A stretch of 64,000 bases of DNA from positions 1-64,000 of the forward strand of contig NZ_FLQX01000035.1 in assembly GCF_900089955.1 (NCBI RefSeq). The letters run 5' to 3'. This document shows, piece after piece, positions 1 through 64,000 of this stretch (position 1 is the first letter of the stretch; each line of letters begins with the position of its first letter). The position numbers were made by a program, and so were the translations under genes. Source of the DNA: Candidatus Accumulibacter aalborgensis. GTDB lineage: Bacteria > Pseudomonadota > Gammaproteobacteria > Burkholderiales > Rhodocyclaceae. The notes under the pieces are model-generated. The model was not told where the DNA came from. It made no database searches and saw only the letters and a list, made by a program, of their open reading frames with translations.

Positions 1-66
1 CACGCTCTCGTGAAACGCCGGTCACGCTTTGGTGAAATCACCGGTCACGATGGCGTGAAATACACA
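1..66 (-). mobile_element. IS21-like insertion sequence end (multiple terminal repeats), body off the left edge
   Basis: Read on the minus strand, the sequence starts TGTGTATTTCACG at 66 and continues as back-to-back 22-23 base units of the form TTTCAC-N6-GTGACCGG, with two full units and part of a third before the window edge. Multiple short direct repeats inside a terminal end, with an outer TG, are typical of IS21-family elements. Only the outer end is visible; istA/istB would lie to the left. The element enters cas1 and supplies its last codons. A similar end lies at 4686-4737. Confidence 0.6.
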
Positions 67-870
67 CCCGTCGCGCAGCAGGCAGCAATCGCCGTCGGTC
101 TGGAAGTCGTCGGGAGTGAGTTCCGACTTCAGTAGCCGGGCACTGAAGCGGTCGGCGAGAGGGCGCAGGGGCTCGACCAGATCCATCAGCAGCGTCGGCC
201 GGCCATCCGCGGCGGCGTGATAGAACCCGCCGGCCAGATCGAGCCCGGCAGCGGCAACGCCCACTTCGACTTCGTTCATCAGCAGGGTGTACGCCAGCGA
301 GAGCACTGAATTGACCGGATCGGGAGGCGGATGCTGCCGGCGCTGCTCGAACTGGAAGGGGCTGCCTTCCAGGTGCTGTCGCAGGCCGTCAAAGAACGCC
401 CGAGCGGCGGCACCTTCGTGACCGCGCAATCTGTCCAGATCCTGGCAATGGTGGCTGGCGAGCAAGCCATCGGTGATCTCGTGCCGCCGTGGCAATTGCC
501 ACTGCCGCCGCAAGCGGCTGTGGCCGCGCAGCTTGGCCTGAACCAGCGCGCCGGCGACAACCAGGCTTTCGGCAGGGTCGTCCATGGCTTGGTACTGGCG
601 TTTGCGGCGCATGATCTGGCGTCCCGGTTGACCGGCCAGGACGCCCCGAAAGCCACCGCGCAGCGCCGAAAAAATAACCGGAATGCCTTCCCGCAGCAGC
701 ATCGCTATGGCGTCATGACTGAAGTTGGCGTGCGCCAGCACGACGATCACCTGCTCGATCTGATGACGGGGCAGTGTCTGTTCTTCCTGACCGGTGGTCT
801 TGAGCGTCAGTCGCCCCTGTGCGCTGCCGACCTTGACGCCGTGACGATCGATGTAGAGGACGGCGCTCAT
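22..870 (-). pseudogene. cas1: CRISPR integrase Cas1, C-terminus cut off by an insertion sequence
   Basis: Cas1 is the metal-dependent integrase that, with Cas2, inserts new spacers into CRISPR arrays. The frame starts at the ATG at 870 (MSAVLYIDRHG), overlapping the cas2 stop by four bases. The expected catalytic residues are present: Glu152, His218 in GFYH and Glu233 in DLVEPLRP. From Cys269 onward the protein is encoded by the IS21-like end (VTGDFTKA then stop), so the usual C-terminal helices are missing; the 282-residue product is shorter than the common 320-340. A longer upstream frame to 1254 is only the antisense of cas2. Whether the rest of cas1 survives beyond the element cannot be seen. 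The protein may be inactive, although the core is intact. Confidence 0.85.
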
Positions 871-1187
871 TCGATGACCCATTCCCGGGCCGGAGCCTGC
901 AGCGAGCCGGTTCGCGCCGGGATGCAGTCGATGCGCTCGTCGCCGGCATGCGGCAACTGCCGAAAGGTGTCGAGAAGTTTTTCGAGACGGCGCTGGTGTA
1001 GGGGGTCGAGCCAGCACAGGAATACCGATTCCTGCAGTGGCTCGCCAAAACCAAACAGCAAACGCCGCAAGCGGTTGCGCCGGCGACATTCCGAGATGTC
1101 GTAGGCGGCATAGACCGGGAGTGCGTGCGCAGCAACGGAAGCGGCGGCTGCCGGGGACGAGAGGTCGTGATGGGAGTCGGTTTTCAT
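867..1187 (-). CDS. cas2: CRISPR-associated protein Cas2
   Basis: Cas2 is the small ferredoxin-fold partner that bridges Cas1 dimers during spacer integration. Recognition rests on YAAYDISECRRRNRLRRLL with conserved Asp30 after the first strand, followed by GEPLQESVFLCWL. The chosen ATG at 1187 gives 106 residues; the first 20 are low-complexity and Ala-rich, and an in-frame upstream ATG at 1247 looks less likely. It overlaps cas1 by ATGA, so the two are translationally coupled. No effector cas genes and no array are in the window, so the subtype cannot be assigned. Confidence 0.82.
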   Translation of the reverse strand: MKTDSHHDLSSPAAAASVAAHALPVYAAYDISECRRRNRLRRLLFGFGEPLQESVFLCWLDPLHQRRLEKLLDTFRQLPHAGDERIDCIPARTGSLQAPAREWVIE

Positions 1188-1265
1188 CGCCGTGTCGGGA
1201 TTGATCGAGTATCCATGCAACGCGCGCGGCGGCACCGAATTCAACACTCAACACTCGCCACGGCG

Positions 1266-1302
1266 GTGACTGCGCCTTCCCGAGGCGAGTCTTGATTGAA
1301 AT
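1266..1302 (+). repeat. Single CRISPR-repeat-like 37-mer upstream of cas2 (tentative)
   Basis: A 37-base stretch contains a short stem (CGCCT and AGGCG around TCCCG) and ends in TTGATTGAAAT, close to the ATTGAAAC ends of many CRISPR repeats. It lies 79 bases upstream of the cas2 start. There is only one copy, so this is not an array; it may be a relic or chance. Confidence 0.25.
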
Positions 1303-1322
1303 CCGGGTCGCCAGAAACCAGA

Positions 1323-1351
1323 AACCCGCAAAACCTGAGGCTTTGCGGGTT
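1323..1351 (-). terminator. Terminator after tRNA-Asp
   Basis: A 10-base inverted repeat (AACCCGCAAA / TTTGCGGGTT, loop of nine) lies just downstream of the tRNA on the minus strand and is followed by T-rich sequence (TCTGGTTTCTGG). Confidence 0.55.
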
Positions 1352-1364
1352 CTAGAGGTGTGAC

Positions 1365-1441
1365 TGGCGGAGTGGACGGGACTCGAACCCGCGACCCCCG
1401 GCGTGACAGGCCGGTATTCTAACCAACTGAACTACCACTCC
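1365..1441 (-). tRNA. tRNA-Asp (GTC)
   Basis: A 77-base cloverleaf is read on the minus strand: acceptor GGAGTGG pairs with CCACTCC, the discriminator is G and CCA is encoded. The D-loop is AGTTCAGTTGGTTAGA, the anticodon loop is CTGTCAC (anticodon GTC) and the T-arm contains GGTTCGAGTCC. All stems pair. It stands alone with its own downstream hairpin. Confidence 0.97.
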
Positions 1442-1614
1442 GTGCTTCAATTCCAGCGGAGATTTTTTCTCTCGCGCCAAGGAAGGAGCGCATTATAGCC
1501 GATTTTGGCAGGCAAGCAAGCGCTATGAGCAGAGAATCGTCCACGCCCTTCCGCACCGGTCAGCAACGCCGCGCAGTACGCGCCCGAATAGCCACCGCCG
1601 GCTTGCCGTGAATC

Positions 1615-3060
1615 TCACTGGATCGCGCCAACGAAGGCGTCGATACTCTGCCGGGCCTCCTGCAGGTGGTGCAGGCAGTCTTGCCAGTGCAGCGAGTCAA
1701 GGCCCAGGGTATCGAGCAAGGCGGTCAGCCCGCCGTCTCTTTCGCTCGGCGTGTAATCGACGGCGAGCGCGGCGTAGGCAGCCCGGTCGGCCAGTCCGAT
1801 CAGCGCGCAGAAGGGGCTCTCGTCTCCGGCGCCGGCGGGGTCGTGGTGGTGGGCGATGGCAGCGACGTATCTGCTCGGGAGATCCCAGCGCTCGGCGACC
1901 ATTTCACCGACCTCGGGATGGGTGAACTCGAACAGCATTCGCTCAGCTTCCAGACTGCTGATCGCCGATCCACGCCGCAATTCGAGCACCCGCTGGTAGG
2001 CGGGTTCGGCCTGAACGGCGAAGATCAGTTTGCCGATATCGTGCAGGATGCCGGCGGTGAATGCTTCGTCCGGCGAGCAGCCAACCACGGGAGAGCGTAA
2101 GCGCAGGAAGCGAGCGGCGGTTGCCGTCGTGATCGAGTGCGTCCAGAACTCCCGCAGGTTCAGTCGTTCGGTGCGGAAAGCGTCGAAAGCACCCACCGAG
2201 ATGATCATTCCCTGCACGTTGGTGAAGCCAAGCACGCGCACGGCGTCGGCGATCGTGCTGATGCGCCGCGAAAAACCGAAGAACGCCGAGTTGGCGACGC
2301 GCAGGATCTTGGCCGAGATGGCGAGGTCGTGAACGATGACCCGTTCGACCGCCGTGGCCCCACTATTGGGATCCTGCATCACCCTGAGTGCGTGCAGGAC
2401 AACAGAGGGCAGGGTAGGCACTTCGTAGAGGTCGATCGGCCTGAAGCGGGCTATCGGCTCGGCCTCCAGTTTGTGGCCACCCGACGTGTCGCCGAGTTCG
2501 AGCAGGTCCGGGGACAGCCCCGGGTGCATCAACTGGAAGACATGGACCGGACGCGGCAGGTCCCGCAGGCGAAGCAGGCCGGTATCGCGCAGCGTGCTGT
2601 GGGCGGGCAAGGCAGCGCGCAGCAGCGTCTCGGTGGCCGCGGTGAGCAGCGTCTGCCCACCGCGCGTGACGGCCAGCAGGCGGGCACAGCGATTGACCGT
2701 GGTGCCGAAGTAGTCGCCCTCGCACAGGTATGCCGGGCCGGTATGCAGTGCGACGCGCACCCGTAGTGGCGCCCGTGTCGGCCAGGTTTCGGCGCCGAGG
2801 CTGGTCTGGATCTGGTAGGCCGCGGCGAGCGCATCGGCGCCATCGTCGAAGGTCACGCAGAAAGCGTCGCCGACGGTCTTGAAGACACAGCCGCGATGGC
2901 GTGCAATTGCCGACGAAAGCAGCGCGTTATGGCGCTGCAGGGCGACGCGCATCGCCTCGGGCTCACGCTCCCACAGGCTGGTCGAGCCTTCGATATCGGT
3001 GAACAGGAAGGTCGCCGTGATCAGCGATGCGTCTCCCAGAGTAGATCCTGGCGGTCCCAT
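1615..3060 (-). CDS. Class III nucleotide cyclase fused to an HDOD domain
   Basis: The 481-residue protein has two domains. Residues about 15-185 are a class III adenylate/guanylate cyclase catalytic domain: FTDIEGST with metal Asp22, FKTVGDAF with Lys61 and second metal Asp66, VRVALHTGPA, and VNRCARL carrying the Asn/Arg transition-state pair. Residues about 205-440 are an HDOD domain (VPTLPSVVLHAL, NSAFFGFSRRISTI, GILHDIGKL, AHHHDP). No membrane or signal segment is seen, so it is probably cytoplasmic. A cNMP product is likely from the catalytic residues, but the base specificity is not. The ATG at 3060 follows the stop of the upstream gene directly, with GGAGAGG as ribosome site, suggesting coupling. 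Confidence 0.82.
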   Translation of the reverse strand: MGPPGSTLGDASLITATFLFTDIEGSTSLWEREPEAMRVALQRHNALLSSAIARHRGCVFKTVGDAFCVTFDDGADALAAAYQIQTSLGAETWPTRAPLRVRVALHTGPAYLCEGDYFGTTVNRCARLLAVTRGGQTLLTAATETLLRAALPAHSTLRDTGLLRLRDLPRPVHVFQLMHPGLSPDLLELGDTSGGHKLEAEPIARFRPIDLYEVPTLPSVVLHALRVMQDPNSGATAVERVIVHDLAISAKILRVANSAFFGFSRRISTIADAVRVLGFTNVQGMIISVGAFDAFRTERLNLREFWTHSITTATAARFLRLRSPVVGCSPDEAFTAGILHDIGKLIFAVQAEPAYQRVLELRRGSAISSLEAERMLFEFTHPEVGEMVAERWDLPSRYVAAIAHHHDPAGAGDESPFCALIGLADRAAYAALAVDYTPSERDGGLTALLDTLGLDSLHWQDCLHHLQEARQSIDAFVGAIQ

Positions 3061-3510
3061 TCAACAGCCTCTCCAAGAGGGAGCGGCAGCTCGCGCGCGC
3101 GATCGGAGCAAACCACCGCCCGCGCTGAAAGAACTGAAGATCAGGGCACCGCTGCCGGAGAGGATGCCGATGTTCGGCCAGATCGTGCCCGCATCGCTCC
3201 GCGTATCCCGCAGGTCGTAACTGATCGATCCGCCGAAGAACGCGCTCTGGTTGCCGGCATATACCGGCGACGAGCGAAAGGTATTCCAGTCGTGGATGTC
3301 AGACGACTGAATCATATGGCGTGTTGCGTCGTAGTTGACGCGGTCAAAGACTCTTTCGTCTGGCAGTGGATTGACTCCCAACTTGATACGGCCGGTTCCC
3401 CAACCCTCCGCATCGAGGTCGAACGTCGACGTGATTACCGCTGCCGAAACGCCGAAGGCGGGAAGACCAAGACAGGCCACCAGCAGCCGCACCGCAAGAT
3501 TCTTCTTCAT
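3061..3510 (-). pseudogene. Truncated secreted laminin-B-like / PEP-CTERM-type protein
   Basis: The start has a strong GGAGGTGAC ribosome site and a Sec signal peptide (MKKNLAVRLLVACLGLPAFGVSAA). It continues as a carbohydrate-binding-like beta domain (STFDLDAEGWG, IHDWNTFRSSPVYAGN, ISYDLRDT), resembling laminin-B-type modules of exported proteins. After about residue 125 it becomes RSRARAAAPSWRGC and stops next to the cyclase ATG, without finishing the domain and without a PEP-CTERM sorting tail. A 3' truncation fused to the cyclase gene is likely. The family assignment is by resemblance only. Confidence 0.5.
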
Positions 3511-3531
3511 GTCACCTCCGGTCTGAAAGAA

Positions 3532-3612
3532 CTACATGTCGGATTTGGCTTCCGCAAAGCTCACGCCGTGCGTGCTTCTTCGCGTTTGCGGCCGCTTTTC
3601 GATCATCCAGCT
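3532..3612 (-). pseudogene. brnT toxin fragment (second copy)
   Basis: On the minus strand this encodes DDRKAAANAKKH and then, after a frameshift, GVSFAEAKSDM and a stop. It matches the N-terminal third of BrnT (compare DDRKAAANATKHGVSVEEAKSVF at 4550-4650). Nothing of the rest of the toxin remains. Confidence 0.55.
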
Positions 3613-3683
3613 TGCGCACTGAGGCGTCCTTTTTTGGCACGCCGCTTGAGGAATGCCGGAATCTCGATCTTTCGTGGCAAGGC

Positions 3684-3923
3684 TCAGGAGAACTGCTTGG
3701 CGAAGTTGGCCAGGGCTATTGCCAGAGCGGTCGCCAGCATCCACCTGTTGAGCACCCATTCTGCTTTCAACTCTGTGCGCATCGGCTCGATGTCATGTTT
3801 GGTCGCCAGATCGGTGTGCGACTTGACGATCGTGCGCACCACCGCTTCTGCCTGCTCCGGCGGCATCCCGGCGGCGTGTAGCTCCTGGACAAGCTCTTGG
3901 GTGTCGAAGGTCACGGTGCTCAT
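3684..3923 (-). CDS. DUF1640 (MCUR1/CCDC90-like) small coiled-coil membrane-anchored protein, copy A
   Basis: The 79-residue protein has the family layout: an N-terminal head (MSTVTFDTQELVQEL, AAGMPPEQAEAVV), a short stalk (SHTDLATKHDIEPMRTELKAEW) and a C-terminal membrane anchor (MLATALAIALANFAKQFS). Bacterial members form trimeric head-neck-stalk-anchor proteins related to mitochondrial MCUR1; their bacterial role is unknown. A second in-frame ATG four codons upstream (MLAPM, at 3935) could be the real start. The apparent frame to 4508 is spurious. The 57 bases upstream are nearly identical to those of copy B at 7564-7620. A stray piece of secD lies 200 bases upstream. Confidence 0.75.
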   Translation of the reverse strand: MSTVTFDTQELVQELHAAGMPPEQAEAVVRTIVKSHTDLATKHDIEPMRTELKAEWVLNRWMLATALAIALANFAKQFS

Positions 3924-3980
3924 GGGCGCGAGCATAGCGCAGTTGATAACTCGCCAGCAAGGCTGACGCGCAAGACCGGC
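3924..3980. repeat. Leader repeat shared by DUF1640 copies A and B
   Basis: These 57 bases upstream of copy A match 7564-7620 upstream of copy B with one mismatch (3937 G, 7577 C), and the homology stops abruptly at 3981/7621. The coding regions they precede differ extensively. Confidence 0.9.
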
Positions 3981-4120
3981 TGGCGCTGCCCTTGACCCGT
4001 AATGAGCGCTGAACTTAGATTTTCTGTTCGCGTAGTGTGGCGGGATGGAAAAACAAAACGAGATCAAGCGAACATTATCCCGACAAGGGTCGACAGAAGC
4101 GATCCGTGGGCTGCTGGGGA

Positions 4121-4187
4121 GCGCTGGAAACCTGGACCGCAGGTGATTCGCCGAAAAAGTTCCGCAGGGTGTACCCCAGGCCGAAGA
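4121..4187 (-). pseudogene. Stray fragment of secD 5' coding sequence
   Basis: These 67 bases align with 10384-10450, the start of secD (codons for about VYTLPNFFGESPAVQVSSA), with four mismatches. Flanks are unrelated to secD. It is a displaced partial duplicate with no function of its own. Confidence 0.85.
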
Positions 4188-4197
4188 GAAAAGGCGC

Positions 4198-4407
4198 CTA
4201 CTTCCAGTTGAGATCGAGCTTGCGATGCGAAGCCGCGCAGTCGCGCAAATACAGGTTGATGAGGCTCTGGTAGGGGATACCAACGTCTTCCGAGATTCTC
4301 TTGAAGTACGTGATGGACTCTTCGTCGAGCCGAATGGTGATTTGCTTTTTGAGTTGTGCTGCGTATGGGTTTTTTCTGGCAGCGGAGAAGTCGTATTCTT
4401 TGCGCAT
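4198..4407 (-). CDS. brnA: BrnA-type antitoxin
   Basis: The 69-residue ribbon-helix-helix protein (KEYDFSAARKNPYAAQLKKQITIRLDEESITYFKRI, IPYQSLINLYLRDCA) matches BrnA, the antitoxin that neutralises the RNase BrnT and represses the operon. It appears complete. It lies downstream of a broken brnT, with the second brnT frame running in frame into the brnA ATG, so it is an orphan antitoxin unless BrnT is supplied elsewhere. Confidence 0.8.
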   Translation of the reverse strand: MRKEYDFSAARKNPYAAQLKKQITIRLDEESITYFKRISEDVGIPYQSLINLYLRDCAASHRKLDLNWK

Positions 4408-4666
4408 GTGGCACCTCTGTGGATAAGACTTGGATTCCTCGGCAGTTGTCTTGCGAGCGGAGATAATACGAATGACATGACTTTCGCTCCGATAGCAATG
4501 ACAGACAAGCAGCAGTCGAAGCGCGCTGCTCAGGAGTGATCGGGATCAACCTGGCGCGCTCATCACCGAAGACGGATTTGGCTTCCTCGACGCTCACGCC
4601 GTGCTTCGTCGCGTTTGCGGCGGCCTTCCGATCATCCCACTCGAAGTGGAGTGAGGTAACATTCAA
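4408..4666 (-). pseudogene. brnT: brnT toxin, disrupted by deletion and frameshift
   Basis: The first frame (TTG start at 4666) gives LHFEWDDRKAAANATKHG and EEAKSVFGDERARLIP, the BrnT N-terminus. Homology then jumps to another frame: LLLVCHCYRSESHVIRIIS then ARKTTAEE, the BrnT C-terminus. The segment between (usually around RFILLGLS) is missing. The second frame has no stop before brnA and reads straight into its ATG. The product cannot be a complete BrnT fold. Confidence 0.75.
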
Positions 4667-4685
4667 CCCTATCCATGCAGCATCT

Positions 4686-4737
4686 CTCCACCGGTCACGA
4701 TCACGCGAAACGACCGGTCACGTTCCGCGAAATACGC
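4686..4737 (-). mobile_element. IS21-like end remnant
   Basis: On the minus strand TGCGTATTTCGCG is followed by two units of the form TTTCGC-N5/6-GTGACCGG, the same architecture as at 1-66. No transposase sequence is attached; the homology ends about 20 bases before brnT. Bases 4738-4963 to its right contain nothing recognised. Confidence 0.5.
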
Positions 4738-4963
4738 ACTCCCGCAAGACCTTCACCAAGCGCAGCACCCGGCCTTGGCCGGAATGATGATCAAGGCCGA
4801 GTGTGGCCATGTGCCAAGTCCCGGAATTGCTAGCCGATTCTTCCTGTCGGATTTCTTTACACCTCCATCGGGCAGCCCCATTGATCGGGTAGCCCCATTG
4901 TTTACACTGGCGGGGCTTTCAGCCCTATTCCTGCCTTGGCGGAAGCCGGGGGAGAGGTTCCAT

Positions 4964-4982
4964 GTGTCGAAATATTTTACAC
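4964..4982 (+). promoter_or_regulatory. Putative activator site upstream of a sigma-54 promoter
   Basis: The imperfect palindrome GTGTCGAAATATTTTACAC lies 75 bases before the -24/-12 element. An almost identical one (GTGTCGAAAAATTTTACAC, 46994-47012) lies 62 bases before the sigma-54 promoter of the other PEP-CTERM gene. The enhancer-binding regulator PrsR is a candidate, by analogy with sigma-54 control of PEP-CTERM genes in related bacteria. Confidence 0.6.
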
Positions 4983-5057
4983 TCGGACCAAGCAATCGAT
5001 AACCATTTGCCTTCGGGAAGCAAGTAACGGTCTGAATTCAAAAGCTAACTATATAAA

Positions 5058-5073
5058 TGGCATGAGTCTTGCT
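5058..5073 (+). promoter_or_regulatory. Sigma-54 promoter of PEP-CTERM gene
   Basis: TGGCATGAGTCTTGCT matches the -24/-12 consensus TGGCACG-N4-TTGCW, with GG and GC correctly spaced. It predicts an approximately 180-base leader before the ATG at 5265. Confidence 0.75.
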
Positions 5074-5264
5074 TTTCTCTTGAACACGGTCGCGGTGACG
5101 CGGCCCTGTCGGACTGATGGGCGACTACCTTGGGGGGACCAACCCTTTGTTGGACCATCGCGGTGGCCGCCACCATTCCCTTTCTTCGACGCGTGCTCAA
5201 ATGTTTCGTGCGGGCTGAACGACTCGTCTGGCTCGGACAGACCACAACCTTAAGGGGTCAAAGT

Positions 5265-5960
5265 ATGAAGATTTCCATGAATCAGGTGCTTGGCTGCACG
5301 AGTTTGGCACTCTTGATCGCTGCCGCCGCGCCGTCGGCGCAGGCGAACCTGCTCTCCGATCCTGGCTTCGAAACAAACACGCTCACCACCATAGCCAACG
5401 TGCTTGGCGACTTCGTCACATATAAGGGTCAATGGGGCGTCGAGAATGCGGTGATTACAGGCACAGTAGGCGCTGTCGTGCCGTTTCAAGGTATCAAGAT
5501 GCTCGCCATGCTTGATGATGGCCTCATCACGACCCAGTCTGCTCAGACGATCGACGTAACGTCGTATGCATCAGATATTGATGCTGGGGGTGCGAAATTT
5601 CAATTGAGCGCCTTTTTCAACACTGATTTCGAGACTGCTGGAGCCATCGGCGGCGTAATCCTGCAGTTCTTCAGTGGTTCCAGCTACAGCACGCAGGTCG
5701 GCAGCTTTGCCAGTGGCAATATCACGCTTGACGACAATCCCCTCACATGGCAGCAATCTTCGATCCATGGTTTCATCCCGGTAGGCACGAGGTGGTTCGT
5801 CGCGCAAGTCCTGTGCGACGATGCGTCGCTGCAGGGCCATACGTGTTATGTCGATGCGACGGATTTGAGCATTCCCGAGCCGACGACAATGTCCTTGTTG
5901 GTTATCAGCGGCTTGTTTTTGAGGCGGCGGTTGCGGCGGTTCGGCGGCCAGTCTGCTTAG
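5265..5960 (+). CDS. PEP-CTERM sorting-domain secreted protein
   Basis: The 231-residue protein has a signal peptide (MKISMNQVLGCTSLALLI then AAAAPSAQA). It continues as a beta-rich domain (NLLSDPGFETNTL, typical of carbohydrate-binding exported proteins) and ends in a sorting tail, IPEPTTMSLLVISGLFL followed by an Arg-rich stretch. Exosortase would cleave near the PEP motif and release it to the surface or matrix. The start at 5265 places the signal peptide correctly; an in-frame extension to 5130 is the leader. Transcription is probably sigma-54 dependent. Floc or extracellular-matrix roles are reported for such proteins; the specific function here is unknown. Confidence 0.85.
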   Translation: MKISMNQVLGCTSLALLIAAAAPSAQANLLSDPGFETNTLTTIANVLGDFVTYKGQWGVENAVITGTVGAVVPFQGIKMLAMLDDGLITTQSAQTIDVTSYASDIDAGGAKFQLSAFFNTDFETAGAIGGVILQFFSGSSYSTQVGSFASGNITLDDNPLTWQQSSIHGFIPVGTRWFVAQVLCDDASLQGHTCYVDATDLSIPEPTTMSLLVISGLFLRRRLRRFGGQSA

Positions 5961-6020
5961 GCGATTTCCGGCAGAGAGCACCCCTGAATTCCGAAGAGGG
6001 ATATTCTTGCCCAAAGAACT

Positions 6021-6125
6021 CCTCCCCTTTCAAGGGGGAGGCTGGGAGGGGATGGGGCAAAGCGACGTATCCCTGCCATGTACTATAACCCCATCCCCCC
6101 CGACCCTCCCCTTGAAGGGGAGGGA
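6021..6125. repeat. Long imperfect inverted repeat (REP-like)
   Basis: Two arms of about 37 bases (6021-6058 and 6088-6125), each with a G-rich stretch ending in GGGATGGGG on one strand and its complement on the other, flank a 29-base spacer. The arms fold into a long hairpin. It may end the PEP-CTERM transcript, but similar G/C-rich palindromes are usually dispersed intergenic repeats. Confidence 0.6.
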
Positions 6126-6275
6126 GCGCGTCTCTGTCGCTGGTAAGCACATTGCCGGAAATCACCTTAATGCGTCGGAGCGGGCAGCACAGTTGCACCG
6201 GGTGCATTCTGGCCTTCATTCACGGATGCATTCTGGATTGCTGGATTCGGGGTCAGCCCCTGTTAGGAGATTGTC

Positions 6276-6854
6276 ATGAAAGATACGTCAACGCTAGGCA
6301 GGCTTCCAATGCATGCAAAGATGATTGTTACCAGCAGAAAGGTATTTAAATATATTCTGCTGGCTGGTTGCTTGCTGTTCCCCGCGATTGCGAAAGGGTA
6401 TTATATTTATGACACGACACTGGCTATACAGCCGAATTCACCAATAACGACACAGGATGCGGTTTCAGCCGTACTGGGAGGCAGCTTCGCAACGAGCGGC
6501 TTTTGTGGTTCCATAAATACCTGCAGCAACTCAGTGACAATCACGGGCTACAACATTGATATCAATTTCTATTCCACGTCCCCAACCGGCAACGTCAGCC
6601 AGGTGCTGGTTCCATTTTTTAGTACTGCAAGCATTGGACACTTGAGCGCCGGTATATATGTAGCAAACGCGTATTTTTATGTAGATAATAGTACGCTTGA
6701 TGTTGTGGGTCCACCTGCGGCAAATCCGGTCACAAAATCGTTCACCGTATTGGCGGTGCCCATTCCAGGCACGCTATGGTTGCTGGGCGCTGGATTATTC
6801 TCGATTCTCATTTTGAATAAGCGACCGGGATTACGGAATCTTGCCTCGTGGTAG
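6276..6854 (+). CDS. Secreted protein with variant PEP-CTERM-like anchor
   Basis: The 192-residue protein starts at an ATG with AGGAGA six bases before it. An unusually long N-region precedes a signal segment (KYILLAGCLLFPAIAKG). The middle is Ser/Thr/Asn-rich and lower in GC than its neighbours. The C-terminus is VPIPGTLWLLGAGLFSILI then LNKRP, a sorting-type tail with IPG instead of EPG before the hydrophobic stretch and a short basic end. It may be an exosortase substrate variant. There is no clear sigma-54 site; TGGTAAGCACATTGCC at 6141 is a poor match. The body has no recognised domain. Confidence 0.65.
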   Translation: MKDTSTLGRLPMHAKMIVTSRKVFKYILLAGCLLFPAIAKGYYIYDTTLAIQPNSPITTQDAVSAVLGGSFATSGFCGSINTCSNSVTITGYNIDINFYSTSPTGNVSQVLVPFFSTASIGHLSAGIYVANAYFYVDNSTLDVVGPPAANPVTKSFTVLAVPIPGTLWLLGAGLFSILILNKRPGLRNLASW

Positions 6855-6978
6855 ACATGACCAGCGGGCTGGCCACCAGCGGACGAGTAGATGCCGAAAC
6901 AGCTGCCGATGACAACGAGCAATAGTGCCAAAGCGCCGTTTTCCGCCAGTTCACGGCCGACCTGCGGGCCGACGAACT
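6855..6978 (-). pseudogene. Chimeric secF fragment with internal deletion
   Basis: Bases 6855-6910 align with secF 7745-7802, and 6905-6978 align with secF 8168-8242. The two pieces are joined at the short repeat ATGCCGAT, present at both places in secF, with about 365 bases lost between. The copy has substitutions and a two-base gap and cannot be translated as SecF. Confidence 0.85.
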
Positions 6979-7120
6979 ACGAAGGGCGTGGTTGCGTGAA
7001 TTCATGGTGCTCAGGAATGGGGTTCCGTCGGAGAAGGCGTTTCTGCGCATCTTCCAGGCCCGCCGACCCAAAGCAATTCGAGGCGGCGTTCCGCCGCTGG
7101 GTGGCTGGGGTGGTCAGCGC
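6979..7120 (+). pseudogene. ISAs1-like transposase N-terminal fragment
   Basis: One frame gives WLREFMVLRNGVPSEKAF then LRIFQA, and after a frameshift another gives DPKQFEAAFRRWV, the pattern at the N-terminus of ISAs1-type DDE transposases (W-L-x-x-F...NGIPS...F...F...LDP..F...F..W). The rest of the transposase is absent. It starts exactly where the secF fragment ends. Confidence 0.5.
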
Positions 7121-7152
7121 GTAGGGTGCCAATAAAGCGAAGCGCATTGCAC
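7121..7152. repeat. Copy of one MITE-like arm
   Basis: GTAGGGTGCCAATAAAGCG and the following GAAGCGCATTGCACC resemble the left arm of the hairpin element at 43223-43294. Confidence 0.5.
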
Positions 7153-7218
7153 CAACTACCGGATGCCAAAGTCGACCGCAATCAGGCATCAGGCGAGTGA
7201 TGGCGCAAAGCCCTTCAG

Positions 7219-7263
7219 TTATTCCGCCCAACGAGCTTGGGTGTCGAAGTTCATTGTGCTCAT
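7219..7263 (-). pseudogene. DUF1640 N-terminal remnant, copy E
   Basis: The minus strand reads MSTMNFDTQARWAE then stop, matching the MSTxTFDT head start of the family. It lies three bases beyond the end of copy B, as a tandem remnant. Confidence 0.55.
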
Positions 7264-7266
7264 CAG

Positions 7267-7563
7267 TCAGTGTGGCAAGCGCAGCACGGCGATGATGACG
7301 CCGGCGGCGGCGGCGATGAAGGCGCCGAGTTTGACGGTGAGCCTCAGTTCAAGTGTTTCGATACGGTTTTGCAGGCGAGTTTCAAGCCCGTCAATCCTCG
7401 TTTCCAGACGAACAGCATCAGCCTTGGTTGCCAGGGTGGCGTCCAGCGCCTCGGACAGAGACTCCTTTTGCGCCTCGGCGATGGCCGCGGCTTGTTCGCG
7501 GGAGAGACCGGCCTTTTCCAGCCGGTCCACGAATTTGAAGGTATCGAACGTGGTTGTGCTCAT
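7267..7563 (-). CDS. DUF1640 (MCUR1/CCDC90-like) coiled-coil membrane-anchored protein, copy B
   Basis: The 98-residue protein has a head (MSTTTFDTFKFVDRLEKAG, LSREQAAAIAEAQKESLSEAL), a stalk of repeated coiled-coil heptads (RLETRIDGLETRLQNRIETL then ELRL) and a C-terminal anchor (GAFIAAAAGVIIAVLRLPH). The anchor differs from the ALANFAKQFF type of copies A, C and D. An alternative start at 7575 (MLAPM) is shared with copy A. It lies downstream of secF on the same strand with a 101-base gap whose proximal 57 bases are the conserved leader. The function of bacterial members is unknown. Confidence 0.75.
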   Translation of the reverse strand: MSTTTFDTFKFVDRLEKAGLSREQAAAIAEAQKESLSEALDATLATKADAVRLETRIDGLETRLQNRIETLELRLTVKLGAFIAAAAGVIIAVLRLPH

Positions 7564-7620
7564 GGGCGCGAGCATACCGCAGTTGATAACTCGCCAGCAA
7601 GGCTGACGCGCAAGACCGGC
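7564..7620. repeat. Leader repeat shared by DUF1640 copies A and B
   Basis: Partner of 3924-3980, with one mismatch in 57 bases. It carries the upstream ATG of the MLAPM start and probably the promoter or translation signals; no clear -35/-10 is evident. Confidence 0.9.
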
Positions 7621-7664
7621 CAGCGCGCTTCATTCCATCGCGAATACGATGGAATGGCTGAGAA

Positions 7665-8609
7665 CTAAACGACGGCGCCCTCGTCATTGGCGCCCTCGAT
7701 CTGCTTCTTGGGCCGGATGAACTGCTCGCGCGAGACGCCGAGCCACATGACCAACGGACTGGCTACCAGCACCGACGAGTAGATGCCGAAACAGATGCCG
7801 ATGGTCAGCGCCAGGGCAAAGTAGTGCAGCGTCTCGCCACCGAAGAGCAGCATCGAGAGGACCATCATCTGTGTACAGCCGTGCGTGATGATGGTCCGCG
7901 AAATGGTACTGGTGATCGCGTGGTCCAGCACCTGCGGCGTGGTCAGTCCACGGACTTTCCTGAAGGTCTCGCGGACGCGGTCGAAAACGACGACCGACTC
8001 ATTGACCGAGTAGCCGAGCACGGCAAGGACCGCCGCCAGCACCGACAGCGAGAACTCCCACTGGAAGAAGGCGAAGAAGCCGAGAATGATGATCACATCG
8101 TGCAGGTTGGCGATGATTGCCGACACTGAAAATCGCCACTCGAAACGGAACGAGAGGTACAGGACGATGCCGATGACGACGAGCAACAATGCCAGAGCAC
8201 CGTTTTCTGCCAGTTCACGGCCGACCTGCGGGCCGACGAACTCGACTCGACGCAGCGTGGCGCCGGGCGCCTCGGCATTGAGCGCCTCCATCACCGACTC
8301 GCCGATCTTGGTCGTGTTCTGATCTGCCTTGAGCGGCAGGCGGATCAGGAGATCCTGGCTGGAGCCGAAATTCTGCACCGAGAAGTCGCTGTAGCCCGCC
8401 TTGCCCAGCCCGTCGCGGACTTTTTCCAGATCGGCTGCCTGAGCGTAGTTGAGCTCGATCAAGGTTCCGCCGGTGAATTCGACCGACAGATGCAGGCCGC
8501 GGCTGAACAGGAAGAACACCGCCAGCAAAAAGGTGAGCAGCGAAATGACGTTGAACACCAGCGCATGGCGCATGAACGGGATGTCTTTTCTGATGCGGAA
8601 GAATTCCAT
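7665..8609 (-). CDS. secF: Protein translocase subunit SecF
   Basis: SecF pairs with SecD to form the proton-driven accessory complex that helps SecYEG complete protein export. The 314-residue length is typical. The first membrane segment is at about 19-38 (VISLLTFLLAVFFLFSRG), followed by a periplasmic domain (VEFTGGTLIEL) and a five-helix bundle (LALLLVVIGIVLYLSFRFEW, LGYSVNESVVVFDRVRE, SRTIITHGCTQMMVL). It lies 12 bases after secD in the yajC-secD-secF order. Two pieces of it occur as a decayed chimera at 6855-6978. Confidence 0.97.
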   Translation of the reverse strand: MEFFRIRKDIPFMRHALVFNVISLLTFLLAVFFLFSRGLHLSVEFTGGTLIELNYAQAADLEKVRDGLGKAGYSDFSVQNFGSSQDLLIRLPLKADQNTTKIGESVMEALNAEAPGATLRRVEFVGPQVGRELAENGALALLLVVIGIVLYLSFRFEWRFSVSAIIANLHDVIIILGFFAFFQWEFSLSVLAAVLAVLGYSVNESVVVFDRVRETFRKVRGLTTPQVLDHAITSTISRTIITHGCTQMMVLSMLLFGGETLHYFALALTIGICFGIYSSVLVASPLVMWLGVSREQFIRPKKQIEGANDEGAVV

Positions 8610-8621
8610 CTTCGTGCTTCC

Positions 8622-10499
8622 CTATTTGACTGCCGCAGTGGCGGTGTTGCCGGGTTTCCAGACCTGACCGATGGCCAGCGACTCGACCTTGCGACGACGA
8701 CCGTAGAACAGATTGATCATCGCTCGCGAGACGACCACGGCCGAGAACAGCGAGGTCAGGATCCCGAGGCAGTGCACCACGGCAAAGCCGCGCACCGGGC
8801 CAGAGCCAAAAATCAGCAGCGCGACGCCGGCAATCAGCGTCGTGATGTTCGAGTCGAGGATGGTCCCGAAAGCGCGCTCGTAACCCGTATGGATCGCTGC
8901 CTGCGGACTCGATCCATTGCGCAACTCCTCACGGATCCGCTCGTTGATCAGGACGTTGGCGTCGATCGCCATGCCCAGCGCGAGTGCGATCGCAGCGATT
9001 CCCGGCAGGGTCAGCGTCGCCTGCAACAAGGAGAGCAGGGCGACCAGGAAGAGCAGGTTGGCGGCCAGGGCGATCACCGAGACGAGACCAAAGAGCGCAT
9101 AGTAGGCGATCATGAAAACGGCAATCGCGGTAAAGCCCCACATTGTCGAGTGGAAACCCTTCTGGATGTTCTCGGCTCCCAGGCTTGGGCCGATTGCACG
9201 TTCCTCGATGATCTCCATTGGCGCGGCGAGCGAGCCGGCGCGCAGGAGTAGCGCCGTGTCGTTGGCTTCCATGGTGCTCATGCGGCCGGAGATCTGGACG
9301 CGGCCGCCGCCGATCTCTGCCCGGATGACCGGCGCCGTGACCACTTCGCCCTTGCCCTTCTCGATCAGGACGATGGCCATCCGCTTGCCGACGTTGTCGC
9401 GGGTGATGTCCTTGAAGATGCGCGCCCCGGCCGAATCGAGCGTCAGGTGAACGGCGGGTTCGTGCGTCTGGTTGTCGAAACCCGGCTGTGCGTCGGTCAA
9501 ACGATCACCGGTCAGGACGACCTGTTTCTTGACCAGCAGCGCCATGCCGCCACGCTCGACATACATCTCGGTGCCAAAGGGTGCCTGCCCAGCCTGGGCC
9601 GCTTCGAGGGCGCCGGGGGTGTCATCGACCATCCGGATTTCCAGCGTCGCTGTGCGGCCGAGAATGTCCTTGGCTTTCGCCGTGTCCTGCACGCCCGGCA
9701 ACTGGACGACGATACGGTCAGCGCCTTGCTGCGCGATCACCGGTTCGGCGACGCCGAGTTCATTGATCCGGTTATGCAGCGTGGTCATGTTCTGCCGGAC
9801 CGCGAACTCCTGGATGCGCTTGATCGCCTCGGGCTTCAAGGTGGCGACGAGCTTCAGATCTTCGCCCTCGCCCTGGTCGGCCAGGAGCAGATCCGACTGG
9901 CTATCCTCCAGGAGGATGCGGGCCTTGCTGCGCGTGTCGTTGTCGCGGAAGCGGATGACCACCCGATCACCTTCCCGGGTGATGCCGGCATGGCGAACGG
10001 TCTTGTCGCGCAGCAGGCTGCGGAGATCCGCGCTGATCGAGTCCAGACGTTTGGTAGCCGCGCCCTTCATATCGACCTGGAGCAGGAAATGCACACCGCC
10101 ACGCAGATCGAGGCCGAGGTACATCGGCAGGGCATGCAGGCGAGTCAGCCACTGCGGCGAACTCGAGAGCAGATTCAAGGCGACGACATAGTGCGGGTCG
10201 CTGGGGTCCGGGTTGAACTGTTTCTCGAGCAGGTCCTTGGCCTGCAACTGGCTGTCCGCGCTGGGCAGGCGAACCTTGACGCCGTTGCTGTCGAGGAAGA
10301 GGCCATTACTTTCGATGCCCGCGGCCTGCAGGGTCTTGGCGACGCGCTCGCGCGTCTTGTCATCGACCTTGAGCGTCACCTTGGCGCTGGAAACCTGGAC
10401 CGCAGGTGATTCGCCGAAGAAGTTCGGCAGCGTGTACACCAGGCCGAAGACCAGCGCGACGGCGACGAGGATGTATTTCCAGAGCGGATAGCGGTTCAT
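8622..10499 (-). CDS. secD: Protein translocase subunit SecD
   Basis: This is the larger SecDF component, acting at the inner membrane with a large periplasmic domain. The 625 residues include a first helix at 8-26 (KYILVAVALVFGLVYTLP), the motif LDLRGGVHFLLQVD, a periplasmic P1 domain, and helices with ALGMAIDANVLINERIREE and GSGPVRGFAVVHCLGI. Its 5' codons (10384-10450) recur as a stray fragment at 4121-4187. It is co-directional with yajC (60-base gap) and secF. Confidence 0.97.
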   Translation of the reverse strand: MNRYPLWKYILVAVALVFGLVYTLPNFFGESPAVQVSSAKVTLKVDDKTRERVAKTLQAAGIESNGLFLDSNGVKVRLPSADSQLQAKDLLEKQFNPDPSDPHYVVALNLLSSSPQWLTRLHALPMYLGLDLRGGVHFLLQVDMKGAATKRLDSISADLRSLLRDKTVRHAGITREGDRVVIRFRDNDTRSKARILLEDSQSDLLLADQGEGEDLKLVATLKPEAIKRIQEFAVRQNMTTLHNRINELGVAEPVIAQQGADRIVVQLPGVQDTAKAKDILGRTATLEIRMVDDTPGALEAAQAGQAPFGTEMYVERGGMALLVKKQVVLTGDRLTDAQPGFDNQTHEPAVHLTLDSAGARIFKDITRDNVGKRMAIVLIEKGKGEVVTAPVIRAEIGGGRVQISGRMSTMEANDTALLLRAGSLAAPMEIIEERAIGPSLGAENIQKGFHSTMWGFTAIAVFMIAYYALFGLVSVIALAANLLFLVALLSLLQATLTLPGIAAIALALGMAIDANVLINERIREELRNGSSPQAAIHTGYERAFGTILDSNITTLIAGVALLIFGSGPVRGFAVVHCLGILTSLFSAVVVSRAMINLFYGRRRKVESLAIGQVWKPGNTATAAVK

Positions 10500-10559
10500 G
10501 GATGATTGCCGTCGGAGGGCGCGGGCACTGCCGTGAGGGCAGGCGGCCCGGCGGGGTGG

Positions 10560-10886
10560 TTAGAGTGCCTTGAGCGTGCCTCTTGGCAGAACCAGCGTCA
10601 CAGCCTGTTTCTGGACCTGGATTTCGACCGCGTCGGCGATTTCCAGCCCGACGAAGCTGTCGCTGACCTTGGTCACGCGGCCGGCAATTCCGCCACCGGT
10701 GACGACTTCATCGCCCTTGACCAAGCCTTCGACCAGAGCCTTGTGGTCTTTTGCGCGCTTCATCTGTGGGCGAATCATCAGGAAGTAGAGGACGACGAAC
10801 ATCAGAACGATCGGCAGGAACTGCATCAAACCACCGAACGGTTCGGCGGCAGCAGCGGTTTGGGCATGGGCGGTGCTGATCAGCAC
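10560..10886 (-). CDS. yajC: Sec translocon accessory protein YajC
   Basis: The 108-residue single-pass membrane protein associates with SecDF. The helix is FLPIVLMFVVLYFLMIRPQ (about 23-41), followed by the typical QMKRAKDHKALVEGLVKGDEV and GGIAGRVTKV. The start is GTG at 10886, supported by AGGAGA upstream and because the nearby ATG frame stops at once. It is the first gene of yajC-secD-secF. Confidence 0.96.
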   Translation of the reverse strand: MLISTAHAQTAAAAEPFGGLMQFLPIVLMFVVLYFLMIRPQMKRAKDHKALVEGLVKGDEVVTGGGIAGRVTKVSDSFVGLEIADAVEIQVQKQAVTLVLPRGTLKAL

Positions 10887-10934
10887 ATCAGTCTCCTAGA
10901 ACGGAAGGGTTGAATTCAACCCAAGATTGTACCA

Positions 10935-14866
<3,932 letters not shown>

Positions 14867-14885
14867 ACATACCTCGCGGGTCAGG

Positions 14886-14926
14886 GAAGAAGGAAAAGAC
14901 ACTTCGAACGGCACGTTCGAAGTGTC
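14886..14926 (-). terminator. Hairpin terminator between porD-like gene and ppdK
   Basis: A perfect 12-base stem (GACACTTCGAAC / GTTCGAAGTGTC) has a five-base loop and is followed on the minus strand by TTTTCCTTCTTCC. It may end the por transcript or act as an attenuator in the ppdK leader. Confidence 0.65.
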
Positions 14927-15029
14927 CCCAGAGTGGGTGACCCGGCCACCGGCACCGGATCACGGTATTTTCGCGTTCCTGGCCGGGAGGCAGGAACGGC
15001 AAGGCGAGTACAACCGTGCGACCGCGCGG

Positions 15030-16652
15030 TCAGATTTCCTCGGCCTCCATCTTGATCGCGCCGCAGGGGCATTCGGCGACGCACATGCCGCAGCCCTTGC
15101 AATAGTCGTAGTTGAACTCGAAGCGCTTGCCGGGGCCGAGCTTGATTACCGCGTTGTCGGGGCAGACGCCGTAGCAGTTGTCGCATTCGAAGCAGTTACC
15201 GCAGGAAAGGCAGCGCCGGGCTTCAAAGAGCGCATTGCTCTCGTCGAGCCCACCCTGGACTTCATCGAAGGTGGACTGACGACGGATGATATCGAGCATT
15301 GGCCGCACGGTCTTTGGTGCATCGGCATAGTACCAGGTGTTGAGGTTCTCGAAGGTAGCGACCTCGCGCTGGACCGGCGGGAAATACTGTTCGCCGCGCA
15401 GCCAGCCATCGATATGCCGCGCCGCCTGCTTGCCGTGTCCGATGCCGACGGTTACGTTGCGCTCGGCGGGGACCATATCCCCACCGGCAAAAATGCCCGG
15501 ATGGCCGGTCATCATGTTGGCACCGACCTCGACCACGCCATCGGTCACCTTTAGTCCGGGAACGCCTTCGAGCAGACCGAGATCAACGTCCTGTCCGAGC
15601 GCGAGGACCAGCGAATCGGCCTCGATGGTCTCGAACTCGCCGGTCGGCTGCGGGAATCCTTTGCTGTCGAGCGCCATCTTCTCGATCGTCAGTGACGATT
15701 CATCGGCCTGCTTGATCGTCGACAGCCACTTGACCATGATTCCTTCTTGCAGCGCCTCCTCGAGTTCGAAATCGTGCGCCGGCATTTTCTCGCGCGTGCG
15801 GCGATAGACGATCAACGGCTCGGCGCCCATGCGCTTGGCGGTGCGGGCCACGTCGATGGCCGTATTGCCGCCGCCATAGACGACGACGCGGCGGCCGAGC
15901 AGAGGCTTGTCTTCACCCTCCATGCTGCGCAGCAGGGAAATGGCGTCGATGATCTTGGCGGCGTCGCCGGCCGGGATCATCGCTCGCTTGCCGATGTGGG
16001 CACCGACGGCCAGGAAGGCGGCGTCGAACTTGCCTTCCGCCATGGTCGTCAGGATGTTGTCTACCTTGCTGTTGAGCTTCACCGTGACGCCGAGGTCGAC
16101 AACCCGCTGCATTTCCGCTTCCAGAATATCGCGCGGCAGGCGGTACTTGGGGATGCCGAAGCGCATCATGCCGCCGAGCAGCGGACCCGCTTCGTAGAGC
16201 GTGACACTGTGGCCGAGCCGGCGCAGGTGGTAGGCCGCGGACATTCCGGAGGGGCCGGCGCCGACGACCAGGACGTGCTTGCCTGATTCGGTGGCCGGTG
16301 GCGTCAGCTTCCAGCCCTGCTTGAGCGCTTCGTCACCGAGAAAGTGCTCGACCGAATTGATGCCCACCGGTGCGTCGAGCTGCCCACGATTGCAGGCACC
16401 CTCGCAGGTGTGGTAGCAAACCCGACCCATGATTGCCGGAAATGGGTTGTCTTTCGTCAGATGCCGCCAGGCACTTTCGTAGTCTCCGGATTCCGCATGG
16501 AACAGCCAGCCCTGGATGTCCTCGCCGGCCGGGCACTGTTTGTTGCACGGGGGTAGCCGGTCAAGATAGACCGGCCGCGACGTACGCCACGAGCCGGTAT
16601 GGTTGGCCAGGGATGAGCCTGGGTCTAGGGTAATGGCAAAGGGTTTTTCCAT
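15030..16652 (-). CDS. GltD-like FAD oxidoreductase fused to a 2[4Fe-4S] ferredoxin domain (PorD-type)
   Basis: The 540-residue cytoplasmic protein has an N-terminal Fe-S region (PPCNKQCPAGEDIQGWL, CYHTCEGACNRGQL). An FAD motif (VLVVGAGPSGMSAAYHL) and an NAD(P) motif (VVVYGGGNTAIDVARTA) follow, as in glutamate synthase small subunits. The C-terminus has ferredoxin clusters (CLSCGNCFECDNCYGVCP and YCKGCGMCVAECPCG). It probably carries electrons between the pyruvate oxidoreductase and NAD(P)H. Its ATG overlaps the porB stop, so it is the last gene of porC-porA-porB-porD. Confidence 0.88.
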   Translation of the reverse strand: MEKPFAITLDPGSSLANHTGSWRTSRPVYLDRLPPCNKQCPAGEDIQGWLFHAESGDYESAWRHLTKDNPFPAIMGRVCYHTCEGACNRGQLDAPVGINSVEHFLGDEALKQGWKLTPPATESGKHVLVVGAGPSGMSAAYHLRRLGHSVTLYEAGPLLGGMMRFGIPKYRLPRDILEAEMQRVVDLGVTVKLNSKVDNILTTMAEGKFDAAFLAVGAHIGKRAMIPAGDAAKIIDAISLLRSMEGEDKPLLGRRVVVYGGGNTAIDVARTAKRMGAEPLIVYRRTREKMPAHDFELEEALQEGIMVKWLSTIKQADESSLTIEKMALDSKGFPQPTGEFETIEADSLVLALGQDVDLGLLEGVPGLKVTDGVVEVGANMMTGHPGIFAGGDMVPAERNVTVGIGHGKQAARHIDGWLRGEQYFPPVQREVATFENLNTWYYADAPKTVRPMLDIIRRQSTFDEVQGGLDESNALFEARRCLSCGNCFECDNCYGVCPDNAVIKLGPGKRFEFNYDYCKGCGMCVAECPCGAIKMEAEEI

Positions 16653-17665
16653 CAGTTCGCCTCCTGGTCGAGCAGTCCGTATCTGCGAATGTTCTTGTCT
16701 GCCGCCGCTTGCAAGCGGGCGATCGTTTCCACTGCCGGCTTCTTGCCGAACAGGTGTGCGTAGCGCTTCTGAAGCTTCAGATACTCCTCGACGGGCTGCT
16801 GTCGGCGGATTTTCAGGGAGTTGGTGAGGTCGCCACGTTCGGCTTCGAAAACCGGAAAGATGCCGGTTTCCTTGGCCAGGCGCGCCAGTTTGATGGTGTC
16901 TTCCGAAGCGGCACCCCAGCCAAGAGGGCAGGGTACGAGGATGTGGATGTAGCGCGCGCCGCGCATGCCCATGGCCTTGGTGACCTTGTATTCGAGGTCA
17001 CGCAGGTCGGCGACGGTCGCCGTCGCGACGTAGGGGATCTCGTGGGCCATGGCAATCGCCGGCAGGAACTTGCCCTGGCCGAAAACGTTGCCGGGTTCCG
17101 GGCCGACCGGCATGGTGGTCGCCGTGCGCGCTGCCGGCGGGGTCGCCGAACTGCGCTGGACGCCGGTGTTCATGTAGCCGCCGTTGTCGTAACAGATGTA
17201 GAGCACGTCATCGTTACGTTCGAACATCCCCGACAGGCAACCGAAACCGATGTCGGTGGTCCCCCCGTCACCGCCCTGGGCGACGACACGCACGTCGCCC
17301 ATCTGTCCCTTCTGCCTCTTGATCTTGATCGCCGCGGCAATGCCCGTGGCCACCGCAGCCGTGTTGCCGAACAGCGAGTGAATCCATGGAATCTGCCATG
17401 AGGTTTCCGGGTAGGGCGTCGAGAAGACCTCGAGGCAGCCGGTGGCATTGGCCGCAATCAGGCGGCCACTGGCCGCTTTCATCGCGGCATCGATGGCATA
17501 GCGTGCGCCGAGTGCTTCACCGCAGCCCTGACACGCACGGTGCCCCGAGTTGAGGGAATTGGTACGTTCCATGTTGGCCTGCACACTGCGCTCTTCCTCG
17601 GCCAGCAAGCGATTGCCGACCGTGAAGGTGCCGGTCTGATAGAAATGAACGGGTTGGAAGCTCAT
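16652..17665 (-). CDS. porB: Pyruvate:ferredoxin oxidoreductase beta subunit
   Basis: This is the thiamine-diphosphate-binding subunit that decarboxylates pyruvate to acetyl-CoA. The 337 residues include ACQGCGEALGARYAIDAAM, the ThDP motif GDGGTTDIGFGCLSG then DNGGYMNTGVQRSSATP, and the late PCPLGWGA. The ATG at 17665 has GAGGAG eight bases upstream, better than TTG at 17668. The gap to porA is 11 bases. Confidence 0.92.
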   Translation of the reverse strand: MSFQPVHFYQTGTFTVGNRLLAEEERSVQANMERTNSLNSGHRACQGCGEALGARYAIDAAMKAASGRLIAANATGCLEVFSTPYPETSWQIPWIHSLFGNTAAVATGIAAAIKIKRQKGQMGDVRVVAQGGDGGTTDIGFGCLSGMFERNDDVLYICYDNGGYMNTGVQRSSATPPAARTATTMPVGPEPGNVFGQGKFLPAIAMAHEIPYVATATVADLRDLEYKVTKAMGMRGARYIHILVPCPLGWGAASEDTIKLARLAKETGIFPVFEAERGDLTNSLKIRRQQPVEEYLKLQKRYAHLFGKKPAVETIARLQAAADKNIRRYGLLDQEAN

Positions 17666-17676
17666 CAATTTTCTCC

Positions 17677-18930
17677 TCAGACAATACCGGTGGCAACGAC
17701 GCCGATGTCGCGCAGCATGCTTTCGGCTGCCGGACCCGAACGGCGCGTGGTGCGCTCGCGTTCGAGTTGCTTATTGACCACGTTCCAGTCGAGATCGAGA
17801 AAGGTCAGGTGGCCCAGTTCGCCGCGCGCTGCCTTGGTAAACAGCGCATGCAGGGATTTCCGAGTGATCGCCCGTCCGCCGAGTCCGGCGACGACGGTGT
17901 GTCCATGCAGTTGCAGACCCGACATCGCCATCCGTACATCGGTAGACACAACGCCGCCGATGCCCACAGCGAGGCTCTTCTCGAGCACGACGACGCGCTG
18001 CGCGTTCTGTAGCGCGGCACGTACGCTGTCGATCGGGAAAGGACGGTAGGAGGTGATGCCGAGCACGCCGATCTTCTCGCCGGCTGCGCGCATGTCGTCT
18101 ACGGTGTCCTTGATCGTTCCCAGCACCGAGCCCATGGCAACGACGATGGTTTCTGCGTCTTCAGTCCGATACGAGTGCGTCAGACCGCCCGAGTCGCGAC
18201 CAAAGATCGTCTTGAATTGTTCGGCCAACTGCGGGATGAGTTCAAGCGCCTGCATCTGCTTGGCGTGCGCTAGGTAGCGCACCTCGGAGAAAGCTTCCGG
18301 TCCGACCATGGCGCCGATCGATACCGGATCGGCGGGGTCGAGCACCTGGCGCGGTTCGTAAGGCGGCAGGAAAGCGTCGACCTGCTCCTGGGTGGGAACG
18401 TCCACGCGCTCGTAGGCATGCGTCAGAATGAAGCCATCCATGCAGACCATCACCGGCAGGCTTACTTCCTCAGCCAGCTTGAAGGCCTGAATATGCAGGT
18501 CGAGCGCCTCCTGGTTGGTCTCGGCGAAGAGCTGGATCCAGCCGCTGTCGCGCTGCGAGAGGGCGTCGGTGTGGTCATTCCAGATATTGATCGGCGCGCC
18601 AATGGCGCGGTTGGCGACCGTCATGACAATCGGCAGGCCGAGGCCGGAAGCGTTATAGACCGCCTCGGCCATGAACAGAATGCCTTGTGAAGCCGTGGCG
18701 GTGTAGGTGCGGGCACCGGTCGCCGACGAGCCAATGGCGACGCTCATGGCAGCGAACTCGGACTCGACGTTGATGAACTCGCAGTTCTCGATTTCGCCCG
18801 CTTTCACCATTTCGCCGAGACCTTCGACGATGTGCGTCTGCGGTGAAATCGGATAGGCGCAAATCACCTCCGGCCGGCAAAGGCCGACCGCTTCGGCAAC
18901 GGCATGTGAACCTTCAGTCTGCTTAAGCAT
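17677..18930 (-). CDS. porA: Pyruvate:ferredoxin oxidoreductase alpha subunit
   Basis: The 417 residues comprise the pyrimidine-binding domain (GLCRPEVICAYPISPQTH, ESEFAAMSVAIGSSATGAR, TATASQGILFMAEAVY) and the transketolase C-terminal-like domain (IGVLGITSYRPFPIDSVR, GLGGRAITRKSLHAL). It overlaps the end of porC by eight bases. Separate alpha, beta, gamma and Fe-S genes are the four-subunit arrangement, unlike single-chain NifJ. Confidence 0.93.
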   Translation of the reverse strand: MLKQTEGSHAVAEAVGLCRPEVICAYPISPQTHIVEGLGEMVKAGEIENCEFINVESEFAAMSVAIGSSATGARTYTATASQGILFMAEAVYNASGLGLPIVMTVANRAIGAPINIWNDHTDALSQRDSGWIQLFAETNQEALDLHIQAFKLAEEVSLPVMVCMDGFILTHAYERVDVPTQEQVDAFLPPYEPRQVLDPADPVSIGAMVGPEAFSEVRYLAHAKQMQALELIPQLAEQFKTIFGRDSGGLTHSYRTEDAETIVVAMGSVLGTIKDTVDDMRAAGEKIGVLGITSYRPFPIDSVRAALQNAQRVVVLEKSLAVGIGGVVSTDVRMAMSGLQLHGHTVVAGLGGRAITRKSLHALFTKAARGELGHLTFLDLDWNVVNKQLERERTTRRSGPAAESMLRDIGVVATGIV

Positions 18931-19519
18931 GTGCGGCCTCCTGGTGACGTGCTCCGGCGATTTCGTCCATCACGAACTGATAAGCCTCGCTGGCGGCAGC
19001 GATGTTTGCAGTGGCGATCTTTTCAGGGAACTTGGCATTGATGGCCTTGATCACCGACTCCAGCCGAATGAGACCGGACGCGGCGGCGAATCCGGCGAGC
19101 AAGGGCACATTGGGCATGGGTCGGCCGACGTGCTTGCGGCTGAGTTCGGTGGCCGGAACCGTACAGAGTCTGTCCGCTGGCCAGTCACGGACGTAATCAC
19201 CAAGGCCCAACTCGTCGAAAGTGCGGCTGGTGTTGATCAGGATGTAACCGCCTTTCTTCAGTCCCGAGAAGACGTCGACCTGGAGCAGCAGGGTCGGATC
19301 CTGGATGATCAGGGCATCGGGTTCCATGATCGGTTCGCGCATTCGGATCTCCTGGTCCGCGATGCGGCAGAACGCCACGACGGGAGCGCCGGTACGTTCC
19401 GAACCAAAACTTGGGAAGGCCTGGGCATGGCGGCCTTCCTCAAACGCAGCAATCGACAACATCTCGGCAGCCGTAACCACGCCTTGGCCGCCGCGACCGT
19501 GTATTCGGACTTGGAACAT
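18923..19519 (-). CDS. porC: Pyruvate:ferredoxin oxidoreductase gamma subunit
   Basis: The 198 residues start at the ATG at 19519 with an excellent GGAGGA site. Motifs include VRIHGRGGQGVVTAAEMLSI, FPSFGSERTGAPV and DPTLL. It is the first gene of the por cluster. The long upstream frame to 19789 is non-coding. The products together oxidise pyruvate, or in reverse carboxylate acetyl-CoA, with ferredoxin. Confidence 0.93.
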   Translation of the reverse strand: MFQVRIHGRGGQGVVTAAEMLSIAAFEEGRHAQAFPSFGSERTGAPVVAFCRIADQEIRMREPIMEPDALIIQDPTLLLQVDVFSGLKKGGYILINTSRTFDELGLGDYVRDWPADRLCTVPATELSRKHVGRPMPNVPLLAGFAAASGLIRLESVIKAINAKFPEKIATANIAAASEAYQFVMDEIAGARHQEAAHA

Positions 19520-20022
19520 GTTTCCTCCATTGTTTTCCATCGTTCTTTTAACGCTCGCGCAGCATAGCTTAGTTCGAGTCCATTGAAAACAACGATACCG
19601 CGGCGTATGGACGAACTTTTTGCGCGGGGGGGGGTCTGCGTAGCCAGCTCCGCCGCCGAGGTCAACATGAATGAATACCAGGCCGCGCAAGGACCGAGTT
19701 CTTGCGCAACCAGCATTCCGATGAGCGCTGCTATTTCGTCCTGGCCGGCCTGCACGCTCGTCTCGAAGCGTTCGTCCTGCCGCCCTCACCGTTGAGCCTC
19801 GATAGTTCGGAAACCCTGGCCGCGGACGAAGGCTTGATGATCCGCCTGACCGGGCGCGAAGCCTTGCAGGAAGTGGCGATCATGTTGCGCACGATCGAAC
19901 AGGCACACGTTCCGGTCAGCGGAGAGACCGAGCTGCCACGCTGCGCTTGCTCAGCGAAAAGCTGGCGGGTGGTGACTTTACCCATGGGTCGAGAAAAAGT
20001 CCTGAATCAGGTGAGCGACGAT
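19520..20022. other. Decayed intergenic DNA, no recognised gene
   Basis: A plus-strand open stretch around 19690-19950 gives a protein-like run (FVLAGLHARLEAFVLPP, ADEGLMIRLTGREALQEV, IEQAHVPVSGETELP) without a credible start and ending in frame-broken sequence. I do not recognise the family. A run of ten G residues lies at 19625-19634. The por promoter must lie in the right part of this stretch, but I cannot pick out boxes. Confidence 0.4.
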
Positions 20023-20300
20023 TTACGGCTCAAAGAACGGATCGTCTCTGATCGCCTCCAGAGATTTCTCGAGGCCAAGATCGCGATAAACCTCGGCCCA
20101 TTGCTGGGTATGACGCATGAATGATAGGTTGAAACGCGTCGGGCCGACATATTCCAGGCGAGCAAACTTTGCTTCAAATTCAGAACAGTTTCGACGAGTT
20201 CATCCATCTGCTGCTGCACAACCGCCTTGACACTCGCTGGCACGGTGACCGCCGGCGGTTTCGCTGGGCTGAAGACCCACGCCTTTCGTGTTCTGGCCAT
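20023..20300 (-). pseudogene. DUF3024-family protein, internally deleted and frameshifted
   Basis: The minus strand starts MARTRKAWVFSPAKPPAVTV then VPASVKAVVQQQMDELVETVL, continues in another frame as EFEAKFARLEYVGPTRFNLS then FMRHTQQWAEVYRDLGLEKS, and ends EAIRDDPFFEP stop. Together these are the two ends of a DUF3024 protein; about 45 middle residues are missing and the join is out of frame. Bases 20301-20624 beyond it contain nothing recognised. Confidence 0.6.
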
Positions 20301-20624
20301 ATCGAATATCGAGTTGCTCGCGCTGCTGGTGACGGTTGGTGCGCGGACAAGAAAACGCTTCCTGTCGCGGTTCCGCTTTGGCCTCTGCGAAAGTCTTCAA
20401 GAACGGCGTCGCGGCCATGGGCGATGTCCAAGCTGTAATCGTTGCACAGATCCGAGATTTCTACCATGCGTGTTACCATCGAAAGCCCGTTTAAAATATA
20501 GGACTATGACGTTAAGCTGCACCAGATGATCATTCTGGCCGCTACGGGAGCGATCTTGGGGTGCTGCCGGCACCGATCGACGGCAGGTTCATGAACCAAT
20601 TTTCATCAAAACCAGGGATGCAAT

Positions 20625-22082
20625 ATGTATAAATCAGGCATGTATGGACTTGCGAAGCGATTGGCGCGGACGGTGCTCGTCGCCCTTTTTGGCCTTGGAC
20701 TCGGTGCGGCTCAGGCTGCCGGCACGGGTTCGCTGACCACGGACGAAGCCAGGCAGATTGCGATCGACGCCTACATCTACGGTTATTCGCTCATTACGAC
20801 GGATGTGACCCGTGTGCAGATGAGCAATGTGACAAAAGTGGAGGAGATCAAGGCTCCGACGGGCACTTTTTTCAACATCAAACGCTACCCGCCGGCCACC
20901 TTCCGCGGCGTCTCGGCGACGAACGCCGACACCTTGTACTCGGTGGCGTGGCTCGACCTGTCCGAGCCCCAGGTGTTCAGCCATCCCGAGATCAAGGACC
21001 GTTTCTTCACCTTTGAACTGGTCGATCTGTGGATGATCGTCAAGAATAGTGTCGGCACCAACACCAGCGGCTCGAAGGCGATGACCTACCTGTTCACCGG
21101 CCCGGGCTGGAAGGGTTCGGTACCGGCGGGCATGACGCACATCAGCTTCCCGACCCGTTACATGGTCGCCCTAGGCCGAACGTACGCGCAAGACACCGAA
21201 AAAGACCTCGCAAAAGTGAACGCCCTGCAGGCTCAGTACAAGGTGATGCCCCTGTCGGCCTACGGCAAGCCCTACACGTTTGTGGCCGGCCCCATTGATC
21301 CGAATCCGGGTTTCAGCATGACTGAAGCACCGCAAAAGGCGATTGCTGACCTGGGTACGACCGGCTACTTCAACCTGATGACGAAGCTGATGGGCGGTGC
21401 CGCACCTGCTGCTGCGGAAGATGCACCCATGTTGGCGCGCATGGCCAAGATCGGCATCGTGCCGGGACAGGCCTTTGACCCGAGCAAGCTTGATCCGGCG
21501 GTGCAAGCTGCACTCAAGGACGTGCCCGAGGAAGCGGTCCGGCGCACGACCGCCGCGTGGGAATCGCTGGGCAAGGATGTGAACGGCTGGCGCGTCACGA
21601 CGGTCGGCGGCCGCTACGGCACCGACTATCTGCTGCGCGGCGCCTGGGCGACCAGAGGCTGGCCTTCGCAACTGCCCAACGTTTCCGTGTATCCGACCAC
21701 CTACGTCGACAGCGCGGGGGAGAAGCTCGCGGGCGCAAACAAGTACACGCTGACCTTCCCGAAAGGGCAGTTGCCACCGGTCAATCCCTTGGCCTTCTGG
21801 TCGATCACGATGTACGAGAACACGCCCACGGGCCTGTGGTTCTACCCCAACCCATTGAACAAACTCACCGTGAGCCCCCGCAACAAGCTCAAGTACAACA
21901 AGGATGGATCGCTGACGTTGTACTTCTCGCACGCCTCTCCCGGCAAGGACAAGGAAGCCAACTGGCTTCCCGCACCCGAAGGGCTGTTTGCGCCCACGCT
22001 GCGGCTGTATTGGCCCAATACCACGCCACCTTCGATCCTGGATGGGACCTGGCAACCGCCGGGCCTCGTGAAGGTTCATTGA
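20625..22082 (+). CDS. DUF1254/DUF1214 domain secreted protein
   Basis: The 485-residue protein has a Sec signal peptide (RTVLVALFGLGLGAAQAAG). An N-terminal DUF1254 domain follows (AIDAYIYGYSLITTDVTRVQ, YPPATFRGVSATNADTLYSV), then a C-terminal DUF1214 domain (GRYGTDYLLRGAWATRGWPS, GANKYTLTFPKGQLPPVNP, FWSITMYE, WLPAPEGLFAPTLRLYWP). The length and domain order are normal. The biochemical function is not established; periplasmic location is likely. It stands alone, between decayed regions, with a terminator about 110 bases downstream. Confidence 0.9.
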   Translation: MYKSGMYGLAKRLARTVLVALFGLGLGAAQAAGTGSLTTDEARQIAIDAYIYGYSLITTDVTRVQMSNVTKVEEIKAPTGTFFNIKRYPPATFRGVSATNADTLYSVAWLDLSEPQVFSHPEIKDRFFTFELVDLWMIVKNSVGTNTSGSKAMTYLFTGPGWKGSVPAGMTHISFPTRYMVALGRTYAQDTEKDLAKVNALQAQYKVMPLSAYGKPYTFVAGPIDPNPGFSMTEAPQKAIADLGTTGYFNLMTKLMGGAAPAAAEDAPMLARMAKIGIVPGQAFDPSKLDPAVQAALKDVPEEAVRRTTAAWESLGKDVNGWRVTTVGGRYGTDYLLRGAWATRGWPSQLPNVSVYPTTYVDSAGEKLAGANKYTLTFPKGQLPPVNPLAFWSITMYENTPTGLWFYPNPLNKLTVSPRNKLKYNKDGSLTLYFSHASPGKDKEANWLPAPEGLFAPTLRLYWPNTTPPSILDGTWQPPGLVKVH

Positions 22083-22190
22083 GGCCAGCCGCTTGAGGCA
22101 GCAATGACAATCATGCGGCCGAGGCCTATTTGGGTATGACGTATCGGTTCTCGGTGATATGTTTCGCTTTGTAGCCACAACGGCTCTCAG

Positions 22191-22219
22191 AACGGCGCTC
22201 AAACAAGGGCGCCGTTTTT
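22191..22219 (+). terminator. Rho-independent terminator
   Basis: Stem AACGGCGC / GCGCCGTT with a ten-base loop, followed by TTT. It is the first good terminator after the DUF1254 gene. Confidence 0.75.
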
Positions 22220-22224
22220 ATGGG

Positions 22225-22470
22225 CTGAGCCTTCGCCCGCAGTGGCGCAATGGCCCCGTTCGCCAGCGGAAACTTCGGTGCCAGCGCGTTGATCGGCCCC
22301 AACTCGCGCATGATGCGATTCATGATGCCGCGCGCCGGGCGGCCGGTGAACAGGTTGGTCGGTGCGCTGTGGTGCGCCGCCTCGCTCTTGAGCGCGGCGC
22401 GGTGGATGGCGCTGGTAGTCGCTTCCGAGCACAGTTCGACGGTGGTGGCCGAGCAGAGAATCTTGGCGCC
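22225..22470 (-). pseudogene. Nitronate monooxygenase C-terminal fragment
   Basis: The minus strand encodes EATTSAIHRAALKSEAAHHS then APTNLFTGRPARGIMNRIM then RELGPINALAPKFPLANGA, the C-terminal signature of nitronate monooxygenases (formerly 2-nitropropane dioxygenases). The FMN-binding N-terminal two-thirds are missing and the end is degraded. Confidence 0.65.
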
Positions 22471-22514
22471 CCAGGAACAGGCACGCGGGCGATGAGTTTC
22501 GGCACCAGCAGGCC

Positions 22515-22580
22515 AAGCCGGTGTCCGCGGCAATCAATGGCGGCGGCCTCGAACTGGCGCTGGCCTGCGATATCCGTACA
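22515..22580 (+). pseudogene. Enoyl-CoA hydratase/isomerase fragment
   Basis: The plus strand encodes KPVSAAINGGGLELALACDI then RT, the oxyanion-hole region of crotonases with four residues missing (usually AAINGAALGGGLELA). No start or remaining domain is seen. Confidence 0.45.
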
Positions 22581-23066
22581 CAGCAGCATCGATGTGCCCT
22601 GTTTTGGTGCGCGCCGCGTGGCTTGCTCGAAAAAGTCGCTCTACAGGGCTCAGGCTGCTTGCTGGCGGATGAGGTCGGCCAAGAGCGGCACCTGGCGCCG
22701 CAGTGATCCGGTCGTTGAGACCGGTCTGGAAAGACGCTCCGCTGTGACAAGTTACCGCGCTTCGCCAAAGAAAACGTTGTCCAATGTCATGACACGCCAG
22801 CCCTGCGCATAGCCTGGCGCCTTGCAGCGGCAGTGCAAGTAGCGCGTATCCGCTACTTGCTGTCGCGTTCGGGCCGAGCGGCAGTGTCGGCTGTGGCGAA
22901 TTGCCGCTCAGCCTGGCCTGATTGAAGGGCAGCAAAGGTGGCCCGCTATTTGCTTGGATCTTGTGGACCATGGGCGTTGCCGCCGTCGGGAAACACTGGC
23001 TGGTAGCGGCGCGGGATCGTCCGTGCCTCGTCAGAGTTGGAAGGTCAACAGATTGTGGAGATCAAC
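22581..23066. other. Upstream region of prkA, nothing recognised
   Basis: No convincing gene, repeat or promoter element is visible in this stretch. It must contain the promoter of the prkA operon. Confidence 0.4.
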
Positions 23067-24989
23067 ATGGACATCGTCAGTCATTTTGCCGCCCGCTTCG
23101 AGCGGACCCGCGAAGAGGAGCTTTCACTGGAAGACTATCTCGCGGCTTGCAAACGGGATCCGCTGAGCTATGCCAGCGCTGCCGAACGGATGCTGCGGGC
23201 GATTGGCGAGCCGCAGACCATAGACACCCGCAAAGACCCGCGGTTGTCACGCCTTTTCGCCAACAAGGTGATCAAGATCTATCCGGCTTTCGCCGAATTC
23301 TACGGCCTAGAAGACGCGATAGAGCAAGTGGTGAGCTACTTCCGCCACGCGGCGCAGGGGCTGGAAGAGAAAAAGCAGATTCTGTACCTGCTCGGTCCGG
23401 TCGGCGGCGGCAAGAGCTCGATCGCCGAACGGCTCAAGTCGCTGATGCAGGAGGTGCCTTTCTACGCGATCAAGGGTTCGCCGGTGAACGAGTCGCCACT
23501 GGGGCTCTTCGATGCCGATGAAGATGCCGCCATCCTCGATAAGGAGTATGGCATCCCACGCCGCTACCTCAACCGCATCCTCTCGCCTTGGGCAGTCAAG
23601 CGTCTGGAAGAATTCGGCGGCGACATCCGCCGCTTCCGGGTGGTCAGGCGCTACCCGAGCGTGCTCAAGCAGATCGGCATCGCCAAGACCGAACCCGGCG
23701 ACGAGAACAACCAGGACATCTCCAGCCTGGTCGGCAAGGTCGACATCCGCAAGCTGGAAACCTACGCCCAGGACGACCCGGACGCCTACAGCTTCTCCGG
23801 TGGTCTGTGCCTGGCCAACCAGGGCTTGCTCGAATTCGTCGAAATGTTCAAGGCGCCGATCAAGGTCCTGCACCCGCTGCTGACCGCCACGCAGGAAGGG
23901 AACTTCAAGGGCACCGAAGGTTTCGGCGCCATTCCCTTCGACGGCATCGTCCTCGCCCACTCCAACGAGAGCGAATGGAAGGCCTTCCGCAACAACAAGA
24001 ACAACGAAGCCTTCCTTGACCGCATCTACATCGTCAAGGTGCCCTACTGCCTGCGCGCCTCAGAGGAAGTGAAGATCTACGAAAAGCTGCTGCGCGGCTC
24101 GTCACTCGCCGAAGCCACCTGCGCTCCGGGAACCCTGCGGATCATGGCGCAGTTCGCGGCCCTGACGCGCCTGAAGGAGCCGGAAAACTCCAGCCTGTAT
24201 TCGAAGATGCTGGTCTACGATGGCGATAACCTCAAGGACACCGACCCGCGGGCGAAAAGCTATCAGGAGTATCGCGACTATGCCGGCGTCGACGAGGGGA
24301 TGAGCGGCATCTCGACGCGCTTCGCCTTCAAGATCCTCAGCAAGGTCTTCAACTTCGACTCGGCCGAGGTCGCCGCCAATCCGGTGCATCTGATGTACGT
24401 CCTCGAACAGCAGATCGAGCGCGAACAGTTCCCGGCCGAAACCGAGGCCAAATATCTGGCGTTCATCAAGGAACACCTGTCGGTGCGCTACGCCGAATTC
24501 ATCGGCAAGGAAATCCAGACGGCCTATCTGGAAAGCTACAGCGAGTACGGCCAGAACATCTTCGACCGTTACGTGACCTACGCCGACTACTGGATCCAGG
24601 ACCAGGAGTATCGCGATACCGATACCGGCGAGGTGTTCGACCGCGCCTCGCTGAATGCCGAACTCGAGAAGATCGAAAAGCCGGCCGGCATCGCCAACCC
24701 GAAGGATTTCCGCAACGAGATCGTCAATTTCGTGCTGCGCGCGCGGGCCAACAACCAGGGCAAGAACCCGCTATGGACCAGCTACGAGAAACTGCGCACG
24801 GTGATCGAGAAAAAGATGTTCTCGAATACCGAAGAGCTACTGCCAGTGATCAGCTTCAACGCCAAGGCCAGCGTCGACGACGTCAAGAAGCACGAAGACT
24901 TCGTCAATCGCATGGTCAACAAGGGCTACACCTCGAAGCAGGTACGCCTGCTGTGCGAGTGGTACCTGCGCGTGCGCAAGAACTCGTGA
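23067..24989 (+). CDS. prkA: PrkA serine protein kinase
   Basis: PrkA (YeaG type) is an AAA-like P-loop Ser/Thr kinase linked to stress and stationary phase. The 640 residues begin at the ATG at 23067 (MDIVSHFAARFERTREEEL). Walker A is LGPVGGGKSS at 110-118, with the AAA_PrkA domain to about residue 360 and the PrkA C-terminal kinase domain after it. It is the first gene of prkA-yeaH-spoVR, a conserved trio; the gap to the next gene is 33 bases. Confidence 0.95.
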   Translation: MDIVSHFAARFERTREEELSLEDYLAACKRDPLSYASAAERMLRAIGEPQTIDTRKDPRLSRLFANKVIKIYPAFAEFYGLEDAIEQVVSYFRHAAQGLEEKKQILYLLGPVGGGKSSIAERLKSLMQEVPFYAIKGSPVNESPLGLFDADEDAAILDKEYGIPRRYLNRILSPWAVKRLEEFGGDIRRFRVVRRYPSVLKQIGIAKTEPGDENNQDISSLVGKVDIRKLETYAQDDPDAYSFSGGLCLANQGLLEFVEMFKAPIKVLHPLLTATQEGNFKGTEGFGAIPFDGIVLAHSNESEWKAFRNNKNNEAFLDRIYIVKVPYCLRASEEVKIYEKLLRGSSLAEATCAPGTLRIMAQFAALTRLKEPENSSLYSKMLVYDGDNLKDTDPRAKSYQEYRDYAGVDEGMSGISTRFAFKILSKVFNFDSAEVAANPVHLMYVLEQQIEREQFPAETEAKYLAFIKEHLSVRYAEFIGKEIQTAYLESYSEYGQNIFDRYVTYADYWIQDQEYRDTDTGEVFDRASLNAELEKIEKPAGIANPKDFRNEIVNFVLRARANNQGKNPLWTSYEKLRTVIEKKMFSNTEELLPVISFNAKASVDDVKKHEDFVNRMVNKGYTSKQVRLLCEWYLRVRKNS

Positions 24990-25022
24990 CCTGACAGCGA
25001 CAAAGGGCCAGGAGGACATCCC

Positions 25023-26303
25023 ATGCAACAGATCATCGATCGAAGGCTGGCCGGCAAGAACAAGTCGATCGGCAACCGCGAACGCTTCCTGCGCCGCCAC
25101 AAGGCACAGATCCGCGAAGCGGTGAAGCGCGCGGTCGCCGGGCGTGGCATTCGGGAGATCGCCCAGGGTGAGGACATCCATATCCCGCGACGCGACCTCA
25201 GCGAACCGGTTTTCGGGCACGGCCAGGGTGGGCGACGCGAAATGGTGCACCCGGGCAACAAGGATTTCGTGCGCGGCGACCGCATCGAACGACCGAAGGG
25301 CGGCGGCGCCGGCAGTGGCGGTGCGGGGCAGGCCGGTGATGGCGGCGATGGCGAGGACGATTTCGTCTTCCATCTGACGAAAGAGGAGTTCATGCAGGTC
25401 TTCTTCGACGACCTGGCGCTGCCCCGACTAACGCGCACCACGCTCGCCGACACGCCCGAGTACAAGACGCACCGCGCCGGGTTGTCCAGCGACGGGACAC
25501 CGAACAACCTGCACATCGTTCGTTCGCTGCGCGGCGCCATCGGCCGACGCATCGCGCTGGGCAGCGAATCACGACGCCAACTGGCCTACCTCGAAGAACT
25601 GCTCGCGGCCGTGCGTGAGGAAGCCGCAACTCAGTCACGCCGAGAACAGATCGCCGCGCTGGAGCGCGACATCGAAGCGCTGCACGCGCACATCCTGCAC
25701 ATTCCCTACCTCGACCCGATCGACCTGCGCTATCGCAGCCGCGTGCGGACGCCGGTGCCGACCGCCAGGGCGGTGATGTTCTGCCTGATGGATGTCTCCG
25801 GTTCGATGGACGAGGCGCGAAAGGATCTCGCCAAGCGCTTCTTCATTCTGCTCTATCTCTTCCTGACCCGGCACTATGAGCGGATCGACCTGGTCTTCAT
25901 TCGCCATCACACACAGGCGCAGGAAGTGGACGAAGACGCCTTCTTCCAGGCGAAAGAAACCGGCGGCACAGTCGTGTCCAGCGCGCTGGTGCTGATGGAA
26001 CAGATTATCCGCGCCCGCTACCCAAGCGGCGAATGGAACATCTACGGCGCACAGGCCAGCGACGGTGACAACTGGCATAACGACAGCCCGCACTGCCGTG
26101 AACTCCTGGCCAGGGACATCCTGCCGCTGTGCCGCTACTTCGCCTATATCCAGGTGGTCGAGCAGGAGCAGAACCTGTGGCACGAATACGCGCTGCTGGC
26201 TGAAGAGGCGCCCGAGGCCTTCGCCATGCGCAAGGCGAGCACTGTCGACCAGATCTATCCCGTTTTTCGCGAGCTGTTCAGCAAGGAGGGCAGGAGCAAA
26301 TGA
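25023..26303 (+). CDS. yeaH: YeaH/YhbH (DUF444) von Willebrand A-like protein
   Basis: The 426-residue cytoplasmic protein has a basic N-terminus (IIDRRLAGKNKSIGNRERFL), a Gly-rich linker (PKGGGAGSGGAGQAGDGG) and a VWA domain with the metal-site motif MDVSGSMDE. It is always found with PrkA and SpoVR; the biochemical role is unknown. It overlaps spoVR by ATGA. Confidence 0.93.
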   Translation: MQQIIDRRLAGKNKSIGNRERFLRRHKAQIREAVKRAVAGRGIREIAQGEDIHIPRRDLSEPVFGHGQGGRREMVHPGNKDFVRGDRIERPKGGGAGSGGAGQAGDGGDGEDDFVFHLTKEEFMQVFFDDLALPRLTRTTLADTPEYKTHRAGLSSDGTPNNLHIVRSLRGAIGRRIALGSESRRQLAYLEELLAAVREEAATQSRREQIAALERDIEALHAHILHIPYLDPIDLRYRSRVRTPVPTARAVMFCLMDVSGSMDEARKDLAKRFFILLYLFLTRHYERIDLVFIRHHTQAQEVDEDAFFQAKETGGTVVSSALVLMEQIIRARYPSGEWNIYGAQASDGDNWHNDSPHCRELLARDILPLCRYFAYIQVVEQEQNLWHEYALLAEEAPEAFAMRKASTVDQIYPVFRELFSKEGRSK

Positions 26304-27913
26304 GCGACACCTTCAACCGCCGGCACGCCGGGCAGGCGGGAACGGCAAACGAGTATGGCGGACGGCGCTCGCAGGCGCCGTTGTCTCCCCCTTTGCCGTT
26401 GACCGAACGACCCATGTCGCACCTGCCCGCGCCGAGCGACTGGACTTTCGAGCTGCTCGATCGCTACCACGCGGTGATTCGCAGCACCGCCCAGCGCTTC
26501 GGCCTCGACACCTATCCCAACCAGCTCGAAATCATCACCGCCGAGCAGATGATGGACGCCTACGCGTCGGTCGGCATGCCGGTCAACTACCGCCACTGGA
26601 GCTACGGCAAGGAATTCATCAGCACCGACCGAAACTACCGGCGTGGGCAGATGGGCCTGGCTTACGAAATTGTCATCAATGCCAACCCGTGCATCAGCTA
26701 CCTGATGGAAGAGAACACGATGGCCATGCAGGCGCTGGTCATCGCACACGCGGCCTACGGCCACAACAGCTTCTTCAAGGGCAACTACCTGTTCCGGATG
26801 TGGACCGACGCCTCGTCGATCATCGACTACCTGGTCTACGCAAAAGACTATGTCGCCGCCTGCGAAGAGCGTCATGGCATCGACGCGGTCGAACTGTTGC
26901 TGGACAGTTGCCATGCGCTGATGAACTACGGCGTCGACCGCTATCGCCGGCCGAGCAAGCTGAGCCTGGCCGAGGAGTTGGCGCGCGCCAAGGACCGTGA
27001 AATCTACGCGCAGCAGCAGGTCAATGAAATCTGGCGCACGCTGCCGCGGCGGCCGGAAAAGGAGGCCACCGAGAAACAGTCGACGCGCTTTCCCGCCGAG
27101 CCGCAGGAAAACCTGCTCTATTTCATCGAGAAGAACGCGCCGCTGCTCGAACCGTGGCAGCGGGAAATCGTCCGCATCGTGCGCAAGGTGGCACAGTACT
27201 TCTACCCGCAGCGGCAGACGCAGGTGATGAACGAGGGCTGGGCGACATTCTGGCACCACCACCTGCTGAACACTCTGTACGACGACGGTCACCTTGCCGA
27301 CGGCATGATGATCGAGTGGCTCAAGTCGCACACCAACGTCGTCTTCCAGCCGCCGGTCGGCCACCCGGCCTACCACGGTTTGAACCCCTATGCGCTGGGT
27401 TTCGCGATGTACTCGGACATCAAGCGTATTTGCGAAGCGCCGACCGACGAAGATCGCGACTGGTTCCCGGATATCGCCGGCAGCCACTGGCTGGCCACGC
27501 TCGATCACGCCATGCGCAACTTCAAGGACGAAAGCTTCATCGGCCAGTACCTGTCGCCGCGCCTGATGCGCGCCTTCCGGCTGTTCGCCGTGGTCGACGA
27601 CGAGAAGGCACCGACGCTCGAAGTCTCAACGATCCACGACGAAGCCGGCTATCGCGCGCTGCGCGAGGCGCTGTCGCGCCAGTACGACCTGGGTTCGCGC
27701 GAACCCGCTATCCAGGTGTGGAGCGTGAACCTGCGCGGCGACCGCTCGCTGATCCTCCGCCATACCCAGCACAACGACCGGCCGCTCGACAACGGCGCCG
27801 AAGAAGTGCTCAAGCACGTCGCGCGGCTGTGGGGCTTCCCCGTACATCTCGAAAGCGTCGGCGGCAACGGCAAGATGGCCCGCAGTTGGGTGGTCGCTCC
27901 GCCGACCGACTGA
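26300..27913 (+). CDS. SpoVR family protein (YcgB)
   Basis: The 537-residue protein carries the SpoVR core from about residue 45 (WTFELLDRYHAVIRSTAQRF, MPVNYRHWSYGKEF, NANPCISYLMEENTM, HAAYGHNSFFKGN, MNEGWATFWHHHLLN). The first 38 residues (up to RPMSHLPAPSDW) are outside the usual family start, so the ATG at 26414 is an alternative. It is the last gene of the prkA operon. The function is unresolved; it acts in the same stress pathway as PrkA. Confidence 0.92.
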   Translation: MSDTFNRRHAGQAGTANEYGGRRSQAPLSPPLPLTERPMSHLPAPSDWTFELLDRYHAVIRSTAQRFGLDTYPNQLEIITAEQMMDAYASVGMPVNYRHWSYGKEFISTDRNYRRGQMGLAYEIVINANPCISYLMEENTMAMQALVIAHAAYGHNSFFKGNYLFRMWTDASSIIDYLVYAKDYVAACEERHGIDAVELLLDSCHALMNYGVDRYRRPSKLSLAEELARAKDREIYAQQQVNEIWRTLPRRPEKEATEKQSTRFPAEPQENLLYFIEKNAPLLEPWQREIVRIVRKVAQYFYPQRQTQVMNEGWATFWHHHLLNTLYDDGHLADGMMIEWLKSHTNVVFQPPVGHPAYHGLNPYALGFAMYSDIKRICEAPTDEDRDWFPDIAGSHWLATLDHAMRNFKDESFIGQYLSPRLMRAFRLFAVVDDEKAPTLEVSTIHDEAGYRALREALSRQYDLGSREPAIQVWSVNLRGDRSLILRHTQHNDRPLDNGAEEVLKHVARLWGFPVHLESVGGNGKMARSWVVAPPTD

Positions 27914-28005
27914 AGCCGCCGTGGCCAATGCCGGCAGGCATTATCTGGTGGCCACGAGACGATCGGGACGAAAATGGCGCGGTTTGTCCGCGGTGCGGCG
28001 GCTCG

Positions 28006-29064
28006 CTACGCTCGTCTCGGCATCAGCACCGTATAGTCGAAATCGAGCAGTACGCTCGGATCGAAGCCGCCATCGGCAGTCTTGTACGGAAAATCGGCGC
28101 AGGGACGGTCCTTGGTCGCCACGGTACGCAGGCGCAGCGCGCCGAGGTCGTTGCGCCCCGGCAGGATCAGCTTGTCGAGCACTTCGGACCAGGCGTAGAC
28201 CGTGTCGCCGGCGAAGGTCGGAGTGACATGCCGGCCACCATTGATGGCCACGACGAGGAAGGCATTGGCCAGGCCATTGAAGGAAAGCGAGCGCGCCAGG
28301 CTGATGACGTAACCCCCGTACACTATCCGGCGGCCAAAGCGCCCGGCCTTTTCGACATGCTGGTTGAAATGCACTCTGGCGGTGTTCTGGTACAGGCGAG
28401 TGGCCATCATGTGTTCGCTTTCTTCGATGGTCGTCCCGTCCACGTGATCGATCCGTTCGCCGACCTGATAATCGTCCCACAGGTCGGGACTGCCTGACAG
28501 CGCGCAGTCGTACTGGTCGACCCGGATTCCCGCGGGAACGATCAGATCACCCACGGCGACGGCATCGAGAAGCTCCGGGACGATGGTTTCCGGGGCTGGC
28601 GACGCGGGATCACGCTTGCGAACCATGACCCAGCGGCAGTAGTCGAGTGCGATCTGCTGGTGCTGATTGACCCCGCATGTGCGCACATAGACGATTCCTG
28701 TCTTGCCGTCGCGGTTCTCCTTGACGCCGATCACCGTCGAATCGGCGGTCAAGGTATCCCCGGCGAAGACCCGGTGGCCGAAGCGGCCAGCCGCGTAGCC
28801 CAGGTTGGCGACGGCATTGAGCGAAATGTCGGGCACCGTCTTGCCGAAGACAATGTTGAAGGCCAGCAGGTGATCCACCGGCGCGCGAGGGAAGCCCAGA
28901 CTGTGGGCAAAGGTATCTGCCGAAGTCATCGCAAAGCGCGAACCAGTCAGCGCCGTGTACAGCGCCACGTCGCCCTCGGTAATGGTTCTCGGTGTGGCGT
29001 GGGCGATCGTCTGCCCGACGCAAAAATCCTCGAAGAAGTTCCCCAGTCTGGTTTTCTCGTTCAT
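28006..29064 (-). CDS. mcd: Mesaconyl-CoA (beta-methylmalyl-CoA) hydratase, double MaoC
   Basis: The enzyme interconverts beta-methylmalyl-CoA and mesaconyl-CoA (2-methylfumaryl-C1-CoA). The 352 residues carry two MaoC/hot-dog halves: LGNFFEDFCVGQTIAHATPR with ITEGDVALYTALTGSRF, and VGERIDHVDGTTIEESEHMM. The second half has NTARVHFN and the conserved GGRHVTPTFAGDTVYAWSEV. It lies 12 bases after mclA on the same strand, supporting this specific activity over a generic MaoC. Confidence 0.88.
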   Translation of the reverse strand: MNEKTRLGNFFEDFCVGQTIAHATPRTITEGDVALYTALTGSRFAMTSADTFAHSLGFPRAPVDHLLAFNIVFGKTVPDISLNAVANLGYAAGRFGHRVFAGDTLTADSTVIGVKENRDGKTGIVYVRTCGVNQHQQIALDYCRWVMVRKRDPASPAPETIVPELLDAVAVGDLIVPAGIRVDQYDCALSGSPDLWDDYQVGERIDHVDGTTIEESEHMMATRLYQNTARVHFNQHVEKAGRFGRRIVYGGYVISLARSLSFNGLANAFLVVAINGGRHVTPTFAGDTVYAWSEVLDKLILPGRNDLGALRLRTVATKDRPCADFPYKTADGGFDPSVLLDFDYTVLMPRRA

Positions 29065-29076
29065 CAGGCTATCTCC

Positions 29077-30156
29077 TTATTGTTGCGCGTGGCTGCTCGA
29101 CGACCAACCGTAGGCTGCCGCCAGTTCGGGGTCCCGCCTGGCGACCAGTCGCGCCAGGTCAACGATGACTTTGGCCTGCTTCCAGGTCGCATCATCCTGC
29201 ATCTTGCCGTCGATCGTCGCCACACCGCTGCCGTCGGGCATCGCTTCGAGGATGCGTTTGGCGAACAGCACTTCCTTGACGTCGGGGCTGAAGACCCGTT
29301 TGGCGATCGCGATCTGGTTTGGCGCCAGCGACCAGGCACCCGAACAGCCCATCAGGAAGGCATTGCGGAATTGTGCCTCGCACGCCGCTTCATCCTTGAG
29401 GTCGCCGAACGGGCCATAGAACGCGTGCAGGCCATGCGACACAGCCGCATCGACCATGCGCGCGACGGTGTAATGCCAGAGGTCCTGCTGGAAGAATGCG
29501 CGGCGCTGCTGGCCTTCCTCCTGGCCTGCTTCCGGGTCGGCGAGAACGCCGTAGCCCGGATGGCCGCCACCGACCCGCGTCGTCTTCATGCCGCGTGAAG
29601 CCGCCAGGTCGGCCGGGCCGAGGCTCAGGCCGTGCATGCGCGGGCTGGCACCGCAGATCGCCTCGACGTTGGTCACCCCCTGCGCGGTCTCGAGCAAGGC
29701 ATGCAGGAGGATCGGCTTCTTGATCGCGTATTTCGCTTCGAGCAGCGAGACGTACTGATCGACGAAATGAATGTCCCATGGCCCTTCGACCTTGGGAATC
29801 ATGATCACGTCGACCTTGTTGCCGACGTGCTTGATGATTTCATGGAGATCGTCGAGGACCCAGGGGCTGTTGAGTGCGTTGATGCGCACCCACATTGCGG
29901 TGTCGCCGAAATCGTTCTTGCTCAGCAAATCGATGAAGCCGGCGCGAGCGGCGTCCTTGGCTTCGATCGGGATGGCGTCCTCGAGGTTGCCGCACATCGC
30001 GTCACACTGCCTGGCGGTTTCGGGCGCCTTGGCGCGAATCTTGTCGATGTGCGGCGGAAAGAAGTGGATCATCCTTTCCGGTCGCACCGGCAGTTCACGC
30101 AGGGGCTGTGGCGCACCGATGGCGAGCGGCTTGTAGAAGTGGACTGGTAGCTTCAT
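29077..30156 (-). CDS. mclA: L-malyl-CoA / beta-methylmalyl-CoA lyase
   Basis: This CitE-like lyase condenses glyoxylate with propionyl-CoA (or acetyl-CoA), or cleaves the products, including citramalyl-CoA in some family members. The 359 residues show the HpcH/HpaI barrel: [78 protein letters not shown]. The start is ATG at 30156; the longer frame to 30174 is less likely. Between mct and mcd in one direction, its context points to C5-CoA chemistry. Confidence 0.9.
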
Positions 30157-30225
30157 GGCAATTTCCCTGATCAAAAGAATGCGGGTGGGTGCGGCGCCGG
30201 CAGCAGGCCCGCTGCCGGCAGCTTT

Positions 30226-31446
30226 TCACTTGGCTCCGGCGACGACGCGCGCGTCGTGCAGGCGGCCGATTTCGGCTTCGCTCAGGCCGAGGATTTCGAG
30301 CAGAATCTGATCGGTGTGTTCGCCCAGTTTCGGTGCCGGCATCGCCGGCAGGCGCGCTACGCGGTCGAAGTCGAGCGGCGTCGAAGGCATCAGGTACGAC
30401 CCGATGCCGGGCTGTTCGGTGAGGGTGAACAGCGGATTGTCGGTCGAGCAATCGGGGTCAAGCGCTATTTCCTCACGTACCGTGCGATAGGGGCCCCAAG
30501 CGACGCCGTGCGCATCGAGGGTCAGCGCCGCTTCAGCCAGGGTGCGCGCGTGGAACCATGGTTCGAGCAGCTTGGCGATCTCCTGGCGAGCGCGATAGCG
30601 ATTGCCCTCGTCCTCAAAGTCGAGGCCCAGCCGTGCGGCGAGGGCGCTGACTGGCTCGCGAAGACCGGTGGCCTTGGTCAGACGCCGCCACTGCATGCCG
30701 GTAAGGCCGACGACCATCAGGCGCTTGCCGTCCAGCGTTGCGAAGTCGCGACCAAAAGCACCGTAGAGATAGTTGCCCTGCCGCGGTCGGTCGGCGTCAT
30801 TGACCATGACTTCGGCAATCATGCCGAAATTGCCGAGCATCGCCAGCGCCACGTCCTTCAGCGCCAGACGAACCAGTTGTCCTTCGCCGGTCAGTCGCCG
30901 GTGCCGTTCGGCGGCGAGCAGACCGAGGGCGATCATCTGGCCGCTGATGAAATCCCACGCCGGGAAGACGTGGTTCACCATTTCCGGCGAAGTGTCTGGA
31001 CCGGTCATCATGGGCAGGCCCATCTGTGGGTTCAGCGTGTAATCCACTTCCGAGCTGCCATCGCGACGCCCGGTGAGATTGACCATGATCAGGTCCTGGC
31101 GTTGCGCCTGCAGCGCTTCGTAGGCGAGCCAGCCTTTGGCCGGAAAGTTGGTGCTGAACAGGCCAGCGTGCTCACCCGGCGCGCAGATCAGTTGGGTGAG
31201 CAGCTCCTGTCCGCGCGGCAGGCGGAAGTCCACAGCGATCGAGCGCTTGCCCTTGTTCAGTCCCGCCCAGAACAGGCTGTGTCGACCATCGAGCGTCAGC
31301 GGCCAGCGACCGTAGTCCAGGCCGCCGCCGATCGGGTCGAAGCGGATCACCTCCGCGCCTAGTTGGGCCAGCGTCATGCCACCGAGCGGTGCGGCAACGA
31401 AGGCCGATCCCTCGACGACGCGCAGGCCCTTCAGAATTCCTTCCAT
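30226..31446 (-). CDS. mct: Mesaconyl-CoA C1-C4 CoA transferase (family III)
   Basis: A 406-residue family III CoA transferase (LRVVEGSAFVAAPLGGMTLA, LGAEVIRFDPIGGGLDYGRW, LNKGKRSIAVDF, NHVFPAWDFISGQMIALGLL with candidate catalytic Asp, LYGAFGRDFATLDGKRLMV). Mct moves CoA within mesaconyl-CoA from the C1 to the C4 carboxyl. The assignment over other family III enzymes relies on the neighbouring mclA, mcd and meh genes. Confidence 0.85.
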   Translation of the reverse strand: MEGILKGLRVVEGSAFVAAPLGGMTLAQLGAEVIRFDPIGGGLDYGRWPLTLDGRHSLFWAGLNKGKRSIAVDFRLPRGQELLTQLICAPGEHAGLFSTNFPAKGWLAYEALQAQRQDLIMVNLTGRRDGSSEVDYTLNPQMGLPMMTGPDTSPEMVNHVFPAWDFISGQMIALGLLAAERHRRLTGEGQLVRLALKDVALAMLGNFGMIAEVMVNDADRPRQGNYLYGAFGRDFATLDGKRLMVVGLTGMQWRRLTKATGLREPVSALAARLGLDFEDEGNRYRARQEIAKLLEPWFHARTLAEAALTLDAHGVAWGPYRTVREEIALDPDCSTDNPLFTLTEQPGIGSYLMPSTPLDFDRVARLPAMPAPKLGEHTDQILLEILGLSEAEIGRLHDARVVAGAK

Positions 31447-31868
31447 TGCTTCCTCCAGTCCGGCGGCCGGCGTTCAGAGTTGAAAGTGTTCCCGGCGCAG
31501 TGAGCCACACTCTCAGTCATGACCGATCCTCCCGACATCCGAGCCGCAGAGCTTGCCCACTTCGTGATCTTGCCAGACGCGGCGACGGCGCGTGGCGCAC
31601 AGTATAGGAGTAAAAATGGTTATTGGCGCAAAGATCTGACGGTCCCGGCAACTGCTCGACCCCATCGTGCGGCAACTTGAGTTTGCACGCTGGCTGTGCT
31701 GTACTTGTCGAACGGTCATGACTTTGCAAGACGCCTCGATAATGAAAGTTGTGACTGCTTCCCTCACCCCCGACCCGTCTCCCGCAATGCGGGAGAGCTG
31801 AGATTCGTGAGTCGCTGTCGCGACTTTCAAAGGAACTGCATGCGCACAATCCCGAAAGGATCGCCGTG
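31447..31868. other. Divergent intergenic region mct/meh with a palindrome
   Basis: It contains the promoters for the divergent mct and meh transcripts, although no clear boxes were picked out. A perfect hairpin, TCTCCCGCA / TGCGGGAGA (31778-31796), sits in a sequence resembling a dispersed REP-like repeat. No gene is seen. Confidence 0.5.
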
Positions 31869-32723
31869 ATGACCGACTCGACAACAGACTACGCGCAATG
31901 GATTGGCCGTCAGGAGACCACCGACGATGACCTGGCACTGGCGCCGGCGCTGGCCGCAGCGGCGACTTTCGACGACACGCTGACCCGGTTCGAAAAGGGA
32001 AGCGCACTGCCACCCCTGTGGCACTGGTTCTATTTTCTGCCCAGAGCGCCGCAAGCGCTGCTCGACGTCGACGGTCATCCGCAGCGTGGCGGCTTCATGC
32101 CGCCGATTCCCTATCCGCGACGGATGTTTGCCGGCGCGCGCATGCGCTTTCACCGCCCGTTGGTGATCGGTCAGCCGGCACGCCGCGAGGCCACGATTCG
32201 CGACATCAGGCAGAAGTCGGGACGTTCCGGCTCGCTGGCCTTCGTTTCCGTCGTTCACAACTTCTATCAGGATGGCCTGCTGTGTATCGAGGAGGAGCAG
32301 GACATCGTCTACCGCGAACCGGGGCCGGCGGTGGCCTGCCCGCGAGCGATCGACTGGAAACCGGTGCCCGCCGGCGCCTGGTCGCGAATCGTCACGCCGG
32401 ACCCGCGACTGCTGTTCCGCTTTTCGGCGCTGACCTTCAATGCCCACAGGATCCATTACGATCGTCCCTACGCGACCGGGGAAGAGGGTTACCCCGGCCT
32501 GGTCGTGCACGGACCGCTGACCGCAGTTCTGCTCATGGAACTGGCCAGGAAGCATGTCGCGCGGCCGGTCCGCGAATTCAGTTTCCGCGGTCTGGCGGCG
32601 CTTTTCGACCTGGCACCGTTTCGACTCGTCTGCACAGTTGATGATGGCCAACTATCCCTCGAGGCGCAGGCACCGGATGGCGCGCTGGCGATGAGCGCCA
32701 GCGCCGAACTGGCAGCGGCCTGA
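31869..32723 (+). CDS. meh: 3-methylfumaryl-CoA (mesaconyl-C4-CoA) hydratase
   Basis: Meh hydrates mesaconyl-C4-CoA to citramalyl-CoA. The 284 residues form a fused hot-dog dehydratase (WHWFYFLPRAPQALLDVDGH, GGFMPPIPYPRRMFAGARM, TFNAHRIHYDRPYATGEEGY, PGLVVHGPLTAVLLME). The ATG at 31869 is chosen over the adjacent GTG at 31866. It is divergent from mct. With mclA, mcd and mct it completes the part of the 3-hydroxypropionate bicycle that yields pyruvate and acetyl-CoA from glyoxylate and propionyl-CoA. Confidence 0.87.
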   Translation: MTDSTTDYAQWIGRQETTDDDLALAPALAAAATFDDTLTRFEKGSALPPLWHWFYFLPRAPQALLDVDGHPQRGGFMPPIPYPRRMFAGARMRFHRPLVIGQPARREATIRDIRQKSGRSGSLAFVSVVHNFYQDGLLCIEEEQDIVYREPGPAVACPRAIDWKPVPAGAWSRIVTPDPRLLFRFSALTFNAHRIHYDRPYATGEEGYPGLVVHGPLTAVLLMELARKHVARPVREFSFRGLAALFDLAPFRLVCTVDDGQLSLEAQAPDGALAMSASAELAAA

Positions 32724-32733
32724 ACATCACCCA

Positions 32734-33432
32734 ATGCCAAACTACTACGCAATCGTTCCCGCTGCCGGTATCGGGTCACGCTTCGGCGGCGAAACGCCAA
32801 AACAGTACCGCTTACTAGCCGGGCGACCCATGCTCTACCACAGCCTCGCAGCCGTCTGCCGCTGCCCGCGCATTGATCGCGTCTGGGTGGTTCTTTCCCC
32901 AGACGATACCTGCTGGCGACAGCACGACTGGACAAGTCTCGGCTACAAACTGGAGACCGTTTTCTGTGGTGGCACGACACGATCCGAAAGCGTTGCCAAT
33001 GGCCTGCACGCCGCCGCGACCGCCGCCGATGACGACGACTGGGTGCTGGTGCACGACGCCGCGCGACCCTGCCTGTCGCAAGCGATGCTGGCTGCGCTGT
33101 GTGACGAACTGGCCGGCGATCCAGTAGGCGGCATTCTCGCCGTGCCAGTGGCCGATACCCTGAAGCGCGCCGACGCCGACCAGTGCATCGCGAGTACCGA
33201 GTCGCGCGACGGCCTGTGGCAGGCACAGACCCCACAGATGTTCCGCTACGGACTGCTGACCCGCGTGCTGGCCGAGCACCGGGGCTGCACCGACGAAGCC
33301 TCCGCGATGGAGGCCGCCGGCTGCAGACCGAGGCTGGTTTGTGCCGACGCCAGCAACCTCAAGGTGACTTATCCGGCCGATTTACGCCTGGCCGAGACGA
33401 TCTTGCAGGCGAGAATACGGGTAGACGAATGA
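32734..33432 (+). CDS. ispD: 2-C-methyl-D-erythritol 4-phosphate cytidylyltransferase
   Basis: IspD makes CDP-methylerythritol in the non-mevalonate isoprenoid pathway. The 232 residues carry [19 protein letters not shown] (nucleotide binding), [24 protein letters not shown] and [11 protein letters not shown]. It overlaps ispF by four bases and follows meh by 10 bases, so co-transcription with meh is possible. Confidence 0.97.
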
Positions 33433-33908
33433 TCCGTATCGGACAAGGCTGCGATATTCACGCGCTGGTTCCTGGCCGCAGAATGATTCTCGGCGGCGTC
33501 GAGATCGCGCATCACAGCGGACTGCTCGGCCATTCCGACGCCGATGCGCTGCTGCACGCCGTTACTGACGCGCTGCTTGGCGCGGCAGCGCTCGGCGACA
33601 TCGGCCGCCATTTTCCCGAAACCGACGAGCGTTATCGAGGCGCCGATAGCCGGCAACTGCTGCGCGCGACGCTCGCGCTGCTGGCCCAGGACGGCTGGCG
33701 GGTGGGTAACGTCGACGCGACGATCATCGCTCAACAGCCGAGAATGGCGCCTTATCTGCCGCAAATGGTAGCCAACATCGCTGCCGACCTGCAGGTAGCC
33801 GCAAGCTGCGTCAACGTCAAGGCGAAAACCGCTGAACGCTTGGGTTTTATCGGGCGAGGGGAGGGTGTCGCGACCGAAGCAGTGGTGCTGATTAGCCGAG
33901 ACGTCTGA
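33429..33908 (+). CDS. ispF: 2-C-methyl-D-erythritol 2,4-cyclodiphosphate synthase
   Basis: The 159-residue enzyme catalyses cyclisation two steps after IspD. Zinc ligands lie in GCDIHAL (Asp, His) and [18 protein letters not shown], with DIGRHFP also present. Near the end are [19 protein letters not shown] and a typical C-terminus. The ATG overlaps the ispD stop. Confidence 0.97.
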
Positions 33909-34040
33909 GACTGGGAGAAGCCGATCATGCTGGAGGATGACTTCGTCACAGGGTAGTTCGAATTCGCGTGGAATGCGCAAGGCCTGGTTACGTCCATTAC
34001 GAAACAGCCGGGCGTGCCGTTCTTTAGCAGTATTGGCCAT
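33909..34040 (-). pseudogene. VapB-type antitoxin remnant
   Basis: The minus strand reads MANTAKERHARLFRNGRNQA then LRIPREFELPCDEVILQHD, the AbrB-fold N-terminus of VapB antitoxins. The C-terminal toxin-binding part is replaced by sequence running antisense into ispF, and no partner vapC follows. Confidence 0.55.
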
Positions 34041-34125
34041 CAGGAAATCCCTGAAGTTAACATAGGCCAAGCATCTGCCTTGAATGAGCGGTCGTCAAGC
34101 TACGCTCTCTATGGCAAGTGCGTGT

Positions 34126-34153
34126 ACTTTACATAATACAAATTATGCGAAGT
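34126..34153 (-). other. dif-like XerC/XerD recombination site
   Basis: On the minus strand the site reads XerC arm ACTTCGCATAA, six-base centre TTTGTA, XerD arm TTATGTAAAGT. Against Escherichia coli dif (CGCATAA core, 6-base centre, TTATGTTAAAT) the XerD arm matches 9 of 11 bases and the inner XerC arm is identical; the 28-base length and spacing are exact. It may be the chromosomal dif in the replication terminus, or a mobile dif site carrying the neighbouring toxin-antitoxin genes. Confidence 0.7.
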
Positions 34154-34316
34154 CAGAGCAACTTGTCCGCCGGTCCCTGATGAGGCTCATATACTCTCAA
34201 TGGTGCCGTTGGATTTCCTATCCTTCAGACCGAGTAACGGACTCAGAAAGACGCTCTTGAGCAACGCCACCGCGAAATCGGCACTCCGCTACCTTCGGTG
34301 CCGCGTGGCGGCACCT

Positions 34317-34733
34317 CTACGCTTCCCACGGATTGATGACGGTGACGCTGGCGGCCTCATAGGGAGCCGTGTCGCGTGACGCCACGATGAACCTCCGCGA
34401 AGCTGCAATCGCGGCGATGTAGCCGTCAGGTGTCGGGAATCCTCGTCCGCCGGCCTTGGCTGTCACAGCCAGCTCGGCATAGCACCGTGCTGCATCAGTG
34501 TCGAATGGCAGCACCCGATCCCTGAACAGTCCCATCAGACCGTCAAGGGCCTGTGTCAACATGTCCTTGCGCTTGCCGCCTGGGAGCGCCCCGATGCCAA
34601 ACAGAAGCTCTGCCAGCGTCACACTGGACAGATACAGCGTTTCGGCGACTTGTTCATTCAGCCAGGCCCGCACGGCCGGATGCGGCTCGGGTTTCATCGC
34701 CTCGGAAACGACATTGGTATCGAGGATGATCAT
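34317..34733 (-). CDS. PIN-domain toxin (FitB/VapC type)
   Basis: The 138-residue ribonuclease toxin has PIN acidic residues in MIILDTNVVSE (Asp5), SSVTLAELLFGI (Glu), FDTDAARCYAEL (Asp) and TPDGYIAAIAASR (Asp). Four-base overlap with the upstream antitoxin gives one operon. It appears complete. Confidence 0.9.
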   Translation of the reverse strand: MIILDTNVVSEAMKPEPHPAVRAWLNEQVAETLYLSSVTLAELLFGIGALPGGKRKDMLTQALDGLMGLFRDRVLPFDTDAARCYAELAVTAKAGGRGFPTPDGYIAAIAASRRFIVASRDTAPYEAASVTVINPWEA

Positions 34734-34984
34734 TCAAACCTCAGCGGCTCGGCCGGTGTCTTGTCTCTCCCTTGGTTGAAGACCTCGTAATCCTCGTTTG
34801 TCAGGCCGATCTTGCGGCCCAATGCCGCGAGGGCTTCACCCAGGCGAACGCGCGCCTCTGGCTTGACCGCGATCGCCAGAATCTCGCGGACCTCGGCCTC
34901 AGTGCTATGCCCATGTTGAGCGGCCCGCACCCGTAATGCGCGGTGTACGTCGTCGGGCAAATTACGTACTGTCAGCATTGCCAT
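34730..34984 (-). CDS. FitA-type ribbon-helix-helix antitoxin
   Basis: The 84-residue protein opens with the DNA-binding MLTVRNLPDDVHRALRVRAA and HGHSTEAEVREILAIAV, as in FitA/plasmid stability proteins; the C-terminal tail would wrap the PIN toxin. The ATG at 34984 is used; the one two codons later is equally possible. The palindrome at 35012-35038 directly upstream is probably its operator. Confidence 0.88.
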   Translation of the reverse strand: MAMLTVRNLPDDVHRALRVRAAQHGHSTEAEVREILAIAVKPEARVRLGEALAALGRKIGLTNEDYEVFNQGRDKTPAEPLRFE

Positions 34985-35011
34985 AGCGGCACCTCACAAA
35001 GATACACTCGA

Positions 35012-35038
35012 TGCATTCATTTTACTAAAATGTATGCA
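35012..35038. promoter_or_regulatory. Operator palindrome of the FitAB-type operon
   Basis: Inverted repeat TGCATTCATTTTA / TAAAATGTATGCA, 13 bases per arm around one central base with one mismatch, lies 27 bases upstream of the antitoxin ATG. Autorepression by ribbon-helix-helix antitoxins through such repeats is well known. Confidence 0.7.
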
Positions 35039-35160
35039 ATCCTTCAAGGCTGGCTGAGCGCGTTAGCCATGTCATCAGGGGCGATTCAGTGGTAAATTGC
35101 AGGGCGGCAGGTCCATCGGTCCATCCTGTCGCTGACTTCAACTTTCGCCTTCGCTCTCCT

Positions 35161-36045
35161 ATGCCACAGATTACTGCCAACAAGCTGCAATTCGAATATG
35201 AAACCTTTGGCGACGCGTCGGCGCCGGCCGTCCTGCTGATCATGGGACTTGGCGCGCAACTGGGTCGCTGGAATATCGAACTCTGTGAGGCACTTGTCGA
35301 CCGCGGTTTTCGCGTCATTCGCTTCGACAACCGCGACTGCGGCCTGTCGAGCAAGCTCGACGAGGCGGACGTTCCGGATGTCGGCCAGGCACTGCGCACC
35401 GGCACAGCACCGATGGCACCCTACGCACTGGAAGACATGGCGGCTGACAGCGTCGGTCTGCTCGACGCGCTGGGTATCGACTCGGCGCATATCGTCGGCG
35501 CGTCGATGGGTGGCGCGATCGCCCAGATCATTGCCGCGCTTTACCCGCAGCGCACGCTGTCGTTGACCTGCATCATGACCACCAGCGGCCATCCCGAGCT
35601 GCCGCCGCCGACGCGCGAGGCGGCGCAGGCGCTGTTTGCGCCATTGCCGGCGGCTCGCGACAAGGACAGCCTGGTGGAAGACGCCATGCGGCGCCAATTG
35701 GCTGTCGCCAGCCCCGATTTCCCGAGTTGTCCGCAGCGCCTGCGGGACTTGCTCACCGAGGAGCATGAGCGCGGCTTCCACCCGCGCGGGGTGACGCGCC
35801 AACTGGCGGCCTTCCTGGCCAGCGATCATCGCCGCGATCTGCTGCAGACGATCCGCGTGCCGACGCTCGTTGTGCACGGTGCTGAAGACCCACTGATTCC
35901 GGTTGCCTGCGGTTACGATGTCGCCGCCCACATCGCCGGTGCAGAAATCCGGGTGATCGAGGGCATGGGCCATGATCTTCCGCTGGCCCTGACCGACGTT
36001 TTCGCCGATGCCATCGCTACCGTGGCGCATGCGCGACAAGCCTGA
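35161..36045 (+). CDS. Alpha/beta hydrolase
   Basis: The 294-residue enzyme has the nucleophile elbow GASMGG (Ser115), a probable acid in VVHGAEDPLIPV, and the catalytic His in EGMGHDLP; the oxyanion region is LIMGLGAQLGRW. It is a single soluble domain with no signal peptide. The substrate cannot be predicted. The ATG at 35161 is used; the upstream in-frame extension is non-conserved-looking. Confidence 0.85.
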   Translation: MPQITANKLQFEYETFGDASAPAVLLIMGLGAQLGRWNIELCEALVDRGFRVIRFDNRDCGLSSKLDEADVPDVGQALRTGTAPMAPYALEDMAADSVGLLDALGIDSAHIVGASMGGAIAQIIAALYPQRTLSLTCIMTTSGHPELPPPTREAAQALFAPLPAARDKDSLVEDAMRRQLAVASPDFPSCPQRLRDLLTEEHERGFHPRGVTRQLAAFLASDHRRDLLQTIRVPTLVVHGAEDPLIPVACGYDVAAHIAGAEIRVIEGMGHDLPLALTDVFADAIATVAHARQA

Positions 36046-36121
36046 GTCCCGTGTGCCCATCCTCGGCCACCCGCCGGCTGCCGTGCCCAGCCTGCTGGCA
36101 ACGCACGCTTCCTGAGTGCCG

Positions 36122-37552
36122 ATGAACGCGGTCCTCGCTCCGGAACCGCTGGTCTTCGTCGATCTTGAAACCAGCGGAGCGAATTTTGCAAACGATCGGA
36201 TCATCGAAATCGGCCTGGTCGAAGTGGATGCCGAGGGTGTCCGTGAATGGAGCGTTCTGGTCGACCCCGAAACGCCGATCTCGGCCTTCATTACCGGCCT
36301 GACCGGCATCGACGACGCCATGCTCTCCGGCGCAGCGACTTTCCGGCAACTGGCACCGACGTTGCTGGACAGGCTGAGCGGACGCCTGTTCATCGCCCAC
36401 AATGCGCGCTTCGATTACGGCTTCCTGCAGCGCGAGTTCAAGCGACTGGGCCTCGACTTCCGCGCACCGGCGCTTTGTACCGTCAAGCTGTCGCGCAAAC
36501 TCTTTCCCGAACACCACCGGCACAGTCTGGATACACTGGTCGCGCGTCACGGTCTGAGGGTGGGCGGCAGTCGCCACCGCGCCCTTCCCGACGCGCGCCT
36601 GTTGTGGGATCTATGGCAGTGCTGGCATCAGCAACTGCCGAGCGAAACGATCCGCTGCGCGGTCACGGCCATCGTTGGTCGTCCGGACCTGCCGCCGCAA
36701 CTCGATGCGGCGCTGATCGACGACCTGCCCGAGGCGGCCGGTGCTTATGCGTTTTTCGGCGACGACGGCCGCTTGCTGCTGAGCAGGCGCAGCAGCAACA
36801 TTCGGCAGCAGGTGCTGGCCCATTTCACTGCCGCCAACCGCGAAACCCCCTTGGTTCGCGACACCTGGCGCATCGATTGGCGAGATGCTGCAGGCGAACT
36901 GGGCGCGCGTTTGCGGGAGATTGAACTTCAACTCGCCGCCTCACCGTCTGCCGCCAGTTCAAGTCCGTGGCCGCGTCCAGCGGCCGATGAACTGTGCTCC
37001 TGGCAGTTGCTGCAGGCTGCCAAAGGCGATTTCCGGCCGCAACTCGTTGTCGCCGCGGAAGTTGATTTCGCTTTGGCCGACGACCTGTTCGGCTTCTACC
37101 CAAATCGCCGCGAAGCCTTGCGAGCCTTGCGCAAGCTGGCTGACGCCCATCACCTGTGCCACCGCCAGTTGGGGCTAGAGGAAACGGCACGAGGAGAAGC
37201 CTGCGCCGCCTACAGGCAGAAGAACTGTCGCGGCGTCTGCATCGGTAAGGAAGCCGTGGCGCTGCATAGCGCCCGGCTGCTGACCGCGCTGGCCAAGTTC
37301 AAAGTGAAGGTCTGGCCCTACAAGGGGCCGCTGGCGCTAATTGAACGCGACGAGTTCGGAATGCGCGAAGATATTCACCTGGTCGACCGCTGGCGCCATG
37401 TTGGCACAGTACACAGCGAAGAGGCGCTGCAGGCCTGCCTCGCGAATGGCCCCAGCGGCCTCGGCTTCGACCCCGACATCTACCGCATCATCCACAAGGC
37501 ACTGCAGGCCGGCAAAGTCCGCATTCGCGCCCTGCCCCCTTTTTCACCTTGA
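36122..37552 (+). CDS. DnaQ-like 3'-5' exonuclease with UvrC-like GIY-YIG-type domain
   Basis: Residues 1-170 form an epsilon-type DEDDh exonuclease (FVDLETSG, NDRIIEIG, HNARFDYGFL, HRALPDARLL). A region starting near 200 (LPEAAGAYAFFGDDGRLL then LSRRSSNIRQQVLAHF) aligns in layout with GIY-YIG nucleases of the Cho/UvrC kind, but the second motif (normally YVGKS) reads LLSRR, so its nuclease site looks lost. The C-terminus includes CRGVCIGKE. The start at the ATG 36122 is preferred to GTG 36116. It probably acts in DNA repair or proofreading. The 3' ends overlap the ankyrin gene by nine bases. Confidence 0.85.
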   Translation: MNAVLAPEPLVFVDLETSGANFANDRIIEIGLVEVDAEGVREWSVLVDPETPISAFITGLTGIDDAMLSGAATFRQLAPTLLDRLSGRLFIAHNARFDYGFLQREFKRLGLDFRAPALCTVKLSRKLFPEHHRHSLDTLVARHGLRVGGSRHRALPDARLLWDLWQCWHQQLPSETIRCAVTAIVGRPDLPPQLDAALIDDLPEAAGAYAFFGDDGRLLLSRRSSNIRQQVLAHFTAANRETPLVRDTWRIDWRDAAGELGARLREIELQLAASPSAASSSPWPRPAADELCSWQLLQAAKGDFRPQLVVAAEVDFALADDLFGFYPNRREALRALRKLADAHHLCHRQLGLEETARGEACAAYRQKNCRGVCIGKEAVALHSARLLTALAKFKVKVWPYKGPLALIERDEFGMREDIHLVDRWRHVGTVHSEEALQACLANGPSGLGFDPDIYRIIHKALQAGKVRIRALPPFSP

Positions 37553-38197
37553 CGGCTGGGGCGCGTCGCCGGCGCGGCCGCCCGCCTTGCGCAAGAGGTC
37601 GGCGATATCGGTGTTGTCGGTCTTCAGTGCCCAGTCGATGGCCGTCGCGCCACGCTCATTGGCGATGTTCGGATCTGCCTTGTTCTTCAACAGGAGTTCT
37701 ACCAGTTCGAGGTGTCCGAAGCGTGCGGCGAAGAGCAGCGCCGTCGAGCCATTTTCTGTCCTTGCGTTGACCTCGGCACCTTTGCTGAGCAGGTATTCGG
37801 CTACCGCGGTATGGCCTTTGAAAGCGGCGTAGATCAGCGGCGACCAGCCATAAAGATTGATGTCGGCACCTGCTTCGACGAGTCGCTGGACAAAATACAT
37901 GCGCTCCCGGTAGGCAGCCAGGCTCAGTGCGGTCTCGCCATGGCGGTTGCGGGTATTGATCCGGGCGCGGTGGCGCAGCAAGTAGTCGAAGAACTCCTTG
38001 TTGTCGCGATTCACCGTCTGCATCAGCAGCGTGTTGCCGGCGGCATCGACCGAGTTGACGTCCATGCCACGGGTGATCAACTGGATGGCCCACGGCGTAT
38101 CAGCGGAGATCAGCGCTTCCTCCATGTCTTCGTACACCCCGGCTGCGGCAAAGGCCGGCAGGAGCAAGGCAAACAGTAGAGCGACAGTTTTCTTCAT
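37544..38197 (-). CDS. Secreted ankyrin-repeat protein
   Basis: The 217-residue protein has a Sec signal peptide (MKKTVALLFALLLPAFAAAG) and about five ankyrin repeats (DAAGNTLLMQTVNR, NRHGETALSLAAYR, YGWSPLIYAAFKGHTAVAEY, NGSTALLFAARFGHLELVEL, ERGATAIDWALK). It is probably periplasmic and binds a partner protein. Its start abuts the tatD stop, so it ends the mltG-tmk-holB-pilZ-tatD operon. Confidence 0.9.
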   Translation of the reverse strand: MKKTVALLFALLLPAFAAAGVYEDMEEALISADTPWAIQLITRGMDVNSVDAAGNTLLMQTVNRDNKEFFDYLLRHRARINTRNRHGETALSLAAYRERMYFVQRLVEAGADINLYGWSPLIYAAFKGHTAVAEYLLSKGAEVNARTENGSTALLFAARFGHLELVELLLKNKADPNIANERGATAIDWALKTDNTDIADLLRKAGGRAGDAPQPSR

Positions 38198-38976
38198 CAG
38201 GGACCTTTTTTCAGGGCTTCAGGAAACAGACGGAAGAAATTATCCGTCGTGGCGTCAACAACTTCTTGATAATCCAGACCACGCAGTCGCGCCACCTCCT
38301 CGGCAACGTGCTTGACGTAGCCAGGCTGGTTGGTCTTTCCCCGATATGGAACCGGAGCGAGATACGGTGAGTCGGTTTCGACCAGGAGCCGGTCGAGCGG
38401 AACGCGCCGGGCGACGTCCCTGACCGTGTGCGCATTCTTGAAGGTCACGATGCCGGACATGGAAATGTAGAAACCCTGATCAAGCGCCGCTTCGGCGACC
38501 TCCCAGTTCTCGGTGAAACAGTGCATCACGCCCCCTGCTTCGCCTGCCTCCTCCTCTTTCATCAGCCGCAGGGTATCGGCTGCCGCATCTCTGGTGTGCA
38601 CCACCAGCGGCTTGGCGGCCTCACGAGCGGCGCGAATGTGCGTCCGAAAGCGCTCTCGCTGCCACTCGGGCGCGTCCTTGTGCCAGTAGTAATCCAGCCC
38701 GGTCTCGCCGATGGCGATGACTCTCGGATGGCGAGCCAGGTCGACGAGTTCGACGATGCTCGGTTCTTGCACCGCAGTCGCCTCGGGATGGACACCGACC
38801 GAGGCGAGCAGCATCGGCCAGGCTTCAGCCAACGCCAGCACACGCGGCAGGTCCTCAAGCGTGACGCTGATGCACAGGGCGCAACCGACATCATTACTTG
38901 CCATTAACGCCACGATCTCGGCGATCCTCGCGGACAGATCAGGAAAGTCAAGGTGGCAGTGCGAATCAACCAGCAT
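38197..38976 (-). CDS. tatD: TatD family metal-dependent hydrolase
   Basis: The 259-residue TIM-barrel hydrolase (DNase-like) has metal ligands in MLVDSHCHLDF, IGETGLDYYW, PLVVHTRDA, MHCFTENWE and LVETDSPYLAP. TatD-type proteins are associated with DNA repair or quality control rather than export. It lies downstream of pilZ with a short gap, in the usual cluster. Confidence 0.95.
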   Translation of the reverse strand: MLVDSHCHLDFPDLSARIAEIVALMASNDVGCALCISVTLEDLPRVLALAEAWPMLLASVGVHPEATAVQEPSIVELVDLARHPRVIAIGETGLDYYWHKDAPEWQRERFRTHIRAAREAAKPLVVHTRDAAADTLRLMKEEEAGEAGGVMHCFTENWEVAEAALDQGFYISMSGIVTFKNAHTVRDVARRVPLDRLLVETDSPYLAPVPYRGKTNQPGYVKHVAEEVARLRGLDYQEVVDATTDNFFRLFPEALKKGP

Positions 38977-38994
38977 GTGGCAAGCGTCAGACCG

Positions 38995-39375
38995 TCAGAT
39001 GGTGTGTGTCGGGCGACCGGACTGCATGACTCCGCCGAGGAGGCCTTCGATACGCCGGCGAGCCTCGGTACCGGCGTCATCGTTCTTGAAATGAACGCCT
39101 ATTCCCTGTGCCTTGTTGTTCTGGGCGCCAACCGGCGTGATCCACACCACCGTACCCGCAATCGGTAGTTTTGCCGGATCGTCCATCAGCGATAGCAGCA
39201 TGAACACTTCGTCGCCGATGGAATAGTTGCGGGTGGTCGGAACAAAGACGCCTCCATAACGCAAGAGCGGCATGAATGCGGCGTAGAGCGCCGACTTCGA
39301 GTTGATGGTCAGCGACAGGACAGTCGGCCGCGGTACGGCAGGGACCGCTGGCTTGTGCTGGTTTGCGTCTGGCAT
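38995..39375 (-). CDS. pilZ: PilZ-domain type IV pilus protein
   Basis: The 126-residue PilZ protein (LSLTINSKSALYAAFMPLLR, NYSIGDEVFMLLSLMDDPAK, GTVVWITPVGAQNNKAQGIG, VHF) lacks the RxxxR c-di-GMP motif, as in true pilus PilZ. It would act in type IV pilus biogenesis in the cytoplasm. It lies six bases after holB. Confidence 0.92.
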   Translation of the reverse strand: MPDANQHKPAVPAVPRPTVLSLTINSKSALYAAFMPLLRYGGVFVPTTRNYSIGDEVFMLLSLMDDPAKLPIAGTVVWITPVGAQNNKAQGIGVHFKNDDAGTEARRRIEGLLGGVMQSGRPTHTI

Positions 39376-39381
39376 AGCGCC

Positions 39382-40422
39382 TCAGGAGGTTCGGAAAAGA
39401 CGGGTGTAGTTCAGGAAAAAGTCTTCGAGAAACAGGCGGCTATTCAGGGGTTGCTCGCACTGGCGCTGGTATTGTATCGCCTTTCGGTTGAACACCAAAA
39501 GCCTGCGCGTGTCGGTCGCTTGCGCCAGGCGTTGGAGCAGCGCTGCCTGCGCCAGAAAGTAGCGTGGCGGCAGACCCTCGCTAGCCAGAGTCAGATCGAA
39601 GAGCCATTTCTGTGCCCAGTCGAGCGTGCGTTTCAGAGGCGCCGGCCGTTTTTCCGCCTTCACCACCTTGTCCATCTGGGCGGCGCCGGCCAAGGGGTCA
39701 AGGCGCTCGGCTCGCGAGACCTGCGCCAGCAGCGAATCGAGCAGCGCGCGCTCGTTGCTGCCAGCGAGTTCAAGCGCCAGCAGCGGCGAACCACCGGCCA
39801 GCGCCAGCCAGTCTCCGGCGTCGCATACGCCGGCCTGGTGCAGCCATTTTGTCGCCGTGTGGACCGCCGGCCGTCGCACGGGAATCGACTGACAGCGGCT
39901 ACGAATCGTCGGCAGCAAGCGGTGAGGCTCACTTGAAACCAATATAAATACGGTACCTGAAAGTGGTTCTTCAAGTGCTTTCAGAAGTGCGTTGGCGGTC
40001 GCACGATTCATCGCCTCAGCCGGGTTGAGCAACACCACGCGCGCACCATGGCGGTGAGTCCCCAGATGGAGAAAGTCATCCAGTGCACGCACCTGATCGA
40101 TGGTGATTTGCTGGCTTGGTTTCTTCTTGCCCGCTTCCTCGCCGGCCACCACATCTCCCCCCTCGCCTTCGGTGAGAGCACCTGGCAGCAGCAAGCGCAA
40201 GTCCGGGTGGTGACCCTGCGCCAGCCAGCCGCAGGCCAGGCATCTGCCGCAGGCGCTGCCCACCGTGGTGAGCTTCTCGCAGAGCAGCGATTCGGCAAAG
40301 GCGCGCGCCAGATCGAACTTGCCGATTCCTCGCTGGCCCGTCATCAGAAGTGCGTGCGGCAACTGCGCTCGCCTGGCACCAAGTTGCTGCCAGACTTGAT
40401 CGTGTAGTTCAATTATGTTCAT
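39382..40422 (-). CDS. holB: DNA polymerase III subunit delta'
   Basis: HolB is part of the clamp loader. The 346 residues have a degenerate P-loop region ([20 protein letters not shown]), a zinc-binding site ([20 protein letters not shown]), and [20 protein letters not shown] then [10 protein letters not shown]. It overlaps tmk by four bases. Confidence 0.95.
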
Positions 40423-41054
40423 AAACAGTACGTCACAATGTTTGTTTCAACCAGTTTCTGGATTGTTTCCGGCACCTGATCGGCGTCGATCACCCGCATG
40501 CGCCGCGGCGCCGCGGCCGCACGCTCGAGATAAGCGACGCGCACACGCTCGTGGAAGTCGGCCCGTTCGTGCTCGAAGCGGTCCAACTCACGCGCCTGAG
40601 CGGCTATTCGCCGGCCTGCGATCGGCGAGGGCAGATCGAAGAGCAGCGTCAGATCAGGTTGCAGGTCAGCATGTACCCATTGTTCGAGTTGGGTGAACTT
40701 TCTCCGTTCAAGGCCACGGCCACCACTCTGGTAGGCGTAGGTTGCGTCGCTGAAACGGTCGCAGATGACCCAGTCGCCACGTTCCAGTGCGGGTTCGATC
40801 ACCTGTGCCAAGTGCTCGCGACGGGCGGCGAACATTAGCAGGGCTTCGGTCTCGAGGTGCATGGCTTCGTGCAGCAGCAGTTCGCGGAGCTTTTCACCGA
40901 GCGGCGTGCCGCCGGGTTCGCGGGTCGAGATCACCGGCAGGCCGCGCCCGCGCACGAACGCCGCTGCGGCGGCAATATGGCTACTCTTGCCCGCACCGTC
41001 GATGCCCTCGAAAGTGATGAATTTGCCGCGCGGCTTGCGCTCGCCTGGGATCAA
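40419..41054 (-). CDS. tmk: Thymidylate kinase
   Basis: The enzyme phosphorylates dTMP to dTDP. The 211 residues have P-loop [48 protein letters not shown] and a lid Arg region. ATGA-type overlaps with mltG and holB indicate a tight operon. Confidence 0.96.
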
Positions 41055-42052
41055 TATTTTCCGCCTTTCTGATAACGCGTCACCGCCTGCCGGTGTTCGT
41101 CGAGCGTACGCGAAAAATGACTGCTGCCGTCGCCACGCGCGACAAAATACAGCGCTTCGGTGAGTGCCGGATGCATTGCCGCTTGTACGGAAGCCAGGCC
41201 CGGCATGGCGATCGGTGTCGGTGGCAGACCAGGACGCGTATAGGTGTTGTAGGGGGTATCGCTGAGCAGGTCGCTCTTGTGCAGTTTGCCGTCGAAACGC
41301 TCACCCAGCCCGTAGATCACCGTCGGATCGGTCTGCAGCAGCATCTCCCGGCGCAGGCGGTTGACGAACACGCCGGCAATCAGGGATCTGTCTTCCGCAC
41401 GGCCGGTTTCCTTTTCGATGATCGACGCCATGATCAAGGCCTGGTAGGCATCACGATAGGGGAGTCCCTCCGCCCTCGCCTGCCACTCTCGCGCCAGGTG
41501 TCGCTGCATCGCCCGTCGCGCACGAGCCAGCAAATCGACATCGCTGCTGCGCTTGGCAAAGAGATAGGTATCGGGAAAGAAAAGGCCCTCGGCAGCCTCT
41601 TCCGGCGCACCGATCAGGCTCATGAGTTCGCTTTCCGACACTCCGGCGGTGTCGTGCCGAAGGTCCGGATTCGCGTCCAGGCGCTCGCGCATCTGGCGGA
41701 AGGTCCATCCTTCAATGAAGGCGAGTTCGCCTTGTGTGACATCGCCACGAGTCAGTTTCCGCAACAGGTCCAGCGGCGTGACACCACGGTCGATGGCGTA
41801 ACTGCCAGCCTTGATCGACGTCTCGATGCGCAGCCAGCGAGCAGCAAGGACCAGCATCCAGGGGTCGAGTTCGGCACCCGCCGCGGCGATCTCGCGGACG
41901 GCAGCGCGCAGGCTGCTGCCGGGCGCGATGGTAAATTCAATCTGCTCGCGCGGCAGAGCGATCGGCGACAGCAGCAGCGACGCAAAAACGGCCGCCAGCA
42001 GCAAGACCACAAGCAGAGCGACAATGAACAGGTTTCGGAGGTGTTTGCGCAT
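41051..42052 (-). CDS. mltG: Endolytic murein transglycosylase
   Basis: MltG cuts nascent glycan strands at the inner membrane. One N-terminal helix ([20 protein letters not shown]) precedes the YceG domain, with the catalytic Glu in ASIIEKETG and conserved [22 protein letters not shown] and [12 protein letters not shown]. The ATG at 42052 places the helix near the N-terminus; an in-frame ATG at 42097 would add 15 residues. It heads the mltG-tmk-holB-pilZ-tatD operon. Confidence 0.94.
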
Positions 42053-42169
42053 CAATCCGGCGAAGCGGGGCGGCTGCTGGGGCTGGGACGGGAGCAAGGG
42101 CTGCGACTGGCTCTATAATAGCCGAAACCCTAAGCACTCCCCCAACCCTTGATGGAATCTAGAGCAACG

Positions 42170-43186
42170 ATGAACTCGATCTGGCAGGAATTTCTGGGTG
42201 CCTCTGGTGCCCGCATCGATCACGGTCTGGTCATGGATTTCGGCGATGCGGCGGCAGAACTGGCGGCAGCCCGTGACGCAACCATCGTCTCACCGCTGAC
42301 CCATCTTGGCCTGATCGACGTCGCGGGGCCTGATGGCAAGGATTTTCTGCATCATCAACTGACCAGCGACGTGAACCACCTGGCCGCTGATGCGGCGCAG
42401 CATTCGGCCTGGTGCTCGGCCAAGGGCAGGATGCTGGCCAGCTTTCTGATCTTTCGCAGCGGTCCCGACTACCACCTGCAACTGGCGGCGGATCTGCTGC
42501 CGGCGATGCACAGGCGACTGCAGATGTTCATCCTGCGCAGCAAGGTGACCGTCGCCGACCAGTCTGGCTGCCGTGAACTCGTCGGTTTGTCCGGTCCGCA
42601 AGCGGAAATGGCCCTGCAGACGGCCAGCCTGCCGATTCCCGCCGGGCTGCTGAGCACTGCCGCTTTCGCCGAGGGGGTCGTCATCCGGCTCGACAACAGT
42701 CGTTTCGAGATTGCCATCGATAGCGATGCGGCCACCCGTCTCTGGCCAGACCTGCAGTCGCACGCTCGCCCGGCGGGGACCGCGGTCTGGCAATGGCTCG
42801 ACATCCAGGCCGGCATCCCGCTGATCACCGCGCAGACGAAAGAGGAGTTTGTTCCGCAAATGGCCGATTTCGAGCGACTGGGTGCGGTCAGCTTCCACAA
42901 GGGTTGCTATCCCGGCCAGGAAATCATCGCCCGCACGCAGTACCTGGGCAAGGTCAAGCGTCACCTGTATCGCGCTCACTCGGCCAGCCCGATGGCCGCC
43001 GGCAACGCGATCTTTTCGCCGGCCAACCCTGACCATCCTTGCGGCATGGTCGCCAACGCAGCGCCGGCTCCGACTGGGGGATACGACGCCCTGGTGGTCG
43101 TCCAGGAGAATTTTGTCGCCGCAGGAGATCTCGAGCTTGCCTCTCCGGGCGGCCCGCGCATCGACCTGCGATCGCTAAGCAGCTAG
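42170..43186 (+). CDS. ygfZ: Folate-binding protein YgfZ (Fe-S assembly/repair)
   Basis: The 338-residue GcvT-like protein uses tetrahydrofolate in Fe-S cluster enzyme maintenance. The signature is KGCYPGQEIIARTQYLGKVK; other typical stretches are HHQLTSDVNHL and WCSAKGRMLA. The start at ATG 42170 (MNSIWQEFLGASGAR) is the second in-frame candidate, chosen by homology layout. It is divergent from mltG. Confidence 0.94.
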   Translation: MNSIWQEFLGASGARIDHGLVMDFGDAAAELAAARDATIVSPLTHLGLIDVAGPDGKDFLHHQLTSDVNHLAADAAQHSAWCSAKGRMLASFLIFRSGPDYHLQLAADLLPAMHRRLQMFILRSKVTVADQSGCRELVGLSGPQAEMALQTASLPIPAGLLSTAAFAEGVVIRLDNSRFEIAIDSDAATRLWPDLQSHARPAGTAVWQWLDIQAGIPLITAQTKEEFVPQMADFERLGAVSFHKGCYPGQEIIARTQYLGKVKRHLYRAHSASPMAAGNAIFSPANPDHPCGMVANAAPAPTGGYDALVVVQENFVAAGDLELASPGGPRIDLRSLSS

Positions 43187-43222
43187 AGCGTGCTGGCCCA
43201 CTCCCTGCCCGATGACCTTGCT

Positions 43223-43294
43223 GTAGGGTGCAATAAGCGAAGCCCATTGCACGGCATCATTCCAGCGCCATGTCCGTTGCTTATTGCGCCCTAC
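43223..43294. repeat. Hairpin MITE-like element
   Basis: Terminal arms GTAGGGTGCAATAAGC and, inverted, GCTTATTGCGCCCTAC bound a 72-base element without coding capacity. A further copy of one arm is at 7121-7152. It sits between ygfZ and the NRDE gene and may supply the latter with its 5' region. Confidence 0.6.
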
Positions 43295-44066
43295 CCTATC
43301 TTTGTCAGCCGACGATGTGCCTGATCGTACTCGCCTGGCAGGCACACCCCGACTATCCGCTGGTTGTGGCCGCCAACCGCGACGAATTCTTCTCCCGCCC
43401 GGCAGCACCTGCTACGTTCTGGCCTGAAGCGCCGCAGGTCCTGGCCGGGCGCGATCTCGAAGCCGGCGGTACCTGGCTGGGAGTCAGCCGCGGTCAGCGC
43501 TTCGCCGCGCTGACCAATTACCGTGACGGCAGCAAGCAGCTCGTCGATGCGCGCTCGCGCGGCGCGCTGGTCGCCGATTTTCTGACCGGCAATACCCGCT
43601 CGGACGCCTATCTGGCGCAGGTCGCGGCAGCATCGGCCGCTTACAATGGTTTCAATCTCTTCGTTGGCGATGGCGAGTCCCTCGCCTACTACTCGAACCG
43701 TGGCGACGACCCGCCACGCCGACTGATGCCCGGGGTTTACGGCCTCTCCAACCACCTGCTTGACACCCAATGGCCCAAGCTGGCCAGCGCCAAGGCTGCC
43801 TTTGCCGAAGCGCTGACGACGCTGCCGGCACAGGCGCCGTTCTTCGAACTGCTCGCCGACCAGGAGATCGTTCCTGACTCCCATCTGCCGGAAACCGGCG
43901 TGCCGCTTGAGTGGGAACGCATCCTGTCGGCCGTTTTCGTGCGCTCCGAAAACTACGGAACGCGGGCAGCCACACTCCTCACTCGGCACCGGAACGGGCA
44001 AACCTGCCTCGTCGAACGAAGCTTCGACGAGGCAGCGGTGGTCGTCGGCGAGGTCTGCGAAGCGTT

Positions 44067-45058
<992 letters not shown>

Positions 45059-45176
45059 TCAGAACAGCGCGATCAACAGCCGTCGGCTTTCTTCTTCCGT
45101 TCGCCTCGCGCGAGGCGCACAATGACGAACAAAGACGAGCAGAACAGACGACCACTATCGATGTCCGGGGTGAGCA

Positions 45177-45677
45177 GTGAAGACAGGCATATTTCTGCAG
45201 GAGCAACCGCTGTTCGGCGGGGTTGACGACCATGCGATGAGCGCCATCATCCCGCTCTTGCGGGAACTGGAATTCGCTGCGGGTGAGGCGATTGTCCGCG
45301 AGGGCGAAGATGGCGATTCGCTGTTCGTGATTTGCCGCGGCTCGGTCGAGGTGCTCAAGGCCAGCCCTGCTGCGAATGGTATGGTCGCCACGCGCATCGC
45401 CGTTTTGAACGTCGGCGATGTCTTCGGCGAGATGGAGTTGATCGACATGCAGCGCCGATCGGCGACCGTGCGCGCACTCGAAGCGGTCTCTGTTCTGGCG
45501 CTGTCGAACGGCGATCTCTTCCGTATCTACGAGTCCGACATGCCGACGTTCACCCTGATCGTCCTTAACCTGGCGCGAGAGCTGAGCCGCCGTTTGCGCA
45601 GCATCGACGATCTGGCGGTGCGCTGGATGCCCAGCGGCGCTGACGCCGACTCCTCGGCACTAGCGTCGAATCACTGA
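45177..45677 (+). CDS. Cyclic-nucleotide-binding domain protein
   Basis: The 166-residue single CRP/cNMP-type domain (FAAGEAIVREGEDGDSLFVI, GDVFGEMELIDMQRRSATVR) retains FGEMELI and RRSATVR, the phosphate-binding cassette. No DNA-binding helix-turn-helix follows, so it is probably a signalling adaptor rather than a CRP regulator. The start is GTG at 45177. It could sense the product of the cyclase-HDOD protein (inference). Confidence 0.82.
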   Translation: MKTGIFLQEQPLFGGVDDHAMSAIIPLLRELEFAAGEAIVREGEDGDSLFVICRGSVEVLKASPAANGMVATRIAVLNVGDVFGEMELIDMQRRSATVRALEAVSVLALSNGDLFRIYESDMPTFTLIVLNLARELSRRLRSIDDLAVRWMPSGADADSSALASNH

Positions 45678-46042
45678 CCCGCCTTCAGCTTCTCCTGCCA
45701 CGCGCGCATGGCAATCACGAGCCTTCCGGACATCGTGACGTATTCGCCGTAGAGCAGGCTATAGGCCTCAACCATCCTGCCGGACGCAGCCAAGTCAAGC
45801 ACCCGTGCGGCGAGTTGATGAAACTCGGCGTGCAAACGTTGCACAGCCTGGAAGTACTCTGAAACCCGTTGTTCAGCCGACAAGTGAGATCCGTACAGCC
45901 ATTTGCCGAATTCGCATTGGTTGTCCGCTCGAATATACTCCCGATCCATCCCCGAATACGCCCCAAGAACCGCGTTCCTGAGATGCGTCATCCACACGGC
46001 ATGCTGGCCGATCGCCGCTTCGATGTCCACCACATCATTCAT
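45671..46042 (-). CDS. Stand-alone CZB (chemoreceptor zinc-binding) protein
   Basis: The 123 residues match the CZB domain: QHAVWMTHLRNAVLG (His), CEFGKWLYG (Cys), HAEFHQLAARVLDLA (two His). CZB domains bind zinc and sit at the end of chemoreceptors or diguanylate cyclases; here the domain stands alone. The ATG at 46042 is chosen. It is convergent with the cNMP gene, with the 3' ends overlapping by seven bases. Confidence 0.85.
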   Translation of the reverse strand: MNDVVDIEAAIGQHAVWMTHLRNAVLGAYSGMDREYIRADNQCEFGKWLYGSHLSAEQRVSEYFQAVQRLHAEFHQLAARVLDLAASGRMVEAYSLLYGEYVTMSGRLVIAMRAWQEKLKAGQ

Positions 46043-46119
46043 CCCGTTTTTCTCCTGAAACATCAATGCACACTTTAACCGCATAGGCACAGCATTGACC
46101 TCGGCCGTGCGATCAGTGC

Positions 46120-46215
46120 TTATCCGAATCGTTCGGCAGAGGTGACATAAGGCATCGTGACGTTCCTTTCCAATAGGGTGTACTCGTCCGTGCGAAAGGC
46201 ACGTGCCATGGCTTC
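46120..46215 (-). pseudogene. Possible Rpn-family (PD-D/ExK nuclease) tail fragment
   Basis: The minus strand gives ARAFRTDEYTLLERNVTMPY then VTSAERFG stop, resembling the linker and C-terminal start (MPYVTSxER) of Rpn recombination-promoting nucleases. It is very short and the identification is weak. Confidence 0.3.
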
Positions 46216-46266
46216 ACGGCGGACGGGAGGCTGCTCGAAATCGGCCAGCGATCTTGAGGTGCCGCC

Positions 46267-46497
46267 TCAGAAGAACTGCTTGGCGAAGTTGGCCAGGGCC
46301 AGCGCCAACACGGTGGTGACAATCCACTTGACCAGGCCCAACTCAGCCTTGACCTCGGCGATGTCCAGCTTGGTGGCGATTCTCTCGTCGATCAAGCGGG
46401 CCTGTTCTTCCGCGAGGATCTCTGCCTGTGCTTCAGGCATACCGGCTTCGGTCAGGCGTTTGACGAACTTGTGGGTGTCGAAAGTGATCGTGCTCAT
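46267..46497 (-). CDS. DUF1640 (MCUR1/CCDC90-like) coiled-coil membrane-anchored protein, copy C
   Basis: The 76 residues have a head (MSTITFDTHKFVKRLTEAG, MPEAQAEILAEEQARLI), a short stalk (DERIATKLDIAEVKAELGLV) and an anchor (KWIVTTVLALALANFAKQFF). An alternative start three codons upstream (MLPM) parallels the MLAPM of copies A and B, although the leader differs. The anchor end is nearly identical to copy A and close to copy D. The biological role is unknown. Confidence 0.75.
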   Translation of the reverse strand: MSTITFDTHKFVKRLTEAGMPEAQAEILAEEQARLIDERIATKLDIAEVKAELGLVKWIVTTVLALALANFAKQFF

Positions 46498-46851
46498 GGG
46501 AAGCATCCTACGCTACTTGACGAGCCAATCACAACGGGAGTTTGGTGCCCGCCGAAATCGTGACGGGCAACCATAAATCTGTCATCGGCAAAAATGCCGA
46601 ACGACTTGGCCACGTGCAGGGCACCGACGGTTTTCGGGGGCCGCAAACGCGGCCAGAGGCGCAGCCCGGGTAAACACGCCCGGACTACCGCCTTGGTCCA
46701 TATGGGTGACTCGTGCGGACTAGTTCCGACACCGCAAGAACGAAAACCAGGGCGCGAACGCCGCACTGATGCCAAGAGCGGAGTAGCTCACGAAATTATC
46801 ACCGCTGCATAGCACGAGATCTTTTTAACTTGCTGACAAGGGCCGGTAATG
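46498..46851. other. Intergenic stretch, nothing recognised
   Basis: Open frames here have neither credible starts nor recognisable motifs. No repeat partner was found within the window. Confidence 0.4.
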
Positions 46852-46960
46852 GGTGACCCCGGCGGCGCGTGACCCCGGCGGTTGTGATCTGACCCTGGCG
46901 GCTTGTGCTGGCGCGTGATCCGCAATGTGATTAGGGCATGTGGAGACCGATGCCGCGCAA
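46852..46960 (+). mobile_element. IS21-like left-end remnant with start of an IstA-like frame
   Basis: Three spaced copies of TGACCC(C/T)GGCGG (46854-46901) are followed by GTGGAGACCGATGCC, the arrangement found just before istA in IS21-type elements, and a few IstA-like codons. The reading frame then dissolves into the promoter region of the PEP-CTERM gene. Confidence 0.4.
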
Positions 46961-46993
46961 CCGAACAACTGATTGGCCTAAAAAGCCTTCGAT

Positions 46994-47012
46994 GTGTCGA
47001 AAAATTTTACAC
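46994..47012 (+). promoter_or_regulatory. Putative activator site (same motif as 4964-4982)
   Basis: GTGTCGAAAAATTTTACAC differs from the site at 4964 by one base and lies 62 bases before a sigma-54 promoter. The recurrence at two PEP-CTERM genes 42 kb apart argues for a shared regulator. Confidence 0.65.
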
Positions 47013-47074
47013 ATGGCCTTTTCAGAATCGTTCTACTTTTACTATGTAACTGTTTAAATTAATGTATATATTTA

Positions 47075-47090
47075 TGGCACGGAAATTGCT
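47075..47090 (+). promoter_or_regulatory. Sigma-54 promoter of PEP-CTERM gene
   Basis: TGGCACGGAAATTGCT is a perfect match to the -24/-12 consensus. AT-rich sequence fills the space between it and the palindrome at 46994. The ATG is 80 bases downstream. Confidence 0.88.
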
Positions 47091-47169
47091 CAGTAGTGTT
47101 TGCTCGGGTCATCGCGATTAAAGCGTGACATTTCTCTCACAACCAACTTAACCCCACACAGAGGTAGCC

Positions 47170-47805
47170 ATGCAAATCAAAAACCTGATCTCCGCAGCAG
47201 TTGTCGCCGCTGCAACCGTCGCCGCTCCGGCTGCGCAAGCCGCCTTCATTAATGGCGGCGTCTCCTTCGTCGGCGGCTTCCCTATTCCCGCTGCACTGAC
47301 CAACCTGCCGACCAGCCTGGTAAGCGGACTGTCGTCGTTCGACGTTGATGCCGTAACGATCGGCGTCGGCGCGTCGGGTGATCTGACCCCCGCCGCTGGT
47401 GTGGGAACAGCGTTCGACTTCAGTAACACTAGCGTGCCGCAGACCGTGTTCCTAGCGGGCGGCTTCACTTTCAAGGTCCTGAGTTGGGGCGCGCCGGTTC
47501 CGACGGCGATGACTTGCACCGCAGGCAATTGCGGGGATGCGATTTCATTCAGCGCGCTGGGTGAAGTGAGCGGAGGAGGTTTCGACCCCACCGGCTTCAC
47601 GATGTCGTGGTCTGCCAACGGCACCTGCAATGAGAGCACTACCGTTCCGGGAACTTGTGGCGATGGCGAGACCGCTTCGTGGTCAGCGAGCATCAGCGCC
47701 ACCGGTAAAGAGCCGACCGTTCCCGAACCTGGTTCGCTCGCCCTGGTCGGCTTGGCGCTCGCTGGTGTGCGTTCCTTGTCCCGTCGCAAAACTAGCGAGG
47801 CCTGA
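47170..47805 (+). CDS. PEP-CTERM sorting-domain secreted protein
   Basis: The 211-residue protein begins with a signal peptide (MQIKNLISAAVVAAATVAAP then AAQAA). The body is beta-rich and Gly/Ser/Thr-rich with four Cys (CTAGNC, CNESTTVPGTC). The C-terminal tail is VPEPGSLALVGLALAGV then RSLSRRK, the canonical PEP motif, membrane stretch and basic end. Exosortase processing to the surface or matrix is expected. An AGAGG ribosome site precedes the ATG. Confidence 0.9.
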   Translation: MQIKNLISAAVVAAATVAAPAAQAAFINGGVSFVGGFPIPAALTNLPTSLVSGLSSFDVDAVTIGVGASGDLTPAAGVGTAFDFSNTSVPQTVFLAGGFTFKVLSWGAPVPTAMTCTAGNCGDAISFSALGEVSGGGFDPTGFTMSWSANGTCNESTTVPGTCGDGETASWSASISATGKEPTVPEPGSLALVGLALAGVRSLSRRKTSEA

Positions 47806-48043
47806 GCTTCGCTTCCGCGCACCGCCGGGGTCACCCCGCCGGGTAGCGTAGCGGGCAGGCTTGCACCTGCCTGCCCTCATCAAACCGTGCGTGCGAATTT
47901 CCCGCACACGGCTTTCCGATGCTCTTGACGCCAAGGCCATGCGCCGAGTTACCGCCCGTCTTCGCAGGAACTTGGTACAGCCCGTAGCGCCCGTAGAGAT
48001 GAGCACTTGGAAACCGGCGGAAGCCGGTTGGGCCGGTTGGCGC
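47806..48043 (-). ncRNA. Group II intron-like structured remnant (tentative)
   Basis: On the minus strand a hairpin AGCCGTGTGCGGG / TTCGCACGCACGGTT is followed by TTGATGAGGG and a second hairpin GGGCAGGC / GCCTGCCC. This succession is reminiscent of the structured part flanking maturase genes in group II introns. No reverse transcriptase is present. It could equally be a double terminator for the convergent genes on both sides. Confidence 0.3.
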
Positions 48044-49045
48044 TTACTGGCAGGGGGGCACGACGCCCTGGTGAGGCTGCGGGTTGTAGCCGGCGCCCGC
48101 ACCCACGTAGGCCCGCGTTTCCGGTGCCGCCGCCGCCGTCATTGCCGCGAGCAGAACCTGGGCCAGCTTCTCACGCTGGCGATCGAGACACTCCAGATTC
48201 AATGGGACCTGTTGCGAGCAGGAAATGCCGTCGCCGAGAGTCGACTTCACTTCCGGGACCGTGCTGTGATGCGCGGCCCATTTGAATTCGACGAAGAACG
48301 CCCGGGTGCACTCGACATCCGAGAACTGTGTCGCGCAGCTTCCTTCGGCGTCCTCGTCCGTCACACCGGGCGGATTGCACTTGACATAGCCACAGTTTGT
48401 CCGCACCCAGGCTGAAAGGGTCCGCAGCGGATCGTCCTGCAAGTCGGCGATTTTTTTCGGCAGCTCGCTGGGCGAGATCTCCTTTCCGTCCGGATTCTTC
48501 AGCCAGGTCAGGTTCTCCTGTTCCATCTTCGCCCAGAACGCGCCCTCCTTCATCTGGGACCAGTCCTTGAGAAGGTAGGCATACAGCTTCTTCTGCTTGG
48601 GCGGAATGTCTGCGTTGAGGACGGCGGTGGATAAATGATGATGGTCGGTCAGATAGAACTTCCCGCCCGGACCACGCACGAGGGGCACCCAGCGACCGTC
48701 CTCAAGCAGCTTGTCGTTCAATTTTCCAGCCTTGGCCCAACTCGCGATCTTGCCCGATTTGCAGGTCACGGCGCCCATTCCCACCGCTGACTGGGTCGGA
48801 TGGAGGTCCTTGACGTCGATCCAACACCCTTTCCTCTTCTTTTCGTTCAAGGTGACGATCCTGATCGGCGCCTCGCCTGCGGCTGAATTCGTGCCATCAT
48901 CATAATCAACGAGTTTGACGACCTTCGTGTTCTTGCCGCACTCGGCGATGCCCTTCGCCCACTCGTTCTTGCCACTCCCGGCCTCGGCGATGCCCGCCAG
49001 GCCGGTGATCAGCAATCCCGAGAGCATTACAGTGATCGCGCGCAT
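48044..49045 (-). CDS. Secreted ParB-like (ParBc_2) protein
   Basis: The 333-residue protein has a Sec signal peptide (MRAITVMLSGLLITGLAGIA then EAG). A ParB/Srx-like domain follows (VKDLHPTQSAVGMGAV, VRGPGGKFYLTDHHHLSTAV), and then a Cys-rich C-terminal half (CGYVKCNPPG, SCATQFSDVECTR, SCSQQVPLNLECLD). ParBc_2 proteins are annotated as putative nucleases; export and the disulfide-type cysteines suggest a periplasmic enzyme or immunity-like role, which is not proven. Confidence 0.72.
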   Translation of the reverse strand: MRAITVMLSGLLITGLAGIAEAGSGKNEWAKGIAECGKNTKVVKLVDYDDGTNSAAGEAPIRIVTLNEKKRKGCWIDVKDLHPTQSAVGMGAVTCKSGKIASWAKAGKLNDKLLEDGRWVPLVRGPGGKFYLTDHHHLSTAVLNADIPPKQKKLYAYLLKDWSQMKEGAFWAKMEQENLTWLKNPDGKEISPSELPKKIADLQDDPLRTLSAWVRTNCGYVKCNPPGVTDEDAEGSCATQFSDVECTRAFFVEFKWAAHHSTVPEVKSTLGDGISCSQQVPLNLECLDRQREKLAQVLLAAMTAAAAPETRAYVGAGAGYNPQPHQGVVPPCQ

Positions 49046-49220
49046 ATCTCTTCTCCTTGGTGACTGCGACAGGGAATGAAAATCATACGAAGACGCCTTT
49101 TACCCGTCGTGCCGAAAATAGCCTCAATGCCTTGACGGCAACCAATTGAATATCTTTATGACTGCCCACCGAGGCAGAGCATGACTGAGCGTTCCTGAAG
49201 GTTTCCGCCTCGTCCATCGG

Positions 49221-49973
49221 CTAACGTTCGTAGAAGCGCGCCCCTTGCTGCTCGAGCTTCTTCACCCACGGCTCCTTCGGTGGCGGCGGCGGTGGCACTG
49301 GCTCGTCGACGTGGATCGGCAACGGCATCGGCCGTTGCCGTGGGTAGCGATGCACGGTAACGTAGCGCAGGTAGAAGGTGACCGGCGATGCTCTCTTGAG
49401 CACCTCACCATCGCGGTCGACGATCGCCGCGTCGAGTTGGTAGCGCTGATTGGCCGGCGGCAGCGTATCTCCCCAGAACTCGGGCGGAATCGTGAATTCG
49501 CTGGCCGTGAAGCGCTGGCCAACCGGCCGGCCGTTGACGCTGACCCTGATCGCGTGCCCCTCGCCCAGTTGCAGCGGGGGTTCGAGCGCGACGCGCACCT
49601 CAAAGATCGCCGTGTTGGCCGCGACGCTGCCGTCGTCCTCGGGGAATACGATCCGGAAGCGGCGGTAGGCACGAACGACTGCCGTCGGGTGAGTGGCTTC
49701 AAGGTGCTGCCGGCTGGCCGCCGGGACGCCTTTGGCGACCGGCACCGGCTCGATCACGTTGAGCGGCGGCAAAGTCACCGGCTTGGCGCCGGGTTGTGGC
49801 TGGTCGGAAAAAGCCGGGCTACCGCCAGATCCACGCGTGACAAAAACCTCCTGCGCGAGCACCGCCGCCGGTACCGCCAACAGCAGGCACAACGGCACCG
49901 TCGCCTTCAGGCGACCGATCCAGTCGGTCGGGCGACGTTTTGCAGCGGGTGGTGGGCGGTTTGATGGCAGCAT
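49221..49973 (-). CDS. Secreted hypothetical protein, DUF4124-like N-terminus
   Basis: The 250-residue protein has a long basic N-region, then a signal helix (VPLCLLLAVPAAVLAQ). EVFVTRGSGGSPAFSDQPQP resembles the DUF4124 beta-hairpin. An immunoglobulin-like beta region (FEVRVALEPPLQLGEGHAIR, VSVNGRPVGQRF) follows, and a proline-rich end (PVPPPPPPKEPW). It is probably periplasmic or envelope-associated. The ATG at 49973 places the signal helix within the first 45 residues. Confidence 0.6.
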   Translation of the reverse strand: MLPSNRPPPAAKRRPTDWIGRLKATVPLCLLLAVPAAVLAQEVFVTRGSGGSPAFSDQPQPGAKPVTLPPLNVIEPVPVAKGVPAASRQHLEATHPTAVVRAYRRFRIVFPEDDGSVAANTAIFEVRVALEPPLQLGEGHAIRVSVNGRPVGQRFTASEFTIPPEFWGDTLPPANQRYQLDAAIVDRDGEVLKRASPVTFYLRYVTVHRYPRQRPMPLPIHVDEPVPPPPPPKEPWVKKLEQQGARFYER

Positions 49974-50064
49974 CACGAAACGGTTGAGCGAGCAGCAGAT
50001 GGCACGAGTATCGAGGACTGGCGCCGAACTGGCAAGCGCCGGCCTCATTTCATCATTTCCCTGA

Positions 50065-50316
50065 TTGGCATCCCTGCGGCAGTTGACGAGCGGAATCGCA
50101 ATACGCCTCCTCGAACAGCTTGACGCTCACCCGATGCGCAGCGTCGTTTGCTTGCGCATCCTGTTGCAGACGGTGCCGGCGCTCAACTATGCCCTGGCTA
50201 TGTCGGGAATCCGGTTCCGCGCGTACATGATCGGTACGCTGCTCGGCCCGCCGCTGCCAATCGCCGCCTATTGTCTGTTCTTCGACTTTCTTGCCGAGAT
50301 ACTGCATCTGAGCTAA
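50065..50316 (+). pseudogene. VTT/TMEM64 (DedA-like) membrane protein C-terminal fragment
   Basis: The frame gives THPMRSVV-like HPMRSVVCLRILLQTVPALN then YALAMSGIRFRAYMIGTLLG and LPIAAYCLFFDFLAEIL, the distal part of SNARE-associated VTT proteins. There is no proper start (TTG only) and the N-terminal membrane core is absent, so it is a 5'-truncated remnant. Confidence 0.5.
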
Positions 50317-50348
50317 ACGGCAGCGCGCTGGCAACCGCCGCCCGCTGT

Positions 50349-51554
50349 TCACTCACCGGCGAGCAGGGCGAGCAGTTCAGCCTCGCGAGCTGCGGCATCG
50401 CTTTCTCCAAGGGAAATCAGCGAGTGCACAAAGCCGGGCTCAAAGAGCAGATAGCTGGCCAGTGTCCCGCCGCTCCCCTTGAGCATCCCCAGGGCACCCA
50501 GTGCCTCGCGGATGGGCACCGGCAATTCGGTCGTGTACCTCTGTGCCAGCGCGTCGAGCGACTGCGACGGCTCCATGGCCAGCACCTCGATCGCCTGGTA
50601 GCGCATTGCCGCGACCGCCTCGGGCGGCAGACTGTGGATGGTCTCGGTCACCCGCCTGGTCTGCTCCACATCTGCCTGCAGCGTATCGTGAAATACACTC
50701 GCCATGACGTGGCCGGCCATGCTGCCCAGCGTGGGACCGCGCGTCGGCGTGCTCAGCGGATCGATCGCCAGCGCCGGCTGCTCGGGTTCCCCGACGCCGA
50801 TCACCAGGATCTTGCGTGCCCCCAGGTGCATCGCCGGCGATAGCGGCGTGATCTGGCGCATCGCGCCGTCGCCAAAGTGCTCTTCCCTTCCATCCACCCG
50901 CAGCGTGGTCGCCGGGAACAGGAAGGGGATCGCGCTCGAAGCCAGCAGATGGTCAACGGTGAGCGGCTGAAACTCGGCGCGGCGCCCCGGATGGCTCCAC
51001 GGCTGAAAGGCATCGCGGCTCGCCGTGTGGCAGAAGGTCCAGTGCACGCCAGTGTTGTAACTCGATCCGGTCACCGCCAGTGCGTCGATGCGCCGCGCAC
51101 GCAGGGCATCGTCGATACCGTTGAAAGCGATACCCTCGCGCAGCAGGGCTGCCAATGGAGTGCTGTCGAGCAGCGCGCCATTCACCTGCAGGTGGCGGGA
51201 CAGGCCAAGGACCAGTGCCACACGGCTGAAGCGCAGCCAGTGCGGCAGGTTGAGCTGGTAGACGTCGGTCGACCGCAGGCGACCCCAGAATTCCGCCAGT
51301 TGCGCGAACGCATGCAGACCGTCCAGCGCCCGCCCGGCGAGAAAAGTGGCGTTGATCGCGCCGGCCGAGCTGCCAACCAGGATCTGGAAGGGAAACGACC
51401 TCGCGGCGCCGGGCTGTGACTGCAGCATGCCGGCCACGGCGCGTAGAACGCCGACCTGGTAGGCCGTGCGCGCGCCGCCGCCCATCAGCACCAGGGCCAG
51501 CGACGGCCGCTCGTACTGGCGCATGCCGGCATAAATGATCGTCGCCAGGCTCAT
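50349..51554 (-). CDS. Patatin-like phospholipase
   Basis: The 401-residue serine lipase has an oxyanion loop LVLMGGGARTAYQVG, nucleophile GSSAG and catalytic DGA in HFGDGAMRQ. No signal peptide is seen, so it is probably cytoplasmic or peripheral to the inner membrane. The ATG at 51554 overlaps the upstream Lrp gene by ATGA; the longer frame to 51752 lies within that gene. The substrate is unknown. Confidence 0.9.
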   Translation of the reverse strand: MSLATIIYAGMRQYERPSLALVLMGGGARTAYQVGVLRAVAGMLQSQPGAARSFPFQILVGSSAGAINATFLAGRALDGLHAFAQLAEFWGRLRSTDVYQLNLPHWLRFSRVALVLGLSRHLQVNGALLDSTPLAALLREGIAFNGIDDALRARRIDALAVTGSSYNTGVHWTFCHTASRDAFQPWSHPGRRAEFQPLTVDHLLASSAIPFLFPATTLRVDGREEHFGDGAMRQITPLSPAMHLGARKILVIGVGEPEQPALAIDPLSTPTRGPTLGSMAGHVMASVFHDTLQADVEQTRRVTETIHSLPPEAVAAMRYQAIEVLAMEPSQSLDALAQRYTTELPVPIREALGALGMLKGSGGTLASYLLFEPGFVHSLISLGESDAAAREAELLALLAGE

Positions 51555-52039
51555 GCTGCGACAGACGATATGAGCCGCGGCAGCGGCAGCGCGGTCTTGT
51601 CGACCACCCGGCGCAAGACAAAGCTGGAATGGACGCCGGTCACTCCAGGGATACGCGTGATCCGGTCGAGGAGGAGTTCCTGGTAGGCATCCATGTCCTT
51701 GACCACCACCTTGAGCTGGTAGTCGGCATCCTGGCCGGTGACCAGCAGACATTCGAGCAGTTCAGGGATCTCGGCAATCCGCGCGTCGAAGGTACTGAAA
51801 CGCTCCGGCGTATGTTGATCCATAGAAATGTGGATCAAAGCCATCAGCGACAGTCCGAGTTTCCTGGCATCGAGCAGCGCGCGATAACCGGTGATCACTC
51901 CGGATTCCTCGAGCGCGCGCACGCGGCGCAGACAAGGCGAAGGCGACAGGCCAATGCGGTCAGCGAGGTCCTGATTGCTGATCCGGCCATCCTGCTGCAG
52001 GGCCTGCAGAATCTGACAGTCGTAGCGGTCGAGCGGCAC
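51551..52039 (-). CDS. Lrp/AsnC family transcriptional regulator
   Basis: The 162-residue regulator has an N-terminal winged helix (LDRYDCQILQALQQDGRISN, QDLADRIGLSPSPCLRRVRA) and a C-terminal RAM effector domain (GVITGYRALLDARKLGLSLM, VTGQDADYQLKVVVKDMDAY). It is divergent from leuA with a 168-base AT-rich gap, so leucine-responsive control of leuA is plausible; it is also coupled to the patatin gene. Confidence 0.95.
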   Translation of the reverse strand: MPLDRYDCQILQALQQDGRISNQDLADRIGLSPSPCLRRVRALEESGVITGYRALLDARKLGLSLMALIHISMDQHTPERFSTFDARIAEIPELLECLLVTGQDADYQLKVVVKDMDAYQELLLDRITRIPGVTGVHSSFVLRRVVDKTALPLPRLISSVAA

Positions 52040-52207
52040 GAAGCGTCTCCGTGGTTTGGATTCCGCAATATTAATCTACTTTGGCAGAGTTTTTGGCAAT
52101 TTAATGGCCAACAAGCTCGCTGATCAGCCACATAACGCAAGCACCTGCGGGCCGCTTTTGCTTAACATTGAACTCCTTTCCTCAATCGCCCTTCAGGAGC
52201 CGTCATC

Positions 52208-53908
52208 ATGTTGCAGAACCCTGCCAGCAAATACCATGCCTTCCCGCCGGTCGACCTCGCCGACCGCCAGTGGCCGAGCCGCAGCATGAGTCAGCCGCCG
52301 ATCTGGATGAGTACCGACCTGCGCGACGGCAACCAGTCATTGTTCGAGCCGATGAATCTCGAACGCAAGATGCGCCTCTTCCGCCTGCTTTGCGAGATCG
52401 GCTTCAAGGAAATCGAGGTCGCTTTTCCCTCGGCATCGCAGACCGAGTTCGACTTCGTTCGCGGCCTCATCGAGGGCCAGCAGATCCCGGCTGAAGTCAC
52501 CATCGAGGTCCTCACCCAGGCGCGCGAGCACCTGATCCGGCGAACGATGGAGTCGCTCCGCGGCGCCCGCCGGGCGATCGTGCATGTCTACAATGCCACC
52601 TCGCGGCCCTTCCGCGACTTCGTCTTCGACATGAGCCGGGCCGAGGTCGTCGACATGGCCGTCGCGGCCGTCAAATTGGTCAAACAACTGGCTGCTGAAC
52701 AACCGGCCACCGAATGGGTGCTCGAATACAGTCCGGAAACCTTTACCGCTACCGAACTCGATTTCGCGCTCGAAGTCTGCAACGCGGTAACCGCAGCCTG
52801 GGGGGCAACACCCGACGACAAGGTGATCCTCAACCTGCCAACCACCGTCGAACTCGCGACGCCCAACGTCTATGCCGACCAGATCGAGTGGATGCACCGT
52901 CACCTCGAACGCCGCGACAGCGTCATCCTCAGCCTGCACCCGCATAACGACCGCGGCACTGCCGTCGCCGCCGCCGAACTCGCGCTGATGGCCGGTGCCG
53001 ATCGCGTCGAAGGCTGCCTGTTCGGCAACGGCGAGCGCACCGGCAACGTCGATCTCGTGACGCTGGCGCTCAATCTCTATACCCAGGGTATCGCGCCCGG
53101 CCTCGACTTCTCCGACATCAACGCCGTCGCCCGAACTTTCGAGCATTGCACTCGCTTGCCCATCCATCCACGCCATCCCTATGTCGGCGACCTGGTGTTC
53201 ACCGCCTTCTCCGGTTCGCATCAGGACGCGATCAAGAAGGGCTTCGCCGTCAAGCAGGACGATGTCGCCTGGAACGTTCCCTACCTGCCGATCGACCCGG
53301 CCGACGTCGGCCGCAACTACGACTCGGTGATCCGGGTCAACAGTCAGTCCGGCAAGGGCGGCATTGCCTATTTGCTCGAAGCTGAATATGGCGTCGTGAT
53401 GCCGCGCCGCCTGCAGGTCGAATTTTCCAACGTCGTCCAGCAACATACCGAAGCGCACGGCGGCGAAGTCAGCGCCGCCGAGATCTGGCAACTCTTCGCG
53501 ACGGCCTATCTCGACACCTGCGAACCGATACGCTACCGCGAGCACCGCCTGTTCGAAAACGGCCAGGCGCAGGGCATCCGCCTGGCGGTCGACATCGAAG
53601 GCGCGCCACGTTTGCTCACCGGCGAAGGCAACGGTCCGGTCGACGCGGCGGTGCACGCGCTGCACAACGCCGGCATCGACGTCCAGGTGCGCAGCTTTGA
53701 GGAGCGTTCGATGAGTGCTAGCGGTGAAGGAGGCAACGCCAGCGCCTGCGCCTTCATGGAAATCATCCGCGCCGATGGTGCCGGCGGCGAGTTCTACGGC
53801 GCCGGCGTAGACGCCAACATCGTCACAGCGTCGATCAAGGCGCTGCTCAGCGGGATCAACCGCATAGCGCTTCGGCTGCAACCAGGCGGGCAGCAGGAAG
53901 CAGCCTAG
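52208..53908 (+). CDS. leuA: 2-isopropylmalate synthase
   Basis: LeuA condenses acetyl-CoA and 2-oxoisovalerate in leucine synthesis. The 566 residues belong to the long (LeuA2) type with [53 protein letters not shown] and a C-terminal regulatory domain. AGGAGCC precedes the ATG. The last codons ([17 protein letters not shown]) differ from the duplicated 3' end at 54613-54708, which ends GGNKFRG, so one of the two tails is not the ancestral one. Confidence 0.96.
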
Positions 53909-54241
53909 CTCTGGCGGAACGAGCGCCGGCACGGACGACGGCCAACGGCAGCGGCCACACCGACAGCATCGACCACGCCGGCGGCGTGTCAGCGCTGTCC
54001 GAACCGACCTCGCCGCCACGCCTTATGCCCGCCCGTGCGCTCCCGCTCTGGGAGATGCAGAGCGCCAACATGGGCGAGGACGACCTCTAGGCTCAATCGG
54101 CGCCTGAGTACGAATTCGATCAGCGCGTCGCCTGGTAGGTGCGGGATGGAAATAGCCATGCGCAAAGGTCCAGACTGAAGTACCGTGAAAAGCAGATTGC
54201 AACGCCTTGATTCTCGCCACGTCCTGAGCCACACTTTGGCC
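53909..54241. other. Spacer between leuA and DUF1640 copy D
   Basis: No gene is recognised. A minus-strand open stretch gives IPHLPGDALIEFVLRRRLSL then EVVLAHV without a known match. It lies inside the block flanked by the two copies of the leuA 3' end. Confidence 0.4.
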
Positions 54242-54538
54242 ATGAGCGCGATCACTTTCGACACCTTGAAATTCGCCGAACGGCTGGAGAAAGCCGGCAT
54301 GTCGCGCGAACTCGCCTCCGCTCTGGCGGAAGCGCAGAAGGATTCCTTGGCGGAAGTCATGGAGGCGCAGATGGCGACCAAGGGCGATGTTGCCGCCCTC
54401 GAAAAACCGTTGCGCCTTGATCTGGAGCGGGTTGAGCGCAAGCTGATCGAGCACGACGGCAAATTCGCGTTGCTGCAATGGATGATCGGCATCGTCATTG
54501 CCCTGGCCTTGGCCAACTTCGCCCAGCAGTTCTTCTAG
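54242..54538 (+). CDS. DUF1640 (MCUR1/CCDC90-like) coiled-coil membrane-anchored protein, copy D
   Basis: The 98-residue protein has a head (MSAITFDTLKFAERLEKAGM, SRELASALAEAQKDSLAEVM), a stalk (ATKGDVAALEKPLRLDLERV then ERKLIEHDGKF) and an anchor (LLQWMIGIVIALALANFAQQ then FF). The stalk is longer than in A and C and the anchor is of their type, so copies look like recombined modules. It lies inside a 757-base block between leuA and a partial repeat of leuA, with its own terminator just downstream. The role is unknown. Confidence 0.78.
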   Translation: MSAITFDTLKFAERLEKAGMSRELASALAEAQKDSLAEVMEAQMATKGDVAALEKPLRLDLERVERKLIEHDGKFALLQWMIGIVIALALANFAQQFF

Positions 54539-54561
54539 CCTTTCCCCGCCACGCATCTTCC

Positions 54562-54587
54562 ATCCCGCACGGAGCGGGATTTTTTTC
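54562..54587 (+). terminator. Rho-independent terminator after DUF1640 copy D
   Basis: Stem ATCCCGC / GCGGGAT with loop ACGGA and six to seven T residues. A second stem, CCGCC / GGCGG with TTTTT, follows at 54593-54612. Confidence 0.85.
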
Positions 54588-54612
54588 GTCAGCCGCCCGC
54601 AAGGCGGTTTTT

Positions 54613-54708
54613 GGTGCCGGCAGCGAGTTCTACGGCGCCGGCGTAGACGCCAACATCGTCACGGCGTCGATCAAGGCGCTGCTCGGCGGGAATAAATTCC
54701 GTGGCTAG
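54613..54708 (+). pseudogene. Duplicated 3' end of leuA
   Basis: Bases 54613-54691 match leuA 53777-53855 with three mismatches in 79 bases. They encode [20 protein letters not shown] then KALLGGNKFRG and stop. There is no start or upstream leuA sequence. Confidence 0.92.
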
Positions 54709-54771
54709 GCGGTATACAGGGTTGAGGCCCGTGAAAAGGGCTGCCCATCAACCCCAACAGAGGAGCACACC

Positions 54772-55662
54772 ATGGACCGTCGAGATTTCCTGAGCCTTGC
54801 CGCCGTCGGTGGCGGCGCCGTTTTCGTCGCCAGCCTGCCGGGCTGTGGCAGTCTGGCCGGCACGGACAAGAGCGCCGGCACTGACTTCTACTTCGTGCAG
54901 TTGTCGGACATTCATTGGGGATACAAGGGACCGGCCAATCCCGAGGCCATGGTCACCCTGGGCAAAGCGGTAGCCACCGTCAACGCCCTCGATATCCAGC
55001 CCGACTTCATCGTGTTCACCGGCGACCTGACCCACACCACGGACGATCCGGGCGAGCGACGGCGGCGGATGAACGAGTTCAAGAGCATCGTCGCCGACCT
55101 CAAGGTCAGCAACATACGTTTCATGCCAGGCGAACACGATGCATCGCTGGATCGAGGAATGGCATTCAAGGAGATTTTCGGCGCCACCCACTACCGCTTC
55201 GACCATAAAGGGGTTCACTTCCTCGCCCTGGACAACGTCTCCGACCCCGGCACCAAGCTCGGCGACGAGCAACTGGCCTGGATGGGCGAAGAGTTGGACA
55301 AGCTTGACAAGGCAGCGCCGCTCGTCGTCCTTGCCCACCGCCCGCTTTTCGACCTGGTACCCAAATGGGACTGGGCGACGCGTGATGGCGCCAGGGCTCT
55401 GGCGCTCCTGCAACCCTTCCAGAAGGTCACGGTTTTCTATGGGCATATCCACCAGGAACACCACCACATGACCGGACACATCGCGCACCACTCGGCGAAA
55501 TCGCTGATCTTCCCGCTGCCAGCGCCGGGATCGCAGGACAAGCCTACGCCGGTGCTCTGGGATCCGGCCATGCCTTACCGCGGTCTCGGCTTTCGCGAGG
55601 TGGATGCGAACCCCGCTGCAGCCAGCTACGTCATCAACGAATTCCCGGTGCTGCGCACATGA
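54772..55662 (+). CDS. Tat-exported metallophosphoesterase
   Basis: The 296-residue calcineurin-like enzyme has a twin-arginine signal (MDRRDFLSLAAVGGGAVFVA) and a lipobox-like PGCG. Metal motifs are QLSDIHWG, VFTGDLTH, PGEHDAS (in place of GNHD), VLAHRPLF and FYGHIHQEHHH. Periplasmic phosphatase or phosphodiesterase activity is likely; the substrate is unknown. It is the first gene of a four-gene operon with a cupredoxin, an ECF sigma factor and its membrane anti-sigma; the next gene overlaps it by four bases. Confidence 0.88.
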   Translation: MDRRDFLSLAAVGGGAVFVASLPGCGSLAGTDKSAGTDFYFVQLSDIHWGYKGPANPEAMVTLGKAVATVNALDIQPDFIVFTGDLTHTTDDPGERRRRMNEFKSIVADLKVSNIRFMPGEHDASLDRGMAFKEIFGATHYRFDHKGVHFLALDNVSDPGTKLGDEQLAWMGEELDKLDKAAPLVVLAHRPLFDLVPKWDWATRDGARALALLQPFQKVTVFYGHIHQEHHHMTGHIAHHSAKSLIFPLPAPGSQDKPTPVLWDPAMPYRGLGFREVDANPAAASYVINEFPVLRT

Positions 55663-56042
55663 ACAACCCAGCGCGGCGGCGGGCGCTGGTGCGCGGCGGC
55701 AGTTTGGCCGCAACCCTCTGGGTCGGGGCTCTGCTCGCCGGTCGCCTTGTCGCCGGGGAACGGGAAGATCGCGTGATCGAGATCGAAGCCAAGCGCTTCG
55801 AGTACACGCCGAACGAAATCCGGGTGAAACGGGGAGGAGCGGTGACCCTGGCCTTTCGTTCCATCGACTTCGTCCACGGCTTCAGCCTTCCCGATCTTGG
55901 CGTGCGGGCCGACCTGGTTCCTGGTCGGGTCACCGAGGTCCGCATCAAGGCAAAGGAAGCGGGCAAGTTCCTTTTCCTGTGCGACAATTTCTGCGGCGAC
56001 AGGCATGAGGAAATGAACGGCATGTTGATCGTCGAGGCCTGA
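55659..56042 (+). CDS. Exported cupredoxin with CuA-type ligand motif
   Basis: The 127-residue protein has an N-terminal export signal (RRRALVRGGSLAATLWVGAL) and one cupredoxin fold. Ligands follow the binuclear CuA pattern of cytochrome oxidase subunit II: His73 in FVHGFSLPD, then Cys108-x3-Cys112-x3-His116-x2-Met119 (LCDNFCGDRHEEM). No second transmembrane helix is present, so it is a soluble or once-anchored periplasmic electron carrier or copper sensor. The gene overlaps the metallophosphoesterase gene by ATGA. Confidence 0.85.
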   Translation: MNNPARRRALVRGGSLAATLWVGALLAGRLVAGEREDRVIEIEAKRFEYTPNEIRVKRGGAVTLAFRSIDFVHGFSLPDLGVRADLVPGRVTEVRIKAKEAGKFLFLCDNFCGDRHEEMNGMLIVEA

Positions 56043-56061
56043 CCACTCCGCAGGAACCCCA

Positions 56062-56592
56062 GTGACGACGCCCAGGGACTTCGAGACGCTGGTGCTGCCC
56101 CATTTGCAGGCGGCGTTCAATTTCGCCCGCTGGCTGGTGCACGACCATCAAGTTGCCGAGGATGTCGTGCAGGATGCCTTTCTCCGCGCCTATCGCTACT
56201 TTGATTCCCTGCGCGGCGACGACGCCCGTCCGTGGCTGCTGGCGATCGTGCGCAACAACTGCTACACCTGGCTGGAGGAGCAGCGCACCGAGCCGGGCCG
56301 TGTGGAGCTTGACGACGACCTGATCGACAAACTGCCGGCACACGAGCACGGGCAGGAAACGGACCCGGGCATCGCGCTCGAACGCGAGCGCACCCGCAAG
56401 CTGGTGGACCATGCGCTACGCGCGCTGGCGCCGCCGTTTCGGGAAGTGGTGGTACTGCGCGAACTGGAGGGTCTTTCCTACGCCGAAATCGCCCACGTCG
56501 CCGCCATCCCCATCGGCACCGTGATGTCCCGACTTTCTCGTGCCAGAGCCGAGTTGAAGACGACGCTGGCCGCGCTCAGAGGGCGCAACTGA
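56062..56592 (+). CDS. ECF-type RNA polymerase sigma factor
   Basis: The 176 residues contain region 2 (FNFARWLVHDHQVAEDVVQD, AFLRAYRYFDSLRG, WLLAIVRNNCYTWL) and region 4 (LRALAPPFREVVVLRELEGL, SYAEIAHVAAIPIGTVMSRL). The start is GTG at 56062. It is one base from the anti-sigma gene and probably autoregulates this operon. Confidence 0.93.
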   Translation: MTTPRDFETLVLPHLQAAFNFARWLVHDHQVAEDVVQDAFLRAYRYFDSLRGDDARPWLLAIVRNNCYTWLEEQRTEPGRVELDDDLIDKLPAHEHGQETDPGIALERERTRKLVDHALRALAPPFREVVVLRELEGLSYAEIAHVAAIPIGTVMSRLSRARAELKTTLAALRGRN

Positions 56593-56593
56593 G

Positions 56594-57238
56594 ATGATTG
56601 ACGACGACGACCATGAATTGAGCGGCCTGATCCGGACCCATGCCACGCGACATCGGGCCAGCCCGGCGCTCGACGCAGCCATACGCACCGAGATCGCCCT
56701 GCAATCGGCAGCGAGCCGCAAGCGGACGCGCTCGCCAGAGTGGCACTGGCCTGCCTGGGGGTTCGCCGGCGTCGGCTTCGCTTTCGGTGTCCTGCTCACG
56801 GTGCTGGTCGTGCTGCTCTCGGGGCAAGCGGTCGAAACGGACAAGCTGGCCGCCGAGCTGGTGAATAGCCACGTCCGCGCCCTGATGGTTTCCCACCTGA
56901 CTGATGTCGCGTCTTCGAACCGGCATACTGTCAAGCCATGGTTCCAGGGCAAGCTGGACTTCTCCCCCGCAGTGCAGGATCTGGCAGAACAGGGATTCAT
57001 CCTCGTCGGCGGTCGCCTCGACTACGTTTCGGGCAGGCCGGTAGCGGCCCTGGTTTACCGGCGCCACGACCATCTCATCAACGTTTTCATCTGGCCAGGT
57101 TCGGGGAACGAAGGTCAGCAAGCCAGCACGCGCCAGGGCTTCAATCTGCTTCACTGGCACGTCGACGGCATGCAGTACTGGGCGGTGTCCGACGCCCATG
57201 CCGAGGACCTGGCAGCGCTGGGCAAGCTACTGCACTAA
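56594..57238 (+). CDS. Membrane-anchored anti-sigma factor
   Basis: The 214-residue protein has a cytoplasmic N-terminus of about 50 residues, one membrane helix (WGFAGVGFAFGVLLTVLVVL) and a periplasmic sensor domain (VKPWFQGKLDFSPAVQDLAE, GRLDYVSGRPVAALVYRRHD). The zinc HxxxCxxC anti-sigma motif is absent. It would hold the ECF sigma factor until a periplasmic signal arrives; that signal could be redox or copper, given the cupredoxin (inference). Confidence 0.85.
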   Translation: MIDDDDHELSGLIRTHATRHRASPALDAAIRTEIALQSAASRKRTRSPEWHWPAWGFAGVGFAFGVLLTVLVVLLSGQAVETDKLAAELVNSHVRALMVSHLTDVASSNRHTVKPWFQGKLDFSPAVQDLAEQGFILVGGRLDYVSGRPVAALVYRRHDHLINVFIWPGSGNEGQQASTRQGFNLLHWHVDGMQYWAVSDAHAEDLAALGKLLH

Positions 57239-57316
57239 GGTCTGTCAACAAAGACGAGCATCCGGGCTGCAGCTCATGTATCGTGCTTTCTCGCCCTAAA
57301 ATGTCAGGAGTTGACG

Positions 57317-58159
57317 ATGACCTCCGCTCATTCTGTCTGGCTTGTCACCGGTTGCTCGAGCGGCTTCGGCCGCGAAATCGCTCGCATCCTGGTCAAGCGC
57401 GGACACCAGGTCGTGGTGACGGCACGCAATCCGGCCGCCCTCGATGAATTTGCCTCGGCTCGGAACGCGCTGGTCGCCGCATTGGACGTGACCGTACCCG
57501 TGCAGATCGCTGACGTCGTCCAGCAGGCCGAGGCCCGCTTTGGACGAATCGACGTGCTGTTGAACAACGCGGGTTACGGCTATCTCGCGGCTGTCGAGGA
57601 GGGTGAGGACCAAGAGGTCCGCGCCATGTTCGAGACCAACGTTTTCGGTTTGGCGAACATGACCAAAGCCGTACTCCCCGGAATGCGCGAACGCGGTCGC
57701 GGCCACATCGTCAACATCTCGTCGGTGGGCGGTCTGGTCGGCTTCCCCGGTATCGGTTATTACAACGCCACCAAGTTTGCCGTCGAGGGTCTTTCCGAAG
57801 CCTTGGCCAAGGAAACCGCGCCGCTCGGCATCAGAGTCACCATCGTGGAGCCGGGGCCATTCCGCACGGATTGGGCGGGCCGTTCGCTCAAGACCCCCAA
57901 GAGCGCGATCGACGACTACGCGCAATCAGCCGGTGCCCGGCGGGCCGCCATCCAGGGCTACAGCGGCAGCCAGCAAGGTGACCCGGTGCGCGGCGCCGAA
58001 GCCATCATTCAAGCCGTCGAATCGCCTGAACCACCGCTGCATTTGCTCCTTGGACGGCCGGCATGCGAGATGATCGCCGTGAAGTTCAAGGAATTCTCGG
58101 CGGAAATAGACAAGTGGCGCGAGGTTTCTCTGGCGGCCGACTTTCCTGACGCGGGCTGA
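57317..58159 (+). CDS. Short-chain dehydrogenase/reductase
   Basis: The 280-residue SDR has the NAD(P) motif VTGCSSGFGREIA, NNAGYGYLAAVEE, the catalytic Ser in VNISSVGG, and Tyr-x3-Lys in YYNATKFAVEG, with VEPGPFRTDW after it. It is a classical short SDR of the oxidoreductase type without a predicted substrate. The ATG at 57317 is used; the TTG at 57311 is unlikely. Confidence 0.92.
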   Translation: MTSAHSVWLVTGCSSGFGREIARILVKRGHQVVVTARNPAALDEFASARNALVAALDVTVPVQIADVVQQAEARFGRIDVLLNNAGYGYLAAVEEGEDQEVRAMFETNVFGLANMTKAVLPGMRERGRGHIVNISSVGGLVGFPGIGYYNATKFAVEGLSEALAKETAPLGIRVTIVEPGPFRTDWAGRSLKTPKSAIDDYAQSAGARRAAIQGYSGSQQGDPVRGAEAIIQAVESPEPPLHLLLGRPACEMIAVKFKEFSAEIDKWREVSLAADFPDAG

Positions 58160-58257
58160 CTGCCGCTGGTCCGTTTATGTGGTCCTTGCTGGGCCGCCTT
58201 ACGTGCGTGTTGTTGGGCTTCGTTGATCCTGGAAACCTCTGTTGATGACACAAGAGC

Positions 58258-58390
58258 CCTTCGACACACCCGCTGCGCGGGCTGCTCAGGGCGAACGGAA
58301 GCTCACACGTTGGGTGAGGCGAAAGAATCCCGTTCTGCTGAGCCGGTCGAAGTATGAGCCGGTCGAAGTATGAGCCTGTCGAAGCATGAA
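58258..58390. repeat. REP-like repeats (GAGCCGGTCGAAG family)
   Basis: GAGCCGGTCGAAGTATGA occurs twice in tandem, followed by GAGCCTGTCGAAGCATGA. An opposing CCCTTCGACAC and a GGGCTGCTCAGGGCGAACGG arm lie at 58256-58301. This is a dispersed intergenic palindromic repeat type. Confidence 0.6.
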
Positions 58391-58423
58391 CCGGATTTTC
58401 CCCCGCCAACCGAGGCTTTCAGG

Positions 58424-59023
58424 ATGAACGATTCCCAAGGCCGCGCCACCATGTCAAGCCATCAAAACAAGCCAAGCGATCCCACCCATCGCGCCAATCC
58501 CACCACCCTTCGCGCGCTGCACGCCGACATCACCACGCTGGCGCTTGACGCCATCGTGAACGCAGCCAACACATCGCTGCTCGGCGGCGGCGGGGTGGAT
58601 GGGGCGATCCACCGCGCTGCCGGCCCCGAGTTGCTTGACGAGTGTCGCCTGCTCGGCGGTTGCCGGACCGGCGAGGCGAAACTCACTCGAGGCTATCGCT
58701 TGCCCGCGCGCTACGTCATTCACACCGTCGGCCCGGTCTGGCACGGCGGCGCCAGTGGCGAAGCCGAACTGCTGACCTCGTGCTATCGGTGTTCGCTCGC
58801 GATCGCCGCCGACCATGGCCTGCACACGCTTGCCGTGCCGAGCATCAGCACCGGCATCTATGGCTACCCGATCGAGCGCGCCGCGCGCATCGCGGTGACC
58901 ACCGTTCGCGCTGCGACGCAAGAATTCGGTCAATTCGGTCGTCTGCAGGAGGTCGTCTTCTGCTGCTTCTCGGCCGGGGATTTGCTGCTCTACCAGAGGC
59001 TGCTCGACGAAATGGCTGACTGA
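58424..59023 (+). CDS. Macrodomain protein (ADP-ribose / O-acetyl-ADP-ribose hydrolase-like)
   Basis: The 199-residue protein has the YmdB-type macro motifs [49 protein letters not shown] and [12 protein letters not shown]. It would remove acetyl or ADP-ribose groups in the cytoplasm. Start choice is uncertain among ATGs at 58370, 58424 and 58451, because the N-terminal 50 residues fall outside the domain and the first overlaps the REP-like repeats. Confidence 0.88.
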
Positions 59024-59059
59024 GGGCGATCAAGCAGCAGCAGAAGGAGGAGGAGAGCG

Positions 59060-60460
59060 ATGCCAGCCCGCCCGCGTCCGAAAATCCGCCGCCAGTGGCT
59101 GGCGCTCTGCGTCCTGCTGCTGGCCGGCTGTCTCGCCGAGAGCGTCGCCCTGGCGGCCGAAGAGAGCCGGCCGGAGGCCGAGCGGACTCTCGTCGCCGTG
59201 ATCGGCGCCCACGCCCAGGCGATGACCGACAGCGCAGATGACTACGATCGCTTACTCGCTTCGATTGGCGACGCCAGGCTCGTCATGCTGGGCGAAGCGA
59301 CACACGGCAGCGCTGAGTTCTACGATCAAAGGGCCCGCCTCACAGAACGGCTGATGGTCGAAAAAGGCTTCAGCGCGCTCGTTCTCGAAGCAGGTTGGGC
59401 ACCGGCGACCGGGCTCGACGACTTCGTGCACGGCAGACTCCAGCCGCCCGATACCGTGAATCGCTGGCGCGCGTTTCAGCGTTTCCCGCGCTGGGTGTGG
59501 CGGAACGAGCAGTTCGCCGCTTTTCTCGATCAGTTGAGGGCGCTGAACGACGAGTCGGCGAGGGAGAGGCCGCTGGCCTCGGTGATCTCGCCAATCTCAC
59601 CGATCTCTGTCTACGGCATGGATCTCTATGGCGTGCCTGATGCCGTCGCCGACGTGTTGCGCTATCTGCGCGCGCGCGACACCAGGGCAGCGGCGCAGGC
59701 CAGGCGCGACTACCGCTGTTTTGCACCGTACAAGCGGCCGGCTCTCGATCCTCAACTGTACGGCCGCGATGTCGCGCGGGGGTCGATGCCTTCGTGCGCC
59801 ACCAGAGTCGCGGTCAGACTGGCGCAGATGCAGACACTTGCCGCGCAGGATCCAGATCGCGCCGCGTTTACGGCGCTGATGAGCGCACGTTCGATCGCCG
59901 GCGCCGAAGCTTACTATCGCCTCTTGCACACGGAGGGAGCTCTGACGTCATGGAATCAGCGCGAGCGCTTCCTCGCCGAGTCGCTGCAGATCCTTCTCGC
60001 CAGGCATGGCAAACTCGTCGTCTGGGCGCATAACACGCATCAGGGCGACGCCCGCGCGACCGATCAGGCGAAGGCCGGTGAGCTGTCGATCGGCCAATTG
60101 ATGCGCCAACAACTCGGCGACGAAGCGGTCTATCTGGTCGGCATGACGACCTTCAGGGGCAGCGTTCGCGCGGCCACCGGCTGGGCAACGCCGGACCGCG
60201 CCACGACGCTGCGTCCGGCGATCGTGGGGAGCTGGTCACACCTGCTGCACGAAGTCGGCCTGCCGGCCTTCGTGCTCATTTTTCGCGACCACGCCGACCT
60301 GGTCCGGCAACTCGATCGCTCACTGCTCGATCGTGGCGTCGGCGTGACCTATCTGCCGGCAGCGGAACGCGAGAACCATTACGCGCACTCGTCGCTTGCC
60401 AGGCGCTTCGACGCACTGATCCACATCGATACCACGCATGCCTTGCGACCCCTGCGCTGA
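59060..60460 (+). CDS. Erythromycin-esterase-like lipoprotein
   Basis: The 466-residue protein has a lipoprotein signal (WLALCVLLLAGCLAE, lipobox LAGC). The erythromycin esterase fold is shown by LVMLGEATHGSAEFYDQRAR (Glu/His active-site region), LVLEAGW, VYGMDLYG and VVWAHNTHQGD. Homologues are widespread succinoglycan/EreA-like hydrolases; most do not confer macrolide resistance, so a resistance role should not be assumed. An AGGAGGAG site precedes the ATG. Confidence 0.85.
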   Translation: MPARPRPKIRRQWLALCVLLLAGCLAESVALAAEESRPEAERTLVAVIGAHAQAMTDSADDYDRLLASIGDARLVMLGEATHGSAEFYDQRARLTERLMVEKGFSALVLEAGWAPATGLDDFVHGRLQPPDTVNRWRAFQRFPRWVWRNEQFAAFLDQLRALNDESARERPLASVISPISPISVYGMDLYGVPDAVADVLRYLRARDTRAAAQARRDYRCFAPYKRPALDPQLYGRDVARGSMPSCATRVAVRLAQMQTLAAQDPDRAAFTALMSARSIAGAEAYYRLLHTEGALTSWNQRERFLAESLQILLARHGKLVVWAHNTHQGDARATDQAKAGELSIGQLMRQQLGDEAVYLVGMTTFRGSVRAATGWATPDRATTLRPAIVGSWSHLLHEVGLPAFVLIFRDHADLVRQLDRSLLDRGVGVTYLPAAERENHYAHSSLARRFDALIHIDTTHALRPLR

Positions 60461-60653
60461 GACAGATGGCCTGGCACGTACTCGCCGTGCCGGGCATCCG
60501 CGGCGTCATCTGCGGCGATCCGCAAGCGAACACGACATATCCATGAAACATAACTCTTTTCAGAGCTTCTGCGGCGCGTTAGTATGGGCGCTTGTTTCCT
60601 CTCGGGCCAGGGGCCGTGGTCCGCACTCGTAGCGAAGAAAGGATGCGTTCGTC

Positions 60654-62498
60654 TTGAAGCCTACCGACATCGGCGCCCCCGACTATTTCCACAAAGTCGT
60701 TGATTGCCAGTGGGCATGCCCGGCCCACACTCCCGTTCCCGAGTACATCCGTCTGATCGCCGCTGGTCGCTACAGCGACGCCTACATGGTCAATTGGGTG
60801 TCGAACGTCTTTCCCGGCATCCTTGGCCGCACCTGCGACCGGCCCTGCGAGCCGGCGTGTCGCCGAAGCCGCGTCGAGGACGAAGCAGAGGACGGTCAGA
60901 GCCGCAAGGAACCGGTAGCCATCTGCCGCCTTAAACGCGTCGCGGCCGACTACAAGCAGGACATCCGCGGCCTGCTGCCGCAGCCGGTGGAGCAGAAGAA
61001 CGGCCGCCGCGTGGCTTGCGTCGGCGCCGGCCCCGCTTCGCTGACCGTGGCGCGCGACCTGGCACCGCTGGGCTACGAGGTGGTGATCTACGACGGCGAC
61101 ACCCGCGCCGGCGGCATGATGCGCACCCAGATCCCGAAATTTCGCCTGCCCGAAGAGGTCATCGACGAGGAAACGGGCTACGTTCTCGGCCTCGGTGTCG
61201 ACTTCCGCAGCGGCCAGTACGTAAAGTCGCTGCAGACCTTGCTCACCGAAGGCTACGACGCGGTGTTCGTCGGTTCCGGCGCACCGCGCGGCCAGGACCT
61301 TGATATTCCGGGGCGCCGCGAGGCAGCGAAGCACATCCATCTGGGCATCGACTGGCTGGCCAACGTGGCCTTCGGCCATACGACTTCGATCAGCAAGCGC
61401 GTCATCGTCCTCGGTGGTGGCAATACGGCGATGGACTGCTGCCGGTCGGCGCGCCGCCTCGGCGGCGACGACGTCAAGGTTATCGTCCGCTCGGGCTTCG
61501 AGCAGATGAAGGCCAGCCCGTGGGAGAAGGAAGACGCGATGCACGAGGGCATCCCGATCCTCAACAATCTGGTCCCCAAGGCCTTCACCCACAACGGCGG
61601 CCGACTGACCGGCGTGACTTTCTCGAAAGTGCGGTCGGTCTACGACGAGCACGGACGGCGCAGGCTGGTGCCGACCGGCGAGCCGGACCCTCACTTCCCG
61701 TGCGACGTGGTCCTGGTCGCCGTCGGTCAGGACAACGCCTTCCCCTGGATAGAGCGCGACATCGGCATCGAATTCGACCAGTGGGGGCTGCCCAAGGTTG
61801 ACGCGACGACCATGCAATCGACCGTGCCGCACGTTTTTTTCGGCGGCGACGCAGCCTTCGGACCAAAGAACATCATCTGGGCCGTGGCGCATGGTCACGA
61901 TGCCGCGGTTTCGATCGACCGCCTGCTCAACGGCGAGGACATCAGTGCCCGACCCGACCCGATGACCACGCTGATCTCGCAGAAGATGGGTATCCACGCC
62001 TGGCGCTACGACAACGCGATCTCGGTCGACCGCCGCCTGCGCGTGCCGCTGCGTGACATCAGTGCGGCGTTGAAGAACATCAAGATCGAGGTCGAACTGG
62101 GGTTCGACCCACAACTTGCGTTCGCCGAGGCGCAACGCTGTCTGAACTGCGACGTGCAGACCGTTTTTGCGCCCAAGCTGTGCATCGAGTGCGACGCGTG
62201 CATGGACATCTGCCCGATGGACTGCATCAGCTTCACGCACAATGGCGACGAGGACGAACTGCGCCCGCGGTTGCGCGCGCCTGCACTCAACGCGAGCCAG
62301 GACCTGTATGTCTCCGAGACGCTGAAAACCGGCCGCGTGATGGTCAAGGACGAGGACGTCTGCCTGCATTGCAGCCTGTGCGCCGAGCGCTGCCCGACCG
62401 GCGCCTGGGACATGCAAAAGTTCCTGCTCGAAATCACGCACGCCGGTCCCGCTTGCCGGGCTTCGGGCGTGCCAGGTCAGCCACAGCAAACCGCCTGA
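60654..62498 (+). CDS. GltD-like FAD/NAD(P) oxidoreductase with ferredoxin clusters (2-oxoacid oxidoreductase partner)
   Basis: The 614-residue protein has an N-terminal Fe-S region (CQWACPAHTPVPEYI, CDRPCEPACRRSRVED), an FAD site (RVACVGAGPASLTVARDL), an NAD(P) site (RVIVLGGGNTAMDCCRSARR) and C-terminal ferredoxin clusters (CIECDACMDICPMDC and CLHCSLCAERCPTGA). The start is TTG at 60654; the nearby ATG frame stops at once. It is nine bases upstream of a 2-oxoacid:acceptor oxidoreductase subunit and parallels the gene at 15030-16652 with a different arrangement. Confidence 0.87.
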   Translation: MKPTDIGAPDYFHKVVDCQWACPAHTPVPEYIRLIAAGRYSDAYMVNWVSNVFPGILGRTCDRPCEPACRRSRVEDEAEDGQSRKEPVAICRLKRVAADYKQDIRGLLPQPVEQKNGRRVACVGAGPASLTVARDLAPLGYEVVIYDGDTRAGGMMRTQIPKFRLPEEVIDEETGYVLGLGVDFRSGQYVKSLQTLLTEGYDAVFVGSGAPRGQDLDIPGRREAAKHIHLGIDWLANVAFGHTTSISKRVIVLGGGNTAMDCCRSARRLGGDDVKVIVRSGFEQMKASPWEKEDAMHEGIPILNNLVPKAFTHNGGRLTGVTFSKVRSVYDEHGRRRLVPTGEPDPHFPCDVVLVAVGQDNAFPWIERDIGIEFDQWGLPKVDATTMQSTVPHVFFGGDAAFGPKNIIWAVAHGHDAAVSIDRLLNGEDISARPDPMTTLISQKMGIHAWRYDNAISVDRRLRVPLRDISAALKNIKIEVELGFDPQLAFAEAQRCLNCDVQTVFAPKLCIECDACMDICPMDCISFTHNGDEDELRPRLRAPALNASQDLYVSETLKTGRVMVKDEDVCLHCSLCAERCPTGAWDMQKFLLEITHAGPACRASGVPGQPQQTA

Positions 62499-62507
62499 GG
62501 AGCGACA

Positions 62508-64000
62508 ATGCAGAAGATCGAAGCGGTCAATGACTTCGTCGTCAAATTCGCCAATATCAACGGGTCGGGGTCGGCATCGGCCAACGAACTGTTCGCGCGC
62601 GCCATCCTGCGCATGGGCGTGCCGGTCTCGCCGCGCAACATCTTCCCGTCGAACATCCAGGGCCTGCCGACCTGGTTCGAAGTGCGCGTGACCGAGCACG
62701 GTTATCTCGGTCGCCGCGGCGGCGTCGATATGATGGTGACCATGAATCCGCAGACCTGGGATCAGGACTTGCGCGAGATCGACCCCGGTGGCTATCTCTT
62801 CTACGACAGCTCCAAGCCGATGCCGCGCGCCCGCTTCCGCGACGACATCCACGTCATCGGCATGCCGATCACCGAACTTTGCAACGCCGCCTATAGCGAC
62901 TCGCGCGAGCGCCAGTTGTTCAAGAACATCCTCTACATCGGCGCGTTGACGGATCTCCTCGGCATCGACCCCGCCGAAATCGAGAAGCTCTTTGGCGAGC
63001 AGTACAAGGGCAAGGAGAAACTGTTCGACGCCAACGTGCGGGCACTCAACCTCGGGCGCGAGTACGCGCGCGAACACCTCAAGCCGATTGCGCTCAAGGT
63101 CGAGCGCCGCGATCGGGTCGGTGACCAGATCTTCGTCGACGGCAACAGCGCCGCTGCGCTGGGTTGCGTGTACGGCGGTGCCACCGTCTGCGCGTGGTAT
63201 CCGATCACGCCGTCTTCGTCGGTCGCCGAGGCCTTCATGCGCTTCACGCAGAAGTTGCGCGTTGACCCGGTCAGCGGCCAGCATCGCTACGCGGTGCTGC
63301 AGGCCGAAGACGAACTGGCGTCGATCGGCATGGTAATCGGTGCCGGCTGGAACGGCGCGCGTTCGTTCACCGCCACTTCCGGCCCCGGCATCTCGCTGAT
63401 GACCGAGTTCATCGGGCTGGCCTATTTCGCCGAGATTCCGGCAGTGGTGATCAACGTTCAGCGCGGCGGCCCCTCGACCGGCATGCCGACGCGCACGCAG
63501 CAGGCCGACGTGCTCGCCTGCGCCTATGCCTCGCACGGCGATACCCGGCATGTGCTGCTCTTTCCCGAAGACCCCTACGAGTGCTTCGAGATGTCGGCGC
63601 AGGCGCTCGACCTCGCCGAGCGCCTGCAGACGCCAATCTTCGTCATGAGCGACCTCGACATCGGCATGAACCAGCGACTGTGCCGGCCGTTCGCCTGGGA
63701 CGACACGCGAGAATACGACCGCGGCAAGGTGATGACTCGCGAGGCCCTCGACGCAGGCGCCGACTTCGGTCGCTACCTTGACGTCGACGGCGACGGCATC
63801 CCTTATCGGACCTACCCGGGGACGCATCCGACCAAGGGTGGCTACTTCACTCGCGGATCGACCAAAAACGCCTACGCCGGCTACTCGGAAACCGGCGCCG
63901 ACTACGTGTACAACATGCAACGCCTCTTGCGCAAGTTCGAGACGGCCAAGTCGCTGGTGCCGCTGCCGGTGCTCACCGCGGCCAGGTATCCGGCGCGTTT
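62508..64000 (+). CDS. korA: 2-oxoacid:acceptor oxidoreductase, fused gamma-alpha subunit (KorA type), runs off the edge
   Basis: The frame is open from the ATG at 62508 (GGAG upstream) to the window end, 497 codons and incomplete. Residues about 5-190 are the gamma domain (FANINGSGSASANELFARAI, FPSNIQGLPTWFEVRVTEHG). From about 205 the alpha domain begins (GNSAAALGCVYGGATVCAWY, PITPSSSVAEAF, AEDELASIGMVIGAGWNGAR, NVQRGGPSTGMPTRTQQAD). Such fused subunits occur in 2-oxoglutarate:ferredoxin oxidoreductases; the beta subunit should follow beyond the edge. A very long antisense frame here is a shadow. Confidence 0.9.
   Translation, partial: MQKIEAVNDFVVKFANINGSGSASANELFARAILRMGVPVSPRNIFPSNIQGLPTWFEVRVTEHGYLGRRGGVDMMVTMNPQTWDQDLREIDPGGYLFYDSSKPMPRARFRDDIHVIGMPITELCNAAYSDSRERQLFKNILYIGALTDLLGIDPAEIEKLFGEQYKGKEKLFDANVRALNLGREYAREHLKPIALKVERRDRVGDQIFVDGNSAAALGCVYGGATVCAWYPITPSSSVAEAFMRFTQKLRVDPVSGQHRYAVLQAEDELASIGMVIGAGWNGARSFTATSGPGISLMTEFIGLAYFAEIPAVVINVQRGGPSTGMPTRTQQADVLACAYASHGDTRHVLLFPEDPYECFEMSAQALDLAERLQTPIFVMSDLDIGMNQRLCRPFAWDDTREYDRGKVMTREALDAGADFGRYLDVDGDGIPYRTYPGTHPTKGGYFTRGSTKNAYAGYSETGADYVYNMQRLLRKFETAKSLVPLPVLTAARYPAR

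Follow-up and report, generated by a model that had tools for sequence, protein, structure and literature searches.

A 124-base scrap of secF, joined at a short direct repeat, lies beside the intact gene in Candidatus Accumulibacter aalborgensis

The window analyzed here, a 64-kb stretch of DNA from Candidatus Accumulibacter aalborgensis, carries an intact secF gene on the minus strand (7665–8609), an open reading frame of 314 amino acids with Pfam matches to SecD_SecF_C (E 1e-61) and Sec_GG. About 690 bases past the stop codon of this resident gene lies a 124-base scrap (6855–6978, hereafter the relic), which blastn resolved into two colinear pieces of the neighboring secF. Piece 1 (6904–6978, minus strand) corresponds to codons of about 123–148 and has its counterpart at 8168–8242 (92% identity over 75 nt, E 4e-24). 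Piece 2 (6855–6911, minus strand) corresponds to codons of about 269–289, with its counterpart at 7745–7803 (88% identity, E 3e-13), and carries one 2-nt deletion that breaks the reading frame. Both pieces keep the order and orientation that they have in secF. The first-pass annotation of this DNA had described two distinct secF segments fused at these positions, and its coordinates proved exact: the alignment of 6855–6978 with 7745–8242 is colinear, and a search of the own genome with the relic returned matches at three places, all inside the window, with no other matching place. The relic is likely a non-coding, dead scrap of secF, for which a function is not likely; as such it is a known kind of thing, a product of ordinary genome decay. 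We found no published description of it, although secF scraps were not searched by name.

From secF towards the relic, the order of features is DUF1640 copy B, remnant E, a multi-copy element, and a transposase piece. DUF1640 copy B (7267–7575, minus strand) has a CCDC90-like Pfam match (E 5e-7) that falls below the gathering cut-off. Remnant E (7236–7263, minus strand; repeat D19 with 3896–3923) lies a few bases past the copy B stop. The annotation had placed the fusion close to copy B and "its" remnant E; both do lie between the relic and secF, but remnant E consists of the opening nine codons of a different DUF1640-type gene. The transposase piece (6978–7120, plus strand) is an internal fragment of a DDE_Tnp_1-associated transposase gene with two frame-breaking gaps, 91% identical to a copy in the relative G019, whose gene matches Pfam DDE_Tnp_1_assoc (E 3e-28). 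We take this fragment to be ISAs1-like. Its homology starts where secF homology stops (6978/6979), as the annotation had stated; judged against the G019 copy, the two sides have only about 1 nt in common at this join. The fragment comes from inside the gene and is not an IS end, and an ISAs1-family IS as such was rejected for this place, where only about 140 nt of the N-terminal part of the transposase are present and both ends lie inside the gene. No other copy of the piece was found in the own genome (19 of 19 candidates scored). Adjoining it is a multi-copy element of ~125 bases with REP-like inverted ends (7113–7237; hairpin z –2.1), recognized from own-genome matches on contigs C111, C113, C13, C125, C2, and C106 and elsewhere on C35, the contig of the window; it may belong to a REPIN family.

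On the other side of the relic is a gene that we take to be PEP-CTERM-like, although it has no Pfam hit; in the only homologue found (in G042), DNA similarity ends short of the 3' end. In relatives, secF is often followed by what is presumably a cytochrome b561-like gene and later by purB, both names being assigned from the translations. When 2900–7700 was compared with the secF regions of 20 relatives, only the secF pieces and the 3' end of secF itself matched. The purB cluster of the own genome lies on another contig, and the cytochrome b561/c' stretch had no DNA match in the own genome among the best 40 of 87 candidates. The relic thus sits in a lineage-specific stretch.

Several other repeated or truncated features were noted in the window. 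The upstream DNA (~60 nt) and first codons of DUF1640 copies A and B are alike (3900–3986 and 7540–7626, 90%) while the bodies differ, such that one upstream-plus-start region is joined to two coding bodies. An 80-nt direct repeat (53776–53855 and 54612–54691, 96% identical) flanks a stretch with a DUF1640-like gene. Between a brnA-like gene (ORF at 4198–4407) and DUF1640 copy A lies another gene scrap, 67 nt from the 5' part of secD (4121–4187, 94% identical to 10384–10450); beyond it and the relic, no further secD or secF scrap was found in 2900–7660, the other four matches having E 0.55. Two brnT-like partial copies (3540–3608 and 4573–4637) are 84% alike, and the match of the second to the 77-position BrnT profile stops after position 45. 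At about 4652–4803, two short repeats abut, with near-identical copies at the ends of contigs C126, C1, C4, and C35; they probably represent a mobile element at which the assembly breaks. Near the window start is a Cas1 gene (22–1254, Pfam E 1e-59) whose longest ORF has an extra N-terminal stretch.

The relic was searched for in 28 genomes of the genus including its own, 26 of which matched. secF matched in 25 of the 27 other genomes (G003 and G008 were without any match). Genomes with matches to both pieces had them separated by several hundred bases, as they are in secF; a further 26-base match in G013 (E 9e-4) was disregarded. The joined pieces occurred in none of these 27 genomes, for many of which the best 31 candidates were scored. 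Nor was the junction pattern found in the genome_contigs collection (from which own-genome records were possibly left out), and the relic had no match in plasmids or in phages. Thus, among the genomes sampled, the relic is unique to its own.

We turn to the join between the two pieces. secF contains a 10-nt direct repeat, GATGCCGATG, at 7794–7803 and 8166–8175, identified by alignment and repeat counting. The two copies lie 372 nt apart in a common reading frame, constitute the second-longest direct repeat within the gene, and encode Ile-Gly-Ile in two hydrophobic stretches of SecF. The annotation had reported an 8-base microhomology, ATGCCGAT, at the join and at both positions in secF. This motif is indeed present at 7795 and 8167, inside GATGCCGATG, but the relic itself lacks it and reads cTGCCGATG at the join (CTGCCGATG), which is 8 nt of exact match, or 9 of 10 with one mismatch. 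Because the surviving repeat copy has a single change, the two matches overlap by 8 nt only (TGCCGATG, 6904–6911, common to both pieces in the alignment). The loss at the join amounts to 372 nt, a multiple of three, and is in frame. Among random deletion junctions in secF, homology of at least 8 nt occurred in 3.4e-4 and of at least 10 nt in 5.9e-5. Across 25 relatives, the repeat is perfect over its 10 nt in 8, and the remaining 17 keep 8 or 9 of the 10 bases. With a common repeat at both parental breakpoints and one copy left at the join, the sequences give good support to a deletion at a short repeat as the event that formed the relic.

Upon comparing the relic with the resident secF, we counted 11 substitutions in 124 sites; the raw table lists 12 differences, one of which vanishes when the 2-nt gap is shifted by one base. 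Ten of the 11 substitutions are synonymous (6/6 in piece 1 and 4/5 in piece 2), there is no amino-acid change in 39 complete codons, and the eleventh substitution is the mismatched base of the join. Random changes at the relic sites would be expected to give a synonymous share of 0.26–0.33. We modeled a duplicate that decays freely while the resident secF accepts only synonymous changes: at least 10 of 11 synonymous substitutions then arise with P = 0.001–0.005 if the branches are equally long, with P = 0.008–0.03 if the resident branch is twice that of the relic, and with P = 0.05–0.13 if it is four times as long, where the test loses force. A neutral proportion of non-synonymous changes on the relic branch was accordingly not seen at equal branch lengths, a departure that becomes weak with the fourfold resident branch. 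Nearby pieces served as controls: the transposase piece differs from its nearest copy, in G019, by six synonymous and five non-synonymous changes, with two gaps that disrupt the frame, whereas the secD scrap shows two changes of each kind. The relic differs from the transposase piece alone with a one-sided Fisher P of 0.07, and with P = 0.049 when the secD scrap is pooled in.

A tree was built from the secF genes of 25 relatives and of the own genome, with the relic aligned to its corresponding positions. In this tree the own secF groups with the relic (support 99), and the two stand well apart from all other sequences; branch lengths estimated from the 124 sites are 0.082 for the relic and 0.021 for the resident. 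On the same sites, the own secF differs from its relatives by 14 to 22 substitutions. When the 11 sites were polarized, 420, 845, and 855 looked changed in the resident and 414, 431, 814, and perhaps 836 in the relic, while the other sites gave no direction. The annotation had looked to relatives to date the event; the comparison places it later than the divergence of this lineage and the sampled sister species, but offers no finer date. Over the two pieces together, the resident secF is at least as close to the relic as any sampled species is, and hence none of these qualifies as a donor.

The near-absence of non-synonymous divergence, unlike in the nearby control pieces, suggests that the source copy mostly diverged as coding secF before it was broken; judging from these counts, it is most likely that the source was a working gene. 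We therefore favor, as the probable account, that the relic is the inert remnant of a diverged second secF copy that lost its middle at a repeat and was later trimmed. Such a copy would have sat just downstream of the resident gene. Given the synonymous-only divergence, it would most simply have been acquired from a sister Accumulibacter lineage, by recombination next to its homologue; it may instead have been a resident allele, left behind once secF was replaced, or, less simply, a paralogue that long remained functional. Replication slippage or single-strand annealing would then have removed 372 nt together with one repeat copy, and the ends of the relic may have been lost in later breaks of the rearranged stretch, leaving it abutting the transposase fragment. 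Several observations weigh against this reading. The synonymous excess comes from 11 substitutions and would lose its force with a resident branch four times as long, although in the tree, on 124 sites, it is the relic that has the longer branch. No donor was found among the sampled species, and the secD scrap and the scrap upstream of DUF1640 copy A look like local copies, which favors a local duplication.

Because those two scraps share the stretch with the relic, a local tandem duplication of secD-secF-DUF1640, followed by neutral decay and a short-repeat deletion, is a serious rival, though on balance we regard it as unlikely. The relic is adjacent to secF and in the same orientation, and the secD scrap has changes of both kinds; the strongly synonymous pattern of the secF changes speaks against it, at least for equal branches. 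This is close to what the annotation had proposed, namely a duplication and then a short-repeat deletion. The deletion at the repeat holds up, but simple duplication with neutral decay is not favored, given 10 of 11 synonymous substitutions.

It is quite improbable that two parts of secF were copied into the site in a single event, by template switching or short-patch insertion, with a jump at the repeat, in which case a full second copy would never have existed. The small size of the relic, the repeat at its inner join, and the patchwork of unrelated short pieces in which it lies would suit such an event, but the right outer join lacks clear short homology (about 1 nt), and copying from the resident gene leaves the synonymous-only divergence unexplained. 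An assembly artefact from mixed strains is very improbable. The genome is a metagenome-derived 4.7 Mb draft in 181 contigs, and the named records closest to it by SecF come from Accumulibacter, most of them being MAGs; however, the internal deletion, the frame-breaking indel, and the joins to other decayed pieces are unlike read mixing, and contamination is 0.2. Duplication of an attachment site by an integrative element was also considered and rejected, as the relic ends 80 nt before the secF stop and includes codons 123–148. An expressed mini-SecF or an antisense RNA is scarcely credible, for although the frame is kept across the join (FVGPQVG...VVIGSCFGIYSS), it breaks soon past it, and the relic has no start region and is absent from every other genome searched.

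By itself the relic matters little, being a dead gene scrap from a well-known kind of deletion. Nevertheless, the count of synonymous and non-synonymous changes in such a scrap can show whether it is a recent local duplicate or comes from an allele that evolved as a working gene, and counts of this sort bear on the frequency with which these uncultured bacteria acquire related DNA.

A more specific form of the favored account is that DNA of a sister Accumulibacter species was captured beside its homologue by homology-facilitated illegitimate recombination and then repeat-deleted, the relic being its footprint; we hold this only tentatively and think it rather doubtful. If it is true, core-gene scraps that lie beside the core gene and have diverged only synonymously could reveal such events genome-wide. 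The process is documented in transformable bacteria (PMC6382021; see also PMC3240628, on E. coli conjugation). It would put related foreign DNA next to the homologous gene and leave joins of short homology on one side. The divergence pattern of the relic fits DNA from another lineage; at this locus, however, neither a donor nor a flanking homologous tract was identified, and the right join has ~1 nt of homology against G019. The resident secF may itself be a mosaic: sliding windows along it gave no clean tract, and the nearest relative shifts along the gene; over the whole gene it is G019 (87.4%). The best single match for the neighboring stretch 10935–14914 is G012 at 89% (for part of the stretch) versus 84% for G019.

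Deletion between short direct repeats in bacteria offers a close parallel, in that one repeat copy and the intervening DNA are lost, here with a repeat of 8–10 nt and copies 372 nt apart; it differs in that the surviving repeat is one base off and that the deletion is deduced from sequence. Truncated fragments of duplicated genes in repeat-rich bacterial genomes are likewise short, frame-broken, non-conserved, and found beside transposase debris, but the divergence of the relic from its parent is almost wholly synonymous. Finally, the element at 7113–7237, which neighbors the relic and is no part of it, resembles REPINs (Bertels and Rainey, 2011; PMC3116915) in being multi-copy with inverted REP-like ends, a likeness of sequence.

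What the first reader, a model, noticed from the sequence alone, without database searches (positions are those of the whole stretch)
34126..34153. Candidate dif site beside toxin-antitoxin genes
The 28-base sequence has the XerC arm, 6-base centre and XerD arm of dif with a 9/11 match in the conserved XerD arm. If chromosomal, the window is in the replication terminus; if mobile, the FitAB-type pair and VapB remnant nearby would fit a Xer-mobilised module.
Basis: partly seen in the sequence, partly recalled or inferred. Interest (0 to 1): 0.7.

Follow-up and report, generated by a model that had tools for sequence, protein, structure and literature searches.

The report
Ordinary chromosomal dif site, replication terminus
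This 28-base sequence is the normal site where an Accumulibacter-type bacterium separates joined chromosome copies at the end of replication; it is real and well conserved but ordinary, and the toxin-antitoxin genes beside it are an unrelated neighbour.

Summary
The 28 bases at 34126-34153 are a dif site, reading XerC arm-centre-XerD arm on the minus strand (ACTTCGCATAA TTTGTA TTATGTAAAGT). It is the only such site in the 4.7 Mb genome, even with 3 mismatches. A matrix built from other genomes scores it 53.8 bits; the next independent site on the 230 kb contig scores -1.8. Of 53 good-quality genomes searched (own and relatives), 36 have a match, nearly always exactly one, and the flanks outside the 28 bases diverge freely. 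GGGNAGGG (KOPS) motifs point inward 29:4, and their best switch point (34.0-36.4 kb) brackets the site; cumulative GC skew on the contig peaks 10.6 kb away. In two complete same-genus chromosomes the site lies 1.5 and 3.4 kb from the local skew peak and 50% and 58% of the circle from dnaA. The genome encodes XerC, XerD and FtsK-gamma. The Xer-mobilised module is not supported: no second dif-like site surrounds the toxin-antitoxin genes, and relatives with the same dif and neighbouring genes lack them. The site is an unremarkable new member of a known kind. Interest is low.

The parts
34126..34153 (-). dif site: XerC arm 34143-34153, centre 34137-34142, XerD arm 34126-34136 (XerC-to-XerD order on the minus strand)
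33858..36589 (.). Interval between the last inward-pointing KOPS (GGGNAGGG) on the plus strand (33858) and the first on the minus strand (36582); contains dif
33429..33908 (+). ispF (YgbB family), flanking housekeeping gene on the XerD-arm side; not part of dif
33927..34040 (-). VapB-like antitoxin fragment (about 30 residues of homology); neighbour only
34317..34733 (-). PIN-domain (VapC/FitB-type) toxin gene; neighbour, absent at dif in relatives
34730..34984 (-). FitA-like ribbon-helix-helix antitoxin gene; neighbour, absent at dif in relatives
35164..36045 (+). alpha/beta hydrolase gene, the conserved gene next to dif on the XerC-arm side in nine relatives

Best explanation
The 28 bp are the primary chromosomal dif site of this Accumulibacter-lineage betaproteobacterium. 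KOPS motifs on both replichores direct the FtsK translocase to it at the closing septum. FtsK-gamma then activates XerD, and XerC/XerD recombine two dif copies, turning a chromosome dimer into monomers. Sequence, position, polarity and the presence of the enzymes are shown here; the loading, activation and recombination steps are inferred from the E. coli system.
For: Unique 28-mer in the genome. 36 of 53 good-quality genomes in the relatives search (own genome included) have a match within 2 mismatches, nearly always one. The 28 bp are the only conserved block, with different flanks in 22 relatives. It scores 53.8 bits with a matrix from 103 sites of other genomes; next independent site -1.8. 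KOPS point inward 29:4, the most polar of the 56 permutations of that motif, with the switch at 34.0-36.4 kb. Cumulative GC skew of the contig peaks at 23.5 kb. In complete relatives: G015 local skew peak 1.5 kb from dif and dnaA 50.0% of the circle away; G009 3.4 kb and 57.6%; G043 dif 48.2% from dnaA. XerC, XerD and FtsK-gamma are each over the curated cut-off. The published dif of Dechloromonas aromatica (PMC2731167) matches 22/28.
Against: The genome is in 181 contigs, so a genome-wide skew plot and the distance from oriC could not be measured directly. The local skew peak is 10.6 kb away, although this lies within the interquartile range (2-21 kb) reported for proteobacteria (PMC2731167). 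17 of 53 good genomes lacked a match at 2 mismatches, which may be divergence beyond the pattern or assembly gaps.
Confidence: 0.97

Rival explanations
1. The site is a mobile dif-like (pdif) site that brought in the FitAB-type pair as a Xer-mobilised module, as in Acinetobacter dif modules.
For: A toxin-antitoxin pair and a VapB fragment lie within 1 kb, and in five of nine relatives that keep the neighbouring hydrolase it starts within about 0.2 kb of dif, so the pair looks inserted on the XerC side.
Against: No second dif-like site around the pair: the best other independent local score is -16.5 against 53.8, and none in the genome within 3 mismatches. The site itself is widespread in the lineage without the pair. 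XerC-side inserts in other relatives are unrelated genes.
Confidence: 0.02
2. Chance AT-rich palindrome, for example a regulator operator or terminator.
For: It is AT-rich and partly palindromic in a 62% GC window.
Against: The arm sequences match the family position by position in dozens of species with unrelated flanking sequence, and simulations never approach its score.
Confidence: 0.005

Closest known systems
dif of Dechloromonas aromatica RCB (AACGCGCATAATTTGCATTATGTTAAAT, PMC2731167 Table 1)
   Same: 28-mer layout, XerC and XerD arms, intergenic, near the skew maximum, related lineage
   Different: 22/28 identical; the six differences lie in the outer arm bases and one centre base
dif of E. 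coli K-12
   Same: XerC arm ending CGCATAA, XerD arm TTATGT.AA.T, XerCD/FtsK-gamma machinery and GGGNAGGG polarity
   Different: 21/28 identical; different centre bases and outer arm bases
Acinetobacter pdif/dif modules
   Same: XerC/D site next to toxin-antitoxin genes
   Different: Those modules are bounded by XerC/D sites on both sides; here there is one chromosomal site only

Membership tests
Proteobacterial chromosomal dif (XerCD) | 28-mer similar to a known dif of a close taxon, with conserved XerD arm | tested here: met
   22/28 to Dechloromonas dif, XerD arm 9/11 to E. coli, 53.8 bits
Proteobacterial chromosomal dif (XerCD) | Single copy in the chromosome | tested here: met
   one match within 3 mismatches in 4.7 Mb
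Proteobacterial chromosomal dif (XerCD) | Near the replication terminus (maximum of cumulative GC skew) | tested here: met
   contig maximum 10.6 kb away; 1.5 and 3.4 kb in complete relatives. The genome-wide maximum of this fragmented genome could not be tested
Proteobacterial chromosomal dif (XerCD) | Present in related strains and species | tested here: met
Proteobacterial chromosomal dif (XerCD) | Intergenic location | tested here: met
   between ispF and the PIN toxin gene
Proteobacterial chromosomal dif (XerCD) | XerC, XerD and FtsK-gamma encoded; KOPS polarity converges on the site | tested here: met
   KOPS 29:4 inward
Proteobacterial chromosomal dif (XerCD) | XerCD binding and recombination | not testable with these tools
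   needs a bench assay
pdif/dif mobile module | Cargo bounded by two XerC/D sites | tested here: not met
   only one site

The most novel reading that the evidence does not exclude
The toxin-antitoxin pair was captured beside dif by a Xer-dependent event whose second site has since decayed beyond recognition.
Probability: 0.02. Interest if true: 0.3.

Novelty: new member of a known kind. Interest (0 to 1): 0.1.

Why it matters
It fixes the replication terminus of this unfinished genome and gives the lineage's dif consensus (mostly with a TTTGTA centre), useful for ordering contigs and for spotting filamentous phages that integrate at dif. It changes no general understanding.

Tried and rejected
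Looked for a second dif-like site flanking the toxin-antitoxin genes and across the contig and genome: none. Looked for the same toxin-antitoxin pair beside dif in 22 relatives: none. Looked at XerC-side inserts in other relatives for a shared mobile module: ordinary unrelated genes. One literature search found no paper that clearly treats dif in Accumulibacter (only ten of 173 partial matches were listed).

Full report
Observation. On the minus strand it reads ACTTCGCATAA-TTTGTA-TTATGTAAAGT, that is XerC arm, centre, XerD arm, with 21/28 identity to E. coli dif and 22/28 to the published Dechloromonas aromatica dif. The plus-strand reading is poorer (17/28). No shuffled window gives a match within 3 mismatches.

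Uniqueness and strength. The genome (4.7 Mb, 181 contigs, completeness listed as 100) has this one site only, even at 3 mismatches over the 22 arm bases. A position matrix from 103 sites of other genomes gives 53.8 bits here; the next independent site on the 230 kb contig scores -1.8, and the best of 20 first-order Markov simulations of the contig is 9.6.

Terminus evidence. The window is the first 64 kb of contig C35 (230,652 bases). Cumulative GC skew peaks at 23,526 and falls nearly throughout the remaining 200 kb. GGGNAGGG motifs (E. coli KOPS) point towards the site 29 times and away 4 times; this motif is the most polar of the 56 permutations with the same composition, and the switch point that fits best is 34,000-36,400. 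Because general G-richness on the leading strand also gives polarity, the excess over the permuted motifs (88% against 66% inward, p about 0.004) is the fair measure.

Relatives. 36 of 53 good-quality genomes in the relatives search (61 in all, including the window's own) have a match within 2 mismatches, nearly always one per genome. Aligned on the site, the 28 bp are the only conserved block; the bases immediately outside differ in nearly every species. In the complete chromosomes G015 and G009 the local skew peak is 1.5 and 3.4 kb from dif, with KOPS polarity of 21:3 and 28:7 inward, and dif lies 50.0% and 57.6% of the circle from dnaA; in G043, of another family, 48.2%.

Machinery. XerC, XerD and an FtsK-gamma domain each exceed their curated cut-offs.

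The toxin-antitoxin genes. The pair at 34317-34984 is a PIN toxin with a FitA-like RHH antitoxin; an inverted repeat (TGCATtcaTTTTactAAAAtgtATGCA, about 35011-35037) upstream of it looks like its operator (inference). A VapB-like fragment lies beside the ispF stop. In nine relatives the gene order dif-hydrolase-exonuclease is shared without this pair, the gap from dif ranging from tens of bases to 1.9 kb with different contents. So the pair is most simply a local insertion near dif. No second Xer site accompanies it, so Xer mobilisation is not supported.

Verdict. An ordinary primary dif. The in-silico criteria of Carnoy and Roten (PMC2731167) that can be tested here are met; XerCD binding and recombination were not tested.

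Noticed in passing
L194:4-25 and L195:9900-9921 (IMG/VR contigs): Two metagenomic filamentous-phage contigs (Zot-like, rolling-circle replication and, in L195, pIV-like proteins) carry the same dif core near one contig end, as expected of inoviruses that integrate at dif using host XerCD.
   Followed up: partly
window 33927-34040 minus: N-terminal fragment of a VapB-like antitoxin beside the ispF stop; suggests decay of an older toxin-antitoxin locus.
   Followed up: partly
L098 (relative G004) 7677-10023: ispD-ispF lies on the XerC-arm side of dif here but on the XerD-arm side in the window, and many relatives show neither gene within 9 kb: gene order around the terminus is rearranged often.
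   Followed up: partly
G054:C5:166-191 and G054:C11:3-28: An order-level relative has a dif-like site at the ends of two contigs, as an assembly break at a repeated dif (integrated element) would give.
   Followed up: no
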